Below, in pieces: positions 1 to 64,000 of a stretch of DNA of 64,000 bases; positions within the stretch are counted from its first letter, which is position 1, and each line of letters opens with the position of its first letter. This DNA comes from Pontibacterium granulatum (GTDB lineage: Bacteria > Pseudomonadota > Gammaproteobacteria > Pseudomonadales > Balneatricaceae), in contig NZ_JASBRH010000002.1 of the NCBI RefSeq assembly GCF_029961155.1, positions 186,001 to 250,000 of the forward strand. The letters run 5' to 3'. Position numbers and translations under genes: made by a program. The notes beneath the pieces were generated by a model. That model was not told the DNA's origin. It worked only from the letters and a program-made list of their open reading frames with translations, and did not search any database.

Positions 1-887
1 TTTTCATGCAGTTCAACTGCAAAGCGTTTGCCATCGGCCTTCACGCCTATACATCCGCCTTCTGACGGCTGAAAGAGATCCTGATGGGTTAGCGCGGTGA
101 TTTCTGCGATCTTATAACCAAAGGTTTCTCTTGCCAGGGCGTTAGCCATACGGATTCTGCCATGCCGGTCGCTGATCAGCAGGCAGGAAGAGGTGTTATC
201 CAACAGATCGGAGAGATGGTTGATAAGTTGAGACGAGGCGAGGCTGGTACGACGGAAGAGCCAGATAATATGGGCAAAGTTGAACAGTGCCAGCAGAAAA
301 GTGACAAGTTGGGCCGCACGCAAGCGTTCAATCTTTTGCCGGGACATCTCCTCGATACGGGTTGTTAGACTGTTCATCAGCGTTAGGAGCGAGTTGTTTC
401 GTGCCTCCAATACCGTCTTCAGTGCTTCCACCGTTGCCGCAGATTGGTTTCCCTGAATAAATCGCTGGGCGAGAGGAATGAGCGGGGAGAGTTCCTGCTC
501 TGCCAAAGCAAATATCTTTTCGAGCTGTGAGTCGTCGCGTACAGTGAATCTAACCAACTGGCCGCGGGTATCTATTATCGTGCCGCCATGCTTTAGGCCA
601 TCCAAGGTAGCAGAGAACATCTGAAATACGTCGATGAACTCTTGGCGATATTGCTTAAACTCATCTGTGCCGGGCTGCGAGTAGTGCAGTTGCAGCACTG
701 ACTTGGTCAGTTTCTGAGACAGCATACGCTGGCGCCCGGCAATGTTTATTGCTATTGCGTCCGACTCGACTTCCTGCGTGATCTTTAAGTTGATACCTAA
801 GATCGCAAAGTCGAGTAAGAGAAAGACGCATATGGCGATAAACAGCGAGCGCCGGTTATTGGGTTGTTGGAGGCTTAACGGACTCAT
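1..887 (-). CDS. PilJ-type sensor with PAS domain, 3' end outside window
   Basis: Reading from an ATG at 887 gives at least 295 residues without a stop, running off the left edge. It opens with a membrane segment (about residues 12-32), followed by a PilJ/NarX-like periplasmic sensor domain whose hallmark NIAGRQRMLSQKL is present near residue 50. A second membrane segment lies near residue 190 (LVTFLLALFNFAHIIWLF), and a PAS domain begins after it (SSCLLISDRHGRIRMANALA). The output domain is cut off. Neighbouring genes are c-di-GMP enzymes, so a GGDEF/EAL or histidine-kinase output is plausible but not seen. It is a membrane-bound sensor; the ligand is unknown. Domain assignment is from motif recognition; the family is reasonably sure, the function is not. 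Confidence 0.75.
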   Translation of the reverse strand, partial: MSPLSLQQPNNRRSLFIAICVFLLLDFAILGINLKITQEVESDAIAINIAGRQRMLSQKLTKSVLQLHYSQPGTDEFKQYRQEFIDVFQMFSATLDGLKHGGTIIDTRGQLVRFTVRDDSQLEKIFALAEQELSPLIPLAQRFIQGNQSAATVEALKTVLEARNNSLLTLMNSLTTRIEEMSRQKIERLRAAQLVTFLLALFNFAHIIWLFRRTSLASSQLINHLSDLLDNTSSCLLISDRHGRIRMANALARETFGYKIAEITALTHQDLFQPSEGGCIGVKADGKRFAVELHE

Positions 888-1092
888 CCTAACTTCGGTC
901 GGTTTTCTACGACATTCCTTCGACGCGATAAACCTAGTACCGGATTACTGCTTTTTCCAGCGTTGTTAACTGAATCCGTTCAAACCTTGATGTTGCTCAC
1001 ACTTTGTTCGGATTTTACGATAACCGGATGATGAGCCACTTAGATCATGCGGCTTACAGACGACACGCAGTCACCAAAGCTGTTTTAAAGTA

Positions 1093-2559
1093 CTATGCAG
1101 CGGTCGGCTGCTTATCAACGTAGGTGGTAGCGATGTCAATAAACGTCTGCTCCAGTGCCAGGAACGCATCCACGACAGCAGGATCGAAGTGGCTACCCCG
1201 GCCTTCAACAATAATGGCGCGGGCTTTTTCGTGTGGGAAGGCGGGTTTGTAGACACGCTTAGTGGTGAGTGCGTCATACACATCGGCCAGTGCCATCAGA
1301 CGACCGGAGATCGGAATCTCTTCCCCTTTTAGTCCTTTCGGATAACCACGGCCATCCCATTTCTCGTGATGGGTCAGACTGATCTCCCGTGCGGTCTGCA
1401 GAAAGGAGTTACTGCCCAGCTGCGCTTTCGCGACTGCCAGCGCGTCGGCACCGATTTGGGGGTGGCCCTTCATGATCTCGAACTCTGCATCGGTCAGTTT
1501 ACCCGGCTTGAGCAGGATATTATCGGGGATACCTACCTTACCCACATCATGCAGAGGCGCGGACTTGTAGAGCAGATCAATGGTCTCGGGATCCAGCTGA
1601 TCGTGATACTTGTCCTGTTTTGCCAGCTCCTCGGCCAGGACACGGACGTAGTTCTGAGTACGCAGGATATGCGCACCGGTTTCATTGTCACGGGTTTCGG
1701 CCAGACTGGCCAATCCCAGGATACTGGCGTCACGGGTGATGCTCAGCTCCTTTGTGCGAGCCGCCAGTGCTTTGATCATCTGGTTGGTACGTACTGCCAT
1801 CAGACCGAATTCGTCGTTGCTGGTCACCGGTACTTGTACATTCAATTCACCGTTGCTGACACGGGCGAGGGTGGCATTCTCAGCACCGATAAACAGTTTT
1901 AGATTGCGAGAATAACCCACAATAATCGCCAGTATGTAAATCATCATCGCGCCAACCACGAAGATAATTTCGCCCAGGATATAACGCTGGGAGGTTTCTA
2001 ATGGGATGCTGTTACCGGTGTGGATCAGCCACTCCAGATCCTTGTTGATGACCAGAAAGACCACGCCGATGAGGGCGATAGCACAGATTGCGGCAAACCA
2101 TATAAATTTCTGGGTAAGGGGATAGGGGTTGTCGTCCGGTTGCAGTTGTTCGTTAGATGCTGTGAGCTTTTGGGCCAGCAAATATTCGCGATACAGGGCC
2201 AGTTCGCAAGCGATCAGGAAGCCGAGCACGGACATCCCCACAATTACTTTGCCGGCACTTTCCATCGGAAAACCGTAGTTGAGCCAGTTATACAACCCAA
2301 GACCCGCACCAAAGATCAGAAACAATCCCAAGTCGATTTTGAACTGGTGTTTCACCTGCTGTTTGTAAGTGCGTTGCTCCAGACCCGCTTCAAGCTTCAT
2401 ACGCAAGGCCCACTGCACGCAGAATGCGATCAGTATAGGTGCCAGCAGCTGCGTTGTGGTCAATGAATCAAGAAAAGGGCACACCTGAACACCATAAAGA
2501 GCGAACAGGAGCATTGCTGTCAAATAATGGAGCGTGGTGCGCTTGGTAATCGACTGCAT
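1093..2559 (-). CDS. Membrane HD-GYP cyclic-di-GMP phosphodiesterase
   Basis: This 488-residue protein should hydrolyse cyclic di-GMP at the inner membrane. The first ~230 residues hold about six hydrophobic segments (for example IVGMSVLGFLIACELAL and IIFVVGAMMIYILAIIVGY), followed by a HAMP-like linker (SNGELNVQVPVTSNDEFGLM). The C-terminal ~200 residues are an HD-GYP domain with all catalytic signatures: HDVGKVGIPD, HHEKWDGRGYP and the downstream LADVYDALT. Nothing conserved appears missing, so it is probably active. The gene stands alone, between a PilJ-PAS sensor on the same strand and a GGDEF cyclase on the opposite strand, suggesting a local cluster of c-di-GMP enzymes. The signal sensed by the membrane part is unknown. 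Confidence 0.9.
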   Translation of the reverse strand: MQSITKRTTLHYLTAMLLFALYGVQVCPFLDSLTTTQLLAPILIAFCVQWALRMKLEAGLEQRTYKQQVKHQFKIDLGLFLIFGAGLGLYNWLNYGFPMESAGKVIVGMSVLGFLIACELALYREYLLAQKLTASNEQLQPDDNPYPLTQKFIWFAAICAIALIGVVFLVINKDLEWLIHTGNSIPLETSQRYILGEIIFVVGAMMIYILAIIVGYSRNLKLFIGAENATLARVSNGELNVQVPVTSNDEFGLMAVRTNQMIKALAARTKELSITRDASILGLASLAETRDNETGAHILRTQNYVRVLAEELAKQDKYHDQLDPETIDLLYKSAPLHDVGKVGIPDNILLKPGKLTDAEFEIMKGHPQIGADALAVAKAQLGSNSFLQTAREISLTHHEKWDGRGYPKGLKGEEIPISGRLMALADVYDALTTKRVYKPAFPHEKARAIIVEGRGSHFDPAVVDAFLALEQTFIDIATTYVDKQPTAA

Positions 2560-2616
2560 GATAATGGTTAATCCTCTGCGGTGTACTTCAGCCCTTATCC
2601 TAGGGAAACACGGTTA

Positions 2617-2678
2617 AATTGCAGGTTCGAATCCTCTGGGTCCAAGCACAATTTAAAGGTTCAAATTCCAAAATGTAA
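2617..2678 (+). repeat. tRNA T-arm-like fragment in an otherwise gene-poor stretch
   Basis: The segment contains AGGTTCGAATCCTC at about 2623 and, 33 bases on, AGGTTCAAATTCC. Both resemble the conserved T-loop of a tRNA 3' half. No matching D-arm, anticodon arm or acceptor partner can be drawn upstream, so this is not an intact tRNA. It may be the scar of a tRNA-targeted integration or a decayed tRNA. The surrounding 2560-2812 has no other recognisable content. Confidence 0.3.
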
Positions 2679-2812
2679 AACTTGTTGTATTAAAGACAAA
2701 CCTTTTTCGTGGCTTTAATCATATAAAACGTTGTTCCGGTGAACTACGGTAGAACTTGTGATCAATATTGGCTATGTTCTTACCAAATACCGCACCCTTG
2801 AGAAGTAATTGA

Positions 2813-3062
2813 ATGACCATCGCATCGGTATTCTCTCAATTAAATCAGGCCTATCTTCTTATTTCGCTTTCAGACTGGTCACGTTTAATCGCCAACAAAA
2901 GTGCCTGTCGTATGCTTCGGCTGAACGCCGATACTCTTGAACAGGGGGCATTATGGAATCACACCCTGAAACCGCTGTTGTCAGAGCGTTATCTATATCA
3001 TCCAGTGGCCAGAAGAATAGCTCTTACTCTGCCAGTTCTTTGATGATCGTTTGTATATCAAA
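2813..3062 (+). pseudogene. Probable remnant of a PAS-domain sensor
   Basis: An open frame of 76 codons (2813-3043) begins with a typical PAS start: LNQAYLLISLSDWSRLIANK followed by SACRMLRLNADTLEQG. It ends abruptly at 3043. A shifted frame immediately after reads FFDDRLYIKSGGFIAV and stops again, which fits the later strands of the same PAS fold after a frameshift. No output domain follows before the next gene at 3283. I read this as a decayed sensor gene, perhaps a broken relative of the neighbouring PAS proteins. It could also be a free-standing small protein. The stretch 3063-3282 shows nothing further. Confidence 0.35.
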
Positions 3063-3282
3063 TCAGGGGGATTTATCGCCGTCTGATGAAAGAACCTGAT
3101 CATTGTCAAGAAAACCGGTAGAGGCCCTTTTATGTGTGCTTACTGATGTGCATGCTTAGAGGCATAATAAAAAAGAGCGTGATCGTCATGGATTGACACT
3201 GACGGCATCGCCTACCAATGACTGTACTTTGATGGCCTCTATACGCTGTGCCTGAAAGTCTGGAAAATGAAGTAGAAGTAGT

Positions 3283-4854
3283 ATGATGACCAGACAGCTC
3301 CAACGTCTTGATACCGCCTTCAACTGGTTATTAAGAGTCTTTATTGCCGGTGTGCTGGTGCTTGTGGCATTTGCGGTTGCACAGCCCGGTAACGCCGCCT
3401 TACCCTCGATTCAGAAAGTTTTTGATCAGCATAGCGCGATTATGCTGCTGATCGATCCCGCTACCGGCGCATTGATTGATGCCAACCCTGCCGCGGCGCG
3501 TTTCTACGGTTTTTCGCAGGATCAACTGCGTAACATGAAAATCCAGCAGATCAATACGTTGACCCCGCAAGAGGTGGCTGCCGAGCGACAGCGGGCCGCG
3601 AAGCAGAATCGAAACTTCTTTATCTTCCGCCACCGGCTGGCAGGTGGCGAAGTGCGTACGGTTGAGGTCTCTTCCGTACCTTTTATCTTTGACGACAAAA
3701 AACTCCTGTTTTCGATTGTGAATGATGTATCGGAACTGCGTGAAACCCAGGAAGCGCTGTGGCATTACCAGTCCCAGCTGGAAGGTATGGTTGATCGCCA
3801 GACAGAAGCCCTGCGTAAAGGTGATGAGCAACTGATTACGCTGTTGTTGGCCGGATCGCTGGCATTGCTGCTGGTGGTGTTGGTGCTGGTCCGTTTACTC
3901 ATCAAGCGCAAACAAGTGGAGGCGGCGCTGGATCTGGAGCGGAAGCGTCTGGAAGAGATCATTCGTGGCACCAATGTGGGTACGTGGGAGTGGCGCATCG
4001 ATACCGGCGAGATTGTGCTAAATGATCGTTGGGCTGAGGTACTGGGCTACAAACTGAGGGAACTGCAACCACTTAACATTGATACACGGCTTGAATTGAT
4101 CCATCCGGAAGATCGGGCGCGGTCGGATACGCTGATAAGCGAGCTGTTCCGGGGCGAGATTGACCACTATGAGTGTGAGGTTCGCTTGCTTCACAAAGCG
4201 GGACACTGGGTGTGGGTTATGGAACGCGGCAACGTGGTGGAGTGGAGCGACAATCACAAACCACTGAGAATGTCCGGAACTCACCAGGATATCAGTCTGC
4301 GCAAACAGCGGGATGAGCTGATTAAGTATCAGGCACGCTACGATGCGCTCACCGGGCTGTTGAACCGCAGCGCCTTTCTTGAACGCTGTCGTCTGGTGCT
4401 GGATGAAGCGCGGCTCAAGGAGGAACATGTCGCCTTGATGTTTGTGGACCTGAATAAGTTCAAACCGGTCAACGACACCCTCGGGCACGAAGTGGGCGAC
4501 AAGGTGCTCAGGGACGTAGCAACCCGAATCCGCGCAACAGTGCGTGAACAGGATTGCGTGGCACGTTTTGGTGGGGATGAGTTTGTGGTGCTGCTATCAG
4601 GTTTGCATGATCGCAGGCCGATCCACCGTATTGCACATGATGTGCTTGAACAAATCTCCGCGCCTTACCACGTGGATGAAGAGACAACGGTCAGTGTTGG
4701 CGCCAGTATCGGTGTGGCAATGTTCCCGGATGATGGAGATTCCATCGAAGCGCTACTGCGTAACTCTGATTTCGCCATGTATGCAGCCAAACGCGGGGCG
4801 AAAGGTATCGTGGTGTATGCCGCGGATGTAGTGGAATACACCTGCGAGGTGTAA
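3283..4854 (+). CDS. PAS-PAS-GGDEF diguanylate cyclase
   Basis: This 523-residue membrane protein should make cyclic di-GMP from two GTP. Order: membrane segment (~17-33), PAS (~45-150, with ANPAAARFYGFS), second membrane segment (~186-207), coiled region, a PAS_3-like domain (~225-345, WRIDTGEIVLNDRWAEVLGY), then GGDEF (~350-520). The active-site loop GGDEF is intact at 430-434, and an inhibitory I-site RxxD (R421-D424) sits exactly five residues before it, so the enzyme is predicted active and product-inhibited. Two adjacent ATG codons start the frame; either could be used. It lies 70 bp upstream of the RstA-like regulator, but whether they are co-transcribed is not clear. Confidence 0.92.
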   Translation: MMTRQLQRLDTAFNWLLRVFIAGVLVLVAFAVAQPGNAALPSIQKVFDQHSAIMLLIDPATGALIDANPAAARFYGFSQDQLRNMKIQQINTLTPQEVAAERQRAAKQNRNFFIFRHRLAGGEVRTVEVSSVPFIFDDKKLLFSIVNDVSELRETQEALWHYQSQLEGMVDRQTEALRKGDEQLITLLLAGSLALLLVVLVLVRLLIKRKQVEAALDLERKRLEEIIRGTNVGTWEWRIDTGEIVLNDRWAEVLGYKLRELQPLNIDTRLELIHPEDRARSDTLISELFRGEIDHYECEVRLLHKAGHWVWVMERGNVVEWSDNHKPLRMSGTHQDISLRKQRDELIKYQARYDALTGLLNRSAFLERCRLVLDEARLKEEHVALMFVDLNKFKPVNDTLGHEVGDKVLRDVATRIRATVREQDCVARFGGDEFVVLLSGLHDRRPIHRIAHDVLEQISAPYHVDEETTVSVGASIGVAMFPDDGDSIEALLRNSDFAMYAAKRGAKGIVVYAADVVEYTCEV

Positions 4855-4924
4855 ACAACCGGTTTGCCTAACCTGCCGGGTTGGTTATGATCTCTGCCAG
4901 AGCAACAGCAAACAGGCGATAGGC

Positions 4925-5665
4925 GTGAGCACAGAAACCGGCGTTCAGATTCTCCTGATCGAAGACGATATCAAACTGACCGAACTGCTTGATCTTTACC
5001 TGAGCCGCAATGGTTATCAGGTGGCGATTGGGCACTCCGGCCATGATGCGCAACACCTCATCGAAGAGGTCAATCCCGACCTGTTGATCCTGGATCTGAT
5101 GCTGCCGGGTATGGACGGCCTGAGTATTTGTCGTGCGGTGCGTGCGTCCTACCACGGTAAGATTCTGATCCTGACCGCCAGCGATGACGATATGGATCAG
5201 GTGGCTGCGCTGGAGATGGGTGCAGATGATTACGTCTGTAAACCACTGCATCCCCGTGTGCTGCTGGCCCGTATTCGTATGTTGTTGCGCCGACAGGATG
5301 AAGAACAACCGTCGACTACAGACACTGCGGCCAACCCGAGTGCCACCGATACCCAAACCCTGTCTTTTGGGCAGTTAGCGCTGAACAGTACCACCAAACG
5401 GGCGCAGCTGGCGGGCGAGACTATTAACCTGACGCCAGCTGAATTTGACCTGTTGTGGTTGCTGGCACAAAACCCGGATACACCCCTGTCCCGTGAAGAG
5501 CTGGTGCGCGAAACCCGCGGTATCGAGTACGATGGCGTCGACCGAACCATCGATAACCGTATTGTGACCCTGCGGAAAAAACTCCAGGACAACGCCTCCC
5601 AACCACAACGGATTATCACCGTGCGGGGTAAAGGTTACCTGTTTGTGGCGGACAGCTGGCACTGA
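4925..5665 (+). CDS. rstA: RstA-like OmpR-family response regulator
   Basis: This 246-residue cytoplasmic transcription factor starts at GTG 4925. The N-terminal receiver has acidic residues EDD near 14-16, the phospho-acceptor D57 in LILDLMLPGMDG, and K in CKPLHP. A winged-helix DNA-binding domain occupies the last ~100 residues, with LTPAEFDLLWLLA, GVDRTIDNRIVTLRKKL and VRGKGYLF. Residue patterns such as LEMGADDY and the C-terminal RGKGYLFVADSWH follow E. coli RstA closely. The cognate kinase gene follows after 142 bp. Unlike most such pairs, a candidate operator lies between the two genes. Function in this organism is unproven; the name is by resemblance. Confidence 0.88.
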   Translation: MSTETGVQILLIEDDIKLTELLDLYLSRNGYQVAIGHSGHDAQHLIEEVNPDLLILDLMLPGMDGLSICRAVRASYHGKILILTASDDDMDQVAALEMGADDYVCKPLHPRVLLARIRMLLRRQDEEQPSTTDTAANPSATDTQTLSFGQLALNSTTKRAQLAGETINLTPAEFDLLWLLAQNPDTPLSREELVRETRGIEYDGVDRTIDNRIVTLRKKLQDNASQPQRIITVRGKGYLFVADSWH

Positions 5666-5690
5666 GTCTGACCGTTTAGCCAAGTAGTCA

Positions 5691-5707
5691 CTTACAAACC
5701 CATACAT
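5691..5707 (-). promoter_or_regulatory. RstA-box-like operator upstream of the kinase gene
   Basis: On the minus strand this reads ATGTATG-GGT-TTGTAAG, two 7-base units starting 10 bp apart. The same architecture occurs twice upstream of the mipA-like gene, and a 13-base core ACAAACCCATACA is identical here and at 7145-7157. Tandem units at about 10-bp spacing are what OmpR-family dimers bind. It lies about 100 bp before the rstB-like start. Confidence 0.55.
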
Positions 5708-5807
5708 TTAATCCCATGACCCTGGCACGGCCTGCTGCCACAATAGCTTTCAGATTGAGCAACATCGGGTTTACTCTCCTTTCACCGGCCCGTAATCAGG
5801 TATCTTC

Positions 5808-7109
5808 ATGGCACGCTTATTTGTCACCCTCTACGCAGGTATTATCGTCTCCCTCTTTGTATTTCTGGTGTCCGTTGAACTGGTCGCCATCTCACTTTCC
5901 TACGACGTTGAACGGCAGGATCAGCGCAACACGCTGATGGGGTACGTGGCGCTGCTATCGGAAGTGCGGCAACACGCTGGTGAAGAAGCGATGCAGCGGG
6001 CGATGCATAGTGTGGCCCGGATGAACGAGATGATCGCAGCGGAAGTCACCGATCCGGAGATCCTGAGTCATCCCAAGATTCAGGCACTGCCAAGTCCTGG
6101 CGGCATTATGGAGGATATTGGGTTGGAGGGGGATGATCCTGCTTACTTCCGCCTTGCAGGGGATAGCCGAGTGTTCCGTGTGGCGGACGATCCCGACGCG
6201 GAACTCTGGGCCAAGGAACGCCTGCTAGACCGAATCTCCCTATGGGGGGCACTGATTGTGATCGCCCTGATCGTTGGCGCCTGGTTGATCTACCTGCACC
6301 GTAAGCTGAAACGGCTTGAGATCGCCTCTGGTCGCATTGCTGCCGGGGATTTCAGCGCCCGTGTCGGCGAAGACGCCCGCAGCCGTGTGGGTGGCTTGAA
6401 CTATGCCTTTAACGGTATGGCGGAACGGGTTGAGCAGCTGATCGCCAGTCATAAACGCCTCACCAACGCGGTTGCCCACGAATTGCGCACGCCGATCTTT
6501 CGCCTCCGCTGCCAGCTTGAACTGCTTGAACACGGTTGTGATCCAGCCGAACATGACCAGTTTGTTGAGGGTATGGAAGCCGACCTGGAAGAGTTGGAAA
6601 CCATGGTGGATGAACTGCTCACCTTTGCCCGCATGGAACGCTCCGATCTGGAGGTCGACCTGGTGCAAACCGATCTGGGCGAATGGCTGGAGCAGCAGAT
6701 GCCTACCCTGGCTCGTAGCGCCAAGCTGCCGGTATCGTTGAATGCGGGCGCCGGGATTCAGGCTCCTGTCGATACCAAGTTATTGCAACGGGCGATCACC
6801 AACCTGGTCAGTAACGCGGATAAGCATGGCACCTCGGCGATTCAGATTAACGTGCACAAGGAGTACAACCGGGTAATGCTCTGCGTAGATGATGACGGCC
6901 CGGGTATACCGCCGTCTGAACGAGAGCGGGTACTGGAGCCGTTTGAGCGTCTCGACAGCGCCCGTACCCGTAAGACCGGTGGTTATGGCCTTGGCCTGAC
7001 CATTGTGCGGGAGATCGTCGCCTACCATCAGGGGGAGCTGTCCATCGACAGTGCTCCGACGGGGGGGGCACGCGTTTGCATACTTTTGCCGATGACTCCG
7101 ACAGCTTAA
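5808..7109 (+). CDS. rstB: RstB-like sensor histidine kinase
   Basis: This 433-residue inner-membrane kinase should phosphorylate the RstA-like regulator encoded just upstream. Membrane segments lie at about 5-32 and 145-163, with a short periplasmic sensor of ~110 residues between. A HAMP linker follows (ASGRIAAGDFSARVGED), then the dimerisation helix with phospho-accepting H224 in VAHELRTPI. The ATPase domain has the N box (NLVSNADKHG), G1 (DDDGPGIPP), F box (EPFERLDSART) and G2 (GGYGLGLTI). Sequence through the catalytic half tracks E. coli RstB. Because a candidate regulator site sits in the gap before it, the kinase may be transcribed partly on its own and be autoregulated. Confidence 0.9.
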   Translation: MARLFVTLYAGIIVSLFVFLVSVELVAISLSYDVERQDQRNTLMGYVALLSEVRQHAGEEAMQRAMHSVARMNEMIAAEVTDPEILSHPKIQALPSPGGIMEDIGLEGDDPAYFRLAGDSRVFRVADDPDAELWAKERLLDRISLWGALIVIALIVGAWLIYLHRKLKRLEIASGRIAAGDFSARVGEDARSRVGGLNYAFNGMAERVEQLIASHKRLTNAVAHELRTPIFRLRCQLELLEHGCDPAEHDQFVEGMEADLEELETMVDELLTFARMERSDLEVDLVQTDLGEWLEQQMPTLARSAKLPVSLNAGAGIQAPVDTKLLQRAITNLVSNADKHGTSAIQINVHKEYNRVMLCVDDDGPGIPPSERERVLEPFERLDSARTRKTGGYGLGLTIVREIVAYHQGELSIDSAPTGGARVCILLPMTPTA

Positions 7110-7116
7110 GACCGCT

Positions 7117-7133
7117 TTGTAAGCAATTGTAAG
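7117..7133 (+). promoter_or_regulatory. RstA-box-like operator, distal site before mipA
   Basis: TTGTAAG-CAA-TTGTAAG is a perfect 7-base direct repeat with 10-bp phasing, starting 7 bases after the kinase stop codon. Its inner 14 bases, TGTAAGCAATTGTA, differ at two defined positions from the reverse complement of the E. coli RstA box as I recall it (TACATNTNGTTACA). It lies about 100 bp upstream of the mipA-like ATG. Confidence 0.6.
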
Positions 7134-7141
7134 GCTCCCGT

Positions 7142-7158
7142 CTGACAAACCCATACAG
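7142..7158 (-). promoter_or_regulatory. RstA-box-like operator, proximal site before mipA
   Basis: On the minus strand this reads CTGTATG-GGT-TTGTCAG, the same two-unit, 10-bp-phased pattern as at 5691-5707, with 13 identical core bases. It faces the plus-strand site at 7117, so the two together could hold two regulator dimers. It lies about 75 bp upstream of the mipA-like start. Confidence 0.5.
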
Positions 7159-7233
7159 ATTGCAGATACTGTCAGCGTCTATCTGAGGCGAGAATACACT
7201 CATCAACTTCGAACACGGATGAGGAATTCACCA

Positions 7234-7974
7234 ATGAAAAAACTGATTATCTCCAGCGCCATCGCATCTCTTTTTACCGCTTCAGCAGCGATGGCCGGTG
7301 ATTTTACAGTGGTGGGTGGCGTGGCAACCTTTGAAACACCGTATAAGGATTTTAAAGACGACAGCTCGCTCTACCTGGATGCGCGCTACAAAGAGGGTAA
7401 CTTCAGCATCGACGAGCGTGGTATCAATTACCGTGTGATCGGTACCGACAATACGCCGCTGAATGTCCATGCGACTCTGACCAGCACCGGTTACGGTTAC
7501 GACGAGAACGATTCAAACTTCTTTGCCGGCATGGAAGAGCGTGACGCCAGTCTGGACCTGGGTATCAGCGCCGACTACACCCTGGCTGACGGTCAGGTAA
7601 AAGCGACGCTGGTGCACGATATCTCCGGTGCCCATGAAGGTTTTGTGGCGGACGTAAACTACAGCCACAACCTGGAACTGAGTAATGGTCTGTCGGTGGT
7701 GCCACGTGCCGGTATCGCCTACACCAGCGAAGATTACACCAACTACTACTTCGGTGTACGTCAGAGTGAAGTGAGTGGCAGCCGCACCGCGTACACCGCC
7801 GACGGCGCAATCAATCCTTATGTCGGTTACCGCGTCAGCATGCCTTTGGCTGACAACTGGAGTGTGGTGCACGAAGCGGCATATGTATGGTTGGACGACG
7901 AGATTGATAACTCTTCGCTGACAGACCGCGACAATGCATGGTTTGCTGCCGTCGGTATCGGTTACACATTCTGA
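7234..7974 (+). CDS. mipA: MipA/OmpV-family outer-membrane protein
   Basis: I place the start at ATG 7234, where MKKLIISSAIASLFTASAAMAG forms a clean signal peptide cleaved after AMA, with GAGGAA a few bases upstream; an earlier in-frame ATG at 7219 would only add five residues. The mature ~224 residues are aromatic-rich alternating strands ending in GIGYTF, typical of a beta-barrel with C-terminal Phe. The last strands (VHEAAYVWLDDEI, DNAWFAAVGIGYTF) match the MipA/OmpV family, whose E. coli member links MltA and PBP1B; in other bacteria such proteins respond to membrane stress. Its two upstream RstA-like boxes suggest it is a main target of the neighbouring two-component system. Confidence 0.8.
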   Translation: MKKLIISSAIASLFTASAAMAGDFTVVGGVATFETPYKDFKDDSSLYLDARYKEGNFSIDERGINYRVIGTDNTPLNVHATLTSTGYGYDENDSNFFAGMEERDASLDLGISADYTLADGQVKATLVHDISGAHEGFVADVNYSHNLELSNGLSVVPRAGIAYTSEDYTNYYFGVRQSEVSGSRTAYTADGAINPYVGYRVSMPLADNWSVVHEAAYVWLDDEIDNSSLTDRDNAWFAAVGIGYTF

Positions 7975-8077
7975 GGTTTGTAAAACGCTCTACTTGCTCT
8001 ATCAGCTCACTTGTTGATTTCTTAATCAGCACGGTCTCGATTCCGGAACATTTGAAGGGGTGACCGGAATCACTTCA

Positions 8078-8152
8078 GGGGCGGATTCATTTGGTTCGAT
8101 GCCTTATGCACAGGTTTCCCAACCAAGTTGTAGAATCCGCCCCTCCTTTTTT
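8078..8152 (+). terminator. Probable terminator after mipA
   Basis: GGGGCGGATTC (8078-8088) pairs perfectly with GAATCCGCCCC (8133-8143). Inside it TTGGTT pairs with AACCAA, giving a branched stem, followed by CTCCTTTTTT. It lies between two convergent genes (mipA plus, mscK minus). A smaller TTCCGG/CCGGAA hairpin precedes it at 8041-8069. Confidence 0.6.
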
Positions 8153-8166
8153 CCGTTATCTGATAA

Positions 8167-11100
8167 TCAGCTTCCCGGCTTCTCAACCTTGTGCAGATGC
8201 ACATCCAACTGCGGAAAGGCGATTTCCAGCCCGGCTTCCTTAAACTTCTGCGCGATCTTGGTATTCACCTTGTGGGTCATCTCCAGACGGTCGGCCATCG
8301 CATTCACAAACAAACGCAGTTCCAGATTGAGGGTGCTGTCCCCAAAGGCAGTGAAGAACGCTTCCGGTTTCGGATCTTTCAGCACGCGATCCTGCTCGGT
8401 TGCGGCTTCCAGCAGGAGTTTGCGCGCTCTCTCGGTATCCGAACCGTACGCCAGGCCCACCGGAATGACGATGCGGGTGATGGAGTCGGTGAGTGACCAG
8501 TTGATCAACTGCTGGGTGATGAAGGTTTTGTTGGGGATGATCACCTCTTTGCGGTCCCAGTCCACAATGGTGGTGGCGCGTATCTGGATCTTGGTGACGG
8601 TACCGGTCAGGTTATCGATGGTGACGGTATCTCCGATTCGCACCGGCTTCTCAAACAGGATAATCAGGCCGGACACGAAGTTCGCCACGATCTCCTGCAA
8701 ACCAAAGCCCAGGCCCACACCAAGAGCCGCGACGAGCCACTGCAGCTTGCTCCACTCCAGGCCAAAGCTGGAAAAGGCGCCCAGAACACCCACCATGATC
8801 AACACATACTTGATCAGCGAGCTGACCGCATACCCGGTACCCGGTGTCAGGTCGAGGTTACGTAGGATCAGTAGCTCAAGCAGGCCCGGCAGGTTGTAGG
8901 CGGCGAGCAAACTGAGCCCCAGAATTACCACGCCAAACAATAGGGATTTCAGTGTAATCTGGCGTATGGTTTCGCCATCAGCGGATATAGTGTTCCATAC
9001 CTCTACATTGTCCAACGCACCGAAGAACGGCAGGAAACCACCTAGAAATCCCCACAGCATTGCCACAAGAGCGACCACCGTTGCCGTTTTCAGCAGCGTG
9101 CGGGAATGATCCGATACCGTTCGCATATCCAGGTAGTCGGTTTTGAGTGGAGGTTCCTCTTCTGATTTCTCACGTGCCGCTAAAATCTCGGCGCGGCGAG
9201 CCTTGGCACGGTCAAACTCCAGACGACGTTCTGAGATCAATACCAGGCGAAGTCCTAGCTTGTAGAATACGATGGCCGCCAGCAGTACCATCAGCGTTTG
9301 CAGTACCGCGTACACCATGAAATTGACGGTAAAGGTGTAACCCGTGGCTGTCATAGCCAGCATGGCGACATTAAAAAGTACCAATGCAGACAACCAAAGT
9401 TCGGCACGGGACCACCAACTGATCGAGTCGGTGAGTTGATTGAGTTCCCGCTTCACCCGCCACAGACTCGCCCAGAGCAACACAATCATTGTAATCAGCG
9501 CGAACATAACCAGCCGTACCAGACCGGATCGAATTTCGTCTGAATCAATATTCCATAGATAGATGTGCACCAGTAATAAAGGAAGACAGATTACATAGAG
9601 CACGCCTAAGCGCTGGCGTAATGCGTGAACCAGGGTGTCACTTATTCCAAAGTGGGCAGCAAATAAACCATAGGGTGTTTTCATCCAGTTACGTAAGCTG
9701 TGGATGCACCAGGTTGCAAAGGCGGTGGTAAACAGGAGGGCTGTCCAGGTTTCTGCATCAGGGTGTGCTGGATTGATCAATGATCGGCTTGCTACCCACA
9801 GTGCAAGTGGCAACGGTAAGGCCGTGATGACGGAGAGCACCATTGTTTGCACTGAGTGATGGAATCGGTCGTGGATGACATTTCCTATGTATTGGCACCA
9901 ACGCTTGCGCTCCCGGCGATGATAGTGGCTTAGCCAGGTTATGAAGCTCACTACGAAGAACAGCATGATGACGCGTAAAGCCGTGGAATCATCTGCTTTT
10001 AAAAGCGGTTCGGGCTGATCCTGATTCCAGTGTTCCAGAACCTGCCCGATGCCAATGAAGATTTGCTTAGGCCACTGCAGGTTGATGGGATTGGACACCG
10101 GGTTCCAAAGCAATTGCTTGGTTAGCAGCTCGCTGTTGGTCTCGATCTGTTGATTGAGTTGCTTTTCGATACTAAGGATCTGGTTGAGAACGCGTATGAG
10201 CTGTTCTTTCGCATCGCTCAGTCGGTTAATCAGGCGCAGTCGATCATCCAGAATATCACGATAGATCTGTTGCTCATTTTCGTTTAGTGATGCCTGAAGC
10301 GACTCCGGTATTTGGCTACGATGGCTCACCGCTTCTGTTTTCTTTTGCTCCAGCAGGGTGCTTTCCAAGCGCAGAAGGTTAATTGCATTTGCCGTCTGCC
10401 GCGTATCCAAGGGCTCCCGGTTGCGGAAGATAAAACGGCGCTGCTCTGGGCTGATATGGCTGACTTCCAATTCCAACTGTTGAGCAATGGAGCGGAACGT
10501 GCTGCTAAGAGTCGTCAGTCGTTGCTGTAAGGAGAGACGTTTGTTATCAGTTTTTTCGATCCGGTTGAGGAGATTGCGCAGCTCGGAAGACAGTTGTTGG
10601 TTTTCGTTATATGCATTGGCGAGCAGAGGTTTTACTTCTGTATTATTCAGGTCCTCATCCAGCTCCAGAAGGGTTTTTTCAGCCTCACTGCGTTGACGGC
10701 TTTGTTTATATTCTGTGAGTCGGTTTTGTAAGGTAGTTTGACGATTGCGCTCGGTTTCCAGCTGTTGCCAGGTAAGCTGGGCAATCTCCGCTCGACGGGG
10801 TAGCACTAAGAGTTCCAGCTCCAGTGCTTGAACGCGCAGTTGTCGTTCCGTAAAGGTGGCTATTTCCATTTGTTGGCGCAGTTCGCTGAACTCGCCGGCG
10901 TCGCTACTCTCCTTGACCTCGAGATTCAGCTTGAGCCCAGTAAGCTGCTCGCGGATTGTTTGCTGGCGTTGCTCTGCTTGAGATTTGGTTTGTTGTTGCA
11001 ACGCCATATCGCGTTCGAGCTCGAGTAAACGCGTATTTACATAGGTGAGACGTTGTTCCAGCGCTTCATCGCTGAGCTGTTCCGGGAGGTCAGGCTCTGA

Positions 11101-11397
11101 AGGTTCCAGATCGTCTGGAGTAGCGGTTTCAAGCGCTTTGATTTCGGCCGGCTGGTTATCAATTTCCTCTTGCAGCGCTTTTATTTGAGCACGCAGCTGG
11201 AGTTGGTTTTGTAATGCCCCCAGCGTTTTTTGCAATATTAGTTTTCGAGTTTTATCGGCAGAGCTGTCACTTTCGCCTATCGCTTCTATCTGCTTTTGCA
11301 GTAACTCAATATCCGTTGGTATATCGGCTCGGGCAACCCCAGAAAATATCGTAAAAGTAAAACACAGCGTAAATAGCAATGTATAAAGCCGGGCCAT
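8167..11397 (-). CDS. mscK: MscK/KefA-type mechanosensitive channel
   Basis: This 1076-residue protein resembles the large MscS relatives MscK and YjeP/MscM (about 1,100 residues). A signal peptide ends near residue 24 (SGVARA). It is followed by ~420 residues of charged, heptad-rich periplasmic coiled coil (many QQ, LEL and ER runs), then about ten membrane segments from ~470 on. The C-terminal MscS core carries the pore-lining helix (LVAALGVGLGFGLQEIVANFVSG) and the beta domain (FEKPVRIGDTVTIDNLTGTV). Such channels open under membrane tension and release solutes during osmotic downshock. It is monocistronic, convergent with mipA. Which of the two E. coli paralogues it corresponds to cannot be decided from sequence alone. 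Confidence 0.9.
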   Translation of the reverse strand: MARLYTLLFTLCFTFTIFSGVARADIPTDIELLQKQIEAIGESDSSADKTRKLILQKTLGALQNQLQLRAQIKALQEEIDNQPAEIKALETATPDDLEPSEPDLPEQLSDEALEQRLTYVNTRLLELERDMALQQQTKSQAEQRQQTIREQLTGLKLNLEVKESSDAGEFSELRQQMEIATFTERQLRVQALELELLVLPRRAEIAQLTWQQLETERNRQTTLQNRLTEYKQSRQRSEAEKTLLELDEDLNNTEVKPLLANAYNENQQLSSELRNLLNRIEKTDNKRLSLQQRLTTLSSTFRSIAQQLELEVSHISPEQRRFIFRNREPLDTRQTANAINLLRLESTLLEQKKTEAVSHRSQIPESLQASLNENEQQIYRDILDDRLRLINRLSDAKEQLIRVLNQILSIEKQLNQQIETNSELLTKQLLWNPVSNPINLQWPKQIFIGIGQVLEHWNQDQPEPLLKADDSTALRVIMLFFVVSFITWLSHYHRRERKRWCQYIGNVIHDRFHHSVQTMVLSVITALPLPLALWVASRSLINPAHPDAETWTALLFTTAFATWCIHSLRNWMKTPYGLFAAHFGISDTLVHALRQRLGVLYVICLPLLLVHIYLWNIDSDEIRSGLVRLVMFALITMIVLLWASLWRVKRELNQLTDSISWWSRAELWLSALVLFNVAMLAMTATGYTFTVNFMVYAVLQTLMVLLAAIVFYKLGLRLVLISERRLEFDRAKARRAEILAAREKSEEEPPLKTDYLDMRTVSDHSRTLLKTATVVALVAMLWGFLGGFLPFFGALDNVEVWNTISADGETIRQITLKSLLFGVVILGLSLLAAYNLPGLLELLILRNLDLTPGTGYAVSSLIKYVLIMVGVLGAFSSFGLEWSKLQWLVAALGVGLGFGLQEIVANFVSGLIILFEKPVRIGDTVTIDNLTGTVTKIQIRATTIVDWDRKEVIIPNKTFITQQLINWSLTDSITRIVIPVGLAYGSDTERARKLLLEAATEQDRVLKDPKPEAFFTAFGDSTLNLELRLFVNAMADRLEMTHKVNTKIAQKFKEAGLEIAFPQLDVHLHKVEKPGS

Positions 11398-11574
11398 GGG
11401 ACATCCTTCTGTTGAGCCAGTAATCTGTAGTGTACTACAGGGTTTTTACTTAATGAGAGGTGAAAGCGAGCATGCTACTTTGTCCGGTTCTTATGACAAA
11501 TGTTCCCACTCTGTATGAGCATCACGATCAGCTATAACATATAGCACCTCGTTTTTGACTAGTTAGATGACAGA

Positions 11575-13878
11575 ATGACTGCCCACAACGGATTTCGCCT
11601 GACCATCAACGGCCTTGTTCAAGGGGTTGGTTTTCGCCCCACCATCTGGCGTATCGCCAACGATTTGGGACTGCATGGCTCGGTGTTTAATGATGCGGCT
11701 GGTGTGGTGGTGGAGTTGCTGGCCGGAGAGGCCCAGTGCGATCGTTTTATCAACGTGCTGTACGCTGAATGCCCGCTGCTGGCGCGTATCGACTCGCTGA
11801 AAGTTGCCGGCGCTGTCGTGACCGATCCCGGTTCCTTTGTTATCTCTGAAACGCAGCAGGGCAGTGTGAGTACAGGTTGTGCGCCGGATGCAGCCACGTG
11901 CCCTCAATGCCGGGCGGAGCTGTTTGATCGGTCCAACCGGCGTTTCCGCTATCCCTTTATCAACTGCACGCACTGCGGACCGCGTCTGAGTATTATCCGA
12001 CAGATCCCTTATGACCGTGCAACCACCACCATGGCGCAGTTTACCCAGTGTCCTAAGTGTCAGACTGAATACGAAGATCCGGCGGATCGCCGGTTTCATG
12101 CGCAGCCAAATGCCTGTGACACCTGTGGGCCGCAGGTCTGGCTGGAAGATAATCAGGGGCAAAAACAGCCTGTAGACGAAGTCTTTTCTGTATTGGCGAC
12201 CGCCTTGCGAACAGGCAACATCGTTGCAATCAAAGGTTTGGGCGGATTTCATCTGGCGTGTGATGCGACGAATCCAGAAGCCGTGGCTGAGTTGCGGTTG
12301 CGCAAACATCGACCGGATAAAGCCTTTGCCCTGATGGTGCCGGACCTGGATGTATTACGCTCTTATGCCGCGCTGGCTACCGGCGCGGCGAATTTGCTTT
12401 CAAGCCCTGAAGCTCCGGTGGTACTGCTGGATGCGGTGAAAAACAGCAAACATCCGTTAGCTGAGAATGTGGCACCGGGACAGTATCAACTGGGCTTTAT
12501 GCTGCCCTACACTCCGTTGCATCTGTTGTTGATGGAAACCTTAGATGCCCCGCTGGTGATGACCAGCGGGAACCGCTCCGGCGCGCCGCAGGCGATTACA
12601 AATGAGGATGCGCGCGAGCAGCTCTCAGAGATTGCCGATCTGTTCCTGATGCATGACCGCCCGATCCAGAACCGGGTGGATGATTCGGTGGTGCGTCAGA
12701 TCGTCGGACGCAGTCATTATCTGCGACGTGCGCGCGGTTACGCACCGACTTCGCTGGCTTTACCGCCGGGCTTTGAACAGTCCCCAGACTTGGTCGCTTT
12801 GGGGGCGGAACTGAAAAACACCCTCTGCCTGATCCAGGCGGGCAGGGCAATCCTCACCCAGCATCTGGGTGATCTGGAAGATGCCCGCACCTACGAGCAG
12901 TACCAGCACACCTTGTCGCTCTATCAGAGCCTCTATCAGCACCAGAGCGACCTGTACGTATGCGATCAGCACCCGGAGTACCTTTCCACTAAGTTTGGCG
13001 AGCAGTTGGCGGAGGAGGGTAAAGCGCTGATTCGTGTACAGCATCACCATGCACATCTGGCAGCGTGCCTTGGGGAAAACGGTTATCCACTGGATGGTGA
13101 GCCGGTACTGGGGATCTGCCTTGATGGCACCGGCTTTGGGTTGGACAACACCCTGTGGGGCGGTGAATTCCTGTTGGGCGGGTATCAACAAATTGAGCGC
13201 CTGGCCCATATAAAACCGTTCCCGCTGGTGGGCGGTGTACAGGCGATTCGGGAACCCTGGCGTTGTTTGTATGCACAGTTGAAACAGGCGAATGTAGCAG
13301 AACCGTCAGCGCTGGAAGCCGCGTTCCCCCTGCTGGCAACCAAACCCTGCGCCACGTTGGATAAGATGATCGAGAAAGGGCTGAATTGCCCACTCACCAG
13401 CTCTGCAGGTCGTCTGTTTGATGCCGTTGCGGCAGCGCTCGGTTGTCACGGGGAAGGCATTACCTACGAAGGACAGGCGGCGATTGAGCTGGAAACCCTG
13501 GCGCGCGAGGGCAACCCGGAAACACCGGCGTACCAATTTGCGAATGCGGATAACCGGATCGATCCAGCGCCTTTTTGGCAGCAGCTGATTGCTGGCCTAA
13601 AGCAGCGAAATCGAGCGGATATGGCGATGGCGTTCCATAAAGGTTTTGCGAACGCAGTGGTGGAGCAGACGTTATTGCTCCATAAGGCCTATGGCTTCAA
13701 AACCGTCGCCCTGAGCGGTGGGGTGATGCAGAACGGATTGCTGTTTAGCACGCTGGAAAATCAGCTTGGTGCACAAGGCTTCACTGTACTAACCCACCAG
13801 ATGTTGCCTGCCAACGATGGGTGTATCGCGTTTGGGCAGGCGCTGATTGCGGCTGCCCAAACACAGTACCGATCCTAA
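11575..13878 (+). CDS. hypF: HypF carbamoyltransferase for [NiFe]-hydrogenase maturation
   Basis: HypF turns carbamoyl phosphate into a carbamoyl-adenylate and passes it to HypE, which makes the cyanide ligands of the hydrogenase iron. The 767 residues have the full order: acylphosphatase domain (VQGVGFRPTIW near 15), paired zinc-finger motifs (CPQC, CTHCG, CPKC, CDTCG between ~100 and 190), a YrdC-like nucleotide-binding domain (KGLGGFHLACDA), and a Kae1-like transferase domain with HHHAHLAACL and the late GGVMQNG. Length is normal. It lies 8.5 kb upstream of hupS, outside the main hyp operon. Its 3' end overlaps the convergent LysR gene by four bases. Confidence 0.96.
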   Translation: MTAHNGFRLTINGLVQGVGFRPTIWRIANDLGLHGSVFNDAAGVVVELLAGEAQCDRFINVLYAECPLLARIDSLKVAGAVVTDPGSFVISETQQGSVSTGCAPDAATCPQCRAELFDRSNRRFRYPFINCTHCGPRLSIIRQIPYDRATTTMAQFTQCPKCQTEYEDPADRRFHAQPNACDTCGPQVWLEDNQGQKQPVDEVFSVLATALRTGNIVAIKGLGGFHLACDATNPEAVAELRLRKHRPDKAFALMVPDLDVLRSYAALATGAANLLSSPEAPVVLLDAVKNSKHPLAENVAPGQYQLGFMLPYTPLHLLLMETLDAPLVMTSGNRSGAPQAITNEDAREQLSEIADLFLMHDRPIQNRVDDSVVRQIVGRSHYLRRARGYAPTSLALPPGFEQSPDLVALGAELKNTLCLIQAGRAILTQHLGDLEDARTYEQYQHTLSLYQSLYQHQSDLYVCDQHPEYLSTKFGEQLAEEGKALIRVQHHHAHLAACLGENGYPLDGEPVLGICLDGTGFGLDNTLWGGEFLLGGYQQIERLAHIKPFPLVGGVQAIREPWRCLYAQLKQANVAEPSALEAAFPLLATKPCATLDKMIEKGLNCPLTSSAGRLFDAVAAALGCHGEGITYEGQAAIELETLAREGNPETPAYQFANADNRIDPAPFWQQLIAGLKQRNRADMAMAFHKGFANAVVEQTLLLHKAYGFKTVALSGGVMQNGLLFSTLENQLGAQGFTVLTHQMLPANDGCIAFGQALIAAAQTQYRS

Positions 13879-14813
13879 TAGGGTGGTGATTCCTCCGCGC
13901 CAAGGTGTATCTCCCGAATCGTTTGCAGAAACAGCTCCTTGGCCCGATTGGGCTGGGAAGACTTTTTGTAGATTACCGCAACACCCAGTCGAAACTGCTT
14001 CGACGCTGTGGCGATCGCTTGTAGCTCGCCGTTTTCCACATAAGGTCTGGCGATCTCCTCCGGCAAGAAGCCGGTATAGCAGCCGGAGAGTATCATCGCT
14101 ATGCGGCTCTCATAGAAATAGGACGTGCCCGCCAGGTTCATCTGCGAGATCTGCTGGTAGACCTCCTCATGGGGTTTTAAGCCCGCGTGGATCAGTTTCT
14201 GCTCGCGTACCTTCTCTTCGCTGATCTCGGCATCATCCAGGCCAAACAGTGGATGTCCGTGACCGCAATAGAGATAGTGGACATCGGTGAAGAGGTGGAT
14301 GTAGCTCAGGCCTTCCAGGCGTCGGTGGTAGGGGATAATCGCCACATCCAGTTGCCCGGTAAGCACCAGCTTCTCCATTGCTTTCATGTGTTCCACATCC
14401 ACATGCATCTCAACGTTCGGTGCTTTCTGGTGGAAAACACGAAAGATGTCCGGCATCTGGCAACGCTTATCCTGACTCAACGTATCGCTGACTGCGATCT
14501 TTAGCTGTCCGGACGGGCTGGCACTCAGGTTGTTGATGGTGTTGCGAAACTGTTCGAGCTGGCCGAGCAACTGCTTGGTCTGTTCGTAGATCACCTCACC
14601 CTCTTCGGTGAGGGCAAAACCACCCCGGCCACGGCGGCACAGTTTCAAATCCAGGCGGGACTCGAGATTGGCAATGTGATTGCTGATGGTGGGGCGACTG
14701 ATGTTCAGCTCGGTTTCTGCTGCAGAGAAGCCCTCGCACTCCACCACGGTTTTAAAAACCTTCAGCTGTTTTATCTCAAAATCGCCTAACTGACCCAGTG
14801 CATGCGCAGCCAT
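13875..14813 (-). CDS. LysR-family regulator beside the TRAP transporter
   Basis: A 312-residue LysR-type transcription factor. The N-terminal helix-turn-helix is clear (LKVFKTVVECEGFSAAETEL then ISRPTISNHIANLESRLDL), followed by the LTEEGE segment and a periplasmic-binding-like effector domain. It is divergent from the TRAP operon dctPQM (start 15005), the classic arrangement for a LysR protein controlling its neighbour. A palindromic candidate operator lies in the shared 190-bp gap. The effector is probably the TRAP substrate or a product of it, which is unidentified. The start at 14813 gives ten residues before the conserved helix; an internal start is possible. Confidence 0.88.
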   Translation of the reverse strand: MAAHALGQLGDFEIKQLKVFKTVVECEGFSAAETELNISRPTISNHIANLESRLDLKLCRRGRGGFALTEEGEVIYEQTKQLLGQLEQFRNTINNLSASPSGQLKIAVSDTLSQDKRCQMPDIFRVFHQKAPNVEMHVDVEHMKAMEKLVLTGQLDVAIIPYHRRLEGLSYIHLFTDVHYLYCGHGHPLFGLDDAEISEEKVREQKLIHAGLKPHEEVYQQISQMNLAGTSYFYESRIAMILSGCYTGFLPEEIARPYVENGELQAIATASKQFRLGVAVIYKKSSQPNRAKELFLQTIREIHLGAEESPPY

Positions 14814-14889
14814 CGCCCAGACCTCATTCCAACCTTATCGTGCTGAAAGTATAACGTTTTATGTTTGTGAATATGTCACTAATGAGCTG

Positions 14890-14917
14890 TTACGTAAAAT
14901 TTGACGAACCTTTACGT
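14890..14917. promoter_or_regulatory. Palindromic candidate operator between lysR and dctP
   Basis: ACGTAAA (14892-14898) and TTTACGT (14911-14917) form an inverted repeat with a 12-base spacer, and the left half sits in the 8-base palindrome TTACGTAA. A related TAACGTTTTA lies about 40 bp away near the lysR start. Position in the divergent gap fits LysR control of both genes. Confidence 0.45.
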
Positions 14918-15004
14918 CGAGCGCACAAGATTTAACCAGTTGTGATGATCTGGGAAGGTATCTCTCAAGCGATATCCAACAGAGAAGCAACGTAAGGGTG
15001 CGAT

Positions 15005-16018
15005 ATGTTTACAAAGATAAAAAAGAAACTATCAACTTCTGCACTGGCCCTGACACTGGGTCTGTCTACTTTGGCTGCGGATGTATCCGCGGCTGAGCAT
15101 AACTGGCGATTCAGCAACCTCTACAGCCGCGGTACCGCATTTGGTGACGTGTACGAAAGCATGGCCAAGAACATCGAAACCATGTCTGACGGCCGTATCA
15201 AGGTTCAGGTTCTGTATTCCGGCGAAGGTGTGGGCACCAGCGGTCTGTTGGGCGCAGTGAAAAGTGGCCTGATTACCATGGGTGCGCCGTTCCAGTCCAT
15301 GCACGCCGGCGAGCTACCAGCGGGTGTGGTCGAGATTGGTCTGCCGGGTGGGACCGATGATCCGGCTGAGCTGAAATCCCTGTTCCACGACAAAGGCTGG
15401 GGCGAGATCCTGACCAAGGCATACGGTTCCCAGGGCATGGTATGGCTGGAGCCTTACATTCAGCCGCCGGTTTACATTCTGACCAAGAAACCGATCAACT
15501 CCATCGAAGACTTCAAAGGTCTGAAGATCCGTGCGCCGGGTGCTTACGGTAAGTTCCTGCGGAACCTGGGCGCCTCACCGGTATCCCTGGCATGGAGTGA
15601 GATCTACACCAGCCTGGCAACCGGCGTTATCGATGGCTCCATCGGCAGTAACATGATCGACCACCGCGATGGTAACCACGTGGAAGTGGCGAAGTACATG
15701 TACCGTCTGCCACTGGCAGGTGCGCAGGTATTGCCGATCGTTGTGCACCGTGGTTCCTGGAACAAGCTGCCGGATGACCTGAAAGCGGCGGTGCGTAAAG
15801 CCACCGAAATCCACGCCGAAGACCAGCTGCGTCTGTCCCGTCAGTGGGAGTCTGAAGCGGTAGCCGAGATGGACGCGAAGGGTATGCAGTGGAGCCCGGA
15901 ACCAAGCGAAGCTGATCGTAAGGCATGGGCTGCGGCGGGTGCGGGTCTGTGGGATGAATACGCGTCCAAAGACCGCTACAGCAAACAGCTGATCGACGTC
16001 CTGCGTAAGACTCAGTAA
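15005..16018 (+). CDS. dctP: TRAP transporter substrate-binding protein (DctP family)
   Basis: A 337-residue periplasmic binding protein. The signal peptide covers about residues 1-29 (LALTLGLSTLAADVSAA). The mature part shows the DctP-family core: the segment around IKVQVLYSGEGVG, the hinge region DFKGLKIRAPG, and LAWSEIYTSLATGVIDGSIG, which includes the region where family members bind the substrate carboxylate. It should deliver an organic acid to the DctQM membrane complex encoded next. Spacing to dctQ is 60 bp with a strong hairpin, probably allowing more binding protein than permease. The substrate is not evident; a close relation to any characterised member is not claimed. Confidence 0.92.
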   Translation: MFTKIKKKLSTSALALTLGLSTLAADVSAAEHNWRFSNLYSRGTAFGDVYESMAKNIETMSDGRIKVQVLYSGEGVGTSGLLGAVKSGLITMGAPFQSMHAGELPAGVVEIGLPGGTDDPAELKSLFHDKGWGEILTKAYGSQGMVWLEPYIQPPVYILTKKPINSIEDFKGLKIRAPGAYGKFLRNLGASPVSLAWSEIYTSLATGVIDGSIGSNMIDHRDGNHVEVAKYMYRLPLAGAQVLPIVVHRGSWNKLPDDLKAAVRKATEIHAEDQLRLSRQWESEAVAEMDAKGMQWSPEPSEADRKAWAAAGAGLWDEYASKDRYSKQLIDVLRKTQ

Positions 16019-16037
16019 GTCACGCGTGCTCTCTATC

Positions 16038-16058
16038 AGGGCCTCCTTGTGAGGCCCT
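16038..16058 (+). promoter_or_regulatory. Intercistronic hairpin between dctP and dctQ
   Basis: AGGGCCTC and GAGGCCCT form a perfect 8-bp stem with a 5-base loop, 20 bases after the dctP stop and 20 before the dctQ start. No T-run follows beyond TTG, so it is more likely a partial terminator or 3' stabiliser that favours dctP mRNA than a full terminator. Confidence 0.6.
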
Positions 16059-16078
16059 TGTCCGTTTTAGGTGTATCT

Positions 16079-16633
16079 ATGGTTTTATCATTGCTGAGAG
16101 GTCTCTGCCTCGGCGTGGATGCCTTGGTTAAGGGATGCGGAAGGCTGGCAGCGTTGCTAATGCCACTGCTGGCGCTGGTGGTGGCGTTTGAGGTGTTTTC
16201 CCGCTATGTACTGAATGCTCCAACCATCTGGGCGTTTGATCTGTCGCTGTTCATGTTCGGTTATATCGCTGCCTTGGGGGGCGCCTATGCCCAGCAGAAA
16301 CGGGCACATATCAACGTTGATATTCTTTACCTTCAGGTTTCACACCGTACACGCAGCCTTTTTAATCTGGTCACGTTTGCGCTGGCGATCTTTTTCCTGA
16401 TCCTGATTTTCAAAACCTGCCTGGGCAAATTCGAGGAGGCGATTGAATTCGACTACCGCCGCCAGAGTGAGTGGGCGCCGCCGATGTTCCATTTCTGGAT
16501 CATGATGTGTGTGGCATCTGTCCTGTTTATTGCCCAACTAGGCCGCGACATGCTGGCAGAAGCCTGCTTCCTGTTTACCGGTCACCCGCTGCTTGAGGAC
16601 GTGAAAGAGGAGGCTAATGGCGATGGGAATTGA
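16079..16633 (+). CDS. dctQ: TRAP transporter small permease subunit
   Basis: The 184-residue DctQ-type protein has four membrane segments (~14-38, 50-70, 90-112, 130-150) and the family signature EVFSRYVLNAPTIWAFDLSLFM. It sits between the binding protein and the large DctM permease. I choose ATG 16079, preceded by AGGTG; a GTG at 16049 in the same frame lies inside the intercistronic hairpin and is unlikely. The 3' end overlaps dctM by 17 bases, so the two are translationally coupled. Confidence 0.9.
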   Translation: MVLSLLRGLCLGVDALVKGCGRLAALLMPLLALVVAFEVFSRYVLNAPTIWAFDLSLFMFGYIAALGGAYAQQKRAHINVDILYLQVSHRTRSLFNLVTFALAIFFLILIFKTCLGKFEEAIEFDYRRQSEWAPPMFHFWIMMCVASVLFIAQLGRDMLAEACFLFTGHPLLEDVKEEANGDGN

Positions 16634-17948
16634 GATGTTAACGGCGGTGCTGTTGGTCTGCATTCTGACTTTCTTTGCACTGGGTGCGCAGGTGGGGCTA
16701 GCCCTGGGCGGTATCGCCATGGCGGTCGGCTACATGACCTGGGGGGAGGGGATCTTCAACGTCATTCCCACCACGTTGGAAGCGACCTACTTCAGCTTTA
16801 TCCTGCTGGCGATTCCGCTCTATATCTACATGGGGCAGCTGCTCACCAAGTCGGGCATTGGTGATACGATGTTTAACTTCAGCCAGATGCTGATCGGCCG
16901 TGTACGCGGTTCTCTGGCGATCAGCGTGATCGGTGTATGCTCGATGATCGGTGCCATGGTGGGCATCATCGGCGCGGGTATCATGACCTCAGGTAGCATC
17001 GCTCTGCGGCCGATGCTGGATCGTGGTTACAACAAACGGTTGGCGTTGGGGGTGATCATGGCCGGTGGTGGTTTGGGTATCCTGATACCGCCGAGTATCC
17101 CGATGATTATGTTTGCCGCATCCACCCAGAACTCCGTTGGGCGCATGTTCCTGGGTGCGATGATGCCAGCATTGCTCACCGTTGTGTTGATGATCCTCTA
17201 CGTGGTGGTGAGCTGCAGGCTCAAACCAGAGCGTGCGCCACTGGATAAAGAAGCAGATCAGCCGGTATTGGCAGGTGCCGAGAAATTCCGTATCGCCCGT
17301 GACGGCCTGTTCTCCATGCTGCTGATTGTGGCAGTACTGGGCAGTATCGTGACGGGTATTGCAACACCAACGGAGTCTGGTGCAATTGGTGTGGTGGGGG
17401 CGATTCTGCTTGCGATCATATTCAAGCGCTTTAAGGCGGATATGTTTCTGCACGCGGGTTTTCAGACTGGCACTCTGGTCAGTGTGGCGATGTGGATCAT
17501 CTTTGGTGCCTCCGTGTTCAGCAACTTCCATCTGCTGATGGGGGTGCAGAACATGGTGGCGGGTTTTACCGAAAGCCTCGATCTGCCGCCGATCATGATC
17601 ATCATCATGTTCCAGCTGATCATGTTGCTGCTGGGGTTCATCATCGATGAGTTCATCATCGTGCTGATGTGCGCACCGCTGTTCACACCGATTGCGGTGT
17701 CTCTGGGGTATGACCCGATCTGGTTTGGTGTGCTGATGATCATCAATATCCTGATCGCGGTACAGACGCCGCCTTATGGGTTTGCGCTGTTTTACCTGAA
17801 AGGTATTGCACCGGCAGGTATTGGCATGTCCGAGATCTACAAGTCGGTCACGCCGTTTATTCTGCTCAATATGACCGTGTTGGTATTGTGCATGATCTTC
17901 CCGGAGATTGTGCTCTGGTTGCCAAATGCTGTGATGGGGGAGGGTTAG
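16617..17948 (+). CDS. dctM: TRAP transporter large permease subunit
   Basis: This 443-residue DctM protein is the sodium-coupled transport subunit. It has about twelve hydrophobic segments and the family landmarks GAMVGIIGAGIMTSG, GGGLGILIPPSIPMIMFA and TESGAIGVVGA. An AGAGGAGG ribosome site within the end of dctQ precedes the ATG. The stop is followed after four bases by the universal stress protein gene, so dctPQM-usp is one operon. It should import a carboxylate with the DctP protein and Na+. Confidence 0.94.
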   Translation: MAMGIEMLTAVLLVCILTFFALGAQVGLALGGIAMAVGYMTWGEGIFNVIPTTLEATYFSFILLAIPLYIYMGQLLTKSGIGDTMFNFSQMLIGRVRGSLAISVIGVCSMIGAMVGIIGAGIMTSGSIALRPMLDRGYNKRLALGVIMAGGGLGILIPPSIPMIMFAASTQNSVGRMFLGAMMPALLTVVLMILYVVVSCRLKPERAPLDKEADQPVLAGAEKFRIARDGLFSMLLIVAVLGSIVTGIATPTESGAIGVVGAILLAIIFKRFKADMFLHAGFQTGTLVSVAMWIIFGASVFSNFHLLMGVQNMVAGFTESLDLPPIMIIIMFQLIMLLLGFIIDEFIIVLMCAPLFTPIAVSLGYDPIWFGVLMIINILIAVQTPPYGFALFYLKGIAPAGIGMSEIYKSVTPFILLNMTVLVLCMIFPEIVLWLPNAVMGEG

Positions 17949-17952
17949 CTTG

Positions 17953-18381
17953 ATGTTTACCAAGATACTTTTGCCGGTAGATCTATCGCATGAAGACCAT
18001 ATTCGTGAACTGATGCGGGTGGCCGCCAAAATGGTGGAAGGTGAGTCACCGGAAGTACATATGCTCTATGTGGATCAGAGCCTGATCCACACCGCCGGTT
18101 ATCCACATCTGGACGAACAGAGTCTTGCGGATCATCGTCGTGATGCAAAAGCGACCATGGATCGTTTATTGGCGGCGCTGCCTGCAGGTTTGGCCGGATT
18201 CAGTCACTGTCGCGAAGGTACGGCCCATGATCAGATCCTGGAAACCGCGGAAGAGCTGGGCGTGAACGTCATCGTGATGATGGCACGTAAGCCCGGTATC
18301 AGCAGCTACTTTATCGGCTCCAATGCCGAGCGGGTGGTTCGACATGCAGGTTGTTCGGTGGTGATCGTCCGGCAGGACTAA
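17953..18381 (+). CDS. Universal stress protein A family, TRAP-linked
   Basis: A 142-residue UspA-fold protein starting at ATG 17953, with the GGGGGAGGG at the dctM end serving as ribosome site; TTG 17950 would add one residue. The nucleotide-binding signature is present near the C-terminus (IGSNAERVVRHAGCSVVIV), so ATP binding is likely. Placement as the last gene of a TRAP operon parallels TeaD of the ectoine transporter in Halomonas, which regulates transport by binding ATP. A similar role here is inference from position. Confidence 0.85.
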   Translation: MFTKILLPVDLSHEDHIRELMRVAAKMVEGESPEVHMLYVDQSLIHTAGYPHLDEQSLADHRRDAKATMDRLLAALPAGLAGFSHCREGTAHDQILETAEELGVNVIVMMARKPGISSYFIGSNAERVVRHAGCSVVIVRQD

Positions 18382-18405
18382 ACACGATTCTGACTGCTTG
18401 AAAAC

Positions 18406-18437
18406 AGAGGCCCGACTGACAATCGGGCCTCTTTTTC
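18406..18437 (+). terminator. Terminator of the TRAP-usp operon
   Basis: AGAGGCCCGA (18406-18415) pairs with TCGGGCCTCT (18423-18432) around a 7-base loop, followed by a run of five T. This is a textbook intrinsic terminator 25 bases after the usp stop. Confidence 0.92.
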
Positions 18438-18478
18438 TATACTGGTGAGTAATTAAGTCAAAACATTGGTGAACAGAA

Positions 18479-18865
18479 ATGAATAAAGCAAAACGAATTG
18501 TCGCTTCAGTTCTTGTCATGATGTTGGGTCTTATCCAGCTGCCGGTAGCGCACGCAGCGGTTATTACGACCGATCAGGCGATCCAGGCACAGCAGGGAGA
18601 CATTGATCGTACACGGTTGCTCTCTCTATTAGAGAAAGAGGAGTTGCAGCAACAGCTTACCGCGTATGGCGTGGACGCTGCGCTAGCCGCTGAAAGGATT
18701 CAGAGCATGAGCGATGCCGAGGTGGCGATGCTTAATGCCAAGCTGGATGAGATGCCAGCAGGTGAAGGGATTCTCGGTTTGGCGGCCTTGTTCTTTATCG
18801 TATTCATAATTACGGATGCATTGGGTGCAACGGATGTTTTCACCTTTGTTAAGCCTATCCGATGA
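18479..18865 (+). CDS. PA2779-family exported small membrane protein
   Basis: A 128-residue protein with a signal peptide (residues ~1-27, ending PVAHAA), a charged helical middle (LLSLLEKEELQQQLTAYGV) and a C-terminal membrane segment (GILGLAALFFIVFIITDALGATDVFTF). This layout and the closing ITDALGATDVF match the PA2779 family of Pseudomonas, function unknown. It overlaps the following peptidase gene by four bases (ATGA), so the two are coupled; in other gammaproteobacteria the two families also occur together. It may be a partner or substrate of that peptidase, which is inference. Confidence 0.75.
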   Translation: MNKAKRIVASVLVMMLGLIQLPVAHAAVITTDQAIQAQQGDIDRTRLLSLLEKEELQQQLTAYGVDAALAAERIQSMSDAEVAMLNAKLDEMPAGEGILGLAALFFIVFIITDALGATDVFTFVKPIR

Positions 18866-19866
18866 GCGGGCTTCCCGCGCTTCTGAATGCGCTGAAACTC
18901 AGTCTATGGCTGGTCCTCGGAAGCCTGTTTCTTTCCGGATGCAGTCATCAGGCTGTTTGGCGCGAGCAGGTCGATGATCAACTGCAATTGCCTGTTCGCG
19001 TCGAGTTGGCTGACACGCCGTTTTTCCCTCAAACCGAATACCACTGTGGACCTGCCGCGTTGGCTACGGTGCTGGCTGCGACAGGTGTCGAAACCACTCC
19101 CGATGAACTGACGCCATACGTTTATCTCCCCGAACGGCAGGGTAGCTTGCAGATCGATCTTGTATCGACAACAAGGCGATATGAGCGATTGCCCTACGCG
19201 CTCAAGGAGGGCTTGGATGCACTCTTTACCGAAGTGGCGAACAACTATCCCGTCCTGGTGATGCAGAACCTGGGTTTTGACTGGTTCCCGCAATGGCACT
19301 ATGCGGTGGTGGTCGGATACGATCTGGATCAGGAGACCGTTACGCTGCGATCGGGAGAAGAGAAGCGGCATGTGGTGCCGATCTATACCTTCGATAAAAC
19401 CTGGGAGCGGGCACAACGTTGGGCAATGGTGGCCGCATCGCCTGACCGCATACCGGTAACCGCTGATGTTCACAACTTTGTGCGTGTGGTGAATGGTGTG
19501 GAAAAGCTGCATCCCGACGCCGCGATTACGGCATACCAGCATGGGGTAGAGCGCTGGCAAGACAACGCGCTGCTCTGGCTGGCACTTGGCAATGCGTTGT
19601 ATGACCAACAGCAGTTTCAGGATTCAGTGAGAACCTATCGTCAGGCTCTCCAGACTCATCCTGAGAACGTATTGCTGTGGAATAATTACGCTTACGCGCT
19701 GCGCTCAGTGGAGTGCGGTGAAGCATCCCGAGCGGCGATTCACTGTGCTGTTCAGATTAAGCCCGATGACCTGCTGTTAAGGGATAGCCTCGTCGAGTTA
19801 CACCAGCATAAAGAGGCAAATGGATTGCTTTGTGATGTGGTGCATTGTCCACACCGAACGCAGTAG
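18862..19866 (+). CDS. PA2778-family C39-like peptidase lipoprotein with TPR
   Basis: A 334-residue protein predicted to be a lipoprotein: hydrophobic N-terminus and lipobox LSGC with Cys27. A C39-like papain-fold domain follows, with oxyanion Q57 and catalytic C62 in FFPQTEYHCGPAA, and H146 in QWHYAVVVGY. The C-terminal ~130 residues hold tetratricopeptide-like repeats (AITAYQHGVERWQDNALLWL, YRQALQTHPENVLLWNNYAYA). C39-type domains cleave leader peptides or process secreted proteins; here, the absence of ABC transporter domains and the lipobox point to a free-standing envelope peptidase. Substrate unknown; the coupled upstream gene product is the obvious candidate partner. Confidence 0.78.
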   Translation: MSGLPALLNALKLSLWLVLGSLFLSGCSHQAVWREQVDDQLQLPVRVELADTPFFPQTEYHCGPAALATVLAATGVETTPDELTPYVYLPERQGSLQIDLVSTTRRYERLPYALKEGLDALFTEVANNYPVLVMQNLGFDWFPQWHYAVVVGYDLDQETVTLRSGEEKRHVVPIYTFDKTWERAQRWAMVAASPDRIPVTADVHNFVRVVNGVEKLHPDAAITAYQHGVERWQDNALLWLALGNALYDQQQFQDSVRTYRQALQTHPENVLLWNNYAYALRSVECGEASRAAIHCAVQIKPDDLLLRDSLVELHQHKEANGLLCDVVHCPHRTQ

Positions 19867-20754
19867 TTACTGATCCAGATGTAAGCGTGGCCGGATAAAC
19901 TCGATAAATGCGTTGATACGTGAAGAGAGGGCGGTGTTTCGGTAATACACCGCCTGAACCTGTTCGCGCGGATTGGGTGATTGCATCTCGTTTTCCAAAA
20001 CCTTGAGCAAACGTCCGTCGGCGAGATCTTGTTGCACCATAAAATCGGAGAAACAGCCGATCCCTTCCCCGGCCAAACAGGCCTGCCGTAAGACTTCACC
20101 GCTACTTGCTGCCAGATCAGGCTTGATCTCCAGTCCTTCACCGACAGGCCATTTGTTGAGGCGGCTAGGGGGAATAAAGCCCAATAGCCGGTGGTCTGAC
20201 AGTTGTTCGACCGTCTGTGGGGTAGCCTTTCGTTCCAGATACTCCGGACTGGCCAATAAGTGCAGGCGAGACCGCCCCAGTAACGTGGCGTGCAACGAGG
20301 AGTCTTCGAGCTGGCCGATACGGATCGCCACATCGGTGCGCTTTTCCAGCAGATCGATAATGCCTTCGCTGGTGCTCAGCTCCAGGTGAATCTCCGGATA
20401 TTGTTCACGAAACTCGCCCAGTAGTGGCACCAGTTGATGCAGCATAAACGGCGTTGCTGCATCCACCCGCAAGCGTCCCTTAGGTTGGTCCATGCGCAGC
20501 CGGAGTTGTTCCTCTGCCGATTCCAGCTGTTGCAGCCCTTGCCGGATATTCGTCACAAACAGTTCGCCCTCTTCAGTCAGGGAGATGCGGCGTGTTGTTC
20601 GTTGTAGCAGGGTGACACCGAGCTGTTTTTCAAGACGTTGAATCGCCCGTGATACCTTGGCCACCGGTACATCGAGTTGGTTGGCGGCGGGTGAAAAGCC
20701 GCCACAGTCCACCACGGAGAGCAGCAGTTCTAGGTCGTCAGATCGGCTTATCAT
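19867..20754 (-). CDS. LysR-family regulator divergent from MFS exporter
   Basis: A 295-residue LysR-type regulator of the CrgA/YafC-like subgroup: helix-turn-helix VVDCGGFSPAANQLDVPVAK with VSRAIQRLEKQLGVTLLQRT, then LTEEGE, and an effector domain typical of that subgroup (VDAATPFMLHQLVPLLGEF). It is transcribed away from the MFS gene with a 99-bp shared promoter region containing AT-rich imperfect palindromes (ATAATTTGTTATTAAT). It likely controls the exporter and itself. The ligand is unknown. Confidence 0.88.
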   Translation of the reverse strand: MISRSDDLELLLSVVDCGGFSPAANQLDVPVAKVSRAIQRLEKQLGVTLLQRTTRRISLTEEGELFVTNIRQGLQQLESAEEQLRLRMDQPKGRLRVDAATPFMLHQLVPLLGEFREQYPEIHLELSTSEGIIDLLEKRTDVAIRIGQLEDSSLHATLLGRSRLHLLASPEYLERKATPQTVEQLSDHRLLGFIPPSRLNKWPVGEGLEIKPDLAASSGEVLRQACLAGEGIGCFSDFMVQQDLADGRLLKVLENEMQSPNPREQVQAVYYRNTALSSRINAFIEFIRPRLHLDQ

Positions 20755-20853
20755 TACACTTTCATCAAAAATAATTTGTTATTAATGCGGTTTTTGTTGA
20801 TAGTCTGGATCGAGACAATAGCTCCGTCAATTAAATCTTGCGGGAGCTAATCC

Positions 20854-22035
20854 ATGCCTATCGCGTTGTTTGCACTCACACTGAGTGCATTCGCTATCGG
20901 TACCACCGAGTTTGTTATTGTCGGTCTGGTGCCTACCATCGCCCAGGATCTGGGTGTATCCCTGCCATCGGCAGGTTTGTTAGTGAGTCTGTATGCTCTG
21001 GGTGTTGCTGTGGGCGCACCGGTGCTCACGGCCCTGACCGGTCGCTGGAATCGTAAAGTGGTGCTGCTGGCGTTGATGGCCCTGTTTGTGGCAGGGAACT
21101 TGATGGCGTGGCTTGCACCGGGGTACGAATCCCTGATCACGGCCCGTGTCCTGACAGGTCTGGCCCACGGCGTGTTCTTCTCAATCGGATCAACGATCGC
21201 AACAAGCCTGGTCGCTAAAGACAAAGAGGCGAGTGCGATTGCGATCATGTTTACGGGGCTGACAGTTGCACTGGTAACCGGCGTTCCACTGGGTACCTGG
21301 ATAGGTCAGGAATTCGGCTGGCGAGCAACCTTCCTGGTGGTGTCCCTGCTGGGTGTGATCGCTTTCATCGGCAGTGCGCTACTGATCCCTCGTGATCTTA
21401 AACAAGCTAAACCAGCGCGTTTGTCCCAGCAGCTAAGTGTACTGACGCAGCCACGTCTGTTACTGGTGTACGCGATGACCGCAGTGGGTTACGGCGGTAC
21501 CTTCGTTGCTTTTACCTTTCTGGCGCCCATCCTTGAACAGGTGTCTGGTTTTGCTTCCAGTTCGGTGGCGCTGCTGCTGTTGGTGTACGGGGTATCCGTC
21601 GCTGTCGGCAATATCTGGGGCGGAAAGATGGCCGACCGTATGGGACCGGTTAAAGCGCTGCACATCATCTTTACCGCGTTGGCGTTGGTGCTGGTGGCCT
21701 TTACCTTTACCGCCGGAAACCAGATCACTGCTGTACTGACCGTGTTGGTGTGGGGTGCCTTTGCATTTGGTAACGTACCCGGTTTACAGGTGTATGTGGT
21801 GAAGCTGGCCGAGAAACACACACCACAGGCCGTGGATGTGGCGTCGGGTCTGAACATCGCAGCGTTCAATGTGGGCATCGCTGTTGGTGCTTATGTCGGT
21901 GGTTTAATTGTGGACTCCATGACGCTGATGGATACCCCTTGGATCGGCGCAATCATTGTTTTTTTGGCACTGTTACTGACGCGACTTTCCGGCTTTCTGG
22001 ATAATCGGGGGCAGCCGAATGTGGTCGTGGTTTAA
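20854..22035 (+). CDS. MFS exporter, YdhP/AraJ-like
   Basis: A 393-residue major facilitator with twelve hydrophobic segments. The N-terminal TEFVIVGLVPTIAQDLGVS and the loop 2-3 region TGRWNRKVVLLALMALF resemble the DHA1 exporters AraJ, YdhP and SotB of E. coli, which export sugars or drugs. The ribosome site GCGGGAG precedes the ATG. It is divergent from the LysR gene above, its probable regulator. The substrate cannot be told from sequence. Confidence 0.88.
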   Translation: MPIALFALTLSAFAIGTTEFVIVGLVPTIAQDLGVSLPSAGLLVSLYALGVAVGAPVLTALTGRWNRKVVLLALMALFVAGNLMAWLAPGYESLITARVLTGLAHGVFFSIGSTIATSLVAKDKEASAIAIMFTGLTVALVTGVPLGTWIGQEFGWRATFLVVSLLGVIAFIGSALLIPRDLKQAKPARLSQQLSVLTQPRLLLVYAMTAVGYGGTFVAFTFLAPILEQVSGFASSSVALLLLVYGVSVAVGNIWGGKMADRMGPVKALHIIFTALALVLVAFTFTAGNQITAVLTVLVWGAFAFGNVPGLQVYVVKLAEKHTPQAVDVASGLNIAAFNVGIAVGAYVGGLIVDSMTLMDTPWIGAIIVFLALLLTRLSGFLDNRGQPNVVVV

Positions 22036-22039
22036 CGGT

Positions 22040-22112
22040 CGTAGGGTGCTGTAGCGTAGCGTATTGCACCGGGTATTCTCAGGTTTGGTGGTGCGTTGCA
22101 ACGCACCCTACG
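22040..22112. repeat. Palindromic REP-like intergenic repeat
   Basis: CGTAGGGTGC at 22040-22049 pairs with GCACCCTACG at 22103-22112, enclosing a second perfect 18-base palindrome GGTGCGTTGCAACGCACC (22090-22107). This is the layout of a REP-type extragenic element. It follows the MFS stop and precedes the hydrogenase promoter, and could also act as a terminator-like barrier. I see no second copy in this window. Confidence 0.6.
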
Positions 22113-22209
22113 TAAGCTACCGCCTAAGACCTTTGTCGCTGCCAACTGACTTACCGCTTGCCCCGCAATGCTGGTAAGTCAGTTATCCCTCTTTTTCTGT
22201 ATATCTCTC

Positions 22210-22222
22210 CAGGCTGTTGATT
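22210..22222 (-). promoter_or_regulatory. Possible IHF site upstream of hupS
   Basis: CAGGCTGTTGATT matches the reverse form of the IHF consensus (YAANNNNTTGATW) with one mismatch. It sits about 20 bp upstream of the -24 element, where IHF bends DNA at many sigma-54 promoters to bring the activator in contact. Confidence 0.35.
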
Positions 22223-22240
22223 ATTAGTGGTTTTTAAACT

Positions 22241-22256
22241 TGGCCCGCTCTTTGCT
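22241..22256 (+). promoter_or_regulatory. Sigma-54 (-24/-12) promoter of hupSLC
   Basis: TGGCCCGCTCTTTGCT matches the sigma-54 consensus TGGCACRNNNNTTGCW with a single change, with GG and GC at the required spacing. It lies about 140 bp before the hupS start. The locus encodes a sigma-54 activator (HupR), and a nearly identical sequence occurs before hupD, which supports the call. Confidence 0.8.
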
Positions 22257-22394
22257 GAAGCTATAGCTGACCAATAAAAAACTATAAAGCTGAACACTGT
22301 TTGCTGCCGCGCTATGAGCACCTTTTCGCATCTGGGGTGAGTGTGTAGGACCGAGCAGTGCTTCTTCAGCGGTATCACTGCCGGAGAGAGCCGA

Positions 22395-23474
22395 ATGTCC
22401 CAAATTGAAACCTTCTACGAAGTTATGCGGCGACAGGGGATAACCCGTCGTAGCTTCCTGAAATACTGTAGCCTGACTGCCGCGGCGCTGGGTCTGGGGC
22501 CAACGTTTGCGCCGCAGATTGCGCACGCGATGGAGACCAAAGAGCGTACGCCCGTACTGTGGCTGCACGGTCTGGAATGTACCTGTTGTTCCGAGTCCTT
22601 TATCCGTTCTGCGCACCCGTTGGTAAAAGACGTGGTGCTGTCGATGATCTCCCTGGACTACGACGACACGCTGATGGCGTCGGCTGGTCACCAGGCGGAA
22701 GAAGTTCTGCACGAGACGATCAAGAAATACAAAGGTAAGTACATCCTTGCTGTAGAAGGGAATCCACCCCTGAACGAAGACGGCATGTTTTGTATCTCGG
22801 GCGGTAAACCCTTTGTGGAAAAACTGAAGTACGCTGCGAAAGATGCCGCTGCGATTATCGCCTGGGGTTCCTGTGCATCCTGGGGTTGTGTGCAGGCCGC
22901 ACGTCCAAACCCAACCCAGGCGGTGCCGATCCACAAGGTGATCACCGACAAACCGATCATCAAAGTACCGGGCTGTCCACCGATCGCGGAGGTTATGACC
23001 GGTGTGATCACCTATATGCTGACCTTCGGCAAGATGCCTGAACTGGACCGTCAGGGCCGCCCGAAGATGTTCTACAGTCAGCGTATCCACGATAAATGCT
23101 ACCGTCGTCCGCACTTCGATGCCGGTCAGTTTGTTGAGCAGTGGGATGACGAAGGCGCACGCAAAGGTTACTGCCTGTACAAGGTGGGCTGTAAAGGGCC
23201 GACTACTTACAACGCTTGTTCCACCGTGCGCTGGAACGAAGGTGTCTCCTTCCCGATCCAGGCCGGTCACGGGTGTATCGGTTGTTCCGAAGACGGCTTC
23301 TGGGATAAGGGCTCGTTCTACGACCGACTCTCCAACATTCCGCAGTTCGGCATCGAGAAAAATGCCGATGAAATTGGTACCGCTGTCGCGGGTGGTGTAG
23401 GTGCTGCGATCGCTGCACACGCTGCAGTAAGTGCTATCAAACGTGCGCAGCATAAAGGAGACCAGGAATCATGA
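22395..23474 (+). CDS. hupS: Uptake [NiFe]-hydrogenase small subunit
   Basis: This subunit carries the iron-sulfur chain that takes electrons from the NiFe site to the membrane cytochrome. I start it at ATG 22395, giving 359 residues beginning [11 protein letters not shown]; the frame is open further upstream but lacks a good start. A twin-arginine signal (ITRRSFLKY) precedes a hydrophobic stretch, so the folded heterodimer is exported by Tat. Cluster ligands: [21 protein letters not shown], and the medial/distal region [18 protein letters not shown] and ASWGC include the two extra cysteines that give the [4Fe-3S] proximal cluster of oxygen-tolerant group 1d enzymes. A C-terminal hydrophobic helix ([16 protein letters not shown]) would anchor it. 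Overlaps hupL by four bases. Confidence 0.96.
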
Positions 23475-25279
23475 GCACCCAACTGAATGCAAAAAATCTG
23501 GACAACAGCGGACGCCGGGTGGTTGTTGATCCTGTAACCCGAATTGAAGGGCACATGCGTTGCGAAGTGAACGTGGATGAGAACAACGTCATCCGCAACG
23601 CAGTGTCGACCGGCACCATGTGGCGCGGTCTGGAAGTGATTCTGAAAGGCCGTGACCCACGTGATGCCTGGGCGTTTGTCGAGCGTATCTGCGGTGTGTG
23701 TACGGGTACCCACGCGTTAACCTCCGTTCGAGCAGTCGAGGATGCGCTGGGTATTCAGGTTCCGCTGAACGCGCACCTTATTCGTCACCTGATGGACAAA
23801 ACCCTGCAGGTGCATGACCACATCGTACATTTCTACCACCTGCACGCGCTGGACTGGGTCAACCCGGTGAACGCGCTGAAAGCAGATCCGATCAAAACCT
23901 CGGAACTGCAGAAGATGGTTTCACCGCGTCACGCTAAATCCAGCCCCGGTTACTTCAAGGACGTGCAGACCCGCCTGAAGAAGTTTGTCGAAACCGGTCA
24001 GTTGGGTCTGTTCGCCAACGGATACTGGGATAACCCGGCGTACAAACTGCCGCCGGAAGCGGATCTGATGGCGGTGTCTCACTATCTGGAAGCGCTGGAT
24101 TTCCAGAAAGAGATCGTCAAGATCCACACCATCTTCGGCGGTAAGAACCCGCACCCGAATTACATGGTGGGTGGCGTGTCCTGTGCGATCAATCTCGATG
24201 GTACGGGTGCCTCCGGTGCACCGGTGAATATGACTAGCCTGAATTTCGTGCTGGAGCGTATCCGCGAAGCGCAGGAGTTCACCAAGAACGTCTACATTCC
24301 GGATGTAATGGCCGTCGCGTCTATCTACAAAGACTGGTTGTACGGCGGCGGTCTGGCGTCTGAAAACGTGCTTTCCTACGGGACTTACACCCAGGTACCT
24401 TACGACAAGTCCACTGACCTGCTGCCCGCCGGTGCCATCGTGAACGGCAACTGGGACGAGATCCATCCGGTGGATGTGCGTGATCCGGAACAGATCCAGG
24501 AGTTTGTCGATCACTCCTGGTACACCTACGCAGACGGCAAGAAAGGCCTGCACCCGTGGGATGGCGAGACTGAGCCGAAGTTCGAACTGGGCCCGAACAC
24601 CGTGGGTACCAAGACCAACATCAAAGAGTTGGATGAGTCCGCCAAGTACAGCTGGATCAAGGCACCGCGCTGGCGTGGTCACGCGATGGAAGTGGGTCCA
24701 CTGCCGCGTTACATCATCGCGTACCTGTCGGGTAAAGAGTATGTGCAGGAGCAGGTGGATCGCTCGCTGTCGGCATTCAACCAAAACACCGGTCTGGATC
24801 TGGGACTGAAACAGTTCCTGCCGTCTACGCTGGGCCGTACTCTGGCGCGTGCGTTGGAGTGCGAACTCTGTGCCGATACCATGCTGGACGACTGGCACCA
24901 GCTGGTGAACAACATCAAGAACGGTGACAGCTCCACGGCCAACGTGGATAAGTGGGATCCAAGCAGCTGGCCAAAAGAGGCACAGGGCGTGGGTATTAAC
25001 GAAGCGCCACGGGGTGCGTTGGGTCATTGGATCAAGATCAAAGACGGCAAGATCGAAAACTACCAGGCGATCGTACCGACCACCTGGAACGGTTGTCCGC
25101 GTGACGGTGAGGGTAACATCGGCGCCTTTGAAGCCGCGCTGCTGAACACCCCGATGGAGCGTCCGGAAGAACCGGTTGAGATCCTGCGTACCCTGCACAG
25201 CTTCGACCCGTGTCTGGCGTGTTCTACCCACGTGATGTCTGAAGACGGTCAGGAGCTGACCAAAGTAAAAATCCGGTAA
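23471..25279 (+). CDS. hupL: Uptake [NiFe]-hydrogenase large subunit
   Basis: The 602-residue catalytic subunit splits H2 at its NiFe site. Both ligand motifs are intact: [11 protein letters not shown] near the N-terminus and DPCLACSTH near the C-terminus. Fifteen residues ([15 protein letters not shown]) follow the last His and should be cut off by HupD after nickel insertion, so the mature protein ends at about residue 587. It has no signal of its own and would be carried through Tat with HupS. The ATG lies within the ATGA overlap with hupS. Strong antisense open frames here are codon-bias artefacts. Confidence 0.97.
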
Positions 25280-25339
25280 TGCCTGATGCGCGGGGCTGGC
25301 TGCATCCGGACCCGCGCGGCATCCGAGGAGGTTATAACC

Positions 25340-26083
25340 ATGACTATGTCAGTAAAAGACGACGACCTGCTTACCGGAGAAGCGACCGCACAGGAGCAAC
25401 AACTCGTCCGTAAACAGACGGCGGTGTACGTGTACGAAGCACCGGTACGTTTGTGGCACTGGGTGACGGTATTCTCTGTGCTGATCCTCTGTGTGACAGG
25501 TTACTTTATCGGGTCTCCGCTGCCGACCATGCCGGGCGAGGCGAGTGATAACTACCTGATGGGGTATATCCGGTTTGGCCATTTCGCCGCGGGTTACCTC
25601 GTAGCAATCGCCTTTGTGGGGCGGATCTACTGGGCCTTTGTGGGCAACAGCCATGCCCGTGAACTCTTCTTCCCGAAACTGCTGCGCAGAGCGTGGTGGC
25701 AAGAGGTGTGGCACGAGGGGCGTTGGTACCTGTTTCTGGAAAAAACGCCGAAGAAATACATCGGTCACAACCCGCTGGGCCAGTTGGCAATGTTCTTCTT
25801 CTTTGTACTGGGCATGATCTTCATGATCGTCACCGGTTTTACACTTTACGGTGAAGGCCTGGGGCAGGGCAGTTGGGCGGACGAGATGTTCGGCTGGGTA
25901 ATCCCGCTGATGGGGCAGAGTCAGGATGTGCACACCTGGCACCATCTGGGGATGTGGTACCTGATCATCTTTATCATGACCCATGTGTACGTAGCGGTGC
26001 GTGAAGACATCATGTCCCGCCAGAGCTTGATCTCCACCATGGTGGGGGGCTGGCGAATGTTCAAGGATGACCGTCCGGACTGA
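25340..26083 (+). CDS. hupC: Hydrogenase cytochrome b subunit
   Basis: The 247-residue membrane cytochrome takes electrons from HupS to the quinone pool and anchors the enzyme on the periplasmic face. ATG 25340 follows an excellent GAGGAGG; an upstream in-frame start at 25286 would add 18 unlikely residues. Four membrane segments carry the expected haem-ligand histidines (VRLWHWV, RFGHFAAGY, DVHTWHHLGMWY, MTHVYVAVRED). The closing region EDIMSRQSLISTMVGGWR is typical of HupC/HyaC. A short palindrome CCGGACT-G-AGTCCGG spans the stop codon. Confidence 0.94.
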   Translation: MTMSVKDDDLLTGEATAQEQQLVRKQTAVYVYEAPVRLWHWVTVFSVLILCVTGYFIGSPLPTMPGEASDNYLMGYIRFGHFAAGYLVAIAFVGRIYWAFVGNSHARELFFPKLLRRAWWQEVWHEGRWYLFLEKTPKKYIGHNPLGQLAMFFFFVLGMIFMIVTGFTLYGEGLGQGSWADEMFGWVIPLMGQSQDVHTWHHLGMWYLIIFIMTHVYVAVREDIMSRQSLISTMVGGWRMFKDDRPD

Positions 26084-26309
26084 GTCCGGGCTGTCTCCAA
26101 CTCTCTTCCGATTGCTCTGGGAGACCGTTGGTAGTCACTGGCTGGAACCTGCTTTCCCGGCTGTGATTACAGGCATTGAATCTGAAGCATCCAATTGTGG
26201 GCGCAGACAGGTTCATGATTGTCATTCAATAGTTTGGCCTGTCAAAGGATCTGATGCTGGAGGTGGGCCGTTTTTTTCAGAGTCGTTGTTTAACGTTTTG
26301 AGGTAACAG

Positions 26310-26588
26310 GTGCAGGGAGCATTACGACGACGCTTCTGTAGCCGAAAACCGGAACACCCCGGTGCGTTTCTGGAGCGTTGCTACATGAAACCGCTGGGGA
26401 TTTCCCAATCCGAACTGGCCCGTTCGCTGGCGATCTCTCGCCGTCGCGTTAACGAGATCGTCAACGGCCAGCGTGCCATCACCGCCGACACCGCTCTGCG
26501 CCTGGCAGAACGCTTTAACACCACCCCAATGTTCTGGCTGGAAAAGCAGCAGATCTGGGAGTTGTATGAGGCAAGTCGGCAAGTGTGA
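26310..26588 (+). CDS. higA: HigA-type antitoxin-like DNA-binding protein, no visible toxin
   Basis: A 92-residue XRE-family protein starting at GTG 26310 with GAGGTAAC just upstream. The helix-turn-helix is clear: LGISQSELARSLAISRRRVN then EIVNGQRAITADTALRLAER, and the pattern FNTTPMFWLEKQQIWELYEA is typical of HigA antitoxins. A HigB toxin would normally precede it, but 26084-26309 contains no toxin-like reading frame and the next gene downstream is a transposase. It is therefore an orphan: either a relic of a toxin-antitoxin pair or a free-standing regulator in the hydrogenase locus. Confidence 0.8.
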   Translation: MQGALRRRFCSRKPEHPGAFLERCYMKPLGISQSELARSLAISRRRVNEIVNGQRAITADTALRLAERFNTTPMFWLEKQQIWELYEASRQV

Positions 26589-26602
26589 TCTCAGTATGGC
26601 TA

Positions 26603-26680
26603 CCCACACAGAGCATGGGAAACAGTAGTTGGGGGGAAAGGATCTATATCTCGTTCCCACGCTCCGCGTGGGAATGCATA
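26603..26680. repeat. REP pair, left of RAYT
   Basis: Two short palindromic units stand about 30 bases apart. The first is CCCACACAGAGCATGGGA (26603-26620) and the second CCCACGCTCCGCGTGGG with TTC/GAA flanks (26652-26680, ending ATGCATA). A matching pair follows the transposase gene at 27291-27370 and a single unit occurs at 30094. This is the pattern of REP doublets mobilised by RAYT proteins. Confidence 0.8.
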
Positions 26681-26749
26681 CACCAAATAGTTTATGCTTC
26701 AGTTTCTACTTCAGTTCACGGATGAACACATGCATAGGAGGGAATCTCT

Positions 26750-27280
26750 ATGGGGAGAAGCCGCTACAAGTTCTATCAACCAGATCAACCGCACTTCATG
26801 ACACTAACGGTGTTGCACTGGATACCTGTATTTACGCGCCCGGAAACGGTCAATATCCTGCTGGAAAGTCTTGAGTATCTGAGCAAACAGCGCTTACGAA
26901 TTTATGCGTTCGTTGTTCTGGAAAACCATCTCCATCTGATTGCACAAAGTAGTCAATTAGACCGGGATATTGCTCGGTTTAAATCCTACTCAGCCCGGCG
27001 AATCATTGATTATCTGCAAGCGAGAAACGTGAAAACAATTCTTGAACAGCTCGCCTGTTATAAGAAAGCGCATAAGCAAGATCGGGAGATTCAACTCTGG
27101 CAGGAGGGTGTCCATCCTGAACTAATCCAAGAGCAAGAGATGATGCGCCATAAGATTGAGTATATTCACCAGAACCCGGTTAAGAGGGGATACGTGGATG
27201 AGGCAGCGCACTGGCGCTACTCCAGTGCGAGAAACTATGACGGTAAGAAGGGGCTGCTAGAGGTCTGTCGAGACTGGTAG
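26750..27280 (+). mobile_element. REP-associated tyrosine transposase (RAYT)
   Basis: The 176-residue protein is an IS200-like HUH-Y1 transposase of the RAYT class. The HUH motif is HLHLIA (in VVLENHLHLIAQS) and the catalytic tyrosine is probably that of FKSYSARRI. The C-terminal EYIHQNPVKRGYV and HWRYSSARNY are RAYT signatures. AGGAGG precedes the ATG. The gene is flanked on both sides by REP doublets that are its likely substrates. RAYTs are usually single-copy and inherited vertically, copying REPs around the genome rather than moving themselves. It sits between hupC and the rest of the hydrogenase genes. Confidence 0.9.
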
Positions 27281-27290
27281 TTGGGGTATA

Positions 27291-27370
27291 GGTTCCCACG
27301 CAGAGCATGGGAACCAGTAGCTGTCCTAGATTGAACCACTCGTTCCCGCGCTCCGCGTGGGAATGCATAA
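27291..27370. repeat. REP pair, right of RAYT
   Basis: GGTTCCCACGCAGAGCATGG with GAACC completes a palindrome at 27291-27315, followed after about 25 bases by a unit with core CCGCGCTCCGCGTGGG and the ending ATGCATA (27341-27370). Order and orientation copy the left pair, so the transposase is bracketed by the same doublet. Confidence 0.8.
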
Positions 27371-27372
27371 CC

Positions 27373-28752
27373 TCACTTCAATCCCAGCACATTCAGTGGG
27401 TGGAGCTTTTCCGGCAGGATGGATTCGATTTTCTCTCGCGCCTTCGCAACCGGAATAAAGTCCGGTACCGGCGGCAGGTTGTTTTTCAGTTCCTGAAGTG
27501 GACTGGTGCCGTTCAGATCATTCTCGGTCAGAGACTCGGTGATCAGATGTTTGATCGGCCCGATGTTGTTCGCCAGGCGCAGGGTGGCTTTTCGCGCCAG
27601 CTTGGCGGCCAGGGATTCGTTGGTGAACAGGCCTACAACCACGTTAGTGCCGTGATAGAGCACGCGGGTCACGCGCATCTGGCTGCTTTCGTAAGTCTTG
27701 AGCAGCGACGGGCTGGCGATATCCTCACCTTCGGCAATCGCGTTAGCGATCTCTTTGGCCAGAGTAGCCTGACCACGCAGCCCCAAGTTAAAGCCGTGAG
27801 CAGTCACCGGGTGCATGCCCACTGCCGCATCACCGATCAGGGCAAAACGGCGGGCCACAAACTGGTTGGCGTGAACAGCGACCAGCGGATATACGTGGCG
27901 CTTGCCGATCAGTTTCATCTCACCCAGCAAACCGTCCATCTGTTGTTCGATGTTGTGGTTAAACTCCGCTTCGCTCATGTCGGCAAATTTCTGCGCATCG
28001 CGGCTGTTGATGGTCACTACGACGGAGGACTTGTTGCCGTTCATTGGCAGGATCGCAGTGGTGCGGCCGTAGTGGAAACACTCAAACGCGGTCTGGTCGT
28101 GTGGCTTGGTGTGCTCCATGCGGCATACGATCGCGGTGCGGGAGAAGTCACGCATGGTGGCCGACAGGCCCATCTTGCGACGGGTTTCGGAGAAGCGGGT
28201 GTCGGCTGCGACAACCAGGCGGGCCTGCAGTACCTCGCCGTTGTTCAGGGTGACGTAGCCAAGGTTATCATCGGTGTTTACTTCCTCAACTACGGACTCG
28301 GTGCGAATCTCAATCTGTTTGTGGCTGGCGACCTCTTCATAGTACGCCTTGCGGATCAGGTGGTTGGGTACCAGATAGCCCAGCGCTTCCAGGGATGCGT
28401 TTTCGTTATCGAAATCCAGGCTGTAGCTGGACTGACCGTCGAATACGCGGGCCGCTTCAATCGGTGAAATGCCGTCGTCTGGCAGACGCTGCCAGGCGCC
28501 ACACTCGCGCATCAGTTTGGCGGAGAGGTGAGTCAGGGCGATTTCGCGGCCATCCTCCGGTGGATCGGCCAGTGTGGATTGAGAGGAACGCTCCAGAACC
28601 GCGACCTTCAGAGGCAGGTCAGCAAGAGAACGGGCAAAACTAAGACCGGCCGGACCGGCGCCGATAATGAGTACGTCGTACGGCTGCTGCACGGCATCCA
28701 CCTTTTGACTGTTGAAAGTGATGCAGCTTACCTGAATCTTTTTTTGCTGCAC
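27373..28752 (-). CDS. ubiM: UbiM-like FAD-dependent ubiquinone hydroxylase
   Basis: A 459-residue flavoprotein of the UbiH/UbiF family. The Rossmann motif DVLIIGAGPAGLSFARSLAD, DGREIALTHLSAKLMRECGAW and the late FAD site FALIGDAAVGMHPVTAHGFN are all present. The DGREIALTH and ADPPEDG context is closest to UbiM, an oxygen-dependent hydroxylase of ubiquinone synthesis. The GTG at 28752 opens the frame; a second GTG 15 codons later (before QQPYDV, after AAAGGTGG) has a better ribosome site and may be the true start. It is divergent from the LivK-like gene and interrupts the hydrogenase locus on the opposite strand. Paralogues may exist elsewhere. Confidence 0.8.
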   Translation of the reverse strand: MQQKKIQVSCITFNSQKVDAVQQPYDVLIIGAGPAGLSFARSLADLPLKVAVLERSSQSTLADPPEDGREIALTHLSAKLMRECGAWQRLPDDGISPIEAARVFDGQSSYSLDFDNENASLEALGYLVPNHLIRKAYYEEVASHKQIEIRTESVVEEVNTDDNLGYVTLNNGEVLQARLVVAADTRFSETRRKMGLSATMRDFSRTAIVCRMEHTKPHDQTAFECFHYGRTTAILPMNGNKSSVVVTINSRDAQKFADMSEAEFNHNIEQQMDGLLGEMKLIGKRHVYPLVAVHANQFVARRFALIGDAAVGMHPVTAHGFNLGLRGQATLAKEIANAIAEGEDIASPSLLKTYESSQMRVTRVLYHGTNVVVGLFTNESLAAKLARKATLRLANNIGPIKHLITESLTENDLNGTSPLQELKNNLPPVPDFIPVAKAREKIESILPEKLHPLNVLGLK

Positions 28753-28953
28753 CCGACTTATATCAAGGATTCAACAACTGATGAGCGGCCTATGACAATC
28801 TAAATTTTTCTTGCTTCAGATCAGCTCTGTTTTCCTACTAAAGATCGCTTCTTGCAGCCATTCTTAACTACAATAGCCACAGGCCAAAAGCCATCAAATA
28901 GAAACGGTTTGTGTACCCCGCAAACCTTGTGTTCAGAGTGTCAGGAGTACCCC

Positions 28954-30066
28954 ATGAAACTCACCCCTTCCTCATTCGCCTCGCTGGCGTTATCTGCCGT
29001 GCTCAGTTTTTCCGTGCAGGCCGCTGAATCCGTAAAAATTGGTATTGTTGGACCCTTTAGTGGGCCACTCACCCAGTACGGTGAGATGCAGTTGAATGGT
29101 GCCCATGCGGCGATCGATATGATCAACGGCCGTGGTGGTGTAAATGGCCGCATGCTTGAAGCCGTTGAATATGACGATGTCTGCGAACCAAAGCAGGCGG
29201 TTACCGTTGCCAACAAGATCATTAATAGCGAGGTGAAATTTGTTGTTGGTCATCTCTGTTCCAGTTCAACTCAGCCCGCAACCGATATCTATCGGGACGA
29301 AGATGTGCTGGTGATCACCGGTTCGACCAACCCGGGCATTACCCTGCGTGGTTACTCCAAACTGTTCCGTACCATCGGTCTTGATTCCCAGCAGGGGGCG
29401 ACCGCAGCGGACTACATCGCGCAGGTGGTGAAGCCGCAACGTGTGGCGATCATCCACGACAAACAGCAGTACGGTAAAGGTGTGGCCCTGATCGTTCGAG
29501 ATCGACTGCAGGCTGCTGGCGTGAATGTGGTGAGTACCGATGGCATCAACAGCGGTGCCAAGGATTTCAGTTCCCTGATCACCAAGCTCAAGCGTGAGCA
29601 GGTCGATTTTGTCTACTACGGCGGTTACCACCCGGAGCTGGCGCTGATTATGCGTCAGGCTAAAGCGGTTGAGTTCGCGCCCACCTTTATGGGCCCGGAA
29701 GGTTTGGGCAACAAAGATATCGCGTTCCTGGCCGGTGATGCGGTGGAAGGTTTGCTGGTGACCCTGCCTGCACGTTTTGATCTGCAGAAAGATAACCAGG
29801 CGGTTGTCGAGCTTCTAAAGCAGAAGGGTGCTGATCCGAGTGGACCGTTCATCTGGACCAGCTACGCCGCAGTGCAGGTGCTGGCCGATGCGATGCAGCA
29901 GGTGCAGTCCGATACACCGGCTGATGTGGCAAAAGCGCTGCATGACTCTACCTTTGAAACTGTACTGGGTCCGATCAGCTGGGATGTGCACGGTGACCTG
30001 CAGGGCTTCGAGTTCGGTATCTACCAGTGGCATGCGGACGGTACCGGTACTCCGGTAGAACGTTAA
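28954..30066 (+). CDS. Branched-chain amino-acid binding protein, LivJ/LivK-like
   Basis: A 370-residue periplasmic binding protein starting at ATG 28954, preceded by TCAGGAG; the signal peptide ends near VQAA. The body follows E. coli LivJ/LivK almost segment by segment: GPFSGPLTQYGEMQLNGA, VVGHLCSSSTQPATDIY, VKPQRVAIIHDKQQYGKG, VDFVYYGGYHPE, and LQGFEFGIYQWHADG at the end. It should bind leucine, isoleucine or valine. No Liv permease or ATPase genes are near, so it must work with a transporter encoded elsewhere. Its position inside the hydrogenase locus suggests insertion or gene shuffling rather than a role in H2 metabolism. Confidence 0.9.
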   Translation: MKLTPSSFASLALSAVLSFSVQAAESVKIGIVGPFSGPLTQYGEMQLNGAHAAIDMINGRGGVNGRMLEAVEYDDVCEPKQAVTVANKIINSEVKFVVGHLCSSSTQPATDIYRDEDVLVITGSTNPGITLRGYSKLFRTIGLDSQQGATAADYIAQVVKPQRVAIIHDKQQYGKGVALIVRDRLQAAGVNVVSTDGINSGAKDFSSLITKLKREQVDFVYYGGYHPELALIMRQAKAVEFAPTFMGPEGLGNKDIAFLAGDAVEGLLVTLPARFDLQKDNQAVVELLKQKGADPSGPFIWTSYAAVQVLADAMQQVQSDTPADVAKALHDSTFETVLGPISWDVHGDLQGFEFGIYQWHADGTGTPVER

Positions 30067-30093
30067 GCTCAGACGTATCTGTAGGTTCACACT

Positions 30094-30123
30094 CGCTCCC
30101 ACGCTCCGCGTGGGAGTGTATAC
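30094..30123. repeat. Single REP unit after livK-like gene
   Basis: CTCCCACGCTCCGCGTGGGA with flanking AG forms a near-perfect hairpin ending GTGTATAC. It is the same family as the units around the RAYT gene 3 kb upstream, with compensating changes in the stem (CTCCC/GGGAG instead of TTCCC/GGGAA). Confidence 0.8.
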
Positions 30124-30249
30124 GGTATGAAAAACAATCTTTCACTTTTGTGATGATGTGGAAAGTTTGTTTTCAATAGTTGTTTGGTCTCGTCTGTAAC
30201 CCTCCCCGTAACACCCCGTTATTCCTGAATATCCGTTATCTGTCTGTGT

Positions 30250-30265
30250 TGGCACGCTCTTTGTA
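30250..30265 (+). promoter_or_regulatory. Sigma-54 (-24/-12) promoter of the hupD operon
   Basis: TGGCACGCTCTTTGTA has a perfect -24 half and a -12 half with T instead of C. It differs from the hupS promoter at only three of sixteen positions. It lies about 45 bp before the hupD ATG, placing the start site near 30276. The shared sequence argues that one activator, HupR, drives both operons. Confidence 0.78.
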
Positions 30266-30308
30266 ACACCAGTGGTTACAACAATAACGCTGCACAGAAG
30301 AAGTACAG

Positions 30309-30938
30309 ATGAACGATAAGAAGATTCTCATTCTTGGTATTGGCAACGTCCTTTGGGCAGACGAAGGGTTTGGCGTACGTTGCGTGGAAACCCTGAACCA
30401 GCGCTACCGCTTTGGCGACAACGTCAAGCTGATGGATGGCGGTACCCAGGGGATCTATCTAGTGCAGCACGTTCAGGATGTTGATGTGCTGGTGGTGTTT
30501 GATGCCATCGATTACGGCCTGGAGCCGGGCACGCTGAAAAAGATCTACGACGACGAAGTACCCAAGTTTATGGGCGCCAAGCAGATGAGTCTGCACCAGA
30601 CCGGTTTTCAGGAGGTGCTGGCGATGGCGGAGTTTACCGGCAACTACCCGGAACACTTGTTGCTGATTGGTTGCCAGCCGGTGGAGCTGGAAGACTTTGG
30701 CGGCAGCCTTCGCGACCCGGTGAAAGCCCAGATCGACCCGTCCATCGAGATCGCCCTTGATTACCTCAAGCAGTTTGGTGTTGTCCCCGAGATCAACGAC
30801 CAGCCGGTTGAAGGGCTGGCGCCGGGTGAACTGGAGCTGCGCGAATACGAATCTGGTCGCCCGTCTGAACAGGATGCCTTCCGTAAAGGTGATCTGCGTT
30901 TTATGGCTGAAACAGAATCTGAGCAGGGCGACACCTAA
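30309..30938 (+). CDS. hupD: Hydrogenase large-subunit maturation protease
   Basis: A 209-residue HyaD/HupD-family endopeptidase that removes the C-terminal tail of HupL once nickel is in place. The nickel-sensing residues known from E. coli HybD are present as E19 (LWADEGFG), D65 (VVFDAID) and H96 (SLHQTGF). The N-terminal GIGNVLWADEGFG is the family signature. The C-terminal ~35 residues are charged and variable, as usual. It opens the processing operon, one base overlapping the next gene. Confidence 0.95.
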   Translation: MNDKKILILGIGNVLWADEGFGVRCVETLNQRYRFGDNVKLMDGGTQGIYLVQHVQDVDVLVVFDAIDYGLEPGTLKKIYDDEVPKFMGAKQMSLHQTGFQEVLAMAEFTGNYPEHLLLIGCQPVELEDFGGSLRDPVKAQIDPSIEIALDYLKQFGVVPEINDQPVEGLAPGELELREYESGRPSEQDAFRKGDLRFMAETESEQGDT

Positions 30939-31240
30939 TGTGCCTGGGAATCCCGATGCAGGTGATCCGCAGTGAAGAAGGGAGTGCCTTGTGCAGCAAC
31001 GGCAGCGAACAGCAGTGGGTGGATCTGTCGCTGGTCGGTGAGCAAGCCCGGGACACCTGGGTATTGGTGTTTTTGGATGCCGCCCGCGAAGTGCTGGATG
31101 AGTCGCGTGCCCTGCAGATACGAGATGCCCTCAGTGCGGTGCAGGCGGTGATGGCCGGTCGAGAGGCGAATCTTGATGATCTCTTTGCCGACTTGGTCGA
31201 CCGTGAGCCTCAGCTACCACCCCATTTACAGAACAATTAG
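30938..31240 (+). CDS. hupF: HupF, HypC-family hydrogenase chaperone
   Basis: A 100-residue HypC paralogue beginning MCLGIPMQV, with the essential Cys2. HupF proteins stabilise the hydrogenase large subunit when cells grow with oxygen, whereas HypC (encoded at 37284) delivers the Fe(CN)2CO group with HypD. The ATG shares one base with the hupD stop. Having both HupF and HypC fits an enzyme made under oxic conditions. Confidence 0.9.
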   Translation: MCLGIPMQVIRSEEGSALCSNGSEQQWVDLSLVGEQARDTWVLVFLDAAREVLDESRALQIRDALSAVQAVMAGREANLDDLFADLVDREPQLPPHLQNN

Positions 31241-31254
31241 AACAGGAACCCAAC

Positions 31255-31686
31255 ATGCCATCTCCTTTGATTAACCGACTGGTCGACGAGCTGGATTATC
31301 CGCTGCTCGATCAGACTAACTTCGGCGACTTCATCAAGTCGGCGCCTTTCTCGGTGTTGTTTTTCACCGAGGAGCCGAAACGTTTTCCGGAAAGTAACGA
31401 TGTGGCAGTTATCCTGCCAGAGCTGGTAAAAAGCTTTCCACAGCTGACCCCGGCGGTGGTATCCACCGACGCGGAAAAAGCACTGCAGGGGCGTTACAAC
31501 TTCACCGTCTGGCCTGCGCTGGTGTTCCTGAAAGAGGGACGTTACCTGGGCACTATCACCAAGGTGCAGAATTGGGATGTATACGTGGCCGAGATTGGCA
31601 GCATTCTGGCGCTGGAGCCCAAACGTGATCCGGGTATCGGTATCCCGGTAGTGGTTAATCCTGTATCCAGCGGCTGCGGTCAGTGA
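31255..31686 (+). CDS. hupG: HupG/HyaE thioredoxin-like hydrogenase chaperone
   Basis: A 143-residue thioredoxin-fold protein of the HyaE/HupG family. It lacks the CXXC of true thioredoxins, as the family does; the segment FSVLFFTEEPKRFPESNDVA replaces the redox site. It is thought to act as proofreading chaperone for the Tat-exported small subunit, binding its signal peptide. AGGAAC precedes the ATG, 14 bases after hupF. Confidence 0.9.
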   Translation: MPSPLINRLVDELDYPLLDQTNFGDFIKSAPFSVLFFTEEPKRFPESNDVAVILPELVKSFPQLTPAVVSTDAEKALQGRYNFTVWPALVFLKEGRYLGTITKVQNWDVYVAEIGSILALEPKRDPGIGIPVVVNPVSSGCGQ

Positions 31687-31696
31687 GGTAAAGAGC

Positions 31697-32560
31697 ATGC
31701 ATGACAACGGTATTCAGTTATTCAATATTCCGATGGGGCCGGGCAGTCAGGACGAAGGCGAGATGGTTCTGGATTACATGAAAATGCCATCGGAGATGAA
31801 CACCTACGATATCCCGGTACTGCCGGAATCGGACGCAGTGCAGAGCTGCCCTCAGGCAGTGGCGGTAATGGAGCAACTGCAGGACTTGCTGACCAAATAC
31901 ACCCCGGGCGCAGCCACACAGAGCATGGTGCTGGATGCGATGCCGGATGTCGATCTGGATATGCTCAACCAGATTTTGGGGGAGGGTGAGGTGAGTGCTG
32001 TTATTAACGGTGAACAGCCGATCCGCATTCAGGAAACCGTAATGGCGGGCGTATGGCGCTTGCGCAGGTTTAACACACAGGGCGATGTGATCGCGGAAAC
32101 GCTGGAGGTGGCGGATGTGCCTGCCTGTGTGCGTGAAGCCGCATTCCGTACCCAGCGCATTCTGAATGTCGAGTTAGACAATATGCCGCAGGGTGTGCTG
32201 AACGCGCCTTCGGTACTGGTTGAGATCGCCGAAGCCTCCGAAGCGTTTGAAGGCTCGGCACCGGAAGCGCCTCATGTGATCAACCTGTCGCTGTTGCCGT
32301 TCTCACCGGAGGATCACAACCACCTGGCAGAGAGTGTGGGTACCGGTGCGGTGACCATCCTGTCGCGTGGTTACGGTAACTGCCGAATCACCTCCACCGA
32401 AGTAAATGGCCTGTGGCGTGTGCAGTACTTCAACAGCACCGATCAGCTGATCCTGGATACACTGGAGATCACTGATATTCCTGCCGTGGCCTGCGCAGCC
32501 AAAGAGGATCTGGAAGACTCTGCCGAGCGTCTGAAAGAGATCCGCGAAGTGCTGGTTTGA
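31697..32560 (+). CDS. hupH: HupH/HyaF hydrogenase maturation protein
   Basis: A 287-residue HupH-family protein. The internal pattern is typical: PQAVAVMEQLQDLLTKYTPG near 75 and a repeated C-terminal domain with ETLEVADVPACV and DTLEITDIPAV. HupH/HyaF helps mature the small subunit of oxygen-tolerant hydrogenases, perhaps its unusual cluster. It sits ten bases after hupG and twelve before the rubredoxin gene. Confidence 0.92.
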   Translation: MHDNGIQLFNIPMGPGSQDEGEMVLDYMKMPSEMNTYDIPVLPESDAVQSCPQAVAVMEQLQDLLTKYTPGAATQSMVLDAMPDVDLDMLNQILGEGEVSAVINGEQPIRIQETVMAGVWRLRRFNTQGDVIAETLEVADVPACVREAAFRTQRILNVELDNMPQGVLNAPSVLVEIAEASEAFEGSAPEAPHVINLSLLPFSPEDHNHLAESVGTGAVTILSRGYGNCRITSTEVNGLWRVQYFNSTDQLILDTLEITDIPAVACAAKEDLEDSAERLKEIREVLV

Positions 32561-32572
32561 GGAGCGTTGACG

Positions 32573-32794
32573 ATGAACTATCAGGGTTTCGAAGGCAGCT
32601 ACCTGGGGGATGCCAGCCGCATCGACGATGCGGCCAGGCTGGAGTGCAAGATCTGCTGGTACCAGTACGATCCTGCGGCCGGTGATCCGGTGTGGCAAAT
32701 CGCGGCGGGTACGCCGTTCAGCCAACTGCCGGACCACTGGCGCTGTCCGGAATGTGATGGCGAAAAAGACCTGTTTATGGTGCTGGGGGACTGA
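32573..32794 (+). CDS. hupI: HupI rubredoxin
   Basis: A 73-residue rubredoxin with the two iron-binding loops CKIC and CPEC and the conserved WYQYDPAAGDP and W/GTPF between them. GGAG precedes ATG 32573; a TTG two codons earlier is less likely. Hydrogenase-locus rubredoxins are needed for making the small subunit under oxygen, probably as electron donors. The N-terminal ~20 residues before the first loop are longer than in free rubredoxins, as in other HupI proteins. Confidence 0.93.
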   Translation: MNYQGFEGSYLGDASRIDDAARLECKICWYQYDPAAGDPVWQIAAGTPFSQLPDHWRCPECDGEKDLFMVLGD

Positions 32795-32797
32795 ACG

Positions 32798-33370
32798 ATG
32801 AGTCGGGTGGATGCACTGCACACTCACTTCAACAGCGTTGCGCAACGTATGGCCGACCTGCCGATGTACAACGCGGCGCTGGAGGTGGCTTGTGTGGGTT
32901 TCCAGCCGTATGCCGAGCGGGAGATCGGTGTGCTGGTGACACCCTGGTGCATGAACCTGACCCTGTTTCCGGCCGAGTCTGACAACTGGGCAGCATGGAG
33001 TGGAACTGAGATCGGCAACAAACAGATGATTGCGCTACCCTCCGGCCAGTATGAAGGGATCTTTGGCTGGAGCGAGCTGACCGGCGGTTTTATGAGCTGT
33101 TCGCTGTTTTCGCCGATGTTCGAGTTTGCCGAGCAGGTAGTTGCGCTAGAAACAGCGGAAGCGGTGATGAAGGCTGTGTTTGATAGCGCAAATGAAGCCC
33201 CAACCGACCGGCAGCACGCCCTGCGCGAGCAGAAAGCAGAGCTGGAAGAACTTAAAAAGCAGCAAGAAGCTGAGGCTGTGAAAATGGCAACGCCGAAACC
33301 AGAAAAGCTGAGCCGTCGTGGTTTCCTCACTGGAGGCTTTGCACGTAACGATGAGGCAGCGTCGTCATGA
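32798..33370 (+). CDS. hupJ: HupJ/HybE-family hydrogenase chaperone
   Basis: A 190-residue HybE-family chaperone. The family core is seen in VGFQPYAEREIGVLVTPWCM and the following NLTLFPA, and in LTGGFMSCSLFSPMFEF. A highly charged helix (AELEELKKQQEAEAVK) links to a C-terminal LSRRGFLTGGF, which looks like a twin-arginine motif at the wrong end of the protein. Its starts three bases after hupI and its end overlaps hupK by four bases. It should assist the subunits of the uptake enzyme before export. Confidence 0.9.
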   Translation: MSRVDALHTHFNSVAQRMADLPMYNAALEVACVGFQPYAEREIGVLVTPWCMNLTLFPAESDNWAAWSGTEIGNKQMIALPSGQYEGIFGWSELTGGFMSCSLFSPMFEFAEQVVALETAEAVMKAVFDSANEAPTDRQHALREQKAELEELKKQQEAEAVKMATPKPEKLSRRGFLTGGFARNDEAASS

Positions 33371-34500
33371 ACAGCCTCGCAGATCTCGCCGGTAAACTTC
33401 ACGTCTATGTCGAATGGCATGACGATGTGATTACCCGTGTGGATCTGCGCAGCAGTCGACCGCACAAGATCGCCTGGTTGCTGCAGGGAAAAACGCTAAC
33501 CCAGGCTTTGACGATGGTGCCGATGATCTTCTCCCTGTGTGGTGTGGCACAACAGGTGGCGGCATTGCGCGCTGCGGAAAGTGCTCTGGGTTTGCAGATC
33601 AAACCGGAAGTGGCAGAAGCTCGACAGATCCTGGTGTGGGCTGAAACCGCACGTGAGCTGGGATTGCGACTGGCGCAGAACTGGCTGCAGGAAAAGACCC
33701 TTGTATGCGCTGAACTGCTACAGTGGTTTACGCGGTTGAAAGCGGACCTGTGCTGGGCGTTGGCGCTTGATCCGCAGCTGGATGCTAATGAGTTTGATCG
33801 TGACACGGCCGCGCGCCGCCTGGATCAGATTCTGAAGCCGCTGGTAGGCAGTGAAACTGAATTGAGTCAGCTGTTGTTTGGCGCTGCATCCACAACGCCG
33901 GTGGGGACGCAGATCAAACAATTGCAGAAGTCCTTGGGAGATGTTGAGTTAGCCTTAGGTGCTGTACCCCTGAGTAGTAATACTTCGAGTGACCTGCGTT
34001 GGATCACCGAGAAACTGACCAGCGAGCAGGCGTTTGAGTTTTGCGCACAACCGGATGCTGAGGGTACCTGCTTTGAAACCAGTATCTGGACCCGAAACTG
34101 CGAGGCGAAGTTGGTGCAGCAGGGACAGCACGCCGGACTGAATGAGCTGACATTGCGTTTTCTGGCGTTGGTGGATGAGCTGCAGGCGTTGCCGGGATTG
34201 ATCCTAGAAGGCGGTGAAGCAGCGCAGGCATCGCACATTGAACCGGGTTTGGGGTGTGTGGAGGCCGCGCGCGGCATGCTGATTCACCGCATAGAGCTGG
34301 AAGGTGATTCCATGTCAGACTACAGGGTAGCCGACTACAAGATCGTAGCGCCCACCGAGTGGAACTTTCACCCGCAGGGTACCCTGGTACAGATGCTGGA
34401 TGGGGCGCGGGTAAGCCGGGAGCGGTTGCACGCTCTGGTCGAGAAACTGATCCTGCTGGTCGACCCCTGCGTCGACTGGGAGATCGAGATCGGAAACTGA
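33367..34500 (+). CDS. hupK: HupK, large-subunit-like scaffold
   Basis: A 377-residue HupK protein, a distant relative of the hydrogenase large subunit thought to act as scaffold in making the iron centre under oxygen. The resemblance shows at IFSLCGVAQQVAALRAAESA, where the large subunit has RICGVC, and at the end DPCVDWEIEIG, a degenerate DPCxxC. The single cysteine in each place is as expected. Overlaps hupJ by four bases; hypA follows after two. Confidence 0.9.
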   Translation: MNSLADLAGKLHVYVEWHDDVITRVDLRSSRPHKIAWLLQGKTLTQALTMVPMIFSLCGVAQQVAALRAAESALGLQIKPEVAEARQILVWAETARELGLRLAQNWLQEKTLVCAELLQWFTRLKADLCWALALDPQLDANEFDRDTAARRLDQILKPLVGSETELSQLLFGAASTTPVGTQIKQLQKSLGDVELALGAVPLSSNTSSDLRWITEKLTSEQAFEFCAQPDAEGTCFETSIWTRNCEAKLVQQGQHAGLNELTLRFLALVDELQALPGLILEGGEAAQASHIEPGLGCVEAARGMLIHRIELEGDSMSDYRVADYKIVAPTEWNFHPQGTLVQMLDGARVSRERLHALVEKLILLVDPCVDWEIEIGN

Positions 34501-34502
34501 TT

Positions 34503-34844
34503 ATGCATGAGATGTCGATTGCCGAAGGGATCATCCAGGTCCTGGAAGAGCAGGCAAAAGCACAGAATTACCAGCGGGTAAAAACCGTGTGGCTGGAGAT
34601 CGGCCCGCTGGCGATGATCGAGACCGACGCACTGACGTTTTGTTTTGACGCGGTCGCACGGGGCAGCCTCGCCGAGGGGGCTAAACTGAACATTATAAAT
34701 ATAGAGGGCGAAGCCTTCTGCATGCCGTGCCTGAAAACCGTGCCTGTGCAGAAGCGCTATGACGCCTGTCCCGAGTGCGGCAGCTACCAGTTGCAGGTCA
34801 CTCAGGGGGACGAGATGCGGATTAAAGAGCTGGAGGTCGAATAA
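34503..34844 (+). CDS. hypA: HypA nickel metallochaperone
   Basis: A 113-residue HypA beginning MHEMSIAEG, so the nickel-binding His2 and Glu3 are in place. The zinc site is CMPC near 74 and CPECG near 91. It passes nickel to the large subunit with HypB. ATG 34503 is chosen because the frame's longer reading upstream runs through hupK and lacks the essential N-terminal His. Confidence 0.96.
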
Positions 34845-34846
34845 GT

Positions 34847-35772
34847 ATGTGTACCGTTTGCGGATGTGCCGAGGGAGAGGTTCAGATCGAGGGTGGTCAT
34901 CACCATCATGACCACGATCATCACGACCACAGCCATGCTCATAGCCATGAGCATGCGCACGATCATGGCCATCACCACCACGACGAAGGTGTGGTGGTTG
35001 CCGAAGGTGACAATATCCATTTTGGCAAAGGACCGGCCCACGCTCACGTAGCGGGTCTGAGCCAGAGTCGTATGGTGCAGATTGAGCAGGATATCCTGGG
35101 TAAAAACGACCGTTACGCGGCGCTCAACCGCGCCCATTTCGAGCAGCAGAGCCTGTTTGTACTCAACCTGGTATCCAGCCCGGGTTCCGGTAAAACCACG
35201 CTGCTGACCGAGACCATCAACCGCATCAAGGAAAGCCGCAAGGTGGCTGTGATTGAAGGCGACCAGCAGACCGCTAACGATGCCGATCGCATCCGTGAAA
35301 CCGGCGTACCGGCGATCCAGGTGAATACCGGTAAAGGCTGTCATCTGGATGCGCACATGGTGGGTCACGCTATGGAGAAGTTCGACGATATGAAAGGTGG
35401 CCTACTGTTTATCGAAAACGTAGGTAACCTGGTCTGCCCGGCAGCGTTTGATCTGGGCGAGGCGCATAAAGTGGCGATCCTTTCCGTGACCGAAGGTGAA
35501 GACAAGCCGCTGAAGTACCCGGATATGTTCCACGCGGCGGACCTGATGATCCTCAACAAGACCGACCTGCTGCCGTACCTGGATTTTGACGTGGAGCGTT
35601 GTATCGAATATGCCCGACAGGTGAACCCTAATATTCAGGTGATGCAGCTTTCTGCTCGCTCAGGCGAAGGCATGGATGAGTGGATTGAGTGGCTGGAGAA
35701 CCGCCGCAAAAATATGATCCAGACCCGCATCGACGTGCTGCAATCTGAAATCGACCAGTTCCAGGCGCTGCT

Positions 35773-35776
<4 letters not shown>
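34847..35776 (+). CDS. hypB: HypB nickel-inserting GTPase with His-rich tract
   Basis: A 309-residue HypB. The N-terminus MCTVCGC is the high-affinity nickel site. It is followed by a histidine-aspartate tract (about residues 18-46 with some 20 His), which stores or buffers nickel. The GTPase domain has the P-loop [11 protein letters not shown], the metal site C/H region [10 protein letters not shown], and NKTDLL. GTP hydrolysis drives nickel transfer from HypA to the large subunit. It overlaps hupR by four bases. Confidence 0.97.
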
Positions 35777-37254
<1,478 letters not shown>

Positions 37255-37283
37255 CCAGACCGAATTGCGAGTGTAGTTGAGTT

Positions 37284-37565
37284 ATGTGTTTAGGAATTCC
37301 CGGCCAGATCGTTGAGATCAAAGACGCTGCTGAAGGCATGGCGATGGTCAATGTCTCCGGCGTGAAACGTGAGGTCAATCTGGGTTGTGTGCTGCCGGAA
37401 GACGGCAATCTGGACGCGTTGATTGGCCGCTGGACGCTGGTCCACGTGGGCTTCGCCATGAGCCTGATCGATGAAGAGGAAGCGCAAAAGACACTGGAGA
37501 TTCTGGCTGAACTGGGCGAGCTACAGGAAGAGCTGGACGCCATGCAGAACAGCGAAGTTGATTGA
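37284..37565 (+). CDS. hypC: HypC maturation chaperone
   Basis: A 93-residue HypC with MCLGIPGQIVEI at the N-terminus, whose Cys2 binds HypD and the large subunit during Fe(CN)2CO delivery. VNLGCVLPE and GRWTLVHVGFAMSLIDEEEA are family-typical. It lies 29 bp after hupR. Its paralogue HupF is encoded at the start of this operon. Confidence 0.95.
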   Translation: MCLGIPGQIVEIKDAAEGMAMVNVSGVKREVNLGCVLPEDGNLDALIGRWTLVHVGFAMSLIDEEEAQKTLEILAELGELQEELDAMQNSEVD

Positions 37566-37579
37566 GAGGGTATTCAGAC

Positions 37580-38287
37580 ATGTCCGACAAGAACGATGCT
37601 AGCAATATGCTCGGTGCCCTCTATCCCTTTATGGGCAGTGAGCAGGGCGATAAGCCTGAAACCCGCGACAAAACGCAGGAACTGCTGGATTCGATCCAGC
37701 TGAAAACCGAAGAGAGCATCGCGGCTAAGCAGGCGTTCTTCGCCAAGTACAACACGGTGCTGGCAGATATCGCCCGGGCGATTGCCGAGTCCTACCGTAA
37801 CGGTGGACGTCTGATCACCGCCGGAAACGGTGGCTCCTCCTGCGATTCGGCGCACCTGGCGCTGGAGTTTATGCACCCGGTGACCGCAGGCCGTCCGGCA
37901 CTGCCGGCGATCAACCTGAGCCAGGACAACGCCATGCTGACCGCCGTCTCTAATGACATCGGATTCCAGCATGTGCTGCCACGCCAATTGCTGGCGCTGG
38001 CCAAACCGGAAGATGTGCTGGTGGTGTTCTCCACCAGTGGCAACTCACCCAACATCACCGCCGCCTGTGAAAAGGCGAAACAGCTGGGGCTGGTTGTGGT
38101 GGCGTTCTCCGGTGGTGATGGCGGCGAGCTAGCAACCAACAAAACGGTGGATCACTGCCTGATCGTTGAGACTGACAGCGTACACCGCATCCAGGAGTGC
38201 CACCTGGTGAGTTATCACATTCTTTGGGATCTGGTGCATACCCTGTTGGCGGACGAACGTGGTTTTATGGGCGAGCACGGTCGTTAA
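37580..38287 (+). CDS. GmhA-like SIS-domain sugar-phosphate isomerase in hyp operon
   Basis: A 235-residue SIS-fold protein resembling sedoheptulose-7-phosphate isomerase GmhA (192 residues in E. coli), with an extra ~40-residue N-terminus. Substrate-binding loops are present: GNGGSSCDSAHLALEF, VFSTSGNSPNI, and QECHLVSYHIL; the Glu and His at catalytic positions of GmhA are kept. ATG 37580 is preceded by GAGAGGG. It sits in the operon between hypC and hypD, where a lipopolysaccharide enzyme is unexpected. Its role in hydrogenase maturation is unknown; it could prepare or recycle a metabolite for ligand synthesis, but that is speculation. Confidence 0.85.
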   Translation: MSDKNDASNMLGALYPFMGSEQGDKPETRDKTQELLDSIQLKTEESIAAKQAFFAKYNTVLADIARAIAESYRNGGRLITAGNGGSSCDSAHLALEFMHPVTAGRPALPAINLSQDNAMLTAVSNDIGFQHVLPRQLLALAKPEDVLVVFSTSGNSPNITAACEKAKQLGLVVVAFSGGDGGELATNKTVDHCLIVETDSVHRIQECHLVSYHILWDLVHTLLADERGFMGEHGR

Positions 38288-38304
38288 TTGATCGATCGGT
38301 TTTG

Positions 38305-38390
38305 TGTTGGACATCACTGGCGTGATGGCCAACCTACTCCATTGGGTTAACACCGCCTGTAGGTTGGCCTTTGCGTAGCAAAGCCCAACA
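38305..38390. repeat. Paired palindromic repeat, left of hypDE
   Basis: Two inward-facing arms each read TGTTGG-hairpin-GCCAACCTAC. The left hairpin is CATCACTGGCGTGATG and the right, on the minus strand, CTTTGCTACGCAAAG. The same two arms recur at 40816-40893, so hypD and hypE are framed by two copies. It separates hypD from the upstream genes by 133 bp in an otherwise tight operon. Confidence 0.8.
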
Positions 38391-38420
38391 AATACTAAAA
38401 ATCTCTGTGAGCAAAGACAG

Positions 38421-39548
38421 ATGAAATTTGTAGACGAATTCCGTGATCCGGATATGGCGAAAGCGATTCTGGAGCGTATCCACACCCTGGTTGATGAGAT
38501 CCCGCAGGCGCAGGAGCGTCCGCTGCAGATTATGGAGGTTTGTGGTGGCCACACCCACTCTATCTTCCGCTACGGCCTCGAAGAGCTGTTGCCGGACAAG
38601 ATTGAGCTGGTGCACGGTCCGGGCTGTCCGGTCTGCGTGTTACCGATGGGACGTGTGGATGATTGTGTGGCGATTGCCGAGCAACCCGATGTGATCTTCA
38701 CCACGTTCGGGGATGCGATGCGCGTACCGGGTTCTAAGAAAAGTCTGCAACAGGCCAAAGCGGAAGGTTGTGATATCCGCATGGTCTACTCGCCGATGGA
38801 TGCACTGGCGCTGGCGCGTAAACACCCGGACAAAAAAGTGGTGTTCTTTGGTCTGGGCTTTGAAACCACCATGCCAAGCACTGCGCTGACTGTGAAGCAG
38901 GCAGAGAAGGAGGGGATCAAAAACTTCTATCTGTTCTGCAACCACATCACCATCATTCCAACCATCAAGGCAATTCTGGATTCGCCGGATATGTATATCG
39001 ACGGCTTCCTGGGACCGGGCCATGTGAGCATGGTGATCGGTCAGGCTCCGTACGAGTTTATTTCCGCCCAGTACAACCGTCCGCTGATCATCTCCGGCTT
39101 TGAACCGTTGGATGTATTGCAGTCCCTGTTGATGGTGCTGGAACAATTGAAAGCGGGCGAAGCCAAGATCGAAAACCAGTACAAACGCATTGTGCCGGAC
39201 GGCGGCAATATGCAGGCGCTGCGTGCCGTGTCCGATGTATTCGAGCTGCGTGAGTTCTTTGAATGGCGTGGACTGGGGTCCATCGACCACTCCGGAGTGC
39301 GTATTCGTGATGGTTATGCCCAGTACGATGCCGAGCGTGCCTTTGCCCTGCCAAACCTGAAGATCGCCGATCCGAAATCCTGCCAGTGCGGTGAGGTGCT
39401 GAAAGGGGTGATCAAGCCGTGGCAGTGCAAGGTGTTTGGCAAGCAGTGCACACCGGAAACGCCGATGGGCGCACTGATGGTTTCCACTGAAGGGGCCTGC
39501 TCAGCCTACTATAGCTACGGCAAGATCGACACCAAGAGCATCGCTTAG
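38421..39548 (+). CDS. hypD: HypD, Fe(CN)2CO scaffold
   Basis: A 375-residue HypD, the iron-sulfur protein on which the Fe(CN)2CO group is assembled together with HypC. Conserved pieces: MEVCGGHTHSIFRYGLEELL, GPGCPVCVLPMG, and the C-terminal cysteine set CQCGEVLKG, QCKVFGKQC and ACSAYY for the 4Fe-4S cluster. Length is normal. It is preceded by a palindromic repeat rather than tight spacing. Confidence 0.97.
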   Translation: MKFVDEFRDPDMAKAILERIHTLVDEIPQAQERPLQIMEVCGGHTHSIFRYGLEELLPDKIELVHGPGCPVCVLPMGRVDDCVAIAEQPDVIFTTFGDAMRVPGSKKSLQQAKAEGCDIRMVYSPMDALALARKHPDKKVVFFGLGFETTMPSTALTVKQAEKEGIKNFYLFCNHITIIPTIKAILDSPDMYIDGFLGPGHVSMVIGQAPYEFISAQYNRPLIISGFEPLDVLQSLLMVLEQLKAGEAKIENQYKRIVPDGGNMQALRAVSDVFELREFFEWRGLGSIDHSGVRIRDGYAQYDAERAFALPNLKIADPKSCQCGEVLKGVIKPWQCKVFGKQCTPETPMGALMVSTEGACSAYYSYGKIDTKSIA

Positions 39549-39570
39549 AAGCTACTGCGCTCGATCATAC

Positions 39571-39637
39571 GGCGTTAAGAATCAGCTCAAAATGCTCACC
39601 TACAATTGTAGGCTCCGCTTTTTCACCGATTCTCGCC
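39571..39637. repeat. Long interrupted palindrome between hypD and hypE
   Basis: Nested inverted segments share one centre: GGCG/CGCC outside, then GAATC/GATTC, AAAATGC/GCTTTTT (imperfect), and a perfect 14-base core CCTACAATTGTAGG at 39599-39612. The whole could fold as a ~67-base hairpin. No T-run follows on either strand. It is probably an extragenic repeat or a processing element within the operon. Confidence 0.6.
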
Positions 39638-39694
39638 TTGTCTGATCTTCGCTCGTAACGCTTTTATATCTAATGACAGTAACGAGATTTATCG

Positions 39695-40741
39695 ATGAGT
39701 AAACCACAACGTACCCTGAAAGCATCCACCATCACCATGGCGCACGGCGCGGGTGGCAAAGCGATGCGTGATTTGATCGAAGATGTGTTTGTGGGCACCT
39801 TTGATAATGAAAATCTCAACAAGCTGGAAGACCAGGCCCGCTTTGAACTGGCCGACCTGCAGGCACAGGGCCAGAAGCTGGCGTTTACCACCGACAGCTA
39901 TGTGGTGGATCCGGTGGAATTTCCAGGTGGTGATATCGGGACCCTGGCGGTGAATGGCACGGTTAACGATCTCGTCGTGTCTGGTGCAATTCCCAAGTAC
40001 CTTTCCTGCGGCATGATTCTGGAAGAGGGGCTGGAGGTGGAACTGCTGCGCCGCATCGTGACCTCCATGCGACAGGCAGCCGATGAAGCGGGTGTAACCA
40101 TCGTAACCGGTGATACCAAGGTGGTGCCGAAGGGCAAAGGTGACAAGGTCTTTATCAACACCACCGGTATCGGTGTGATACCAGCAGGTGTGGATATCTC
40201 TGCAGAGAACTGCAAACCGGGTGACAAGATTATCGTCAACGGTTTTGTCGGTGATCACGGTGCCGCAATCCTTAATGCCCGCGGTGATCTGGCACTGGAC
40301 GTAGAGCTGAAAACCGACTGTCAGCCGCTACACGGGTTGGTGCAGGCGATGCTGGAAGTCTGTCCGGAACTGCATGCGGTACGTGATGCCTCCCGGGGTG
40401 GTGTCGCAACCGTCCTGAACGAATTTGCGGAATCCTCAGAGGTATCGATTCGCCTGCTGGAGAACAAGATCCCGGTACGTGACGAAGTACGCGGCGTCTG
40501 CGAAATACTGGGCTTGGATGCGCTTTACTTTGCCAATGAGGGAAAACTGGTGGCGGTGGTGCCGGCTGAAAAAGCGAATGCTGTTCTGGACGTGATGCGC
40601 GCTCATCCTGCGGGTGAAGGCTCAGCGATCATCGGTGACGTTATTGAAGGTTATGCCGGACGGGTGCTGGTACAGACCGGCTTTGGTGGTGAACGTATTC
40701 TGGATATGCTGGTGGGCGAACAGCTGCCGCGCATTTGTTAA
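39695..40741 (+). CDS. hypE: HypE carbamoyl dehydratase
   Basis: A 348-residue HypE that converts a thiocarbamate on its C-terminal cysteine to thiocyanate, the source of cyanide ligands. The N-terminal MAHGAGGKAMRDLIEDVF and the C-terminal PRIC ending are exactly as expected. It works with HypF, which is encoded 26 kb away. The family's ATP-binding fold is seen in GDIGTLAVNGTVNDLVVSGA and the loop DASRGGVATVLNE. It is the last hyp gene of the operon. Confidence 0.97.
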   Translation: MSKPQRTLKASTITMAHGAGGKAMRDLIEDVFVGTFDNENLNKLEDQARFELADLQAQGQKLAFTTDSYVVDPVEFPGGDIGTLAVNGTVNDLVVSGAIPKYLSCGMILEEGLEVELLRRIVTSMRQAADEAGVTIVTGDTKVVPKGKGDKVFINTTGIGVIPAGVDISAENCKPGDKIIVNGFVGDHGAAILNARGDLALDVELKTDCQPLHGLVQAMLEVCPELHAVRDASRGGVATVLNEFAESSEVSIRLLENKIPVRDEVRGVCEILGLDALYFANEGKLVAVVPAEKANAVLDVMRAHPAGEGSAIIGDVIEGYAGRVLVQTGFGGERILDMLVGEQLPRIC

Positions 40742-40815
40742 GCAGCTCACTTCAGTACCTTTCCTTATTTCCCTCTCTGCCGTCCATAAAGGCGGCACCT
40801 TTCCCTATCTGATTG

Positions 40816-40893
40816 TGTTGGGCATCACTGACGTGATGGCCAACCTACGTTTATCCATAGCGTAGGTTGGCCTTTGCGTAGCAAAGCTCAACA
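40816..40893. repeat. Paired palindromic repeat, right of hypDE
   Basis: Second copy of the element at 38305: left arm TGTTGGGCATCACTGACGTG running into ATGGCCAACCTAC, right arm its CTTTGC/GCAAAG-type partner ending CTCAACA. Arms are nearly identical to the first copy while the spacer differs. It lies 75 bp after the hypE stop. Confidence 0.8.
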
Positions 40894-40922
40894 CCAGTGT
40901 GTTATTCAGGTGAGAAAAAGAC

Positions 40923-40950
40923 ACAAAAAAGTCGGGCTAAAAAGCCCGAC
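40923..40950 (-). terminator. Terminator for hupE
   Basis: On the minus strand GTCGGGC-TTTTTA-GCCCGAC is followed by TTTTTTG. It lies about 140 bp after the hupE stop. A second inverted repeat (GATCCCGGTCC/GGACCGG..CCGGGATC, 40980-41022) lies between. Confidence 0.75.
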
Positions 40951-40979
40951 AAAACGTGGGTGACAAAGCGTCAGAAGAT

Positions 40980-41022
40980 GATCCCGGTCCAGGGTTTTCA
41001 GATTGGGGACCGGGCCGGGATC
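40980..41022. repeat. Inverted repeat downstream of hupE
   Basis: GATCCCGGTCC at 40980-40990 faces GGACCGGGCCGGGATC at 41007-41022, giving a stem of about 11 bp with an internal bulge and a 16-base loop. It lies in the 3' region of the hupE transcript, just before the terminator; role unknown, possibly 3' end protection. Confidence 0.5.
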
Positions 41023-41088
41023 AAAAGAGCAGAACCTATCAATAACTCCTATGAGCACTCAGGCTATTGGGATTTATTCAAAGATTCC

Positions 41089-41664
41089 TTAGGCAGCCAG
41101 CAGAGTGGCGCCTGCAGCAGCGATTACCAGACCAGCCAGTTTGGCCAATGTTGGCAGTTGGGTTTTTACGGTGTTAGCTGCAATACCACCGCACAGGTGA
41201 AGCATCAGGCTAGAGCCGAGGAAGCCTGCTGCGAATAGGGTCATGGAAGAAGCTGCGGCCTCGGCGCCGTGCGCGTAGCCGTGGAACAGAGCGAATGCGC
41301 CACTCAGGCCCAGCGCGGCAGCTGCGGGGAGACGCGCTGCGGTTGCAATCAGCAGACCCAGCACCAATACAGAAGTTGCGATACCGCCTTCAACAACCGG
41401 CAGGTTGAACGCTGTCTGGCCCAGCAGGAATCCGGCAACCAATACCAGCATAAATGTCATCGGGATCTGGAAACGCAACTGACCTTTCTGCATTGTGGCC
41501 CAGAAACCCACCGCCAGCATTGCCAGCATGTGATCAAGGCCAACCAGAGGGTGAATCAGACCACTCAGCAGGCTGCTGTGTTCTGCAACAGTGGCAGTGT
41601 GTGCAACAGCGGAGGTGGATGTCAGGGCCAGCAGAGAGGCAACGGTGGCTACTTTAAGCTTCAT
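41089..41664 (-). CDS. hupE: HupE/UreJ nickel permease
   Basis: A 191-residue membrane protein of the HupE/UreJ family, which brings nickel into the cell for hydrogenase or urease. A signal peptide (STSAVAHT) precedes six membrane segments. The metal-binding motif HPLVGLDHMLAM near residue 38 and FALFHGYAHGAEA near 115 are conserved. It is the only hydrogenase gene on the minus strand, facing hypE. Its promoter must lie in the large gap 41665-42214. Confidence 0.93.
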   Translation of the reverse strand: MKLKVATVASLLALTSTSAVAHTATVAEHSSLLSGLIHPLVGLDHMLAMLAVGFWATMQKGQLRFQIPMTFMLVLVAGFLLGQTAFNLPVVEGGIATSVLVLGLLIATAARLPAAAALGLSGAFALFHGYAHGAEAAASSMTLFAAGFLGSSLMLHLCGGIAANTVKTQLPTLAKLAGLVIAAAGATLLAA

Positions 41665-42214
41665 ATTCGTTCTACCTTTTTATTCTGGTATATGTTCTGG
41701 GAATAATTTGGGTATAGATAAAATACCGTTTGCAAGCTTGGTGCCAGCTTTGGCTGTTATGAGGCCAAATAGCTAAAGGGGCCTGAAAACGGTGTCTGTA
41801 GGGATTCTGAGGCTAATTTGTCGCAGCGTCGAGACTTGGCGTAGAAGATGTTAGTGGAAAGTGGCTAACCACTTAGTGTGCAAACTGAACAGTCGTATTG
41901 ATTTTTCGGCGTTGATGCAGACGGTTGAAACTCTGTGGTAGGGGCCTGAAATTTGATTCGCTTGTCCAGTGTAGATGAAAATGTTTCTTATTGCGCGCAA
42001 AAGCGCTGAAGTGGTCGATAAAATACGATAAATTTATCTTATCTAGATGGGTAAAATTTTCTTTGTGTTTGTGGCGTTCTGCTCTACAATTCGCCCACCA
42101 AAAACAGTGTTTTTGTGCCTTAATTTACAGACTCTACGAACACCTTTTGTGCACCCTACAGAATGGGTTCGTAGGCCTCTAAAGCATTGATTTTCGTACT
42201 GGAGAGCACCCGAG
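41665..42214. promoter_or_regulatory. 550-bp divergent gap between hupE and speD
   Basis: No protein gene is supported here; the small open frames have no ribosome sites or recognisable products. The gap must hold the hupE promoter (left) and the speD promoter (right). Visible structure: a 12-base palindrome GATAAATTTATC (42027-42038) within a run of GATAA-like words, and a hairpin CAAAAAC-AGT-GTTTTTG (42099-42115). I could not identify a nickel or cobalamin riboswitch. The leader of speD may be long. Confidence 0.5.
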
Positions 42215-43027
42215 TTGGCATCAAACGGTAAAATTAAACTGCAGGGCTTTAACAACCTGACCAAAAGCCTCAGCTTCTGTATTTATGATGTTTGCTACGC
42301 AAAAACTGCGCAGCAGAAAGCAGAGTACATCGAGTACATCGATGAGCAGTACAACGCCGACCGTCTGACAGAGATTCTGACAGAGGTGTGCGACATTATT
42401 GGTGCTAACGTACTGAACGTTGCTCGCCAGGATTACGATCCTCAGGGTGCCAGCGTAACGATTCTGGTGGCTGAAGAGCCGATTAAAGATGCTGAGGCCG
42501 TGGATCAGACCGAGAAACCAGGCCCACTGCCGGACTCTGTGGTTGCGCATCTGGATAAGAGTCACATCTGTGTCCACACCTACCCGGAAGCGCACCCGGA
42601 CAACGGTATCTGTACTTTCCGTGCGGATATTGAAGTGTCTACCTGTGGTGTGATCTCTCCGCTGAAAGCGCTCAACTACCTGATCCACAAGTTGGAATCC
42701 GATATCGTCACCATCGATTACCGCGTGCGCGGTTTCACCCGTGACGTGGACGGCGTGAAGCACTATATCGATCACGACATCAACTCTATCCAGAACTTCA
42801 TCAGTGACGATATCCGCGATCTGTACAGCATGGTGGACGTGAACGTTTACCAGGAAAACATCTTCCACACCAAGATGATGCTGAACGACTACGACCTGAA
42901 CAACTACCTGTTCGGTACCACTACACAGGACCTGACCGGTAAGGAAGTGAGCGAGATTACCGAGCGTCTGTTTAAAGAGATGCGTGAAATCTTCTACGGT
43001 CGTAACCTGCCGGATATGACCGAATAA
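42215..43027 (+). CDS. speD: S-adenosylmethionine decarboxylase proenzyme
   Basis: A 270-residue SpeD that supplies decarboxylated AdoMet for spermidine synthesis. It is close to E. coli SpeD along its length. The chain cleaves itself between K115 and S116 in [14 protein letters not shown], and Ser116 becomes the pyruvoyl cofactor. The frame opens with TTG at 42215, preceded by GGAGAG; the N-terminal [17 protein letters not shown] aligns with the E. coli start, so TTG is the probable start codon. It is monocistronic, followed by a terminator. A rare start may keep expression low. Confidence 0.96.
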
Positions 43028-43054
43028 TTTGTTCAGGATATCAGCAGACTCTGA

Positions 43055-43079
43055 AAACGCGGCGTTGGCCGCGTTTTTT
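43055..43079 (+). terminator. speD terminator
   Basis: AAACGCGGC pairs with GCCGCGTTT around the loop GTTG, followed by TTT. It lies 28 bases after the speD stop. Confidence 0.9.
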
Positions 43080-43167
43080 GTGCCTGTATGCCAGCCAATT
43101 GATAACACGCCGAATGCAAATTTAGCTCCTACACTTGTAGTTGATACTGCAACCTGTGGAGCTGGCC

Positions 43168-43389
43168 ATGTTTCTCAAAGAGCTCAAGTATGGACATCTG
43201 ATCGAGGTGATGGATCTGAGTGAACTGTTCGATCCCTATAAGACACAACTGACGGGATGTTGCCACTATGGGGAGGAACTGCAGGAGGCGGAGCAATACG
43301 CCAAGCAGGCGTTGTCATTCCCGTCCGGTGAAGCCTTGCCTCGCTGCTGGGTCGATCCTCATTACAGAGACCACGAATTAGTACGTTGA
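43168..43389 (+). CDS. Small conserved hypothetical protein
   Basis: Starting at ATG 43168 (GGAG eight bases upstream) gives 73 residues: MFLKELKYGHLIEVMDLSEL at the front, GEELQEAEQYAKQALSF in the middle, and a well-formed LPRCWVDPHYRDHE near the end. Similar small proteins, as I recall, occur in Pseudomonas relatives, sometimes under doubtful enzyme names. No domain, membrane segment or signal is visible. Function unknown. It stands alone between the speD terminator and a convergent gene. Confidence 0.65.
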   Translation: MFLKELKYGHLIEVMDLSELFDPYKTQLTGCCHYGEELQEAEQYAKQALSFPSGEALPRCWVDPHYRDHELVR

Positions 43390-43411
43390 GTAACCCGTCA
43401 TCCGCAGTAAA

Positions 43412-43822
43412 TCATTTCACCTCAATGGTGATGCGCTCGGAGACGAGCGGCGGTTCATGGGGTTTGTGCTGGTGGTCTCCCAGAATCAGTTGCAATGTAT
43501 GTTGGCCGGGTGGCAGCGTGAGCGTGGTTTCCGTCTGACCACCACCGAAGTGTTTCACCTCTTTACCCAATGGCTGATCCAGCGGTGGCAGTTGTTCCAT
43601 ATCGACCAGCAGATGATGGTGGCCGGTCTTCTCCCGCTCAACGCCCGCCGGTGCGACACCCATGCCTCTGAGGCCAAACACAACTTTAAACGTTGAAGGC
43701 ACGGTAGCGCCATCGGTCGGAGTGACTATATAGGCCTGTGGTGCATGGCCATCGGCAAACAGGGTGCAGCTGAATACGAGGCTAGTGGAGGCGATGACTC
43801 CCCTGATGAATGCATGTTTCAT
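43412..43822 (-). CDS. DUF4399 exported protein
   Basis: A 136-residue protein with a signal peptide (cleavage near LFADG) and one small beta-rich domain with the DUF4399 pattern: PTDGATVPSTFKVVFGLRGMG, KTGHHHLLVD and LPPGQHTLQLILGDHQHKPH. The many histidines (HHH, DHQHKPH) could bind metal, but that is untested. It lies 16 bp downstream of the next minus-strand gene and may share its transcript. Confidence 0.8.
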   Translation of the reverse strand: MKHAFIRGVIASTSLVFSCTLFADGHAPQAYIVTPTDGATVPSTFKVVFGLRGMGVAPAGVEREKTGHHHLLVDMEQLPPLDQPLGKEVKHFGGGQTETTLTLPPGQHTLQLILGDHQHKPHEPPLVSERITIEVK

Positions 43823-43838
43823 GGATCTGTTCCCCTTG

Positions 43839-44213
43839 TTATTTGGCCATGGATTTAAGTGTCGATTTCTCAGTGTCCAGGGTGTGGGATGCTGCGTGGG
43901 CCTTTTCCAGTTTGCGTTTAATCGCGAGGTAGCGTGGGGTTAGCCCAATGTCTTCATAAATGGGTTCGCCATCTTCGATCCGAATCACTTTGGTACCCTG
44001 GCGATAGGGCATGGATGTTTCCACTTCCTGCAAGATCGTATGCAGGAGCGAAGTGATCAGTTCGTGTTTGTCCATATCAAACACACTGGCCAGTGCTTCG
44101 ATGCGGATCAGATCTTCGGTGCTGATCGGAAAGGTCACATCGGTAAGTGTGGCTTTGTGGTGGGCTTTTCGTTCAAGCTCTTCCAGCAGACGGGAGACAT
44201 GTACATTGGCCAT
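43839..44213 (-). CDS. Conserved hypothetical protein
   Basis: A 124-residue soluble, helical protein: NVHVSRLLEELERKAHHKAT, then ISTEDLIRIEALASVFDMDK, SMPYRQGTKVIRIEDGEPIYEDIGLTPRY and a basic C-terminal helix. Homologues in Pseudomonas are, to my memory, labelled as pilus-related, but nothing in the sequence supports that. GGAGG precedes the ATG. It probably forms an operon with the DUF4399 gene. Confidence 0.7.
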   Translation of the reverse strand: MANVHVSRLLEELERKAHHKATLTDVTFPISTEDLIRIEALASVFDMDKHELITSLLHTILQEVETSMPYRQGTKVIRIEDGEPIYEDIGLTPRYLAIKRKLEKAHAASHTLDTEKSTLKSMAK

Positions 44214-44396
44214 GTGCGACCTCCTTCAGGGACTCATGAAAATAGAATAGCTGAGAGGTTTTGAGTTTGCCTGAAATACGGGGGCTGCCCGCTTGTGTGC
44301 AGTTGCGAAAAGCCGTAGAAATCAGAGGTTTTTTTCAGGGGGGAATTTCTTTAGAATTGGCGCTCATTTTTTAAGCAGATTGTAAGGTTTTTCTCA

Positions 44397-44843
44397 ATGG
44401 CGAATATCAAGGTGCTGGTGGGCTCTACATACGGCAATGCTCAGCAGGTAGCGGAAGATTGTGCAGAGCAGTTGAACGGTCTGGGTCACAACACCGTAGT
44501 TCTGGCTGAACCTAAACTGGAAGAGGTTGTAGCAGACGACACAGAAGTTCTGCTGGTGTGCACCGCAACCATCGGTCTGGGTGAAATTCCAAACAATCTG
44601 ATGCCACTGTATTCCCAGCTGAAAGACCAGGCACCTCAGTTGTCTGAAAAACGTTACGGTTTGATCTCCCTGGGCGACAGCGGTTACCAAAACTTCGCCA
44701 ATGCGGGCAAACTGATGGACGAACTACTGCAGGAACTGCAAGTTCAGCGCGTAGGTGAGACTCTGGAAATCGACGCCTGTGAAACGCCTGATCCTGAAGA
44801 AGCGGCAAGCGAGTGGGTTTCTGCTTGGGCTGCACAGCTGTAA
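44397..44843 (+). CDS. Flavodoxin, MioC-like
   Basis: A 148-residue flavodoxin-fold protein. The FMN phosphate loop is GSTYGNAQQVAED near residue 9, and the isoalloxazine loops are CTATIGLGEIPNN and LGDSGYQNFANAGK. These small flavodoxins resemble MioC and diflavin-reductase FMN domains; electron partners are not encoded nearby. It has its own terminator 20 bases after the stop. Confidence 0.9.
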   Translation: MANIKVLVGSTYGNAQQVAEDCAEQLNGLGHNTVVLAEPKLEEVVADDTEVLLVCTATIGLGEIPNNLMPLYSQLKDQAPQLSEKRYGLISLGDSGYQNFANAGKLMDELLQELQVQRVGETLEIDACETPDPEEAASEWVSAWAAQL

Positions 44844-44862
44844 GCGATCTTCCCTGATAACG

Positions 44863-44893
44863 AAAAGCCTGAGCACTGCTCAGGCTTTTTTGT
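44863..44893. terminator. Terminator between flavodoxin and nfsA
   Basis: AGCCTGAGC-ACT-GCTCAGGCT with AAAA before and TTTTTT after. It can serve both the flavodoxin (plus) and, less well, the convergent nitroreductase gene. Confidence 0.9.
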
Positions 44894-44920
44894 TTTCGGA
44901 GTGTGAATATCAGAGGCTGA

Positions 44921-45658
44921 TTATTTCAGCAGGAAGCCACGCTCTTGGAGAAACGGCAGCATGTGTGGGCGAGATTCTTTCACCAGCATGCCGGAAATCT
45001 GTTCGCTCCAGGTCATATCTTTACCACCACCGGTACGGGTACGGTAGTACTCGCGCACGTGGGCGTCATATTCGGCGATGATTCCACGATCGTCTGCGTC
45101 GTTGTAGGTTTCCTGTTTCAGAACAACACTGACCGGCAGACGGGGTTTCACCTCCGGGTTCTGATCCGGGTAACCCAGGCACAAACCAAACACCGGATAC
45201 ACCAGATCCGGCAGTTCCAGCAGCCCTGCTACGTCTGCAATTTTGTTACGGAGACCACCGATGTATACGGTGCCCAGACCCAGAGATTCAGCGGCAACCA
45301 CCAGGTTTTGCGCGAACAGGCCGCAATCGAGAGATGCGGTGATGAACTGTTCGGTAAAGCCGGACTGCATCTGTGCATCGTGCATATCACACGCCAGTTG
45401 GTGGCGTTTCATATCGGCACAAAATACCAGGAACACAGGGGCCGATGCCACATACGCCTGACCACCTGCACACGCGGCTAGTTTTTCACGGGTCTCGCTA
45501 TTGCTCACCTGGATGACGGTGCACGCCTGAATAAAGCTTGAAGTAGACGCTGCCTGACCGGCTTCCACCAATGCTTCAACGGTGGACTGGTCGATGGACT
45601 GGTCGGTGAATTTGCGGATAGAGCGGTGTGATTTAAGCAGGTCGATAACAGCGTTCAT
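44921..45658 (-). CDS. nfsA: NfsA-like oxygen-insensitive nitroreductase
   Basis: A 245-residue FMN nitroreductase of the NfsA/FRP type that reduces nitroaromatics or quinones with NADPH. Signatures: HRSIRKFTDQSID with QAASTSSFIQACTVI (FMN phosphate contacts), AAESLGLGTVYIGGLRN and LPVFGLCLGYP-like VYPVFGLCLGYP. The C-terminal helix WSEQISGMLVKESRPHMLPFL is typical. It is monocistronic. Confidence 0.9.
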   Translation of the reverse strand: MNAVIDLLKSHRSIRKFTDQSIDQSTVEALVEAGQAASTSSFIQACTVIQVSNSETREKLAACAGGQAYVASAPVFLVFCADMKRHQLACDMHDAQMQSGFTEQFITASLDCGLFAQNLVVAAESLGLGTVYIGGLRNKIADVAGLLELPDLVYPVFGLCLGYPDQNPEVKPRLPVSVVLKQETYNDADDRGIIAEYDAHVREYYRTRTGGGKDMTWSEQISGMLVKESRPHMLPFLQERGFLLK

Positions 45659-45753
45659 GGTGTTCTCTGATTCTGGTTCCGTTAATGGGCGGAAACCTTA
45701 GCAAGTTAAATTTCGGATGAACAGACATCGAGAGTAGGGATATTGCCCATCCT

Positions 45754-46347
45754 CTAGAGCACGTGGCGGAAGGTCAGGTTAATTCTGGGCTTACGTGGTT
45801 TTTGGGTTCGCGGAACACTGTGTTGCCAGAAGTGTTGCAGCGTGCCACGCATCACCAGCAGCGACCCGTGCTGCAGTACGATCTCCCGCTTGAGGTTGTG
45901 TTCATCCTTCCGGCGCAGCAGAAAGCGGCGCTCTTCGCCCAGGCTGATCGATGCGATGGTTGGGTTCTGTCCGAGCTCCGGTTCGTCGTCGCTGTGCCAG
46001 CCCATGCTGTCCTGACCGTTACGGTAGAGATTGAGCAGCACTGCGTTAAAGTTGGTGCCACAGGGTTCAACCAGCCTATTCTTCAGCTGTTGCAGTGCCG
46101 GGTGCCAGGACTCCGCGTCCAGTTTTAGATTGGAGTAAAGATAACTGATGCCCGGGTCACCCTGAAAGCACTGCAGGCGTGGGATCAGGTGCTCTTTGCC
46201 AAAGAGGCGGATACAGTCCTGGCGCCAGTTCACTTCGTCTGTCAGGGTGTGCAGCAGGTTGTCGGCTTCTATGCCGTTGAGAAAGTTGGCATCGTAGATC
46301 AGCTCGCCATCCTGCATGTCGATTGTATCTGGAGGTATCAGGTTCAT
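45754..46347 (-). CDS. alkB: AlkB-family DNA dioxygenase
   Basis: A 197-residue 2-oxoglutarate/Fe(II) dioxygenase that repairs alkylated bases, closer in pattern to human ALKBH2/3 than to E. coli AlkB. Iron ligands are H118 and D120 (GWHSDDEPELG) and H176 (FWQHSVPRT). R188 and R194 (PRINLTFR) bind the co-substrate. The start overlaps the upstream PRPP synthase gene by four bases, so it is the third gene of a deoA-prs-alkB operon. Confidence 0.93.
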   Translation of the reverse strand: MNLIPPDTIDMQDGELIYDANFLNGIEADNLLHTLTDEVNWRQDCIRLFGKEHLIPRLQCFQGDPGISYLYSNLKLDAESWHPALQQLKNRLVEPCGTNFNAVLLNLYRNGQDSMGWHSDDEPELGQNPTIASISLGEERRFLLRRKDEHNLKREIVLQHGSLLVMRGTLQHFWQHSVPRTQKPRKPRINLTFRHVL

Positions 46348-47228
46348 CGTCTCAGCTGTTGGATTGCTGCATCTGCCAGTGCGTCGCTAATCGTAATCTT
46401 GTTGCTTTCGTGGGGAATACAGCCGGTCGTCACAACATCCGCCACCTCTTGCAAGTGGCTATAAGCGTCACCAGCAAAGAGACCGTGTACACCGATACAG
46501 CAGGGGCGTTTAAGTGCTGAGTGTTTCAGATGCTTTATTGTTTCTATCATCGTGCGGCCGCTGGAGATGATGTCATCCACCAATACCGGGGTGTGATCAC
46601 GCCAGCGGTCCACATCCGGCAGGGACACCTCTACATCGTAATCGCCGTGGCGAACCTTGGTTAATACCTGAAACGGGGCATTCGCCAGACGGGCGACTTC
46701 CGATACCCATTGTTCGCTTTCGCTATCCGGACCGATCAGCAGCGGGCGCTCAAGGTTGTTACGGATCCAGTCTGCGATCAACGGCGCGGCGGGTACCACC
46801 TGGCTTGGAATACTGTAGATCTCATCCAGGCTATTGTAGCGGTGCAGGTGTGGATCCATGGTGACCAGCCAGTCCAGCGCTTGTGAAAGCAGACGGGCAT
46901 AAGGCCGTGAGCTTACACACTCACCCGGTTTGAAACGTTTATCCTGACGCATGTACGCAAGGTAAGGGGTGATTAGGCCAACCTGGCGGGCGCCGAGATC
47001 CCGTACCAAATCGATCAGGAACAGCAGGCGTAGGGTTTTTTCGTCGGGGCGCGCCAGGTTGCAGAAGATCACAATATCCCGGTTATTGCAGTCTGTGAGT
47101 AGCCGCAGATAGCTTTCACCATCTGGGAAATGACGCTGCTCCAACTCGCCCAGCTCCGCCTGCATCGCGTGGGCCATTGCTTGCGCCTGCTGCGGGTCGG
47201 ATTCCAGATTAATCAGTAACGGATTCAT
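46344..47228 (-). CDS. Ribose-phosphate pyrophosphokinase-like protein
   Basis: A 294-residue PRPP-synthase-family protein. It has the N-terminal domain pattern (LGELEQRHFPDGESYLRL), the segment ITPYLAYMRQDKRFKPGECVSS, and the PRPP-binding loop VLVDDIISSGRTMIETI. It is shorter than standard Prs (about 315) and divergent, resembling the short, archaeal-like forms. It would make PRPP from ribose 5-phosphate. It overlaps the AMP-phosphorylase-like gene upstream by 20 bases and alkB downstream by four, so all three are coupled. Confidence 0.88.
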   Translation of the reverse strand: MNPLLINLESDPQQAQAMAHAMQAELGELEQRHFPDGESYLRLLTDCNNRDIVIFCNLARPDEKTLRLLFLIDLVRDLGARQVGLITPYLAYMRQDKRFKPGECVSSRPYARLLSQALDWLVTMDPHLHRYNSLDEIYSIPSQVVPAAPLIADWIRNNLERPLLIGPDSESEQWVSEVARLANAPFQVLTKVRHGDYDVEVSLPDVDRWRDHTPVLVDDIISSGRTMIETIKHLKHSALKRPCCIGVHGLFAGDAYSHLQEVADVVTTGCIPHESNKITISDALADAAIQQLRR

Positions 47229-48768
47229 TCAGCTGCTCCTTGTCTGCACAGATCTGGACGGTTTCAGAGTGGGCTTCCAGATATTCAACGGCGTAGTTCA
47301 ACTCACCGGCGCTTTCGGCGTGGATGGTGAGTAGGGGGGTATTGGGGTGAATTTCATCACCCAATTTGACGTGGATTTCAACACCGGCGGCCAGGTCTGC
47401 AGGTGCGCCGGCCAGTTTTGCCACTTTGGACAAACGGCGATTATCCACTGAATGCAGCCAGCCATGTTGATGGGCGATCAGTTCAAAACGATAGGGCGCG
47501 ATTGGCGGTTCGCGCAAACCACCTTGTGCTTCGCATATCTGTTTGAATTTCTCCCAGGCTTTACCTGAATCGATCAGCTGGCGTGCACGCTTGCAGCCTT
47601 CTCCTTTTGTTATATCGGTGACCATTTCAAGCATCGCGCCAGCAACGGCGATGGCTCGCTCCTTTAGATCAATCGGTGCGTTCTCTGAGTTTTGCAAAAC
47701 GGCTGTAATGTCACGGGCTTCCAGAGCAGGGCCGATTCCGTATCCGACGGGTTGGCGACCATCTGTGAACATAATGTCGATGGTCAAACCGAGGGATTTG
47801 GCAACTTTGCGGAAGCTATCAGCCAACTTATCGGCCGCAGCTTGGCTGCGCACCTTCGCCGTTGGTCCCACCGGCATGTCGATCAGTACGTGGGTGGCTC
47901 CTGCCGCAATCTTTTTAGACAGGACTGAGGCGATCAATTGGCCTTCACTGTCGATATCCAGTACGCGCTCGACTTTAATCAATAGGTCGTCAGCGGGTGA
48001 TAGGCGCACCGAGCCACCCCAGGCCAGACAGCCTCCCTGTTCACAAACCACCTTTTTCATCTCATCCAGGGAGAGGGATACGTTGGTCAGTGTTTCCATC
48101 GTATCGGCGGTACCGGCGGGGGAGGTGATCGCGCGCGATGAGGTTTTGGGCACGGTCAGGCCGCTGGCCGCAAGGATGGATACAATAATAGGCGTGGTTC
48201 GGTTTCCCGGCAGGCCTCCCACACAATGCTTGTCCACAACCAGTGGCAGATCCCAACTGATTTTGCTGCCGGAGTTGACCATCGCCTCTGTCAGGTAGGT
48301 GATCTCGCGGTTATTCATGTTGTCGTTGCCGCAGGCGGTGATAAACGCCGCCAGATGCACGTCAGCGTATCGTCCAGCCACAATATCATTGACGATATCG
48401 TTGAATTGTTCTCTCTTCAGCGTATGACCATATACCTTCGCGCGAATGTGAGAGATGGAGGCCACCGGGGCTGGGTGGGAGGTCCAAATACTGTCGCCGT
48501 CATTCAGCTCCAACCGTTTCCATGCGGATTCGGAAAAACCGATTTCACCAGGTAGGATCATATCGCCGGTGATATCGCCGGTGATAATGTTCAATGTTGC
48601 GATTATGTATTTGTTTTCGCTTCGGACTAGCACCCGCGACAAGGCAGTAAAACCTTCCGATTTACACACCGCACTGTCTGCACGCAGGTAGATAGTAAGC
48701 TCCTGGTGGGTATCGACCCCCAGGCGCCTTGCCTTCAGGGGGGGGATGCGTTCAGTTACAAAAACCAT
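47209..48768 (-). CDS. Thymidine/AMP phosphorylase, long archaeal-type form
   Basis: A 519-residue nucleoside-phosphorylase-family enzyme; ATG 48768 follows AGGAGT. It carries an extra N-terminal domain of ~85 residues and then the phosphorylase fold: KHCVGGLPGNRTTPIIVSIL, SSRAITSPAGTADTMETLT and GGSVRLSPADDLLIKVE. Long forms with this N-terminal domain are AMP phosphorylases in archaea, releasing adenine and ribose 1,5-bisphosphate; bacterial ones are often named thymidine phosphorylase. Which substrate it uses cannot be seen. Coupling to a PRPP-synthase-like gene favours nucleotide recycling. Confidence 0.87.
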   Translation of the reverse strand: MVFVTERIPPLKARRLGVDTHQELTIYLRADSAVCKSEGFTALSRVLVRSENKYIIATLNIITGDITGDMILPGEIGFSESAWKRLELNDGDSIWTSHPAPVASISHIRAKVYGHTLKREQFNDIVNDIVAGRYADVHLAAFITACGNDNMNNREITYLTEAMVNSGSKISWDLPLVVDKHCVGGLPGNRTTPIIVSILAASGLTVPKTSSRAITSPAGTADTMETLTNVSLSLDEMKKVVCEQGGCLAWGGSVRLSPADDLLIKVERVLDIDSEGQLIASVLSKKIAAGATHVLIDMPVGPTAKVRSQAAADKLADSFRKVAKSLGLTIDIMFTDGRQPVGYGIGPALEARDITAVLQNSENAPIDLKERAIAVAGAMLEMVTDITKGEGCKRARQLIDSGKAWEKFKQICEAQGGLREPPIAPYRFELIAHQHGWLHSVDNRRLSKVAKLAGAPADLAAGVEIHVKLGDEIHPNTPLLTIHAESAGELNYAVEYLEAHSETVQICADKEQLNESVTD

Positions 48769-48894
48769 ATATCTACTCCTGATCAAACCAGTAGCAAGTC
48801 ACTGTATCTCTTACTGAATCCGGGATGTTGACGGGGCGCAGAAGAATTCGTGTCTTACGGCTATGCTAACGAATATAAAGAGGTGGAGATAGTT

Positions 48895-49239
48895 ATGAGT
48901 ATCCTAGCATCCCAGGAATGTACTGCCTGTCGCGCTGATGCGCCGCAGGTTACAGAGCATGAGGCCGACGAGCTGCTCGCACAATTGCCAGAATGGCAGA
49001 TGATCAGCGCAGCTGGCGTGCCGCAGTTGGAAAGAACGTATAAATTTCGCAACTTCGCTGATGCATTGGTGTTTACCAACAAGGTTGGAGAGTTGGCAGA
49101 GTCACTGAACCATCACCCTGATATCAGTTTGGGCTGGGGCTATGTACGCTTGATTTGGTACACCCATGCGATCAGCGGGCTACACCGAAATGATTTTATC
49201 TGTGCAGCGAAATCTGATCAGTTGTTCAGCGAATCCTGA
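48895..49239 (+). CDS. phhB: Pterin-4a-carbinolamine dehydratase
   Basis: A 114-residue PhhB/DCoH protein. ATG 48895 is chosen for its GAGGTGGAG; the frame is open for 15 codons before it. The catalytic pattern LNHHPDISLGWGYVRLIWYTHAISGLHRNDF is intact. It recycles tetrahydrobiopterin-type cofactor for phenylalanine hydroxylase, but no phhA lies next to it, so it may serve another pterin enzyme or molybdopterin metabolism. Two CxxC cysteines near the N-terminus (ECTACRADAP) are an unexplained extra. Confidence 0.92.
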   Translation: MSILASQECTACRADAPQVTEHEADELLAQLPEWQMISAAGVPQLERTYKFRNFADALVFTNKVGELAESLNHHPDISLGWGYVRLIWYTHAISGLHRNDFICAAKSDQLFSES

Positions 49240-49359
49240 AACCGGGGTTTCACTGACGGTGAAAAGCGATGAGGTTGCGACTTAACGTCAGTGCCTTTGT
49301 GAAATATTCGGGCTAGAATAGCCGCGAAATTAGCGTAGCTTCGTGGGGACAAAGAACAA

Positions 49360-50214
49360 ATGGAACGTAGATTCAGGCTGGTTTTGTCTTGCCCGGACCG
49401 GGTAGGCATTGTGGCAATGGTCAGTAACTTTATTTCCAGTCATGGCGGCTCAATCGCCGATGCAAACCAGCATTCTGATCCGAGCACCGGCTGGTTTTTC
49501 ATGCGTGTTGAGATCCGAGCTGAATCGCTGCCGTTTTCTCTGGAAGAGCTGCGTAATGCGTTTTCCCCGATCGCCCAGTCATTCAATATGACCTGGGAGA
49601 TCCATGATTCCGCCCAGCCGCGGAAAGTGATCCTGATGGCCAGCCGCCAGTCTCACTGTCTGGCCGACCTGCTGCACCGTTACCACGAAGGTGAGCTGGA
49701 TTGTGAAATCCCGTGTGTAATATCCAACCATGATGATCTGCGCAGCATGGTGGAATGGCATAATATCCCGTATTTCCATGTGCCGGTTGATAAAGAGAAT
49801 AAGACGGAACACTTCGAGCAGGTCAGCAAGCTAATCCGCGAGCATGAAGCTGATACCGTCGTACTGGCGCGATACATGCAGATTCTGCCATCCGATATTT
49901 GTGCGGAGTACGAGCGCCGTATCATAAATATCCACCACAGTTTCCTGCCGTCCTTTGCGGGTGCCAAGCCTTATCACCAGGCGCACGAGCGCGGAGTGAA
50001 GCTGATAGGGGCAACCTGTCACTACGTAACCGAAGATCTGGATGCGGGCCCTATCATCGATCAGGACGTGATTCGCATCAGCCACCAGGACACCCCGGAA
50101 GAGATGGTACGCCTGGGTCGTGACGTGGAAAAGATGGTTTTGTCGCGTGGTCTACGCTGGCACCTGCAGGACCGAATTTTGGTGCAGGGCAATAAAACAG
50201 TCGTATTTAACTAA
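49360..50214 (+). CDS. purU: Formyltetrahydrofolate deformylase
   Basis: A 284-residue PurU that hydrolyses 10-formyl-THF to formate and THF, balancing one-carbon pools. The N-terminal ACT domain is LVLSCPDRVGIVAMVSNFIS. The formyltransferase-like catalytic half has the active-site set NIHHSFLPSFAGAKPYHQA, GATCHYVTEDLDAGPII. Length and motifs are standard. It is likely monocistronic. Confidence 0.96.
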   Translation: MERRFRLVLSCPDRVGIVAMVSNFISSHGGSIADANQHSDPSTGWFFMRVEIRAESLPFSLEELRNAFSPIAQSFNMTWEIHDSAQPRKVILMASRQSHCLADLLHRYHEGELDCEIPCVISNHDDLRSMVEWHNIPYFHVPVDKENKTEHFEQVSKLIREHEADTVVLARYMQILPSDICAEYERRIINIHHSFLPSFAGAKPYHQAHERGVKLIGATCHYVTEDLDAGPIIDQDVIRISHQDTPEEMVRLGRDVEKMVLSRGLRWHLQDRILVQGNKTVVFN

Positions 50215-50330
50215 AGTATGAACTTTCGCGTTGCGAGTCGGCTGGTATTGGTATAAAGATAAGGATGAGGGCTGGATTCGATATCCCATGATGTTGTCTC
50301 TGGGGACAGCCCTGGCAAGGAGGAAACCCA

Positions 50331-50738
50331 ATGCTCAGATCCGTAAAAGCTCAGGATTACATGTGTGAAGCCCTGATTACCTTCAAACCGGAAACTGATC
50401 TGTTTGAAGCGATCAATGCACTTGTGGACAACGGCATTACCGGTGCCCCAGTCATTGATAGTGGCGGTAACCTGGTGGGGCTGCTCTCTGAAGCTGACTG
50501 CCTGCGTGCAATCCTGACGCTGACTTACCATGAAGAAGAGATGGGTGGTGTAGTTGGTGACTACATGGTGGAAGAAGTGCACACCGTCAACTACGATGCT
50601 GACATCATTGCAGTCGCCAAAGAGTTTATTGACAACGGCCGCCGTCGCTTGCCGGTTCTCAGAGACGGTAAAGTGATTGGACAGATTAGCCGTCGCGATA
50701 TCCTGCGAGCGGTTGAGATCTTTGCTCAAGACGGTTAA
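50331..50738 (+). CDS. CBS-domain pair protein
   Basis: A 135-residue protein made of two CBS motifs: ALITFKPETDLFEAINALVDNGITGAPVID with VGLLSEADCLRA, and VHTVNYDADIIAVAKEFID with LPVLRDGKVIGQISRRDILRA. Such pairs bind adenine nucleotides and act as energy sensors. AAGGAGG precedes the ATG. It is a single gene with its own terminator; its partner is unknown. A second stand-alone CBS protein is encoded at 57318. Confidence 0.92.
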   Translation: MLRSVKAQDYMCEALITFKPETDLFEAINALVDNGITGAPVIDSGGNLVGLLSEADCLRAILTLTYHEEEMGGVVGDYMVEEVHTVNYDADIIAVAKEFIDNGRRRLPVLRDGKVIGQISRRDILRAVEIFAQDG

Positions 50739-50759
50739 CGTTGTGTGCTGTGAAATCAG

Positions 50760-50786
50760 GCCGCAGCTTTGTCTGCGGCTTTTTTA
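50760..50786 (+). terminator. Terminator after CBS gene
   Basis: GCCGCAG (50760-50766) and CTGCGGC (50773-50779) with a six-base loop, followed by six T. Confidence 0.92.
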
Positions 50787-50808
50787 TTTGTAAGGTACTG
50801 AACTGCTG

Positions 50809-51720
50809 ATGGGTTACCAGATTCCCGAACAACCAATGCTTATTTACCCCTCTCTGGCCGAGAAGTTTGGTCTGGAAGAGGCGTTGTTGCTGGGCATCTA
50901 TCACCAACTCTCGCAACGTATGGGACTGCGTTTACGTAGCGGGACTGAGATTAAGCTGGACACGCAGAGTTGGCGCCAATTGGTGCCGTTTTGGTCACAA
51001 GATCAGATTGCCATGGTGACCAACAGCTTGGTTTCACAAGGGGCTATTGATGCCAGTGTCAGTAAAACACTGGTCAAGATTGTGCTGCTTCCAAACCAGG
51101 GACAGCCTGCGCCGGAAGCCAGTGAGCCGACAGTTGTGGCAGAGCCTGAAATGGAGATGGTGAGTCGCCTGCAGGTGGTAGATCAGCCGCCTCCGCTCAT
51201 CGATGAGCCGCCCCCACTGGGTATGGCACAACCACCTCAACGGCCGATGCCTCCTGTGCAGGAGCCGCAACGGCAGTCGCCAGCCGCGCAACGGACACCG
51301 GCACCTGCGTTTGGCGGCAGTACCGGTTGGCGTCGACACAAGAGTGAGCTGCAGGTAATCTTTGAGCAGCATGAAGAGCGAAATCAACACCTGCATACCA
51401 TGTTCCTCGGGTGGCAGCCTACCGCCAATTTTTTCGAACTGCTACCACGTCATGGGATCAGTGAAGAGTTTGCCCGCAGCTGTATTGATGAGTTTGTGCT
51501 TTACTGGGTAAACAGAGATCGTCGTGAAACCAACTGGGATCAGAAATTCCTGGCTTGGGTTAAACGGGACTGGGTGCAGAAGCAGACGCGCGATGCGCGT
51601 GAACAGCGCGTGGCGCAGCAAGAGAAAAGTTTTAACAATGAAAACTCCCGCAGAGATACTCGCGAAAAACGAAAACGGGTTACCCAAGCCATCATGGACA
51701 TCAAGGACACCGACTGGTGA
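50809..51720 (+). CDS. DnaT-like primosomal protein
   Basis: A 303-residue protein. The N-terminal ~85 residues form a winged-helix-like domain (EKFGLEEALLLGIYHQLSQR). A low-complexity Pro/Gln-rich linker (~105-175) follows, and then a DnaT-type DNA-binding domain (~185-260): MFLGWQPTANFFELLPRHGI, SCIDEFVLYWVNRDRRETNW, DQKFLAWVKRDW. DnaT helps load the replicative helicase at restart sites with PriA/PriB. The C-terminus is basic. The next gene, a lambda-P-like loader, overlaps its end, consistent with a helicase-loading pair. The proline-rich linker is much longer than in E. coli DnaT (179 residues). Confidence 0.78.
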   Translation: MGYQIPEQPMLIYPSLAEKFGLEEALLLGIYHQLSQRMGLRLRSGTEIKLDTQSWRQLVPFWSQDQIAMVTNSLVSQGAIDASVSKTLVKIVLLPNQGQPAPEASEPTVVAEPEMEMVSRLQVVDQPPPLIDEPPPLGMAQPPQRPMPPVQEPQRQSPAAQRTPAPAFGGSTGWRRHKSELQVIFEQHEERNQHLHTMFLGWQPTANFFELLPRHGISEEFARSCIDEFVLYWVNRDRRETNWDQKFLAWVKRDWVQKQTRDAREQRVAQQEKSFNNENSRRDTREKRKRVTQAIMDIKDTDW

Positions 51721-52462
51721 AACCCGAGTGCCTGTGAACCCGCAAGGGCACGCGAGTGGTCAGGCACAACCTCAACCGATCTCCAACGAGACCAAAACCC
51801 TCGTTAATATGATTTTCGCCCGCTTTATGGCGATCTACGGGCACAAATTCAAAAGTTGCTTCGAAACCCAGGATGAACTGCGTCTGGCCAAGCGTGAGTG
51901 GGCGCTGAGCCTGCGGGGGTACAACGAATCCGAGCTTGTAGTGGCGATTGATCGTTGCAAGGAATCACTGGCCTGGATGCCCTCTGTGTCCGAGTTTCTG
52001 GCGATACTGCAGGAGCTACGCGGTGACCATGGCTTGCCTGCTTCCCGCAATGCCTATGTGGAGGCCTGCATGCACGCTGATCACCCGACCAAACATACCT
52101 GGAGTCACCCGGCAGTGTATCAGGCGGGTAAGGCAACGGGTTGGTTCCGTCTGCGTACCGAAGACGAGGCCAATGTGGTCGGTGACTTTAACTACCACTA
52201 CCAGGTGATGTGCCAGCGTGTGCGCGATGGCGAGAATCTGGAAGAGGCGGTGCCGATGGCGCTGGAAGATAAAAGCGACAATACACTGGTCGACTTTATT
52301 CAGCGTTGGGGCGAAGAGCAGAATCTGGAGCCGACGGTTGCGGCGAAGTTGCTCTACTATCTGATGAAGCCAAAGGGCAGTGCGACTCGTCAGCGTTTTA
52401 AGGAGATCGCCCAGAAAGACGCTGATGCATTGGGTATCCAGCTGCCCGAAGACTACCAGTAA
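51638..52462 (+). CDS. Lambda-P-like helicase loader protein
   Basis: The C-terminal ~225 residues resemble replication protein P of phage lambda: ETKTLVNMIFARFMAIYGHK, then RLAKREWALSLRGY and the motif CKESLAWMPSVSEFLAIL. Protein P delivers the DnaB helicase to the origin. The start is uncertain: ATG 51638 gives 274 residues with an 83-base overlap of the dnaT-like gene, while GTG 51728 gives 244 residues and almost no overlap. No other phage gene is near, so this is probably a domesticated chromosomal loader acting with the DnaT-like protein. Confidence 0.72.
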   Translation: MKTPAEILAKNENGLPKPSWTSRTPTGETRVPVNPQGHASGQAQPQPISNETKTLVNMIFARFMAIYGHKFKSCFETQDELRLAKREWALSLRGYNESELVVAIDRCKESLAWMPSVSEFLAILQELRGDHGLPASRNAYVEACMHADHPTKHTWSHPAVYQAGKATGWFRLRTEDEANVVGDFNYHYQVMCQRVRDGENLEEAVPMALEDKSDNTLVDFIQRWGEEQNLEPTVAAKLLYYLMKPKGSATRQRFKEIAQKDADALGIQLPEDYQ

Positions 52463-52804
52463 CTGCAGTATTTCTCTCCGTTTGACAGGAGGAACGCTGT
52501 TTCTTCCTGTCTTCACTGGCACTTGTCATATTTTTCCCGCATTATCTTTTTCGCACCTGCGCAATGCAGGTGCTTCATGCGCTGCCGCTCTTTGCTACTC
52601 ACTAATCAGTGTGGATATAGCTTAAACCTGACATAGAAGAAAGAGAGGGCGAATTTCCTGAAGTTGTTAATTGGTGCCTCAGAAAGGATTTGGGCCCGGC
52701 GAACGGCTTTGGAACAGTCAGCGTGTTTTCAAGGAATCCGTTGATTAAGCCGCATATATACACCGGCTTTTACCACGGTTCCTTCATCACTAGGGACTGA
52801 ATAA
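52463..52804. other. 342-bp gap before NYN gene
   Basis: No gene is supported. GACAGGAGGAA (52484-52494) and TTCTTCCTGTC (52501-52511) form a stem with one G-U pair, probably the end of the dnaT-like operon. A second hairpin GCACCTGC-GCAAT-GCAGGTGC lies at 52553-52573. The remaining 230 bases must contain the promoter of the NYN-domain gene; I see no clear operator. Confidence 0.5.
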
Positions 52805-54046
52805 ATGGAACAAAACGAACGTATAGCACTATTTATCGACCTGGATAACTTTGTAGGTTTCTGTCTGGATGACGGTCTGGCGATGGATATCAAGGGCGAG
52901 ATTAAAAAACTTGAAGAGCACGGCCGTGTCAGTATCCGCCGCTCTTTCGGTGATATCGTCAAGCTGCCGATGGCCGCGGATAAGAAACAGGAACTGCGTC
53001 AGATGCTGCAGGCGAATTTGGTGCAGCACGAAGATATTCCCCATTACAACAACTACAAAAACACGGCTGATATCCGTCTGGCGATAGAAGCTTTGTCGAT
53101 TGCGTATACCTACCCGGATATCAACTGTTTTGCGGTTATCGCCAATGACCGCGACTTTATGCCGCTGTTTGCCAAGTTGAAGGAGATTGGTAAAACCGTG
53201 ATCGGCATTGGCAGTACCAGTGATTCCGTCGGCGAGTTGTACCGCAGTGCCTGCGATATTTTCTATTATCACGACGAGCTGGGCTCCCATAAGCCGCGCA
53301 TCAAGAAGCGTGCGCTCAGCAACGAGCAGGATGTGATCGATCTGTTGCTGGAGACGGTGGAGTACCTGGAAAGCGAAGACCGCAAACCGCTGGGAGCCAC
53401 CCTGGTGCCTGAGATGAAGGCACGCGCTGATCTGGACTTTAAGAATTACCCATACGGCTCATTCCGTGGGTTCTGCGAGATGTTGGAAGGGAGGGGAATT
53501 ATCTCCACCGAACCACAGGGCGGTGATGTGATTGTCTCCATCGTACCGGGTGCGGTTGCTGAACGAGGGGAATCCCAGGAGCAGCGCCCGACAGGTTTGT
53601 TGCAGGAATACATGGATTTTGTGAAGAGTGTCTTCAAGCTAAAGGCCGATCTGCCAAGCCACGACCAACGCCTGCAGATCTACCACAAAGCGGACGAGAT
53701 CCTGGCCGAAAGTCCGGAAGGGGTGGCGTTGAAAGAACTCTCTCAGCAGGTGACCGATGAGCTAGGCCTTAGCAACGGTGAGCAGACTGCAGTGTATAAG
53801 ATCATCTATACCTTGTATCGTGCGCAGAGTTATCTGGCTGAGCGTACCGAGGACAGCTACAACCCACAGATTCTGCACAGTATCGTCAGTCATGACGAGA
53901 TGGAGAAAAACCTGATCAAGCGCCTTATTATCCTGTTCCGCAAACACCAGCCGGAATCTGAGTTTAACGCGCACAAATGGTCGGAAGTGTTTGTTGGCAA
54001 TACGTCGTTCTCACGCCTGATCAAGTTTGTATATAACTATGAATAA
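52805..54046 (+). CDS. NYN-domain RNase-like protein with OST-HTH/LOTUS domain
   Basis: A 413-residue protein. Residues ~6-140 are a NYN (PIN-like) nuclease domain with the acidic set D12/D14 (LFIDLDNF), D89 (NTADIRLAIEAL) and D115/D117 (VIANDRDFMPLF). An OST-HTH (LOTUS) RNA-binding domain follows (~150-225: SNEQDVIDLLLETVEYLES, GSFRGFCEMLEGRGII), and the C-terminal ~150 residues hold another helical winged-helix-like region (SPEGVALKELSQQVTDELGL). Bacterial members of this class are thought to cleave or bind structured RNA; none of the residues needed for metal catalysis appears lost. It stands alone with its own terminator. Target RNA unknown. Confidence 0.8.
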   Translation: MEQNERIALFIDLDNFVGFCLDDGLAMDIKGEIKKLEEHGRVSIRRSFGDIVKLPMAADKKQELRQMLQANLVQHEDIPHYNNYKNTADIRLAIEALSIAYTYPDINCFAVIANDRDFMPLFAKLKEIGKTVIGIGSTSDSVGELYRSACDIFYYHDELGSHKPRIKKRALSNEQDVIDLLLETVEYLESEDRKPLGATLVPEMKARADLDFKNYPYGSFRGFCEMLEGRGIISTEPQGGDVIVSIVPGAVAERGESQEQRPTGLLQEYMDFVKSVFKLKADLPSHDQRLQIYHKADEILAESPEGVALKELSQQVTDELGLSNGEQTAVYKIIYTLYRAQSYLAERTEDSYNPQILHSIVSHDEMEKNLIKRLIILFRKHQPESEFNAHKWSEVFVGNTSFSRLIKFVYNYE

Positions 54047-54072
54047 TCGGGCAGGGTGATGCGGAAACTAAA

Positions 54073-54103
54073 AAGGCGGTATCAAAAGATACCGCCTTTT
54101 TTG
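54073..54103. terminator. Bidirectional terminator after NYN gene
   Basis: AGGCGGTATC-AAAA-GATACCGCCT with A-run before and TTTTTT after. Located between convergent genes and able to serve both. Confidence 0.93.
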
Positions 54104-54118
54104 TGTTTGTTGGTTCGA

Positions 54119-55171
54119 TTAACCGAGATTGCCGCCAAACATCTGGCCGATCGCCTCGGACAGTTTCTCGCTGCGGTCCGGACTGCGGAATACATGCAGG
54201 ATCAGGGCACGCAGGTCCGGCATAAACATCAGGTCCGCCAGAATACGCGAGAAGCCTACCTGACCGGATTTGCCAGCAGCCAGTGCTTCCAGATACGGCT
54301 TCAGTACTTCTGGAAAGCGCAGGCTGACGTTGCAGCGGGTTGCAATCGCTGCCAGTACTTCCGCTTCCAGGGCGTGTTCGGTGTTCAGGACCGCCAGGAC
54401 CAGGTCGCGTTTGGCTTCTTCATTGTGGCCATTGGAAATTGCGCGGAGTTGTGCCGCCACATGGTTGGCCGTTGTCGCTTCTGCTTGCAGACTGGTCTGC
54501 AAGCGTGCGCTCAGTGCTGAAAACAGTGTGTGATCCGGAGTGATGTTCTCAAGACAGGTGCAGAGCACTTCGTAGACTTCGTCGGGCAGTTGCGGGATCG
54601 CTTTAGTCAGGATTTCGCTGTTACGGCCTTTGTCATGGCGTACCACCAGATCTGCGATGCCCTGGTAACCAAGTGCCTGCCACTGGTCATAACCGAGCTG
54701 ACCGTCAAAGTACTGCTGGGCATATTCGTAGTACTGAGAGGCCGGCTGACCGATTGCCAGGGTGGCGTGGGCGTGGAAGATCGCCATCTTCTCCTGCTCA
54801 GGTTTAAAGGAGAATGGGTTGTCCTGCAGGGCATCTTTCTTGGTGCTGTCCGGGTCACCGGAAAGTACGTTGCTGATGTTCTGCATCAGGCGGTTCATGA
54901 AATCATCCCGTGCCGCCTGCACCAGATAACCCTGTTCATCCAGCGGCAACTTCAGGAACCACACCACGTTCTGGTCCTTTAGCTTCGGGTTCCACATCAA
55001 TAGCGCAATCCATGCGTGATGCATAAACGGTGCTGGATAAGGAACCTGTGCCTGTTCCACTTTGTTGAACGTTTCAGCAGACAGCTTGCTGACACGGCGG
55101 CCCATATCAAAGATACGCAGTTGGGTCTCGGATTGGCGCAAAAACTCAACAAGGGATGGGATTTGGGACAT
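54119..55171 (-). CDS. DUF3549 protein
   Basis: A 350-residue soluble protein of the DUF3549 family, which is found in gammaproteobacteria and has no known function. Recognisable parts: IPSLVEFLRQSETQLRIFDM at the N-terminus, YPAPFMHHAWIALLMWNP, and VVWFLKLPLDEQG. No motif points to an enzyme; a helical repeat-like second half (LSARLQTSLQAEATTANHVA) suggests binding. Monocistronic, convergent with the NYN gene. Confidence 0.82.
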   Translation of the reverse strand: MSQIPSLVEFLRQSETQLRIFDMGRRVSKLSAETFNKVEQAQVPYPAPFMHHAWIALLMWNPKLKDQNVVWFLKLPLDEQGYLVQAARDDFMNRLMQNISNVLSGDPDSTKKDALQDNPFSFKPEQEKMAIFHAHATLAIGQPASQYYEYAQQYFDGQLGYDQWQALGYQGIADLVVRHDKGRNSEILTKAIPQLPDEVYEVLCTCLENITPDHTLFSALSARLQTSLQAEATTANHVAAQLRAISNGHNEEAKRDLVLAVLNTEHALEAEVLAAIATRCNVSLRFPEVLKPYLEALAAGKSGQVGFSRILADLMFMPDLRALILHVFRSPDRSEKLSEAIGQMFGGNLG

Positions 55172-55405
55172 GATCGATCTCGATAAAGATTTCGGAAACG
55201 GGGCCGATTTTACCAGTGCTCAGACACAATCAACAGCGCTACCTTGGCCGGAGACTGGCTATGTCATCGACACCGCTCTGGGTGTATGGGGGTAGATCAT
55301 GCTTTAGTGCTTTTTTCGTATGTGTCTTTTGCAACAAAAGTTTAAAGCGGATACCCTAACCTTAGCATTTTAAAGGTTATTTTCACTTAGGGAGATACAG
55401 GGCTC

Positions 55406-56140
55406 TTGAATAGCGCTCTTCTTGCATTAGGACGCTCGATGGTTGGCAGTCTACGTGACCTGGCACCAATCATTCTTGTCATCGGATTTTTCCAAATCTT
55501 TGTTTTACAGCAGGGTGTGCCCGACTTTGTCGGACTCGTTGTCGGCTTGCTGTGTGTCGTCGCCGGACTGACATTTTTTATCTATGGCCTGGAGATGGGG
55601 TTGTTTCCTATCGGGGAAACCATGGCCCACTCCTTTGCCCGGAAGGGCAGTGTCATATGGCTCTTGGTCTTCGCTTTCTGCCTTGGCTTTGGCACGACGG
55701 TGGCAGAACCTGCCTTGATTGCGGTAGCGGATGAGGCTGCCAAGGTGGCTGCAACCGGGGGGATGATAGTTGACTCTGCAGAGGCGCGTGGCAGTTATGC
55801 AAGCGGTCTGCGATTTACGGTGGCGTTCTCTGTAGGCCTGGCGATTGTGCTGGGTGTACTGCGTATCCTTAAGGGCTGGTCGATCCAGTACATGATCATC
55901 GCCGGTTATATTATGGTGGTGATTATGACCATGTTTGCGCCACGCGAGATTATCGGTATCGCTTACGACTCCGGTGGTGTCACCACGTCGACTATCACCG
56001 TGCCGCTGGTGACTGCGCTGGGTGTGGGCTTGGCGTCTTCTATTGAAGGGCGCAACCCGATGACTGATGGTTTTGGTTTGATCGCTTTTGCTTCGCTGAC
56101 ACCTATGATCTTTGTCATGGCTTACGGGATGGTGATCTGA
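55406..56140 (+). CDS. DUF1538 membrane protein, first half
   Basis: A 244-residue inner-membrane protein with about six hydrophobic segments, start codon TTG. It belongs to DUF1538, a family with no assigned substrate. Two signatures stand out: [18 protein letters not shown] and [20 protein letters not shown]. Both recur in the next gene product, so the two are paralogous halves that probably assemble together; in some bacteria they are one fused chain. It overlaps the second gene by one base. A PII-like and a CBS protein gene follow in the same operon, pointing to a transporter or channel gated by nucleotides. Confidence 0.85.
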
Positions 56141-56934
56141 TGGAATTCGTCATGCAATTGATCGACATTACCCTGGCCACCATCAAGGATGTGATTCCGA
56201 TTGCGGCGATCATCTTTGGTTTTCAGCTGTTTGTGATTCGGCGCCCGATCCCAAATGTAAAGCGAGTTGTGATTGGCTTTGCCTATGTTATTGTCGGGCT
56301 TGCGCTCTTTTTGCTGGGGCTGGATAAAGCGCTGTTTCCAATCGGTCGTTTGATGGCCGAACAGCTGACGAACCCGGAGTTCATCAGTCAGTGGAGCGAC
56401 AGTTTACCGGATGCTTTGCACTGGATGGACTACTACTGGGTGTTCCTGTTCGCATTTATGATTGGTGCCAGTACTACGATTGCCGAGCCATCGTTGATTG
56501 CGGTTGCGATCAAAGCCAACGAGGTGTCCGGTGGTGCGATTGGCGTCTGGGGCCTGCGTATCGCCGTAGCGCTGGGTGTTGCAGTAGGGATCTCGCTGGG
56601 TACCTGGCGTATCGTGACCGGTTATCCGATCCATTGGTTTATTATCGCCGGTTATATCGTGGTGGTGATTCAGACCGTGTGGGCACCGAAAATGATTGTG
56701 CCACTGGCGTACGATTCAGGTGGAGTAACCACATCCACGGTAACGGTACCGCTGGTGGCGGCACTGGGGCTGGGGCTGGCGGAAACCGTACCGGGGCGCA
56801 GTGCTCTGATCGATGGTTTTGGCTTGATTGCCTTCGCAAGTCTGTTCCCGATGATTACGGTGATGGGCTATGCACAGATTACAGAATGGTTGGCGAAGCG
56901 TGATGCGAAACTCCGCGAAACAGCGGATGCCTGA
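56140..56934 (+). CDS. DUF1538 membrane protein, second half
   Basis: A 264-residue paralogue of the preceding protein: segments GASTTIAEPSLIAVAIKANE and [20 protein letters not shown] match the first copy at the same places, as does GFQLFVIRRP early on. It has an additional ~30-residue loop (MAEQLTNPEFISQWSDSLPD) after the third segment. The repeated T-rich SGGVTTST motif in the membrane could line a transport path. The ATG shares its A with the stop of the first gene, so the two halves would be made in equal amounts. Confidence 0.85.
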   Translation: MEFVMQLIDITLATIKDVIPIAAIIFGFQLFVIRRPIPNVKRVVIGFAYVIVGLALFLLGLDKALFPIGRLMAEQLTNPEFISQWSDSLPDALHWMDYYWVFLFAFMIGASTTIAEPSLIAVAIKANEVSGGAIGVWGLRIAVALGVAVGISLGTWRIVTGYPIHWFIIAGYIVVVIQTVWAPKMIVPLAYDSGGVTTSTVTVPLVAALGLGLAETVPGRSALIDGFGLIAFASLFPMITVMGYAQITEWLAKRDAKLRETADA

Positions 56935-56970
56935 CCATTATTTAGAGACGTAGAAAACGGAGAATTTGCC

Positions 56971-57321
56971 GTGCATTTCAAACTGTTAGTGGTGTTTGTC
57001 GAAGATACCAAAACAGAGCAGGTTATGAAGGCAGCGCGAGAAGCGGGTGCGACTGGCGCAACTGTCATCAATAACGCACGTGGTGAGGGTGTTACCAAAA
57101 CCAAAACGTTCTTTGGGCTGACTCTGGAAACCCAGCGTGATGTCCTGCTTTTTATTACTGAAGAGCACCTTAGTCGTAAGATTCTGGAAACAATTGGTGA
57201 GGTAGGGGGCTTTGATGATGCGCCGGGCCGAGGAATTGCGATTCAGCTGGATGTTGAAGATGCGGTGGGCGTAGCCCATCAGATTCAGACCCTGACCAAT
57301 GTGGTAGAGGAAGAGATATGA
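56971..57321 (+). CDS. PII-like signalling protein
   Basis: A 116-residue PII-fold protein with GTG start after GGAG. The ferredoxin-like core is readable: FKLLVVFVEDTKTEQVMKAA, a T-loop region INNARGEGVTKTKTFFGLTL, and LLFITEEHLSRKILETIGEV. It lacks the GlnB uridylylation Tyr, so regulation would be by ligand binding only. PII-like proteins next to transporter genes usually plug or gate the transporter in response to ATP/ADP, cAMP or bicarbonate. Here the partner would be the DUF1538 pair. Overlaps the CBS gene by four bases. Confidence 0.83.
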   Translation: MHFKLLVVFVEDTKTEQVMKAAREAGATGATVINNARGEGVTKTKTFFGLTLETQRDVLLFITEEHLSRKILETIGEVGGFDDAPGRGIAIQLDVEDAVGVAHQIQTLTNVVEEEI

Positions 57322-57716
57322 GCAGCGAAAAGAATGTTGTTCGAGTAAAAGACGTGATGACCCAGGACTTCGCAATGGTCGACGGACTGGTCACAATCAA
57401 GGATGCATTGGAGCTGTTCAGGCAGAAGCAGGTGAGTACTCTGCTGATCAACAAACGCCATGAGGACGATGAGTATGGCATCCTGTTGTTGTCAGACATT
57501 GCCAAGCAGGTGGTGGCTAAAGATCGTTCCCCTGAGCGCGTAAACGTCTACGAGGTGATGTCCAAGCCGGTGGTGTCCGTAGAGTCCCGCATGGATGTAC
57601 GTTACTGTGCGCGCCTGTTTGATAACTTTGGCCTGGGCCGTGCGCCAGTGATCGACAACGGTCAGGTGATGGGGGTTGTGAGTTACAACGATATTGTGCT
57701 GAAAGGTCTGATCTGA
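57318..57716 (+). CDS. CBS-domain protein of the DUF1538 operon
   Basis: A 132-residue two-CBS protein: DVMTQDFAMVDGLVTIKDAL with ILLLSDIAKQVV, and VYEVMSKPVVSVESRMDVRY with VMGVVSYNDIVLKG. CBS pairs bind AMP, ADP or ATP. As last gene of the operon, coupled to the PII-like gene by an ATGA overlap, it would add a second nucleotide-sensing input to the membrane protein. It is followed directly by a strong terminator. Confidence 0.92.
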   Translation: MSSEKNVVRVKDVMTQDFAMVDGLVTIKDALELFRQKQVSTLLINKRHEDDEYGILLLSDIAKQVVAKDRSPERVNVYEVMSKPVVSVESRMDVRYCARLFDNFGLGRAPVIDNGQVMGVVSYNDIVLKGLI

Positions 57717-57734
57717 TCAGAATACTGGGCAAAT

Positions 57735-57773
57735 AAAAAACGGGCTCTGACCTTGCGGTCGAGCCCGTTTTTT
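57735..57773. terminator. Terminator of the DUF1538 operon
   Basis: AAAAAACGGGCTC pairs with GAGCCCGTTTTTT around a 13-base loop that itself can pair (GACC/GGTC). It lies between convergent genes and should work in both directions. Confidence 0.92.
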
Positions 57774-57792
57774 GTGCTTTCTCAACATCGTA

Positions 57793-58122
57793 TCAATGGC
57801 GTACGTTGAGGGCATTGTCCAGTTGTTGGATCAGTGACTCCAGTTGTGCTGTATCCGCTTCCAACGTTTTGAGCGCTTCCTCTGCCATCGTATGCATATT
57901 GCTGTTTTGAGGCAGTGCTATCTGCTGGTCGATCATCACCTGCAGGCGCGGGATCATCAGCCACTGTATCCACTCAGAGAACATCAGTGTATCCACGCAA
58001 AACGGCTGTGTGCTGGCGAGCGCTTCAGCTGAGGGTGATTGCTCCCCCCACAGCTGTTTGGCTTCCATCTCGTCGCGGATCGCGATCAGCAAGGCGCTGA
58101 CACGGGTAGCGCGGTCGTTCAT
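57793..58122 (-). CDS. yqcC: YqcC-family protein
   Basis: A 109-residue helical protein of the YqcC (DUF446) family: [40 protein letters not shown] and [13 protein letters not shown] are the family core. Function is unknown; in E. coli it lies beside the tRNA pseudouridine synthase truC. Here it overlaps the DAHP synthase gene by four bases. That it is translated from the same message does not show a shared pathway. Confidence 0.88.
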
Positions 58123-59471
58123 TTACCGCGTGCTTCCTTCAGGGTATCGGCGATCAGGAACGCTAGTTCCAGTGCCTGTTCGCCGTTCAGGCGAGGGTCA
58201 CAGAAGGTGTCGTAGCGATCTGCCAGACCTTCTTCAGTGATCTGATACGCGCCGCCGATACACTCGGTCACGTTCTGACCGGTCATTTCGAAGTGCACAC
58301 CGCCCGCATAAGTACCTTCAGCGCGGTGAACCTGGAAGAAACCTTTCATCTCCTGCAGGATCGCGTTCACGCTACGGGTCTTGTAGCCGGAAGACGCCTT
58401 GATGGTGTTGCCGTGCATCGGATCGGAGCTCCAGACCACGTTGCGGCCTTCGGATTTCACGGTGCGAACCAGCGGTGGCAGCATGTCTTCGATGTTGTCG
58501 GCACCCATGCGGGCGATCAGTGTCAGACGACCAGGGATGTTGTCCGGGTTCAGGATGTCCATCAGGCGGATCAGATCATCGGTAGACGTGGTTGGGCCTA
58601 CCTTTACGCCGATTGGGTTCTGAATGCCTTTCAGGAACTCAACGTGGGCGTGATCCGGTTGACGGGTACGGTCGCCGATCCACAGCATGTGGGCGGAGCA
58701 GTCGTACCACTGATCGGTGATGCTGTCCTTACGGGTCAGAGCTTCCTCGTAACCCAGCAGCAGTGCCTCGTGGGAGGTGTACAGGCTGGTTTCGTGGATC
58801 TGTGGTGTGGTTTCAGAGGTCAGGCCACAGGCTTCCATAAAGGCCAGGGCCTGATCGATCTGAGTCGCCAGGTGCTGGTATTTCTCACCCAGTGGGCTCT
58901 TGTCTACGAAACCCTGATTCCAGCGGTGTACCTGGTGCAGGTCGGCAAAACCACCCTGAGCGAATGCGCGCAGCAGGTTTAGTGTGGATGCGGACTGGTG
59001 GTACGCTTGCAGCAGACGTTCCGGATCGGCGATACGCGATTCAGCCGTGAAGTCGATACCGTTAACGATATCACCACGGTAGCTTGGCAGTTCGATGCCG
59101 CCGCTGGTTTCAGTGGCCGCGGAACGTGGCTTGGCAAACTGGCCCGCCATACGGCCGATTTTCACAACCGGGCAACTGCCTGCAAAGGTCAGCACTACCG
59201 CCATCTGCAGCAGCACCTGGAAGGTGTCGCGAATCTTGTTGGCGTTAAACTCAGCAAAACTCTCCGCACAGTCACCGCCCTGCAGTAAAAAGGCGTTACC
59301 GTTCGCAACTTCTGCGAGGTGCGACTGCAGGTTACGGATCTCACCCGCAAATACCAGTGGTGGCATTGTGCTGAGCGTTTCTTCTACCTGCTTAAGTGCG
59401 GCCTGATCCGGATATTCCGGCTGCTGGACAATCGGAAGGTTCCGCCAGCTATTCGGGGTCCAGTTTTGCAT
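58119..59471 (-). CDS. Class II DAHP synthase
   Basis: A 450-residue plant-type 3-deoxy-D-arabino-heptulosonate 7-phosphate synthase, first step of the shikimate pathway. Class II signatures: [33 protein letters not shown], and the metal/substrate regions [26 protein letters not shown] and [16 protein letters not shown]. The C-terminus [19 protein letters not shown] is complete. Class II enzymes in such bacteria often feed secondary aromatic products beside the class I isoenzymes, but no phenazine-type genes are near. Confidence 0.95.
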
Positions 59472-59598
59472 TTCTTATCCTGAGTATTTCCTGAGTTAAG
59501 GGCGACAGTGTAAGGCATCGCGCTGGATAAACAAGAGTGTGATTTTCCTGTTTGTTGTTTTGCGTTAGGGTAACCGCATATTTTTTGGAGGATATGAC

Positions 59599-59976
59599 AT
59601 GTCAATTGAAGATCGCGAAAAGGGGCTGGCTGTACGTACCGAGGTTATGGGTGAAGAGTTTGTACAGCGGGCTATCGACAACACCACCGAATTTACGGCA
59701 CCGGTACAGGATTGGATAAATGAAAACGCCTGGGGTTCCACCTGGCAGCGAGAGGGATTGCCGCGCTCTACACGCAGCCTGGTAACCATTGCCATGCTGG
59801 CGGCGCTAAAGGCACCTACCGAGCTGAAAGGGCATGTGCGAGGCGCGCTGCGTAACGGCTGTACGCCGGAAGAGATTCAGGAAGTGCTTTTGCATTCTAT
59901 CGTGTATTGCGGTGCTCCGGCGGCTCAGGAAGCGTTTCGTGCTGCGAAAGAGGTGATCGAAAACTGGGAAGGGTAA
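59599..59976 (+). CDS. Carboxymuconolactone decarboxylase-family protein
   Basis: A 125-residue protein of the CMD/PcaC family: VQDWINENAWGSTWQREGLP, RSTRSLVTIAMLAALKAPTE, LKGHVRGALRNGCTPEEIQE and SIVYCGAPAAQEAF match PcaC, the 4-carboxymuconolactone decarboxylase of protocatechuate breakdown. No other pca genes are present, so a different role for the fold is possible. The active-site region has His (GHVRGAL) but not the CxxC of the AhpD branch. GGAGG precedes the ATG. Confidence 0.87.
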   Translation: MSIEDREKGLAVRTEVMGEEFVQRAIDNTTEFTAPVQDWINENAWGSTWQREGLPRSTRSLVTIAMLAALKAPTELKGHVRGALRNGCTPEEIQEVLLHSIVYCGAPAAQEAFRAAKEVIENWEG

Positions 59977-60051
59977 TGGGAACCCGGTCTGGATATATCG
60001 GGCGTCAGAAGTGAAGAAACATCCCTGTTCTTCTGTATAGGGTGTCAATCT

Positions 60052-60966
60052 TTAAGCGGATTTGATGCCTGAAAGGTTGCGGAAGGAGACTTCCTTGGCG
60101 GTGCTGAGGAAGTCCACCATGAAGTCCGCATTTTTCTGGTCTTCGCGAATCGCGGCATAGAGCGTGCACCACACGCCTTTCTCGCCGAGGGAGCGTACGG
60201 CGATGTAATCCCTCTGGACATACTCGTGAAGTGCCCAGTTCGGCAGGGCGGCAACACCACGTCCGCTGGCAACCAGCTGCATCATCATCACGGTCAGTTC
60301 GGCGGTGCGGATACTCGCCGGTTCAACATCAGCCGGATCCAGGAAGTAGTTAAATATGTCCAGTTTCTCTTTTTCTACCGGATAGGTAATCAGGACCTCC
60401 TGCTCGAGATCACCCGGCTGTACAAAGCGTCGAGCCATCAGGCGGTGCTGCTTGCTGATCGCCAGGACCGATTCGTAGGTGAACAAAGGAATGTACGCGA
60501 TGCCGTTACGGGGCTCCGGGTCGGAGGTAATCACCAGATCCAGGTCGCCACGGGCCAGGGCGGGCAGTGGGTGGAAGCTGAAACCGCTGGACAGATCCAG
60601 CTCAACCTCCGGCCAGTGCTGGCGGAAGTGATCGATGGTAGGCATCAGCCAGTCAAAGCAGCTGTGACATTCGATACACAGATTCAGGCGGCCCGCTTCA
60701 CCACCGGCCAATCGGGCGATATCGCGCTCGGCGCTGCGTATCATCGGTAGCATTTCATCTGCCAAAGACAGAAGGCGCTGGCCTGCACTGGTAAAGCAGA
60801 TCGGCTTGGTTTTGCGGATAAACAGCGAGCAGTCCAGGCGGTCTTCGAGGTCTTTAATCTGGTGTGAGAGCGCAGATTGGGTCAAATGAACTCGCTCGGC
60901 CGCCTCAACCAGACTCCCCGCGTCCCGCAGAGCAGACAAAGTTTTCAGATGACGAAGTTCGATCAT
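60052..60966 (-). CDS. metR: MetR, LysR-type regulator of methionine genes
   Basis: A 304-residue LysR protein close to E. coli MetR: MIELRHLKTLSALRDAGSLV, LTQSALSHQIKDLEDRLDC, and in the effector domain CIECHSCFDWLMPTIDHF, DLDLVITSDPEPRNGI, and LVASGRGVAALPNWALHEY. MetR activates metE/metH using homocysteine as co-effector. No target gene is adjacent: the next genes are an unrelated decarboxylase and argF. Monocistronic. Confidence 0.92.
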   Translation of the reverse strand: MIELRHLKTLSALRDAGSLVEAAERVHLTQSALSHQIKDLEDRLDCSLFIRKTKPICFTSAGQRLLSLADEMLPMIRSAERDIARLAGGEAGRLNLCIECHSCFDWLMPTIDHFRQHWPEVELDLSSGFSFHPLPALARGDLDLVITSDPEPRNGIAYIPLFTYESVLAISKQHRLMARRFVQPGDLEQEVLITYPVEKEKLDIFNYFLDPADVEPASIRTAELTVMMMQLVASGRGVAALPNWALHEYVQRDYIAVRSLGEKGVWCTLYAAIREDQKNADFMVDFLSTAKEVSFRNLSGIKSA

Positions 60967-61027
60967 TGTACGCTCCCCTGTGACAGATGTATGTCGAAGT
61001 ATAGTTGCTCTGAAGGGAAAGAGGTGA

Positions 61028-61060
61028 ATCGGACCGGTTTATCAGAGAATCCGGTCCGAT
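61028..61060 (-). terminator. Hairpin after argF
   Basis: ATCGGACCGG and CCGGTCCGAT form a perfect 10-bp stem with a 13-base loop, beginning 17 bases after the argF stop. No T-run follows, so termination may be weak or Rho-assisted. Confidence 0.5.
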
Positions 61061-61076
61061 CGGTCAGGTATGAGCC

Positions 61077-61997
61077 TTAAGCGTTGTTTGGCAGTCCAAC
61101 CAACAAGAACTCAAGCAGGGCTTTCTGTGCGTGCAGACGGTTTTCCGCTTCATCGAAAACAACGGAGCGTGGGTCGTCCATCATCTCGGCACTCACTTCT
61201 TCGCCGCGGTGTGCAGGCAGGCAGTGCATGAAGATCGCCTCTTTGTCGGCCAGGTCCATCAGTTCCGGGGTTACCTGATAACCGGCAAAGGCGATCTCGC
61301 GCTCTTTCTGCTCCTCTTCCTGGCCCATGGATGCCCAAACGTCAGTCACAACTAAGTGGCTGTCCTTGATCGCTTCGGCTGGGGTGCGGAAGATGGTGAT
61401 GCGGTCCTTGTTCTCTTCCAGTAGTTCCTGCATCGGCTCAAACCCTTCCGGGCAGGCGATGTTCAGGTGGAAGTCGAACTGACGAGCAGCGTTGATGTAG
61501 GAGTTGCACATGTTGTTGCCGTCGCCCACCCAGGTCACAGTCTTGCCCTGGATGTTGCCGCGGTGCTCGCGGTAGGTCTGCATGTCGGCTAGCAGCTGGC
61601 ACGGGTGGTACTCGTTGGTCAGTGCATTGATCACCGGTACAGAGGAGTTTGCTGCAAACTCTTCCACAATCTCGTGACCGTGGGTACGGATCATAACCAC
61701 ATCAACCATGCTGGAGATCACGCGTGCGCTGTCGGAGATCGGCTCGCCGCGACCCAGCTGGGTATCGCGTGGCGACAGGAACATGGCGTGACCGCCAAAC
61801 TGTGCCATGCCGGCTTCGAAAGACACACGGGTACGGGTGGATGATTTTTCAAAAATCATCGACATCACGCGGTTTTTTAGTGGTTCGTACACTTCGCCGC
61901 TGCGAAGAATGTTTTTCAGTTCGGTTGCTCTATCAACAACAGAGCTAAGCTCCGCAGGAGACAGGTCCCGCAGAGTCAAAAAATGTCTTGTAGTCAT
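61077..61997 (-). CDS. argF: Ornithine carbamoyltransferase
   Basis: A 306-residue OTC that makes citrulline from ornithine and carbamoyl phosphate. The carbamoyl-phosphate loop [10 protein letters not shown], the [10 protein letters not shown] segment, [11 protein letters not shown] and the ornithine site [11 protein letters not shown] are intact. Length is standard for the bacterial anabolic enzyme. It follows argD by 35 bp on the same strand, forming an arginine operon. Confidence 0.97.
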
Positions 61998-62032
61998 TGT
62001 GATTTTCTCGCTACGTCAGACGTAGCCGCGTG

Positions 62033-63235
62033 TTAAACACGCGGCTTGGCACGATCGTCAGCAGAGTAGATCTTGATCAGTTTGGAAATGGTGTTTACCA
62101 GCAGGTCCGCTTCTGTATCGGACATGATCAGTGGAGGTAGCATACGGACAATCTTGCCACCGCCAGTCACGTTCAGCAGAACACCTTTTACTTTGGCAAG
62201 TACGGCCAGTTCGGTACCGGCTTCGGTCAGCTCGATGGCGATCATCAGGCCGCGACCACGTACTTCTTTAACGTATTCGGCACCGCTTAATTGCTCGCGG
62301 AAGCCGTTGACAATGCGCTCACCCAGCTGTTTGGCACGCTCTGCCAGACCCTCGTTGCAAATAGTGTCTACAACGGCCAGGGCTGCGGCGGATGCCAGCG
62401 GGTTGCCACCGAAGGTGGAACCGTGGTTGCCAGGTACAAATACTTTCGCTGCGTTGCCGCTTGCCAGGCAGGCGCCGATCGGCATGCCATTACCCAAACC
62501 TTTTGCAGTGGTAACTACGTCAGGCACGATACCGCTCTGCTGGTAAGCAAAGTAAGTACCCGTGCGGCCGTTGCCGGTCTGAACTTCGTCCAGCATCAGC
62601 AACCAATCCTGTTCATCACAGATATCGCGCAACTGCGCCAGGTAATCATCCGCCGGGATCATTACACCGGATTCACCCTGAATCGGCTCAACCAGAATAG
62701 CTACTACATTAGGGTTGTTGGCCGCGATGGTGCGAATTGCATCTACATCGTTAAAAGGTGCACGGACAAAGCCCGCTACCAGCGGCTCGAAGCCTGCCTG
62801 GGCGGAACGGTTGCCGGTGGCACTCAGGGTTGCCATGGTACGACCGTGGAAAGAGTTTTCCATCACGATGATGGTAGGCAGATCGATGCCTTTTGAGTGG
62901 CCGTATCGTCGCGCGATCTTGATGGCAGCTTCGTTCGCTTCAGCGCCGGAGTTGCCGAAAAATACGTTGTCCATGCCTGAGATGCGAGTCAGGCGTTCAG
63001 CCAACTGCTCCTGCAGGGGAATAGAGTAGAGGTTGGAAGTGTGTATCAGGCGGGCAGCCTGCTCGCTGATAGCGTGAGTTACAGCTGGGTGTGCGTGACC
63101 CAGACCGGTAACAGCGATGCCGCTCAGAGCGTCCAGATACTTGTTTCCATCCGTGTCATACAACCACGCGCCTTCACCGCGTTCAAAAGCAACTGAAAGC
63201 CGGTTGTAGGTCTTCATTACTGGCTCTAGTGCCAT
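62033..63235 (-). CDS. argD: Acetylornithine aminotransferase
   Basis: A 400-residue PLP aminotransferase of the ArgD group, one step before OTC in arginine synthesis. ATG 63235 follows GGAGAGG; earlier in-frame starts would lie in the leader hairpin region. The PLP lysine is in VTTAKGLGNGMPIGA, with FFGNSGAEANEAAIK, FHGRTMATLSATGN and MLDEVQTGNGRTG before it. Position upstream of argF supports the arginine role; some relatives also act on succinyl-ornithine or N-succinyl-diaminopimelate. Confidence 0.93.
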   Translation of the reverse strand: MALEPVMKTYNRLSVAFERGEGAWLYDTDGNKYLDALSGIAVTGLGHAHPAVTHAISEQAARLIHTSNLYSIPLQEQLAERLTRISGMDNVFFGNSGAEANEAAIKIARRYGHSKGIDLPTIIVMENSFHGRTMATLSATGNRSAQAGFEPLVAGFVRAPFNDVDAIRTIAANNPNVVAILVEPIQGESGVMIPADDYLAQLRDICDEQDWLLMLDEVQTGNGRTGTYFAYQQSGIVPDVVTTAKGLGNGMPIGACLASGNAAKVFVPGNHGSTFGGNPLASAAALAVVDTICNEGLAERAKQLGERIVNGFREQLSGAEYVKEVRGRGLMIAIELTEAGTELAVLAKVKGVLLNVTGGGKIVRMLPPLIMSDTEADLLVNTISKLIKIYSADDRAKPRV

Positions 63236-63254
63236 AATCCTCTCCATACAACGC

Positions 63255-63276
63255 AAAAAGGCAGCTAACAGCTGCC
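63255..63276 (-). terminator. Terminator-like hairpin in the argD leader
   Basis: On the minus strand GGCAGCT-GTT-AGCTGCC is followed at once by TTTTTG. It ends about 20 bases before the argD start codon and there is no gene upstream on that strand that needs terminating within the window (grxD runs the other way). It may therefore attenuate argDF. Confidence 0.65.
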
Positions 63277-63505
63277 ACTAAAAAGCCGATTCTATGTGGT
63301 GTCTATCCCTTAATCAACCTCTCATTATTGAACGCGCCAGAGATAATAGAAATCGATTAGTAGATGCTAATAAGTTTCTGCTATCGCCCTGATTGAATTT
63401 TCTAAATATACATTAACAGAGTGATATGGTCGGATATGTGTTAAGATTTCTGCACGTGAAGACAGACACACGGTGTCTTCAAAGTGAAAGCAGATAGGTG
63501 TATGA

Positions 63506-63841
63506 ATGAGCGTTATCGATACCATTAAAGAGCAGATTGAAAACAACGACATCCTGCTGTACATGAAAGGCACGCCACGTTTCCCGCAGTGTGGTTTCTC
63601 CTCCCGCGCGTCCGAAGCGGTGATGGGTTGTGGTGAGCGTTTTGCATTCGTGAATATTCTGGAAAACCCGGAAATACGTGCAGAGCTGCCTAAGTATGCA
63701 AACTGGCCGACCTTCCCACAGCTGTGGATCAAAGGTGAGTTGATTGGCGGCTGCGATATCATCTGTGAAATGGCTGCATCCGGCGAGCTGGAAGAGCTGA
63801 TCAAGGAAGCTTCTGCATCTGATGAAGCAAGCGCCGAGTAA
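63506..63841 (+). CDS. grxD: Monothiol glutaredoxin, Grx4 type
   Basis: A 111-residue CGFS glutaredoxin that carries [2Fe-2S] clusters for iron-sulfur assembly and iron sensing. The active site is MKGTPRFPQCGFSSRA; glutathione contacts are WPTFPQLWIKGELIGGCDI. The start ATG lies after GATAGGTGT. The C-terminal helix is extended by a short acidic tail (SASDEASAE). It is followed by a terminator, then a peroxiredoxin gene. Confidence 0.95.
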   Translation: MSVIDTIKEQIENNDILLYMKGTPRFPQCGFSSRASEAVMGCGERFAFVNILENPEIRAELPKYANWPTFPQLWIKGELIGGCDIICEMAASGELEELIKEASASDEASAE

Positions 63842-63852
63842 TAAAAATTTAT

Positions 63853-63887
63853 AAAAGAGAGGCTTGCAGCTGCGGGCCTCTCTTTTA
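63853..63887 (+). terminator. grxD terminator
   Basis: AAAGAGAGGC pairs with GCCTCTCTTT across an 11-base loop, followed by T-rich sequence. Confidence 0.85.
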
Positions 63888-63932
63888 TTATGGAAACTCA
63901 AAACGAACTATACCCACATACGGAGACAAACA

Positions 63933-64000
63933 ATGGGCGTACTCGTAGGTAAACAGGCACCAGATTTTACAGCTCCAGCAGTACTGGCTAACGGTGAAAT
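63933..64000 (+). CDS. Peroxiredoxin (AhpC/Prx family), 5' part only
   Basis: The window ends 22 codons into a frame reading MGVLVGKQAPDFTAPAVLAN. This opening is typical of 2-Cys peroxiredoxins, which reduce peroxides in the cytoplasm. CGGAGA precedes the ATG. The catalytic cysteines lie outside the window. Confidence 0.8.
   Translation, partial: MGVLVGKQAPDFTAPAVLANGE

Follow-up and report, generated by a model that had tools for sequence, protein, structure and literature searches.

Gene organization of the locus and the DUF1538 pair

A 64,000-nucleotide stretch of the Pontibacterium granulatum genome (contig NZ_JASBRH010000002.1), hereafter named the window, carries on its + strand, at positions 55406-57716, four genes in the order DUF1538, DUF1538, PII-like and two-CBS. 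The first gene (55406-56140, + strand, TTG start) encodes a UmpA-like DUF1538 membrane protein of 244 amino acids, assigned with Pfam, NCBIfam and an AlphaFold2 model. The second (56140-56934, + strand) encodes a UmpB-like DUF1538 membrane protein of 264 amino acids, assigned with Pfam and NCBIfam, and one base is common to the TGA of the former and the ATG of the latter. After a gap of 36 bases (56934 to 56971), a gene with a GTG start (56971-57321, + strand) encodes a PII-like protein of 116 amino acids. This gene overlaps by 4 bases (ATGA at 57318-57321) a gene encoding a two-CBS-domain protein of 132 amino acids (57318-57716, + strand). A rho-independent-type terminator, composed of a hairpin and a T-run, is found at 57728-57778 (+ strand), with a fold energy of -30.2 kcal/mol (z -7.4) that none of 200 shuffles equalled. 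Its stem is bulged, and it was absent from the output of a simple terminator scan. The open reading frames, Pfam matches and fold energy bear out an earlier note on this DNA, made from the sequence alone, which had described four genes with 1-, 36- and 4-base junctions and one terminator. Both flanking genes are on the - strand, a DUF3549 gene on one side and a DUF446 gene on the other. A search for Rfam riboswitches found none at E <= 1 in positions 54500-58500 of the window, and none at gathering scores in 48 further loci out of about 250. A scan for sigma-70 promoters found 0, against 2.3 expected by chance.

Both membrane proteins matched the Pfam DUF1538 domain (PF07556) far above its gathering cut-off of 22.6 bits, the UmpA-like protein with 232.6 bits (E 3.8e-69) and the UmpB-like protein with 228.9 bits (E 5.3e-68). 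The NCBIfam models, matched over nearly their full length, distinguished the two subunits: the first protein scored 380.9 bits with the UmpA model versus 178.6 with the UmpB model, and the second 374.1 bits with the UmpB model versus 195.1 with the UmpA model. These scores are under the equivalog cut-offs of 490 bits for UmpA (NF041627; 380.9 reached) and 500 bits for UmpB (NF041628; 374.1 reached), and the pair is therefore filed as DUF1538/UmpAB-like rather than as an equivalog. The two paralogs share 113 of 232 aligned residues, and no other DUF1538 genes were found in this genome. The best named matches of the UmpB-like protein came from Pontibacterium sinense (92%), an Oceanospirillaceae genome (92%) and Marinobacterium (90%). 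Many of the named relatives belong to marine genera.

The AlphaFold2 model of the UmpA-like protein is all helical (mean pLDDT 86.2). Two helices, at residues 83-99 and 102-117, are separated by a break at A100-E101, within the AEP motif A100-E101-P102-A103 (55703-55714, + strand), whose A100, E101 and P102 are invariant in 45 aligned sequences. A second break (residues 193-197, from DSSP of the model) starts within the DSGGVTTST motif, five residues past D188. The ten-residue stretch Y187-T196 (55964-55993, + strand), D188 included, is invariant in the same alignment. In secondary transporters, ion sites often show helix breaks of this kind. Motifs of the AEP and DSGG types were both present in 378 of 384 single DUF1538 chains, counted in open frames after exclusion of weak or partial domains and of L001, L002 and L048; a few loci are counted twice. 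Among 55 fused DUF1538 chains, 51 have two AEP motifs and 45 have only one DSGG-type motif. A Foldseek comparison of the UmpA model with the PDB gave no fold match at E <= 0.001, so that no known fold indicates how transport would work; VIA-align gave a best Z of 5.6 over 68 residues. We also looked for an internal repeat in UmpA, and HHalign of the N-terminal half against the C-terminal half gave nothing (probability 0.5%).

The PII-like and CBS proteins

Few signal transducers are as widespread as PII proteins. The PII-like protein of the window scored 35.5 bits with Pfam P-II (PF00543), versus a cut-off of 25, and its predicted model (pLDDT 75.6) gave 205 Foldseek matches in the PDB at E <= 0.001. 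PII proteins led these matches, which include CPII and the SbtB of an SbtA-SbtB complex (7egk). Part of the T-loop (residues 38-46, 57082-57108, + strand) was modelled with pLDDT under 50; it belongs to a highly conserved region, ARGEG...KTFFGL, comprising A36-R37-G38-E39-G40, T46-F47 and G49-L50. Canonical GlnB/GlnK proteins are marked by a T-loop Tyr for uridylylation, a K or R in the B-loop and C-terminal Arg residues. All three are missing from the PII-like protein. Its sequence contains no Tyr, as the earlier note had stated when describing a protein without the uridylylation Tyr, and the canonical C-terminal Arg column is not retained in the profile alignment of the subfamily. The B-loop keeps G86-x-G88 (G86 in 173 and G88 in 190 of 193 sequences; 34 of the 226 homologues were excluded for scores of at most 60 bits). 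The next position, K or R in canonical PII proteins in the alignment, is I, V, L or M in 192 of the 193 sequences and a gap in one. Because of this replacement, ATP binding by the PII-like protein is not to be assumed. Two other PII genes of the same genome, located on another contig, scored far higher with Pfam P-II (120.6 and 112.8 bits), so the PII-like protein of the window is not the nitrogen PII of this genome. The profile of its subfamily matched this gene only in the genome.

The CBS protein scored 67.4 bits with CBS, its sole Pfam domain, in two stretches, the last one ending at residue 127, and its best solved relative by sequence is CBS-CP12 (5nmu, E 3.5e-25). In an alignment of 110 of 132 sequences, with short and weak ones left out, D51, K83, P84 and G119 are invariant. 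The S/T-x-x-D pattern is the ribose-binding pattern of CBS domains. It is mostly kept in the second domain, with S or T in 90 and D in 72 of the 110 sequences; in the first domain, the S/T position is occupied by Leu or Val in 88 and by Thr in 18. The overlap of the PII stop with the CBS start (ATGA or GTGA) was found in 74 of 78 close-relative loci, where the in-frame CBS start is ATG in 69 and GTG in 5.

Linkage of PII and CBS genes to DUF1538

To survey the neighborhood of DUF1538, 398 genomes of the phylum were searched for it; 126 were positive, compared with 0 of 14 control genomes. Gene clusters were taken from 120 of the 126, with not every second copy included; the window genome was left out, as were G156, G218, G236, G269 and G272 (fragmentary matches). 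PII and CBS genes were scored with profiles built from the first loci. A PII gene was located directly downstream from the DUF1538 pair in 118 of 124 evaluable clusters, while three more clusters end with the contig or locus and could not be evaluated. The absence of PII linkage elsewhere, which the earlier note had named as evidence against its reading, was therefore not seen, and the survey supports its idea of a transporter encoded with its own PII-like protein. In one of the six clusters without PII (L184), the start of a PII gene runs into masked bases; the five others (L124, L162, L164, L178 and L205) have room for a PII gene and contain none. A CBS gene was found in 66 of 115 clusters.

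The association was also analyzed in other sets of genomes. Among close named relatives (best 80 of 295), PII was directly downstream in 80/80 and CBS present in 79/79, while in plasmid records (six fetched of eight matched) PII was found in 6/6 and CBS in 0/6. Within the order, DUF1538 matched in 57 of 293 genomes; 34 loci from 32 of them, chosen by score and not at random, were analyzed together with L248 and L249 from phylum-sample genomes. PII was directly downstream in 35 and CBS present in 23 of the 38 clusters of this order sample, which overlaps the phylum sample (L248 is L162 again, and L219 overlaps L128). Of the three clusters without a downstream PII, one L219 cluster and L220 have PII upstream, on the other strand in L220, and the third is L248. 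Second copies of the system (L266-L269) also have PII. Altogether, PII linkage was seen from Pseudomonadota to Clostridia (Bacillota), and on this survey the arrangement of the four genes is far beyond chance. The core unit consists of UmpA, UmpB and PII, and CBS is an optional addition. The four-gene set of the earlier note thus stands for its PII part, while CBS, found in 66 of the 115 phylum clusters and in none of the plasmid records, is not a fixed member.

The architecture of the system varies. The DUF1538 pair of five plasmid records from Clostridia is fused into a protein of about 500 residues, and the PII protein encoded next has at least double length. Pfam finds one or two stretches in these double PII proteins; the second domain is clear in 5/5, while the first reaches 24-39 bits in four of them and only 5 bits in L116. 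A divergent fused DUF1538 type of about 600 residues is accompanied by PII where the contig reaches far enough, with no CBS gene in the loci seen. Two loci (L214 and L215) contain two systems in tandem, with PII on both sides of the UmpAB pair. Of all UmpB proteins in the order sample, that of L214 alone passes the NCBIfam cut-off (500.3 bits versus 500; its UmpA reaches 417.6 versus 490), and the gene order around it is PII-UmpA-UmpB-PII-CBS-[fused UmpAB]-PII-CBS. The fusions seen in the locus tables are UmpA-UmpB and PII-PII; no PII-CBS or UmpB-PII fusion, which would have spoken directly for contact, was seen there. At one locus alone (L137), a Na_H_Exchanger-TrkA_N gene is located 3' of the CBS gene on the same strand.

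We then compared the distribution of both families. The PII subfamily profile (E <= 1e-6) matched in 127 of 396 genomes. Both DUF1538 and the PII subfamily were found in 120 genomes, DUF1538 only in 6, PII only in 7 and neither in 263; both are thus present in 120 of the 133 genomes having either, in samples that differ by two genomes and consist of genomes related to one another, for which reason a p-value of the association should not be read literally. Of the DUF1538-only genomes, G172 has a masked PII gene, the sequence of G281 ends inside a PII gene (L179), the DUF1538 matches of G218, G236 and G272 are fragmentary, and G245 (84% complete) has no PII nearby. The PII-only genomes comprise two with weak matches (G256 and G259, 5.5e-8 and 5.6e-7), four that are 95, 75, 96 and 76% complete (G117, G129, G145 and G181, respectively), and G022 (99% complete), the PII gene of which adjoins an ETF-quinone oxidoreductase gene. 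Among 13 loci where the stretch analyzed contained PII but no DUF1538, five (L251, L252, L257, L260 and L263) adjoin such an ETF-quinone oxidoreductase gene or lie within 1 kb of it. In L264 and L265 (genomes G084 and G116), a PII-CBS pair located apart from UmpAB adjoins a malic enzyme-phosphotransacetylase gene. The PII protein may therefore have other targets. Copies beside other genes, together with the few clusters without PII, are evidence against a role exclusive to UmpAB. The earlier note had said that a PII-like protein binding an unrelated partner would speak against its reading, and the data go part of the way in this direction.

A possible PII-gated cation/proton antiporter

The earlier note had presented the system as likely undescribed and with no assigned substrate. 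This does not hold for the DUF1538 pair, which was published in 2017 as UmpAB of Halomonas zhaodongensis, a two-component Na+(Li+,K+)/H+ antiporter (PMC5484666). It was found by selection in E. coli lacking the main Na+/H+ antiporters, on a 4.2-kb fragment containing a truncated transporter gene, a permease gene and umpAB. Co-expression of umpA and umpB rescued E. coli KNabc, with both subunits required at 0.2 M NaCl and for full function, and Na+/Li+/K+-H+ antiport was measured in everted vesicles (PMC5484666). UmpA and UmpB co-immunoprecipitate and are described as a heterodimer, which was functional in E. coli when expressed from a subclone limited to umpA and umpB (PMC5484666). By homology with the Halomonas proteins, the window pair is predicted to be a heteromeric membrane pair of the UmpAB type. 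The antiport evidence for DUF1538 proteins comes from one paper and concerns the H. zhaodongensis pair only. Comparable antiporter claims exist for several unrelated families (RDD, MFS, UPF0118 and CDF), reportedly from the same group. One model of pH preference places DUF1538 among its 20 most predictive gene families, together with the Mrp, Kdp and Trk families (PMC13255231).

A PII gene beside a transporter gene is a known arrangement, and DUF1538 is a known, little-studied antiporter family. According to a 2023 review, the substrates of PII-gated transporters are ammonium, nitrate/nitrite, urea or bicarbonate (PMC10710835). In our search of open-licence PMC papers, none linked PII to UmpAB; the DUF1538-PII linkage, found in no paper of this literature, looks new. 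We give an even chance to the operon encoding a UmpAB-type monovalent cation/proton antiporter under post-translational control by its own PII-like protein. What follows on the gating itself, the direction of control, the ligands and the stoichiometry is our inference from the linkage, the co-occurrence and the fold. UmpA and UmpB would form a membrane pair, and the PII-like protein would probably sit as a trimer beneath the membrane. Its T-loop (about residues 38-55) may enter the cytoplasmic side of UmpAB and block or lock the antiporter, as modelled on SbtB acting on SbtA and GlnK on AmtB. This grip could be released or strengthened by a small ligand bound in the inter-subunit cleft of PII. 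Since the phosphate-clamping residues of canonical PII proteins are missing, Mg-ATP would be a less likely ligand than AMP, cAMP, another small nucleotide or an anion. In many Pseudomonadota, the CBS protein may add an adenine-nucleotide (energy-charge) input. PII partners so far seem limited to transporters able to act as trimers (PMC10710835), and therefore, if PII gates UmpAB, the predicted stoichiometry is a trimer of heterodimers.

The substrate is one point where this reading could fail. The DUF1538 pair might be gated by PII and naturally transport something other than Na+, Li+ or K+ in exchange for H+, for instance an anion like bicarbonate or an organic solute coupled to Na+ movement, the salt phenotype in E. 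coli being a side effect of overexpression. We regard this as somewhat unlikely. It is consistent with the bicarbonate carried by SbtA-SbtB, the best-studied PII-like/transporter pair (PMC8352866), with an antiport claim that comes from one study, with a predicted UmpA fold matching no solved protein at E <= 0.001, and with scores of the window pair well under the equivalog cut-offs. However, KNabc is rescued at 0.2 M NaCl only when both subunits are present and everted vesicles displayed antiport (PMC5484666), and the rank of DUF1538 beside Mrp, Kdp and Trk in the pH-preference model (PMC13255231) also argues for cations.

The partner of the PII-like protein could be questioned as well. The PII genes near ETF-quinone oxidoreductase in 5 of the 13 loci without DUF1538, the PII-CBS pairs beside malic enzyme in L264 and L265 and the five clusters without PII would fit another view, in which the PII-like and CBS proteins sense energy or carbon on behalf of different targets, perhaps quinone reduction or malic enzyme, and share no more than co-expression with the antiporter. 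This is unlikely, given that both genes are found in 120 of the 133 genomes with either, that their adjacency extends from Pseudomonadota to Clostridia, and that PII proteins are known to gate transporters, with amtB linked to glnK (PMC10710835). It is very improbable that the PII-like protein senses no ligand and acts on the UmpA-UmpB heterodimer as a scaffold or assembly factor. The changes at the phosphate-binding positions of canonical PII would agree with such a role, but the T-loop region and the B-loop G86-x-G88 are highly conserved, unlike in an inert scaffold. Moreover, H. zhaodongensis UmpAB works in E. coli from umpA and umpB alone (PMC5484666), so PII is unnecessary for its assembly there.

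Returning to the PII-gated antiporter, we tentatively put forward a wider proposal, to which we give a little less than even credence. This would be the first PII-gated cation/proton antiporter, widespread from Pseudomonadota to Clostridia. Na/K-proton exchange would be switched in step with metabolic state by a PII-like protein devoted to it, whose ligand site takes something other than ATP, acting in many Pseudomonadota jointly with an energy-sensing CBS protein from an overlapping gene. In this view, the published UmpAB would be the system's unregulated half, studied from a fragment on which umpA and umpB were the sole members of the gene set. Should this be true, such an antiporter would provide a direct link between metabolic state and the homeostasis of ions and pH.

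The locus resembles several known systems in part. As in AmtB-GlnK, a PII gene is paired with a membrane transporter (PMC10710835), but the transporter belongs to another family and the PII-like protein of the window lacks the uridylylation Tyr and the B-loop K/R. The SbtA-SbtB system (PMC8352866) shares with the window a transporter gene followed by a PII-like gene, and SbtB is among the fold matches. It differs in that the window transporter is DUF1538 and not SbtA, so that the neighbor of the PII-like gene is not the one that defines SbtB, and in the extra CBS gene of the window. Some SbtB proteins also have a CGPxGC loop (PMC8352866), which the PII-like protein of the window lacks, since it has no Cys. 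The cyanobacterial CBS-CP12 protein (PDB 5nmu) is the closest solved CBS pair by sequence, whereas the CBS protein of the window has no CP12 tail and ends soon after the second CBS domain. UmpAB of H. zhaodongensis has, like the window, two adjacent paralogous DUF1538 genes in the same subunit order. The main text of its description, in which the terms PII, P-II and CBS do not occur (PMC5484666), names no PII or CBS gene, whereas in the window both genes directly follow the DUF1538 pair.

Neighbours of PII genes away from DUF1538

The gene for ETF-quinone oxidoreductase may encode a second partner of the PII subfamily, that is, the PII-like proteins of the type found in the window's operon. 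It adjoins, or lies at most 1 kb from, the PII gene at five loci with no DUF1538 gene in the stretch fetched around PII (L251, L252, L257, L260 and L263). The L252 genome lacks DUF1538, yet carries the PII and ETF-quinone oxidoreductase genes close together. The latter gene also adjoins DUF1538-linked PII genes, or lies no more than 1 kb away from them, at L126, L159 and L011; at L011 only its end is visible. In two genomes (L264 and L265), a malic enzyme-phosphotransacetylase gene is directly followed by PII and the gene for the two-CBS-domain protein, and UmpAB, the DUF1538 pair, has no PII neighbour.

Variant forms of PII and DUF1538

On five Clostridia plasmid records (L114-L118), UmpA and UmpB are fused and the PII protein is doubled within a single chain. 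At L223, L224, L227 and L229 the PII open frames are 382-444 residues long; only part of the chain consists of PII stretches, two or three in number and for the most part weak. Matched PII stretches are interrupted by an in-frame stop codon at G041:C108, G101:C80 and G181:C133 in the phylum sample. The divergent DUF1538 type, a fused chain of about 600 residues, has a SpoIIE-type phosphatase gene downstream of it at 11 loci (L180-L182, L184-L186, L188-L191 and L209), assigned by Pfam for L185 and L191 and by homologues for the remaining loci.

Ion-transport genes at UmpAB-PII clusters

The window's DUF1538 pair resembles UmpAB, which was published as a Na+(Li+,K+)/H+ antiporter. At L137:5188-6699, a Na_H_Exchanger-TrkA_N gene begins shortly downstream of the CBS gene and shares its strand, an arrangement seen at this locus only. 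Three genomes from a single family (L219, L235 and L147) have, beside their UmpAB-PII cluster, a gene encoding a Castor/Pollux ion-channel domain or a homologue of that gene.
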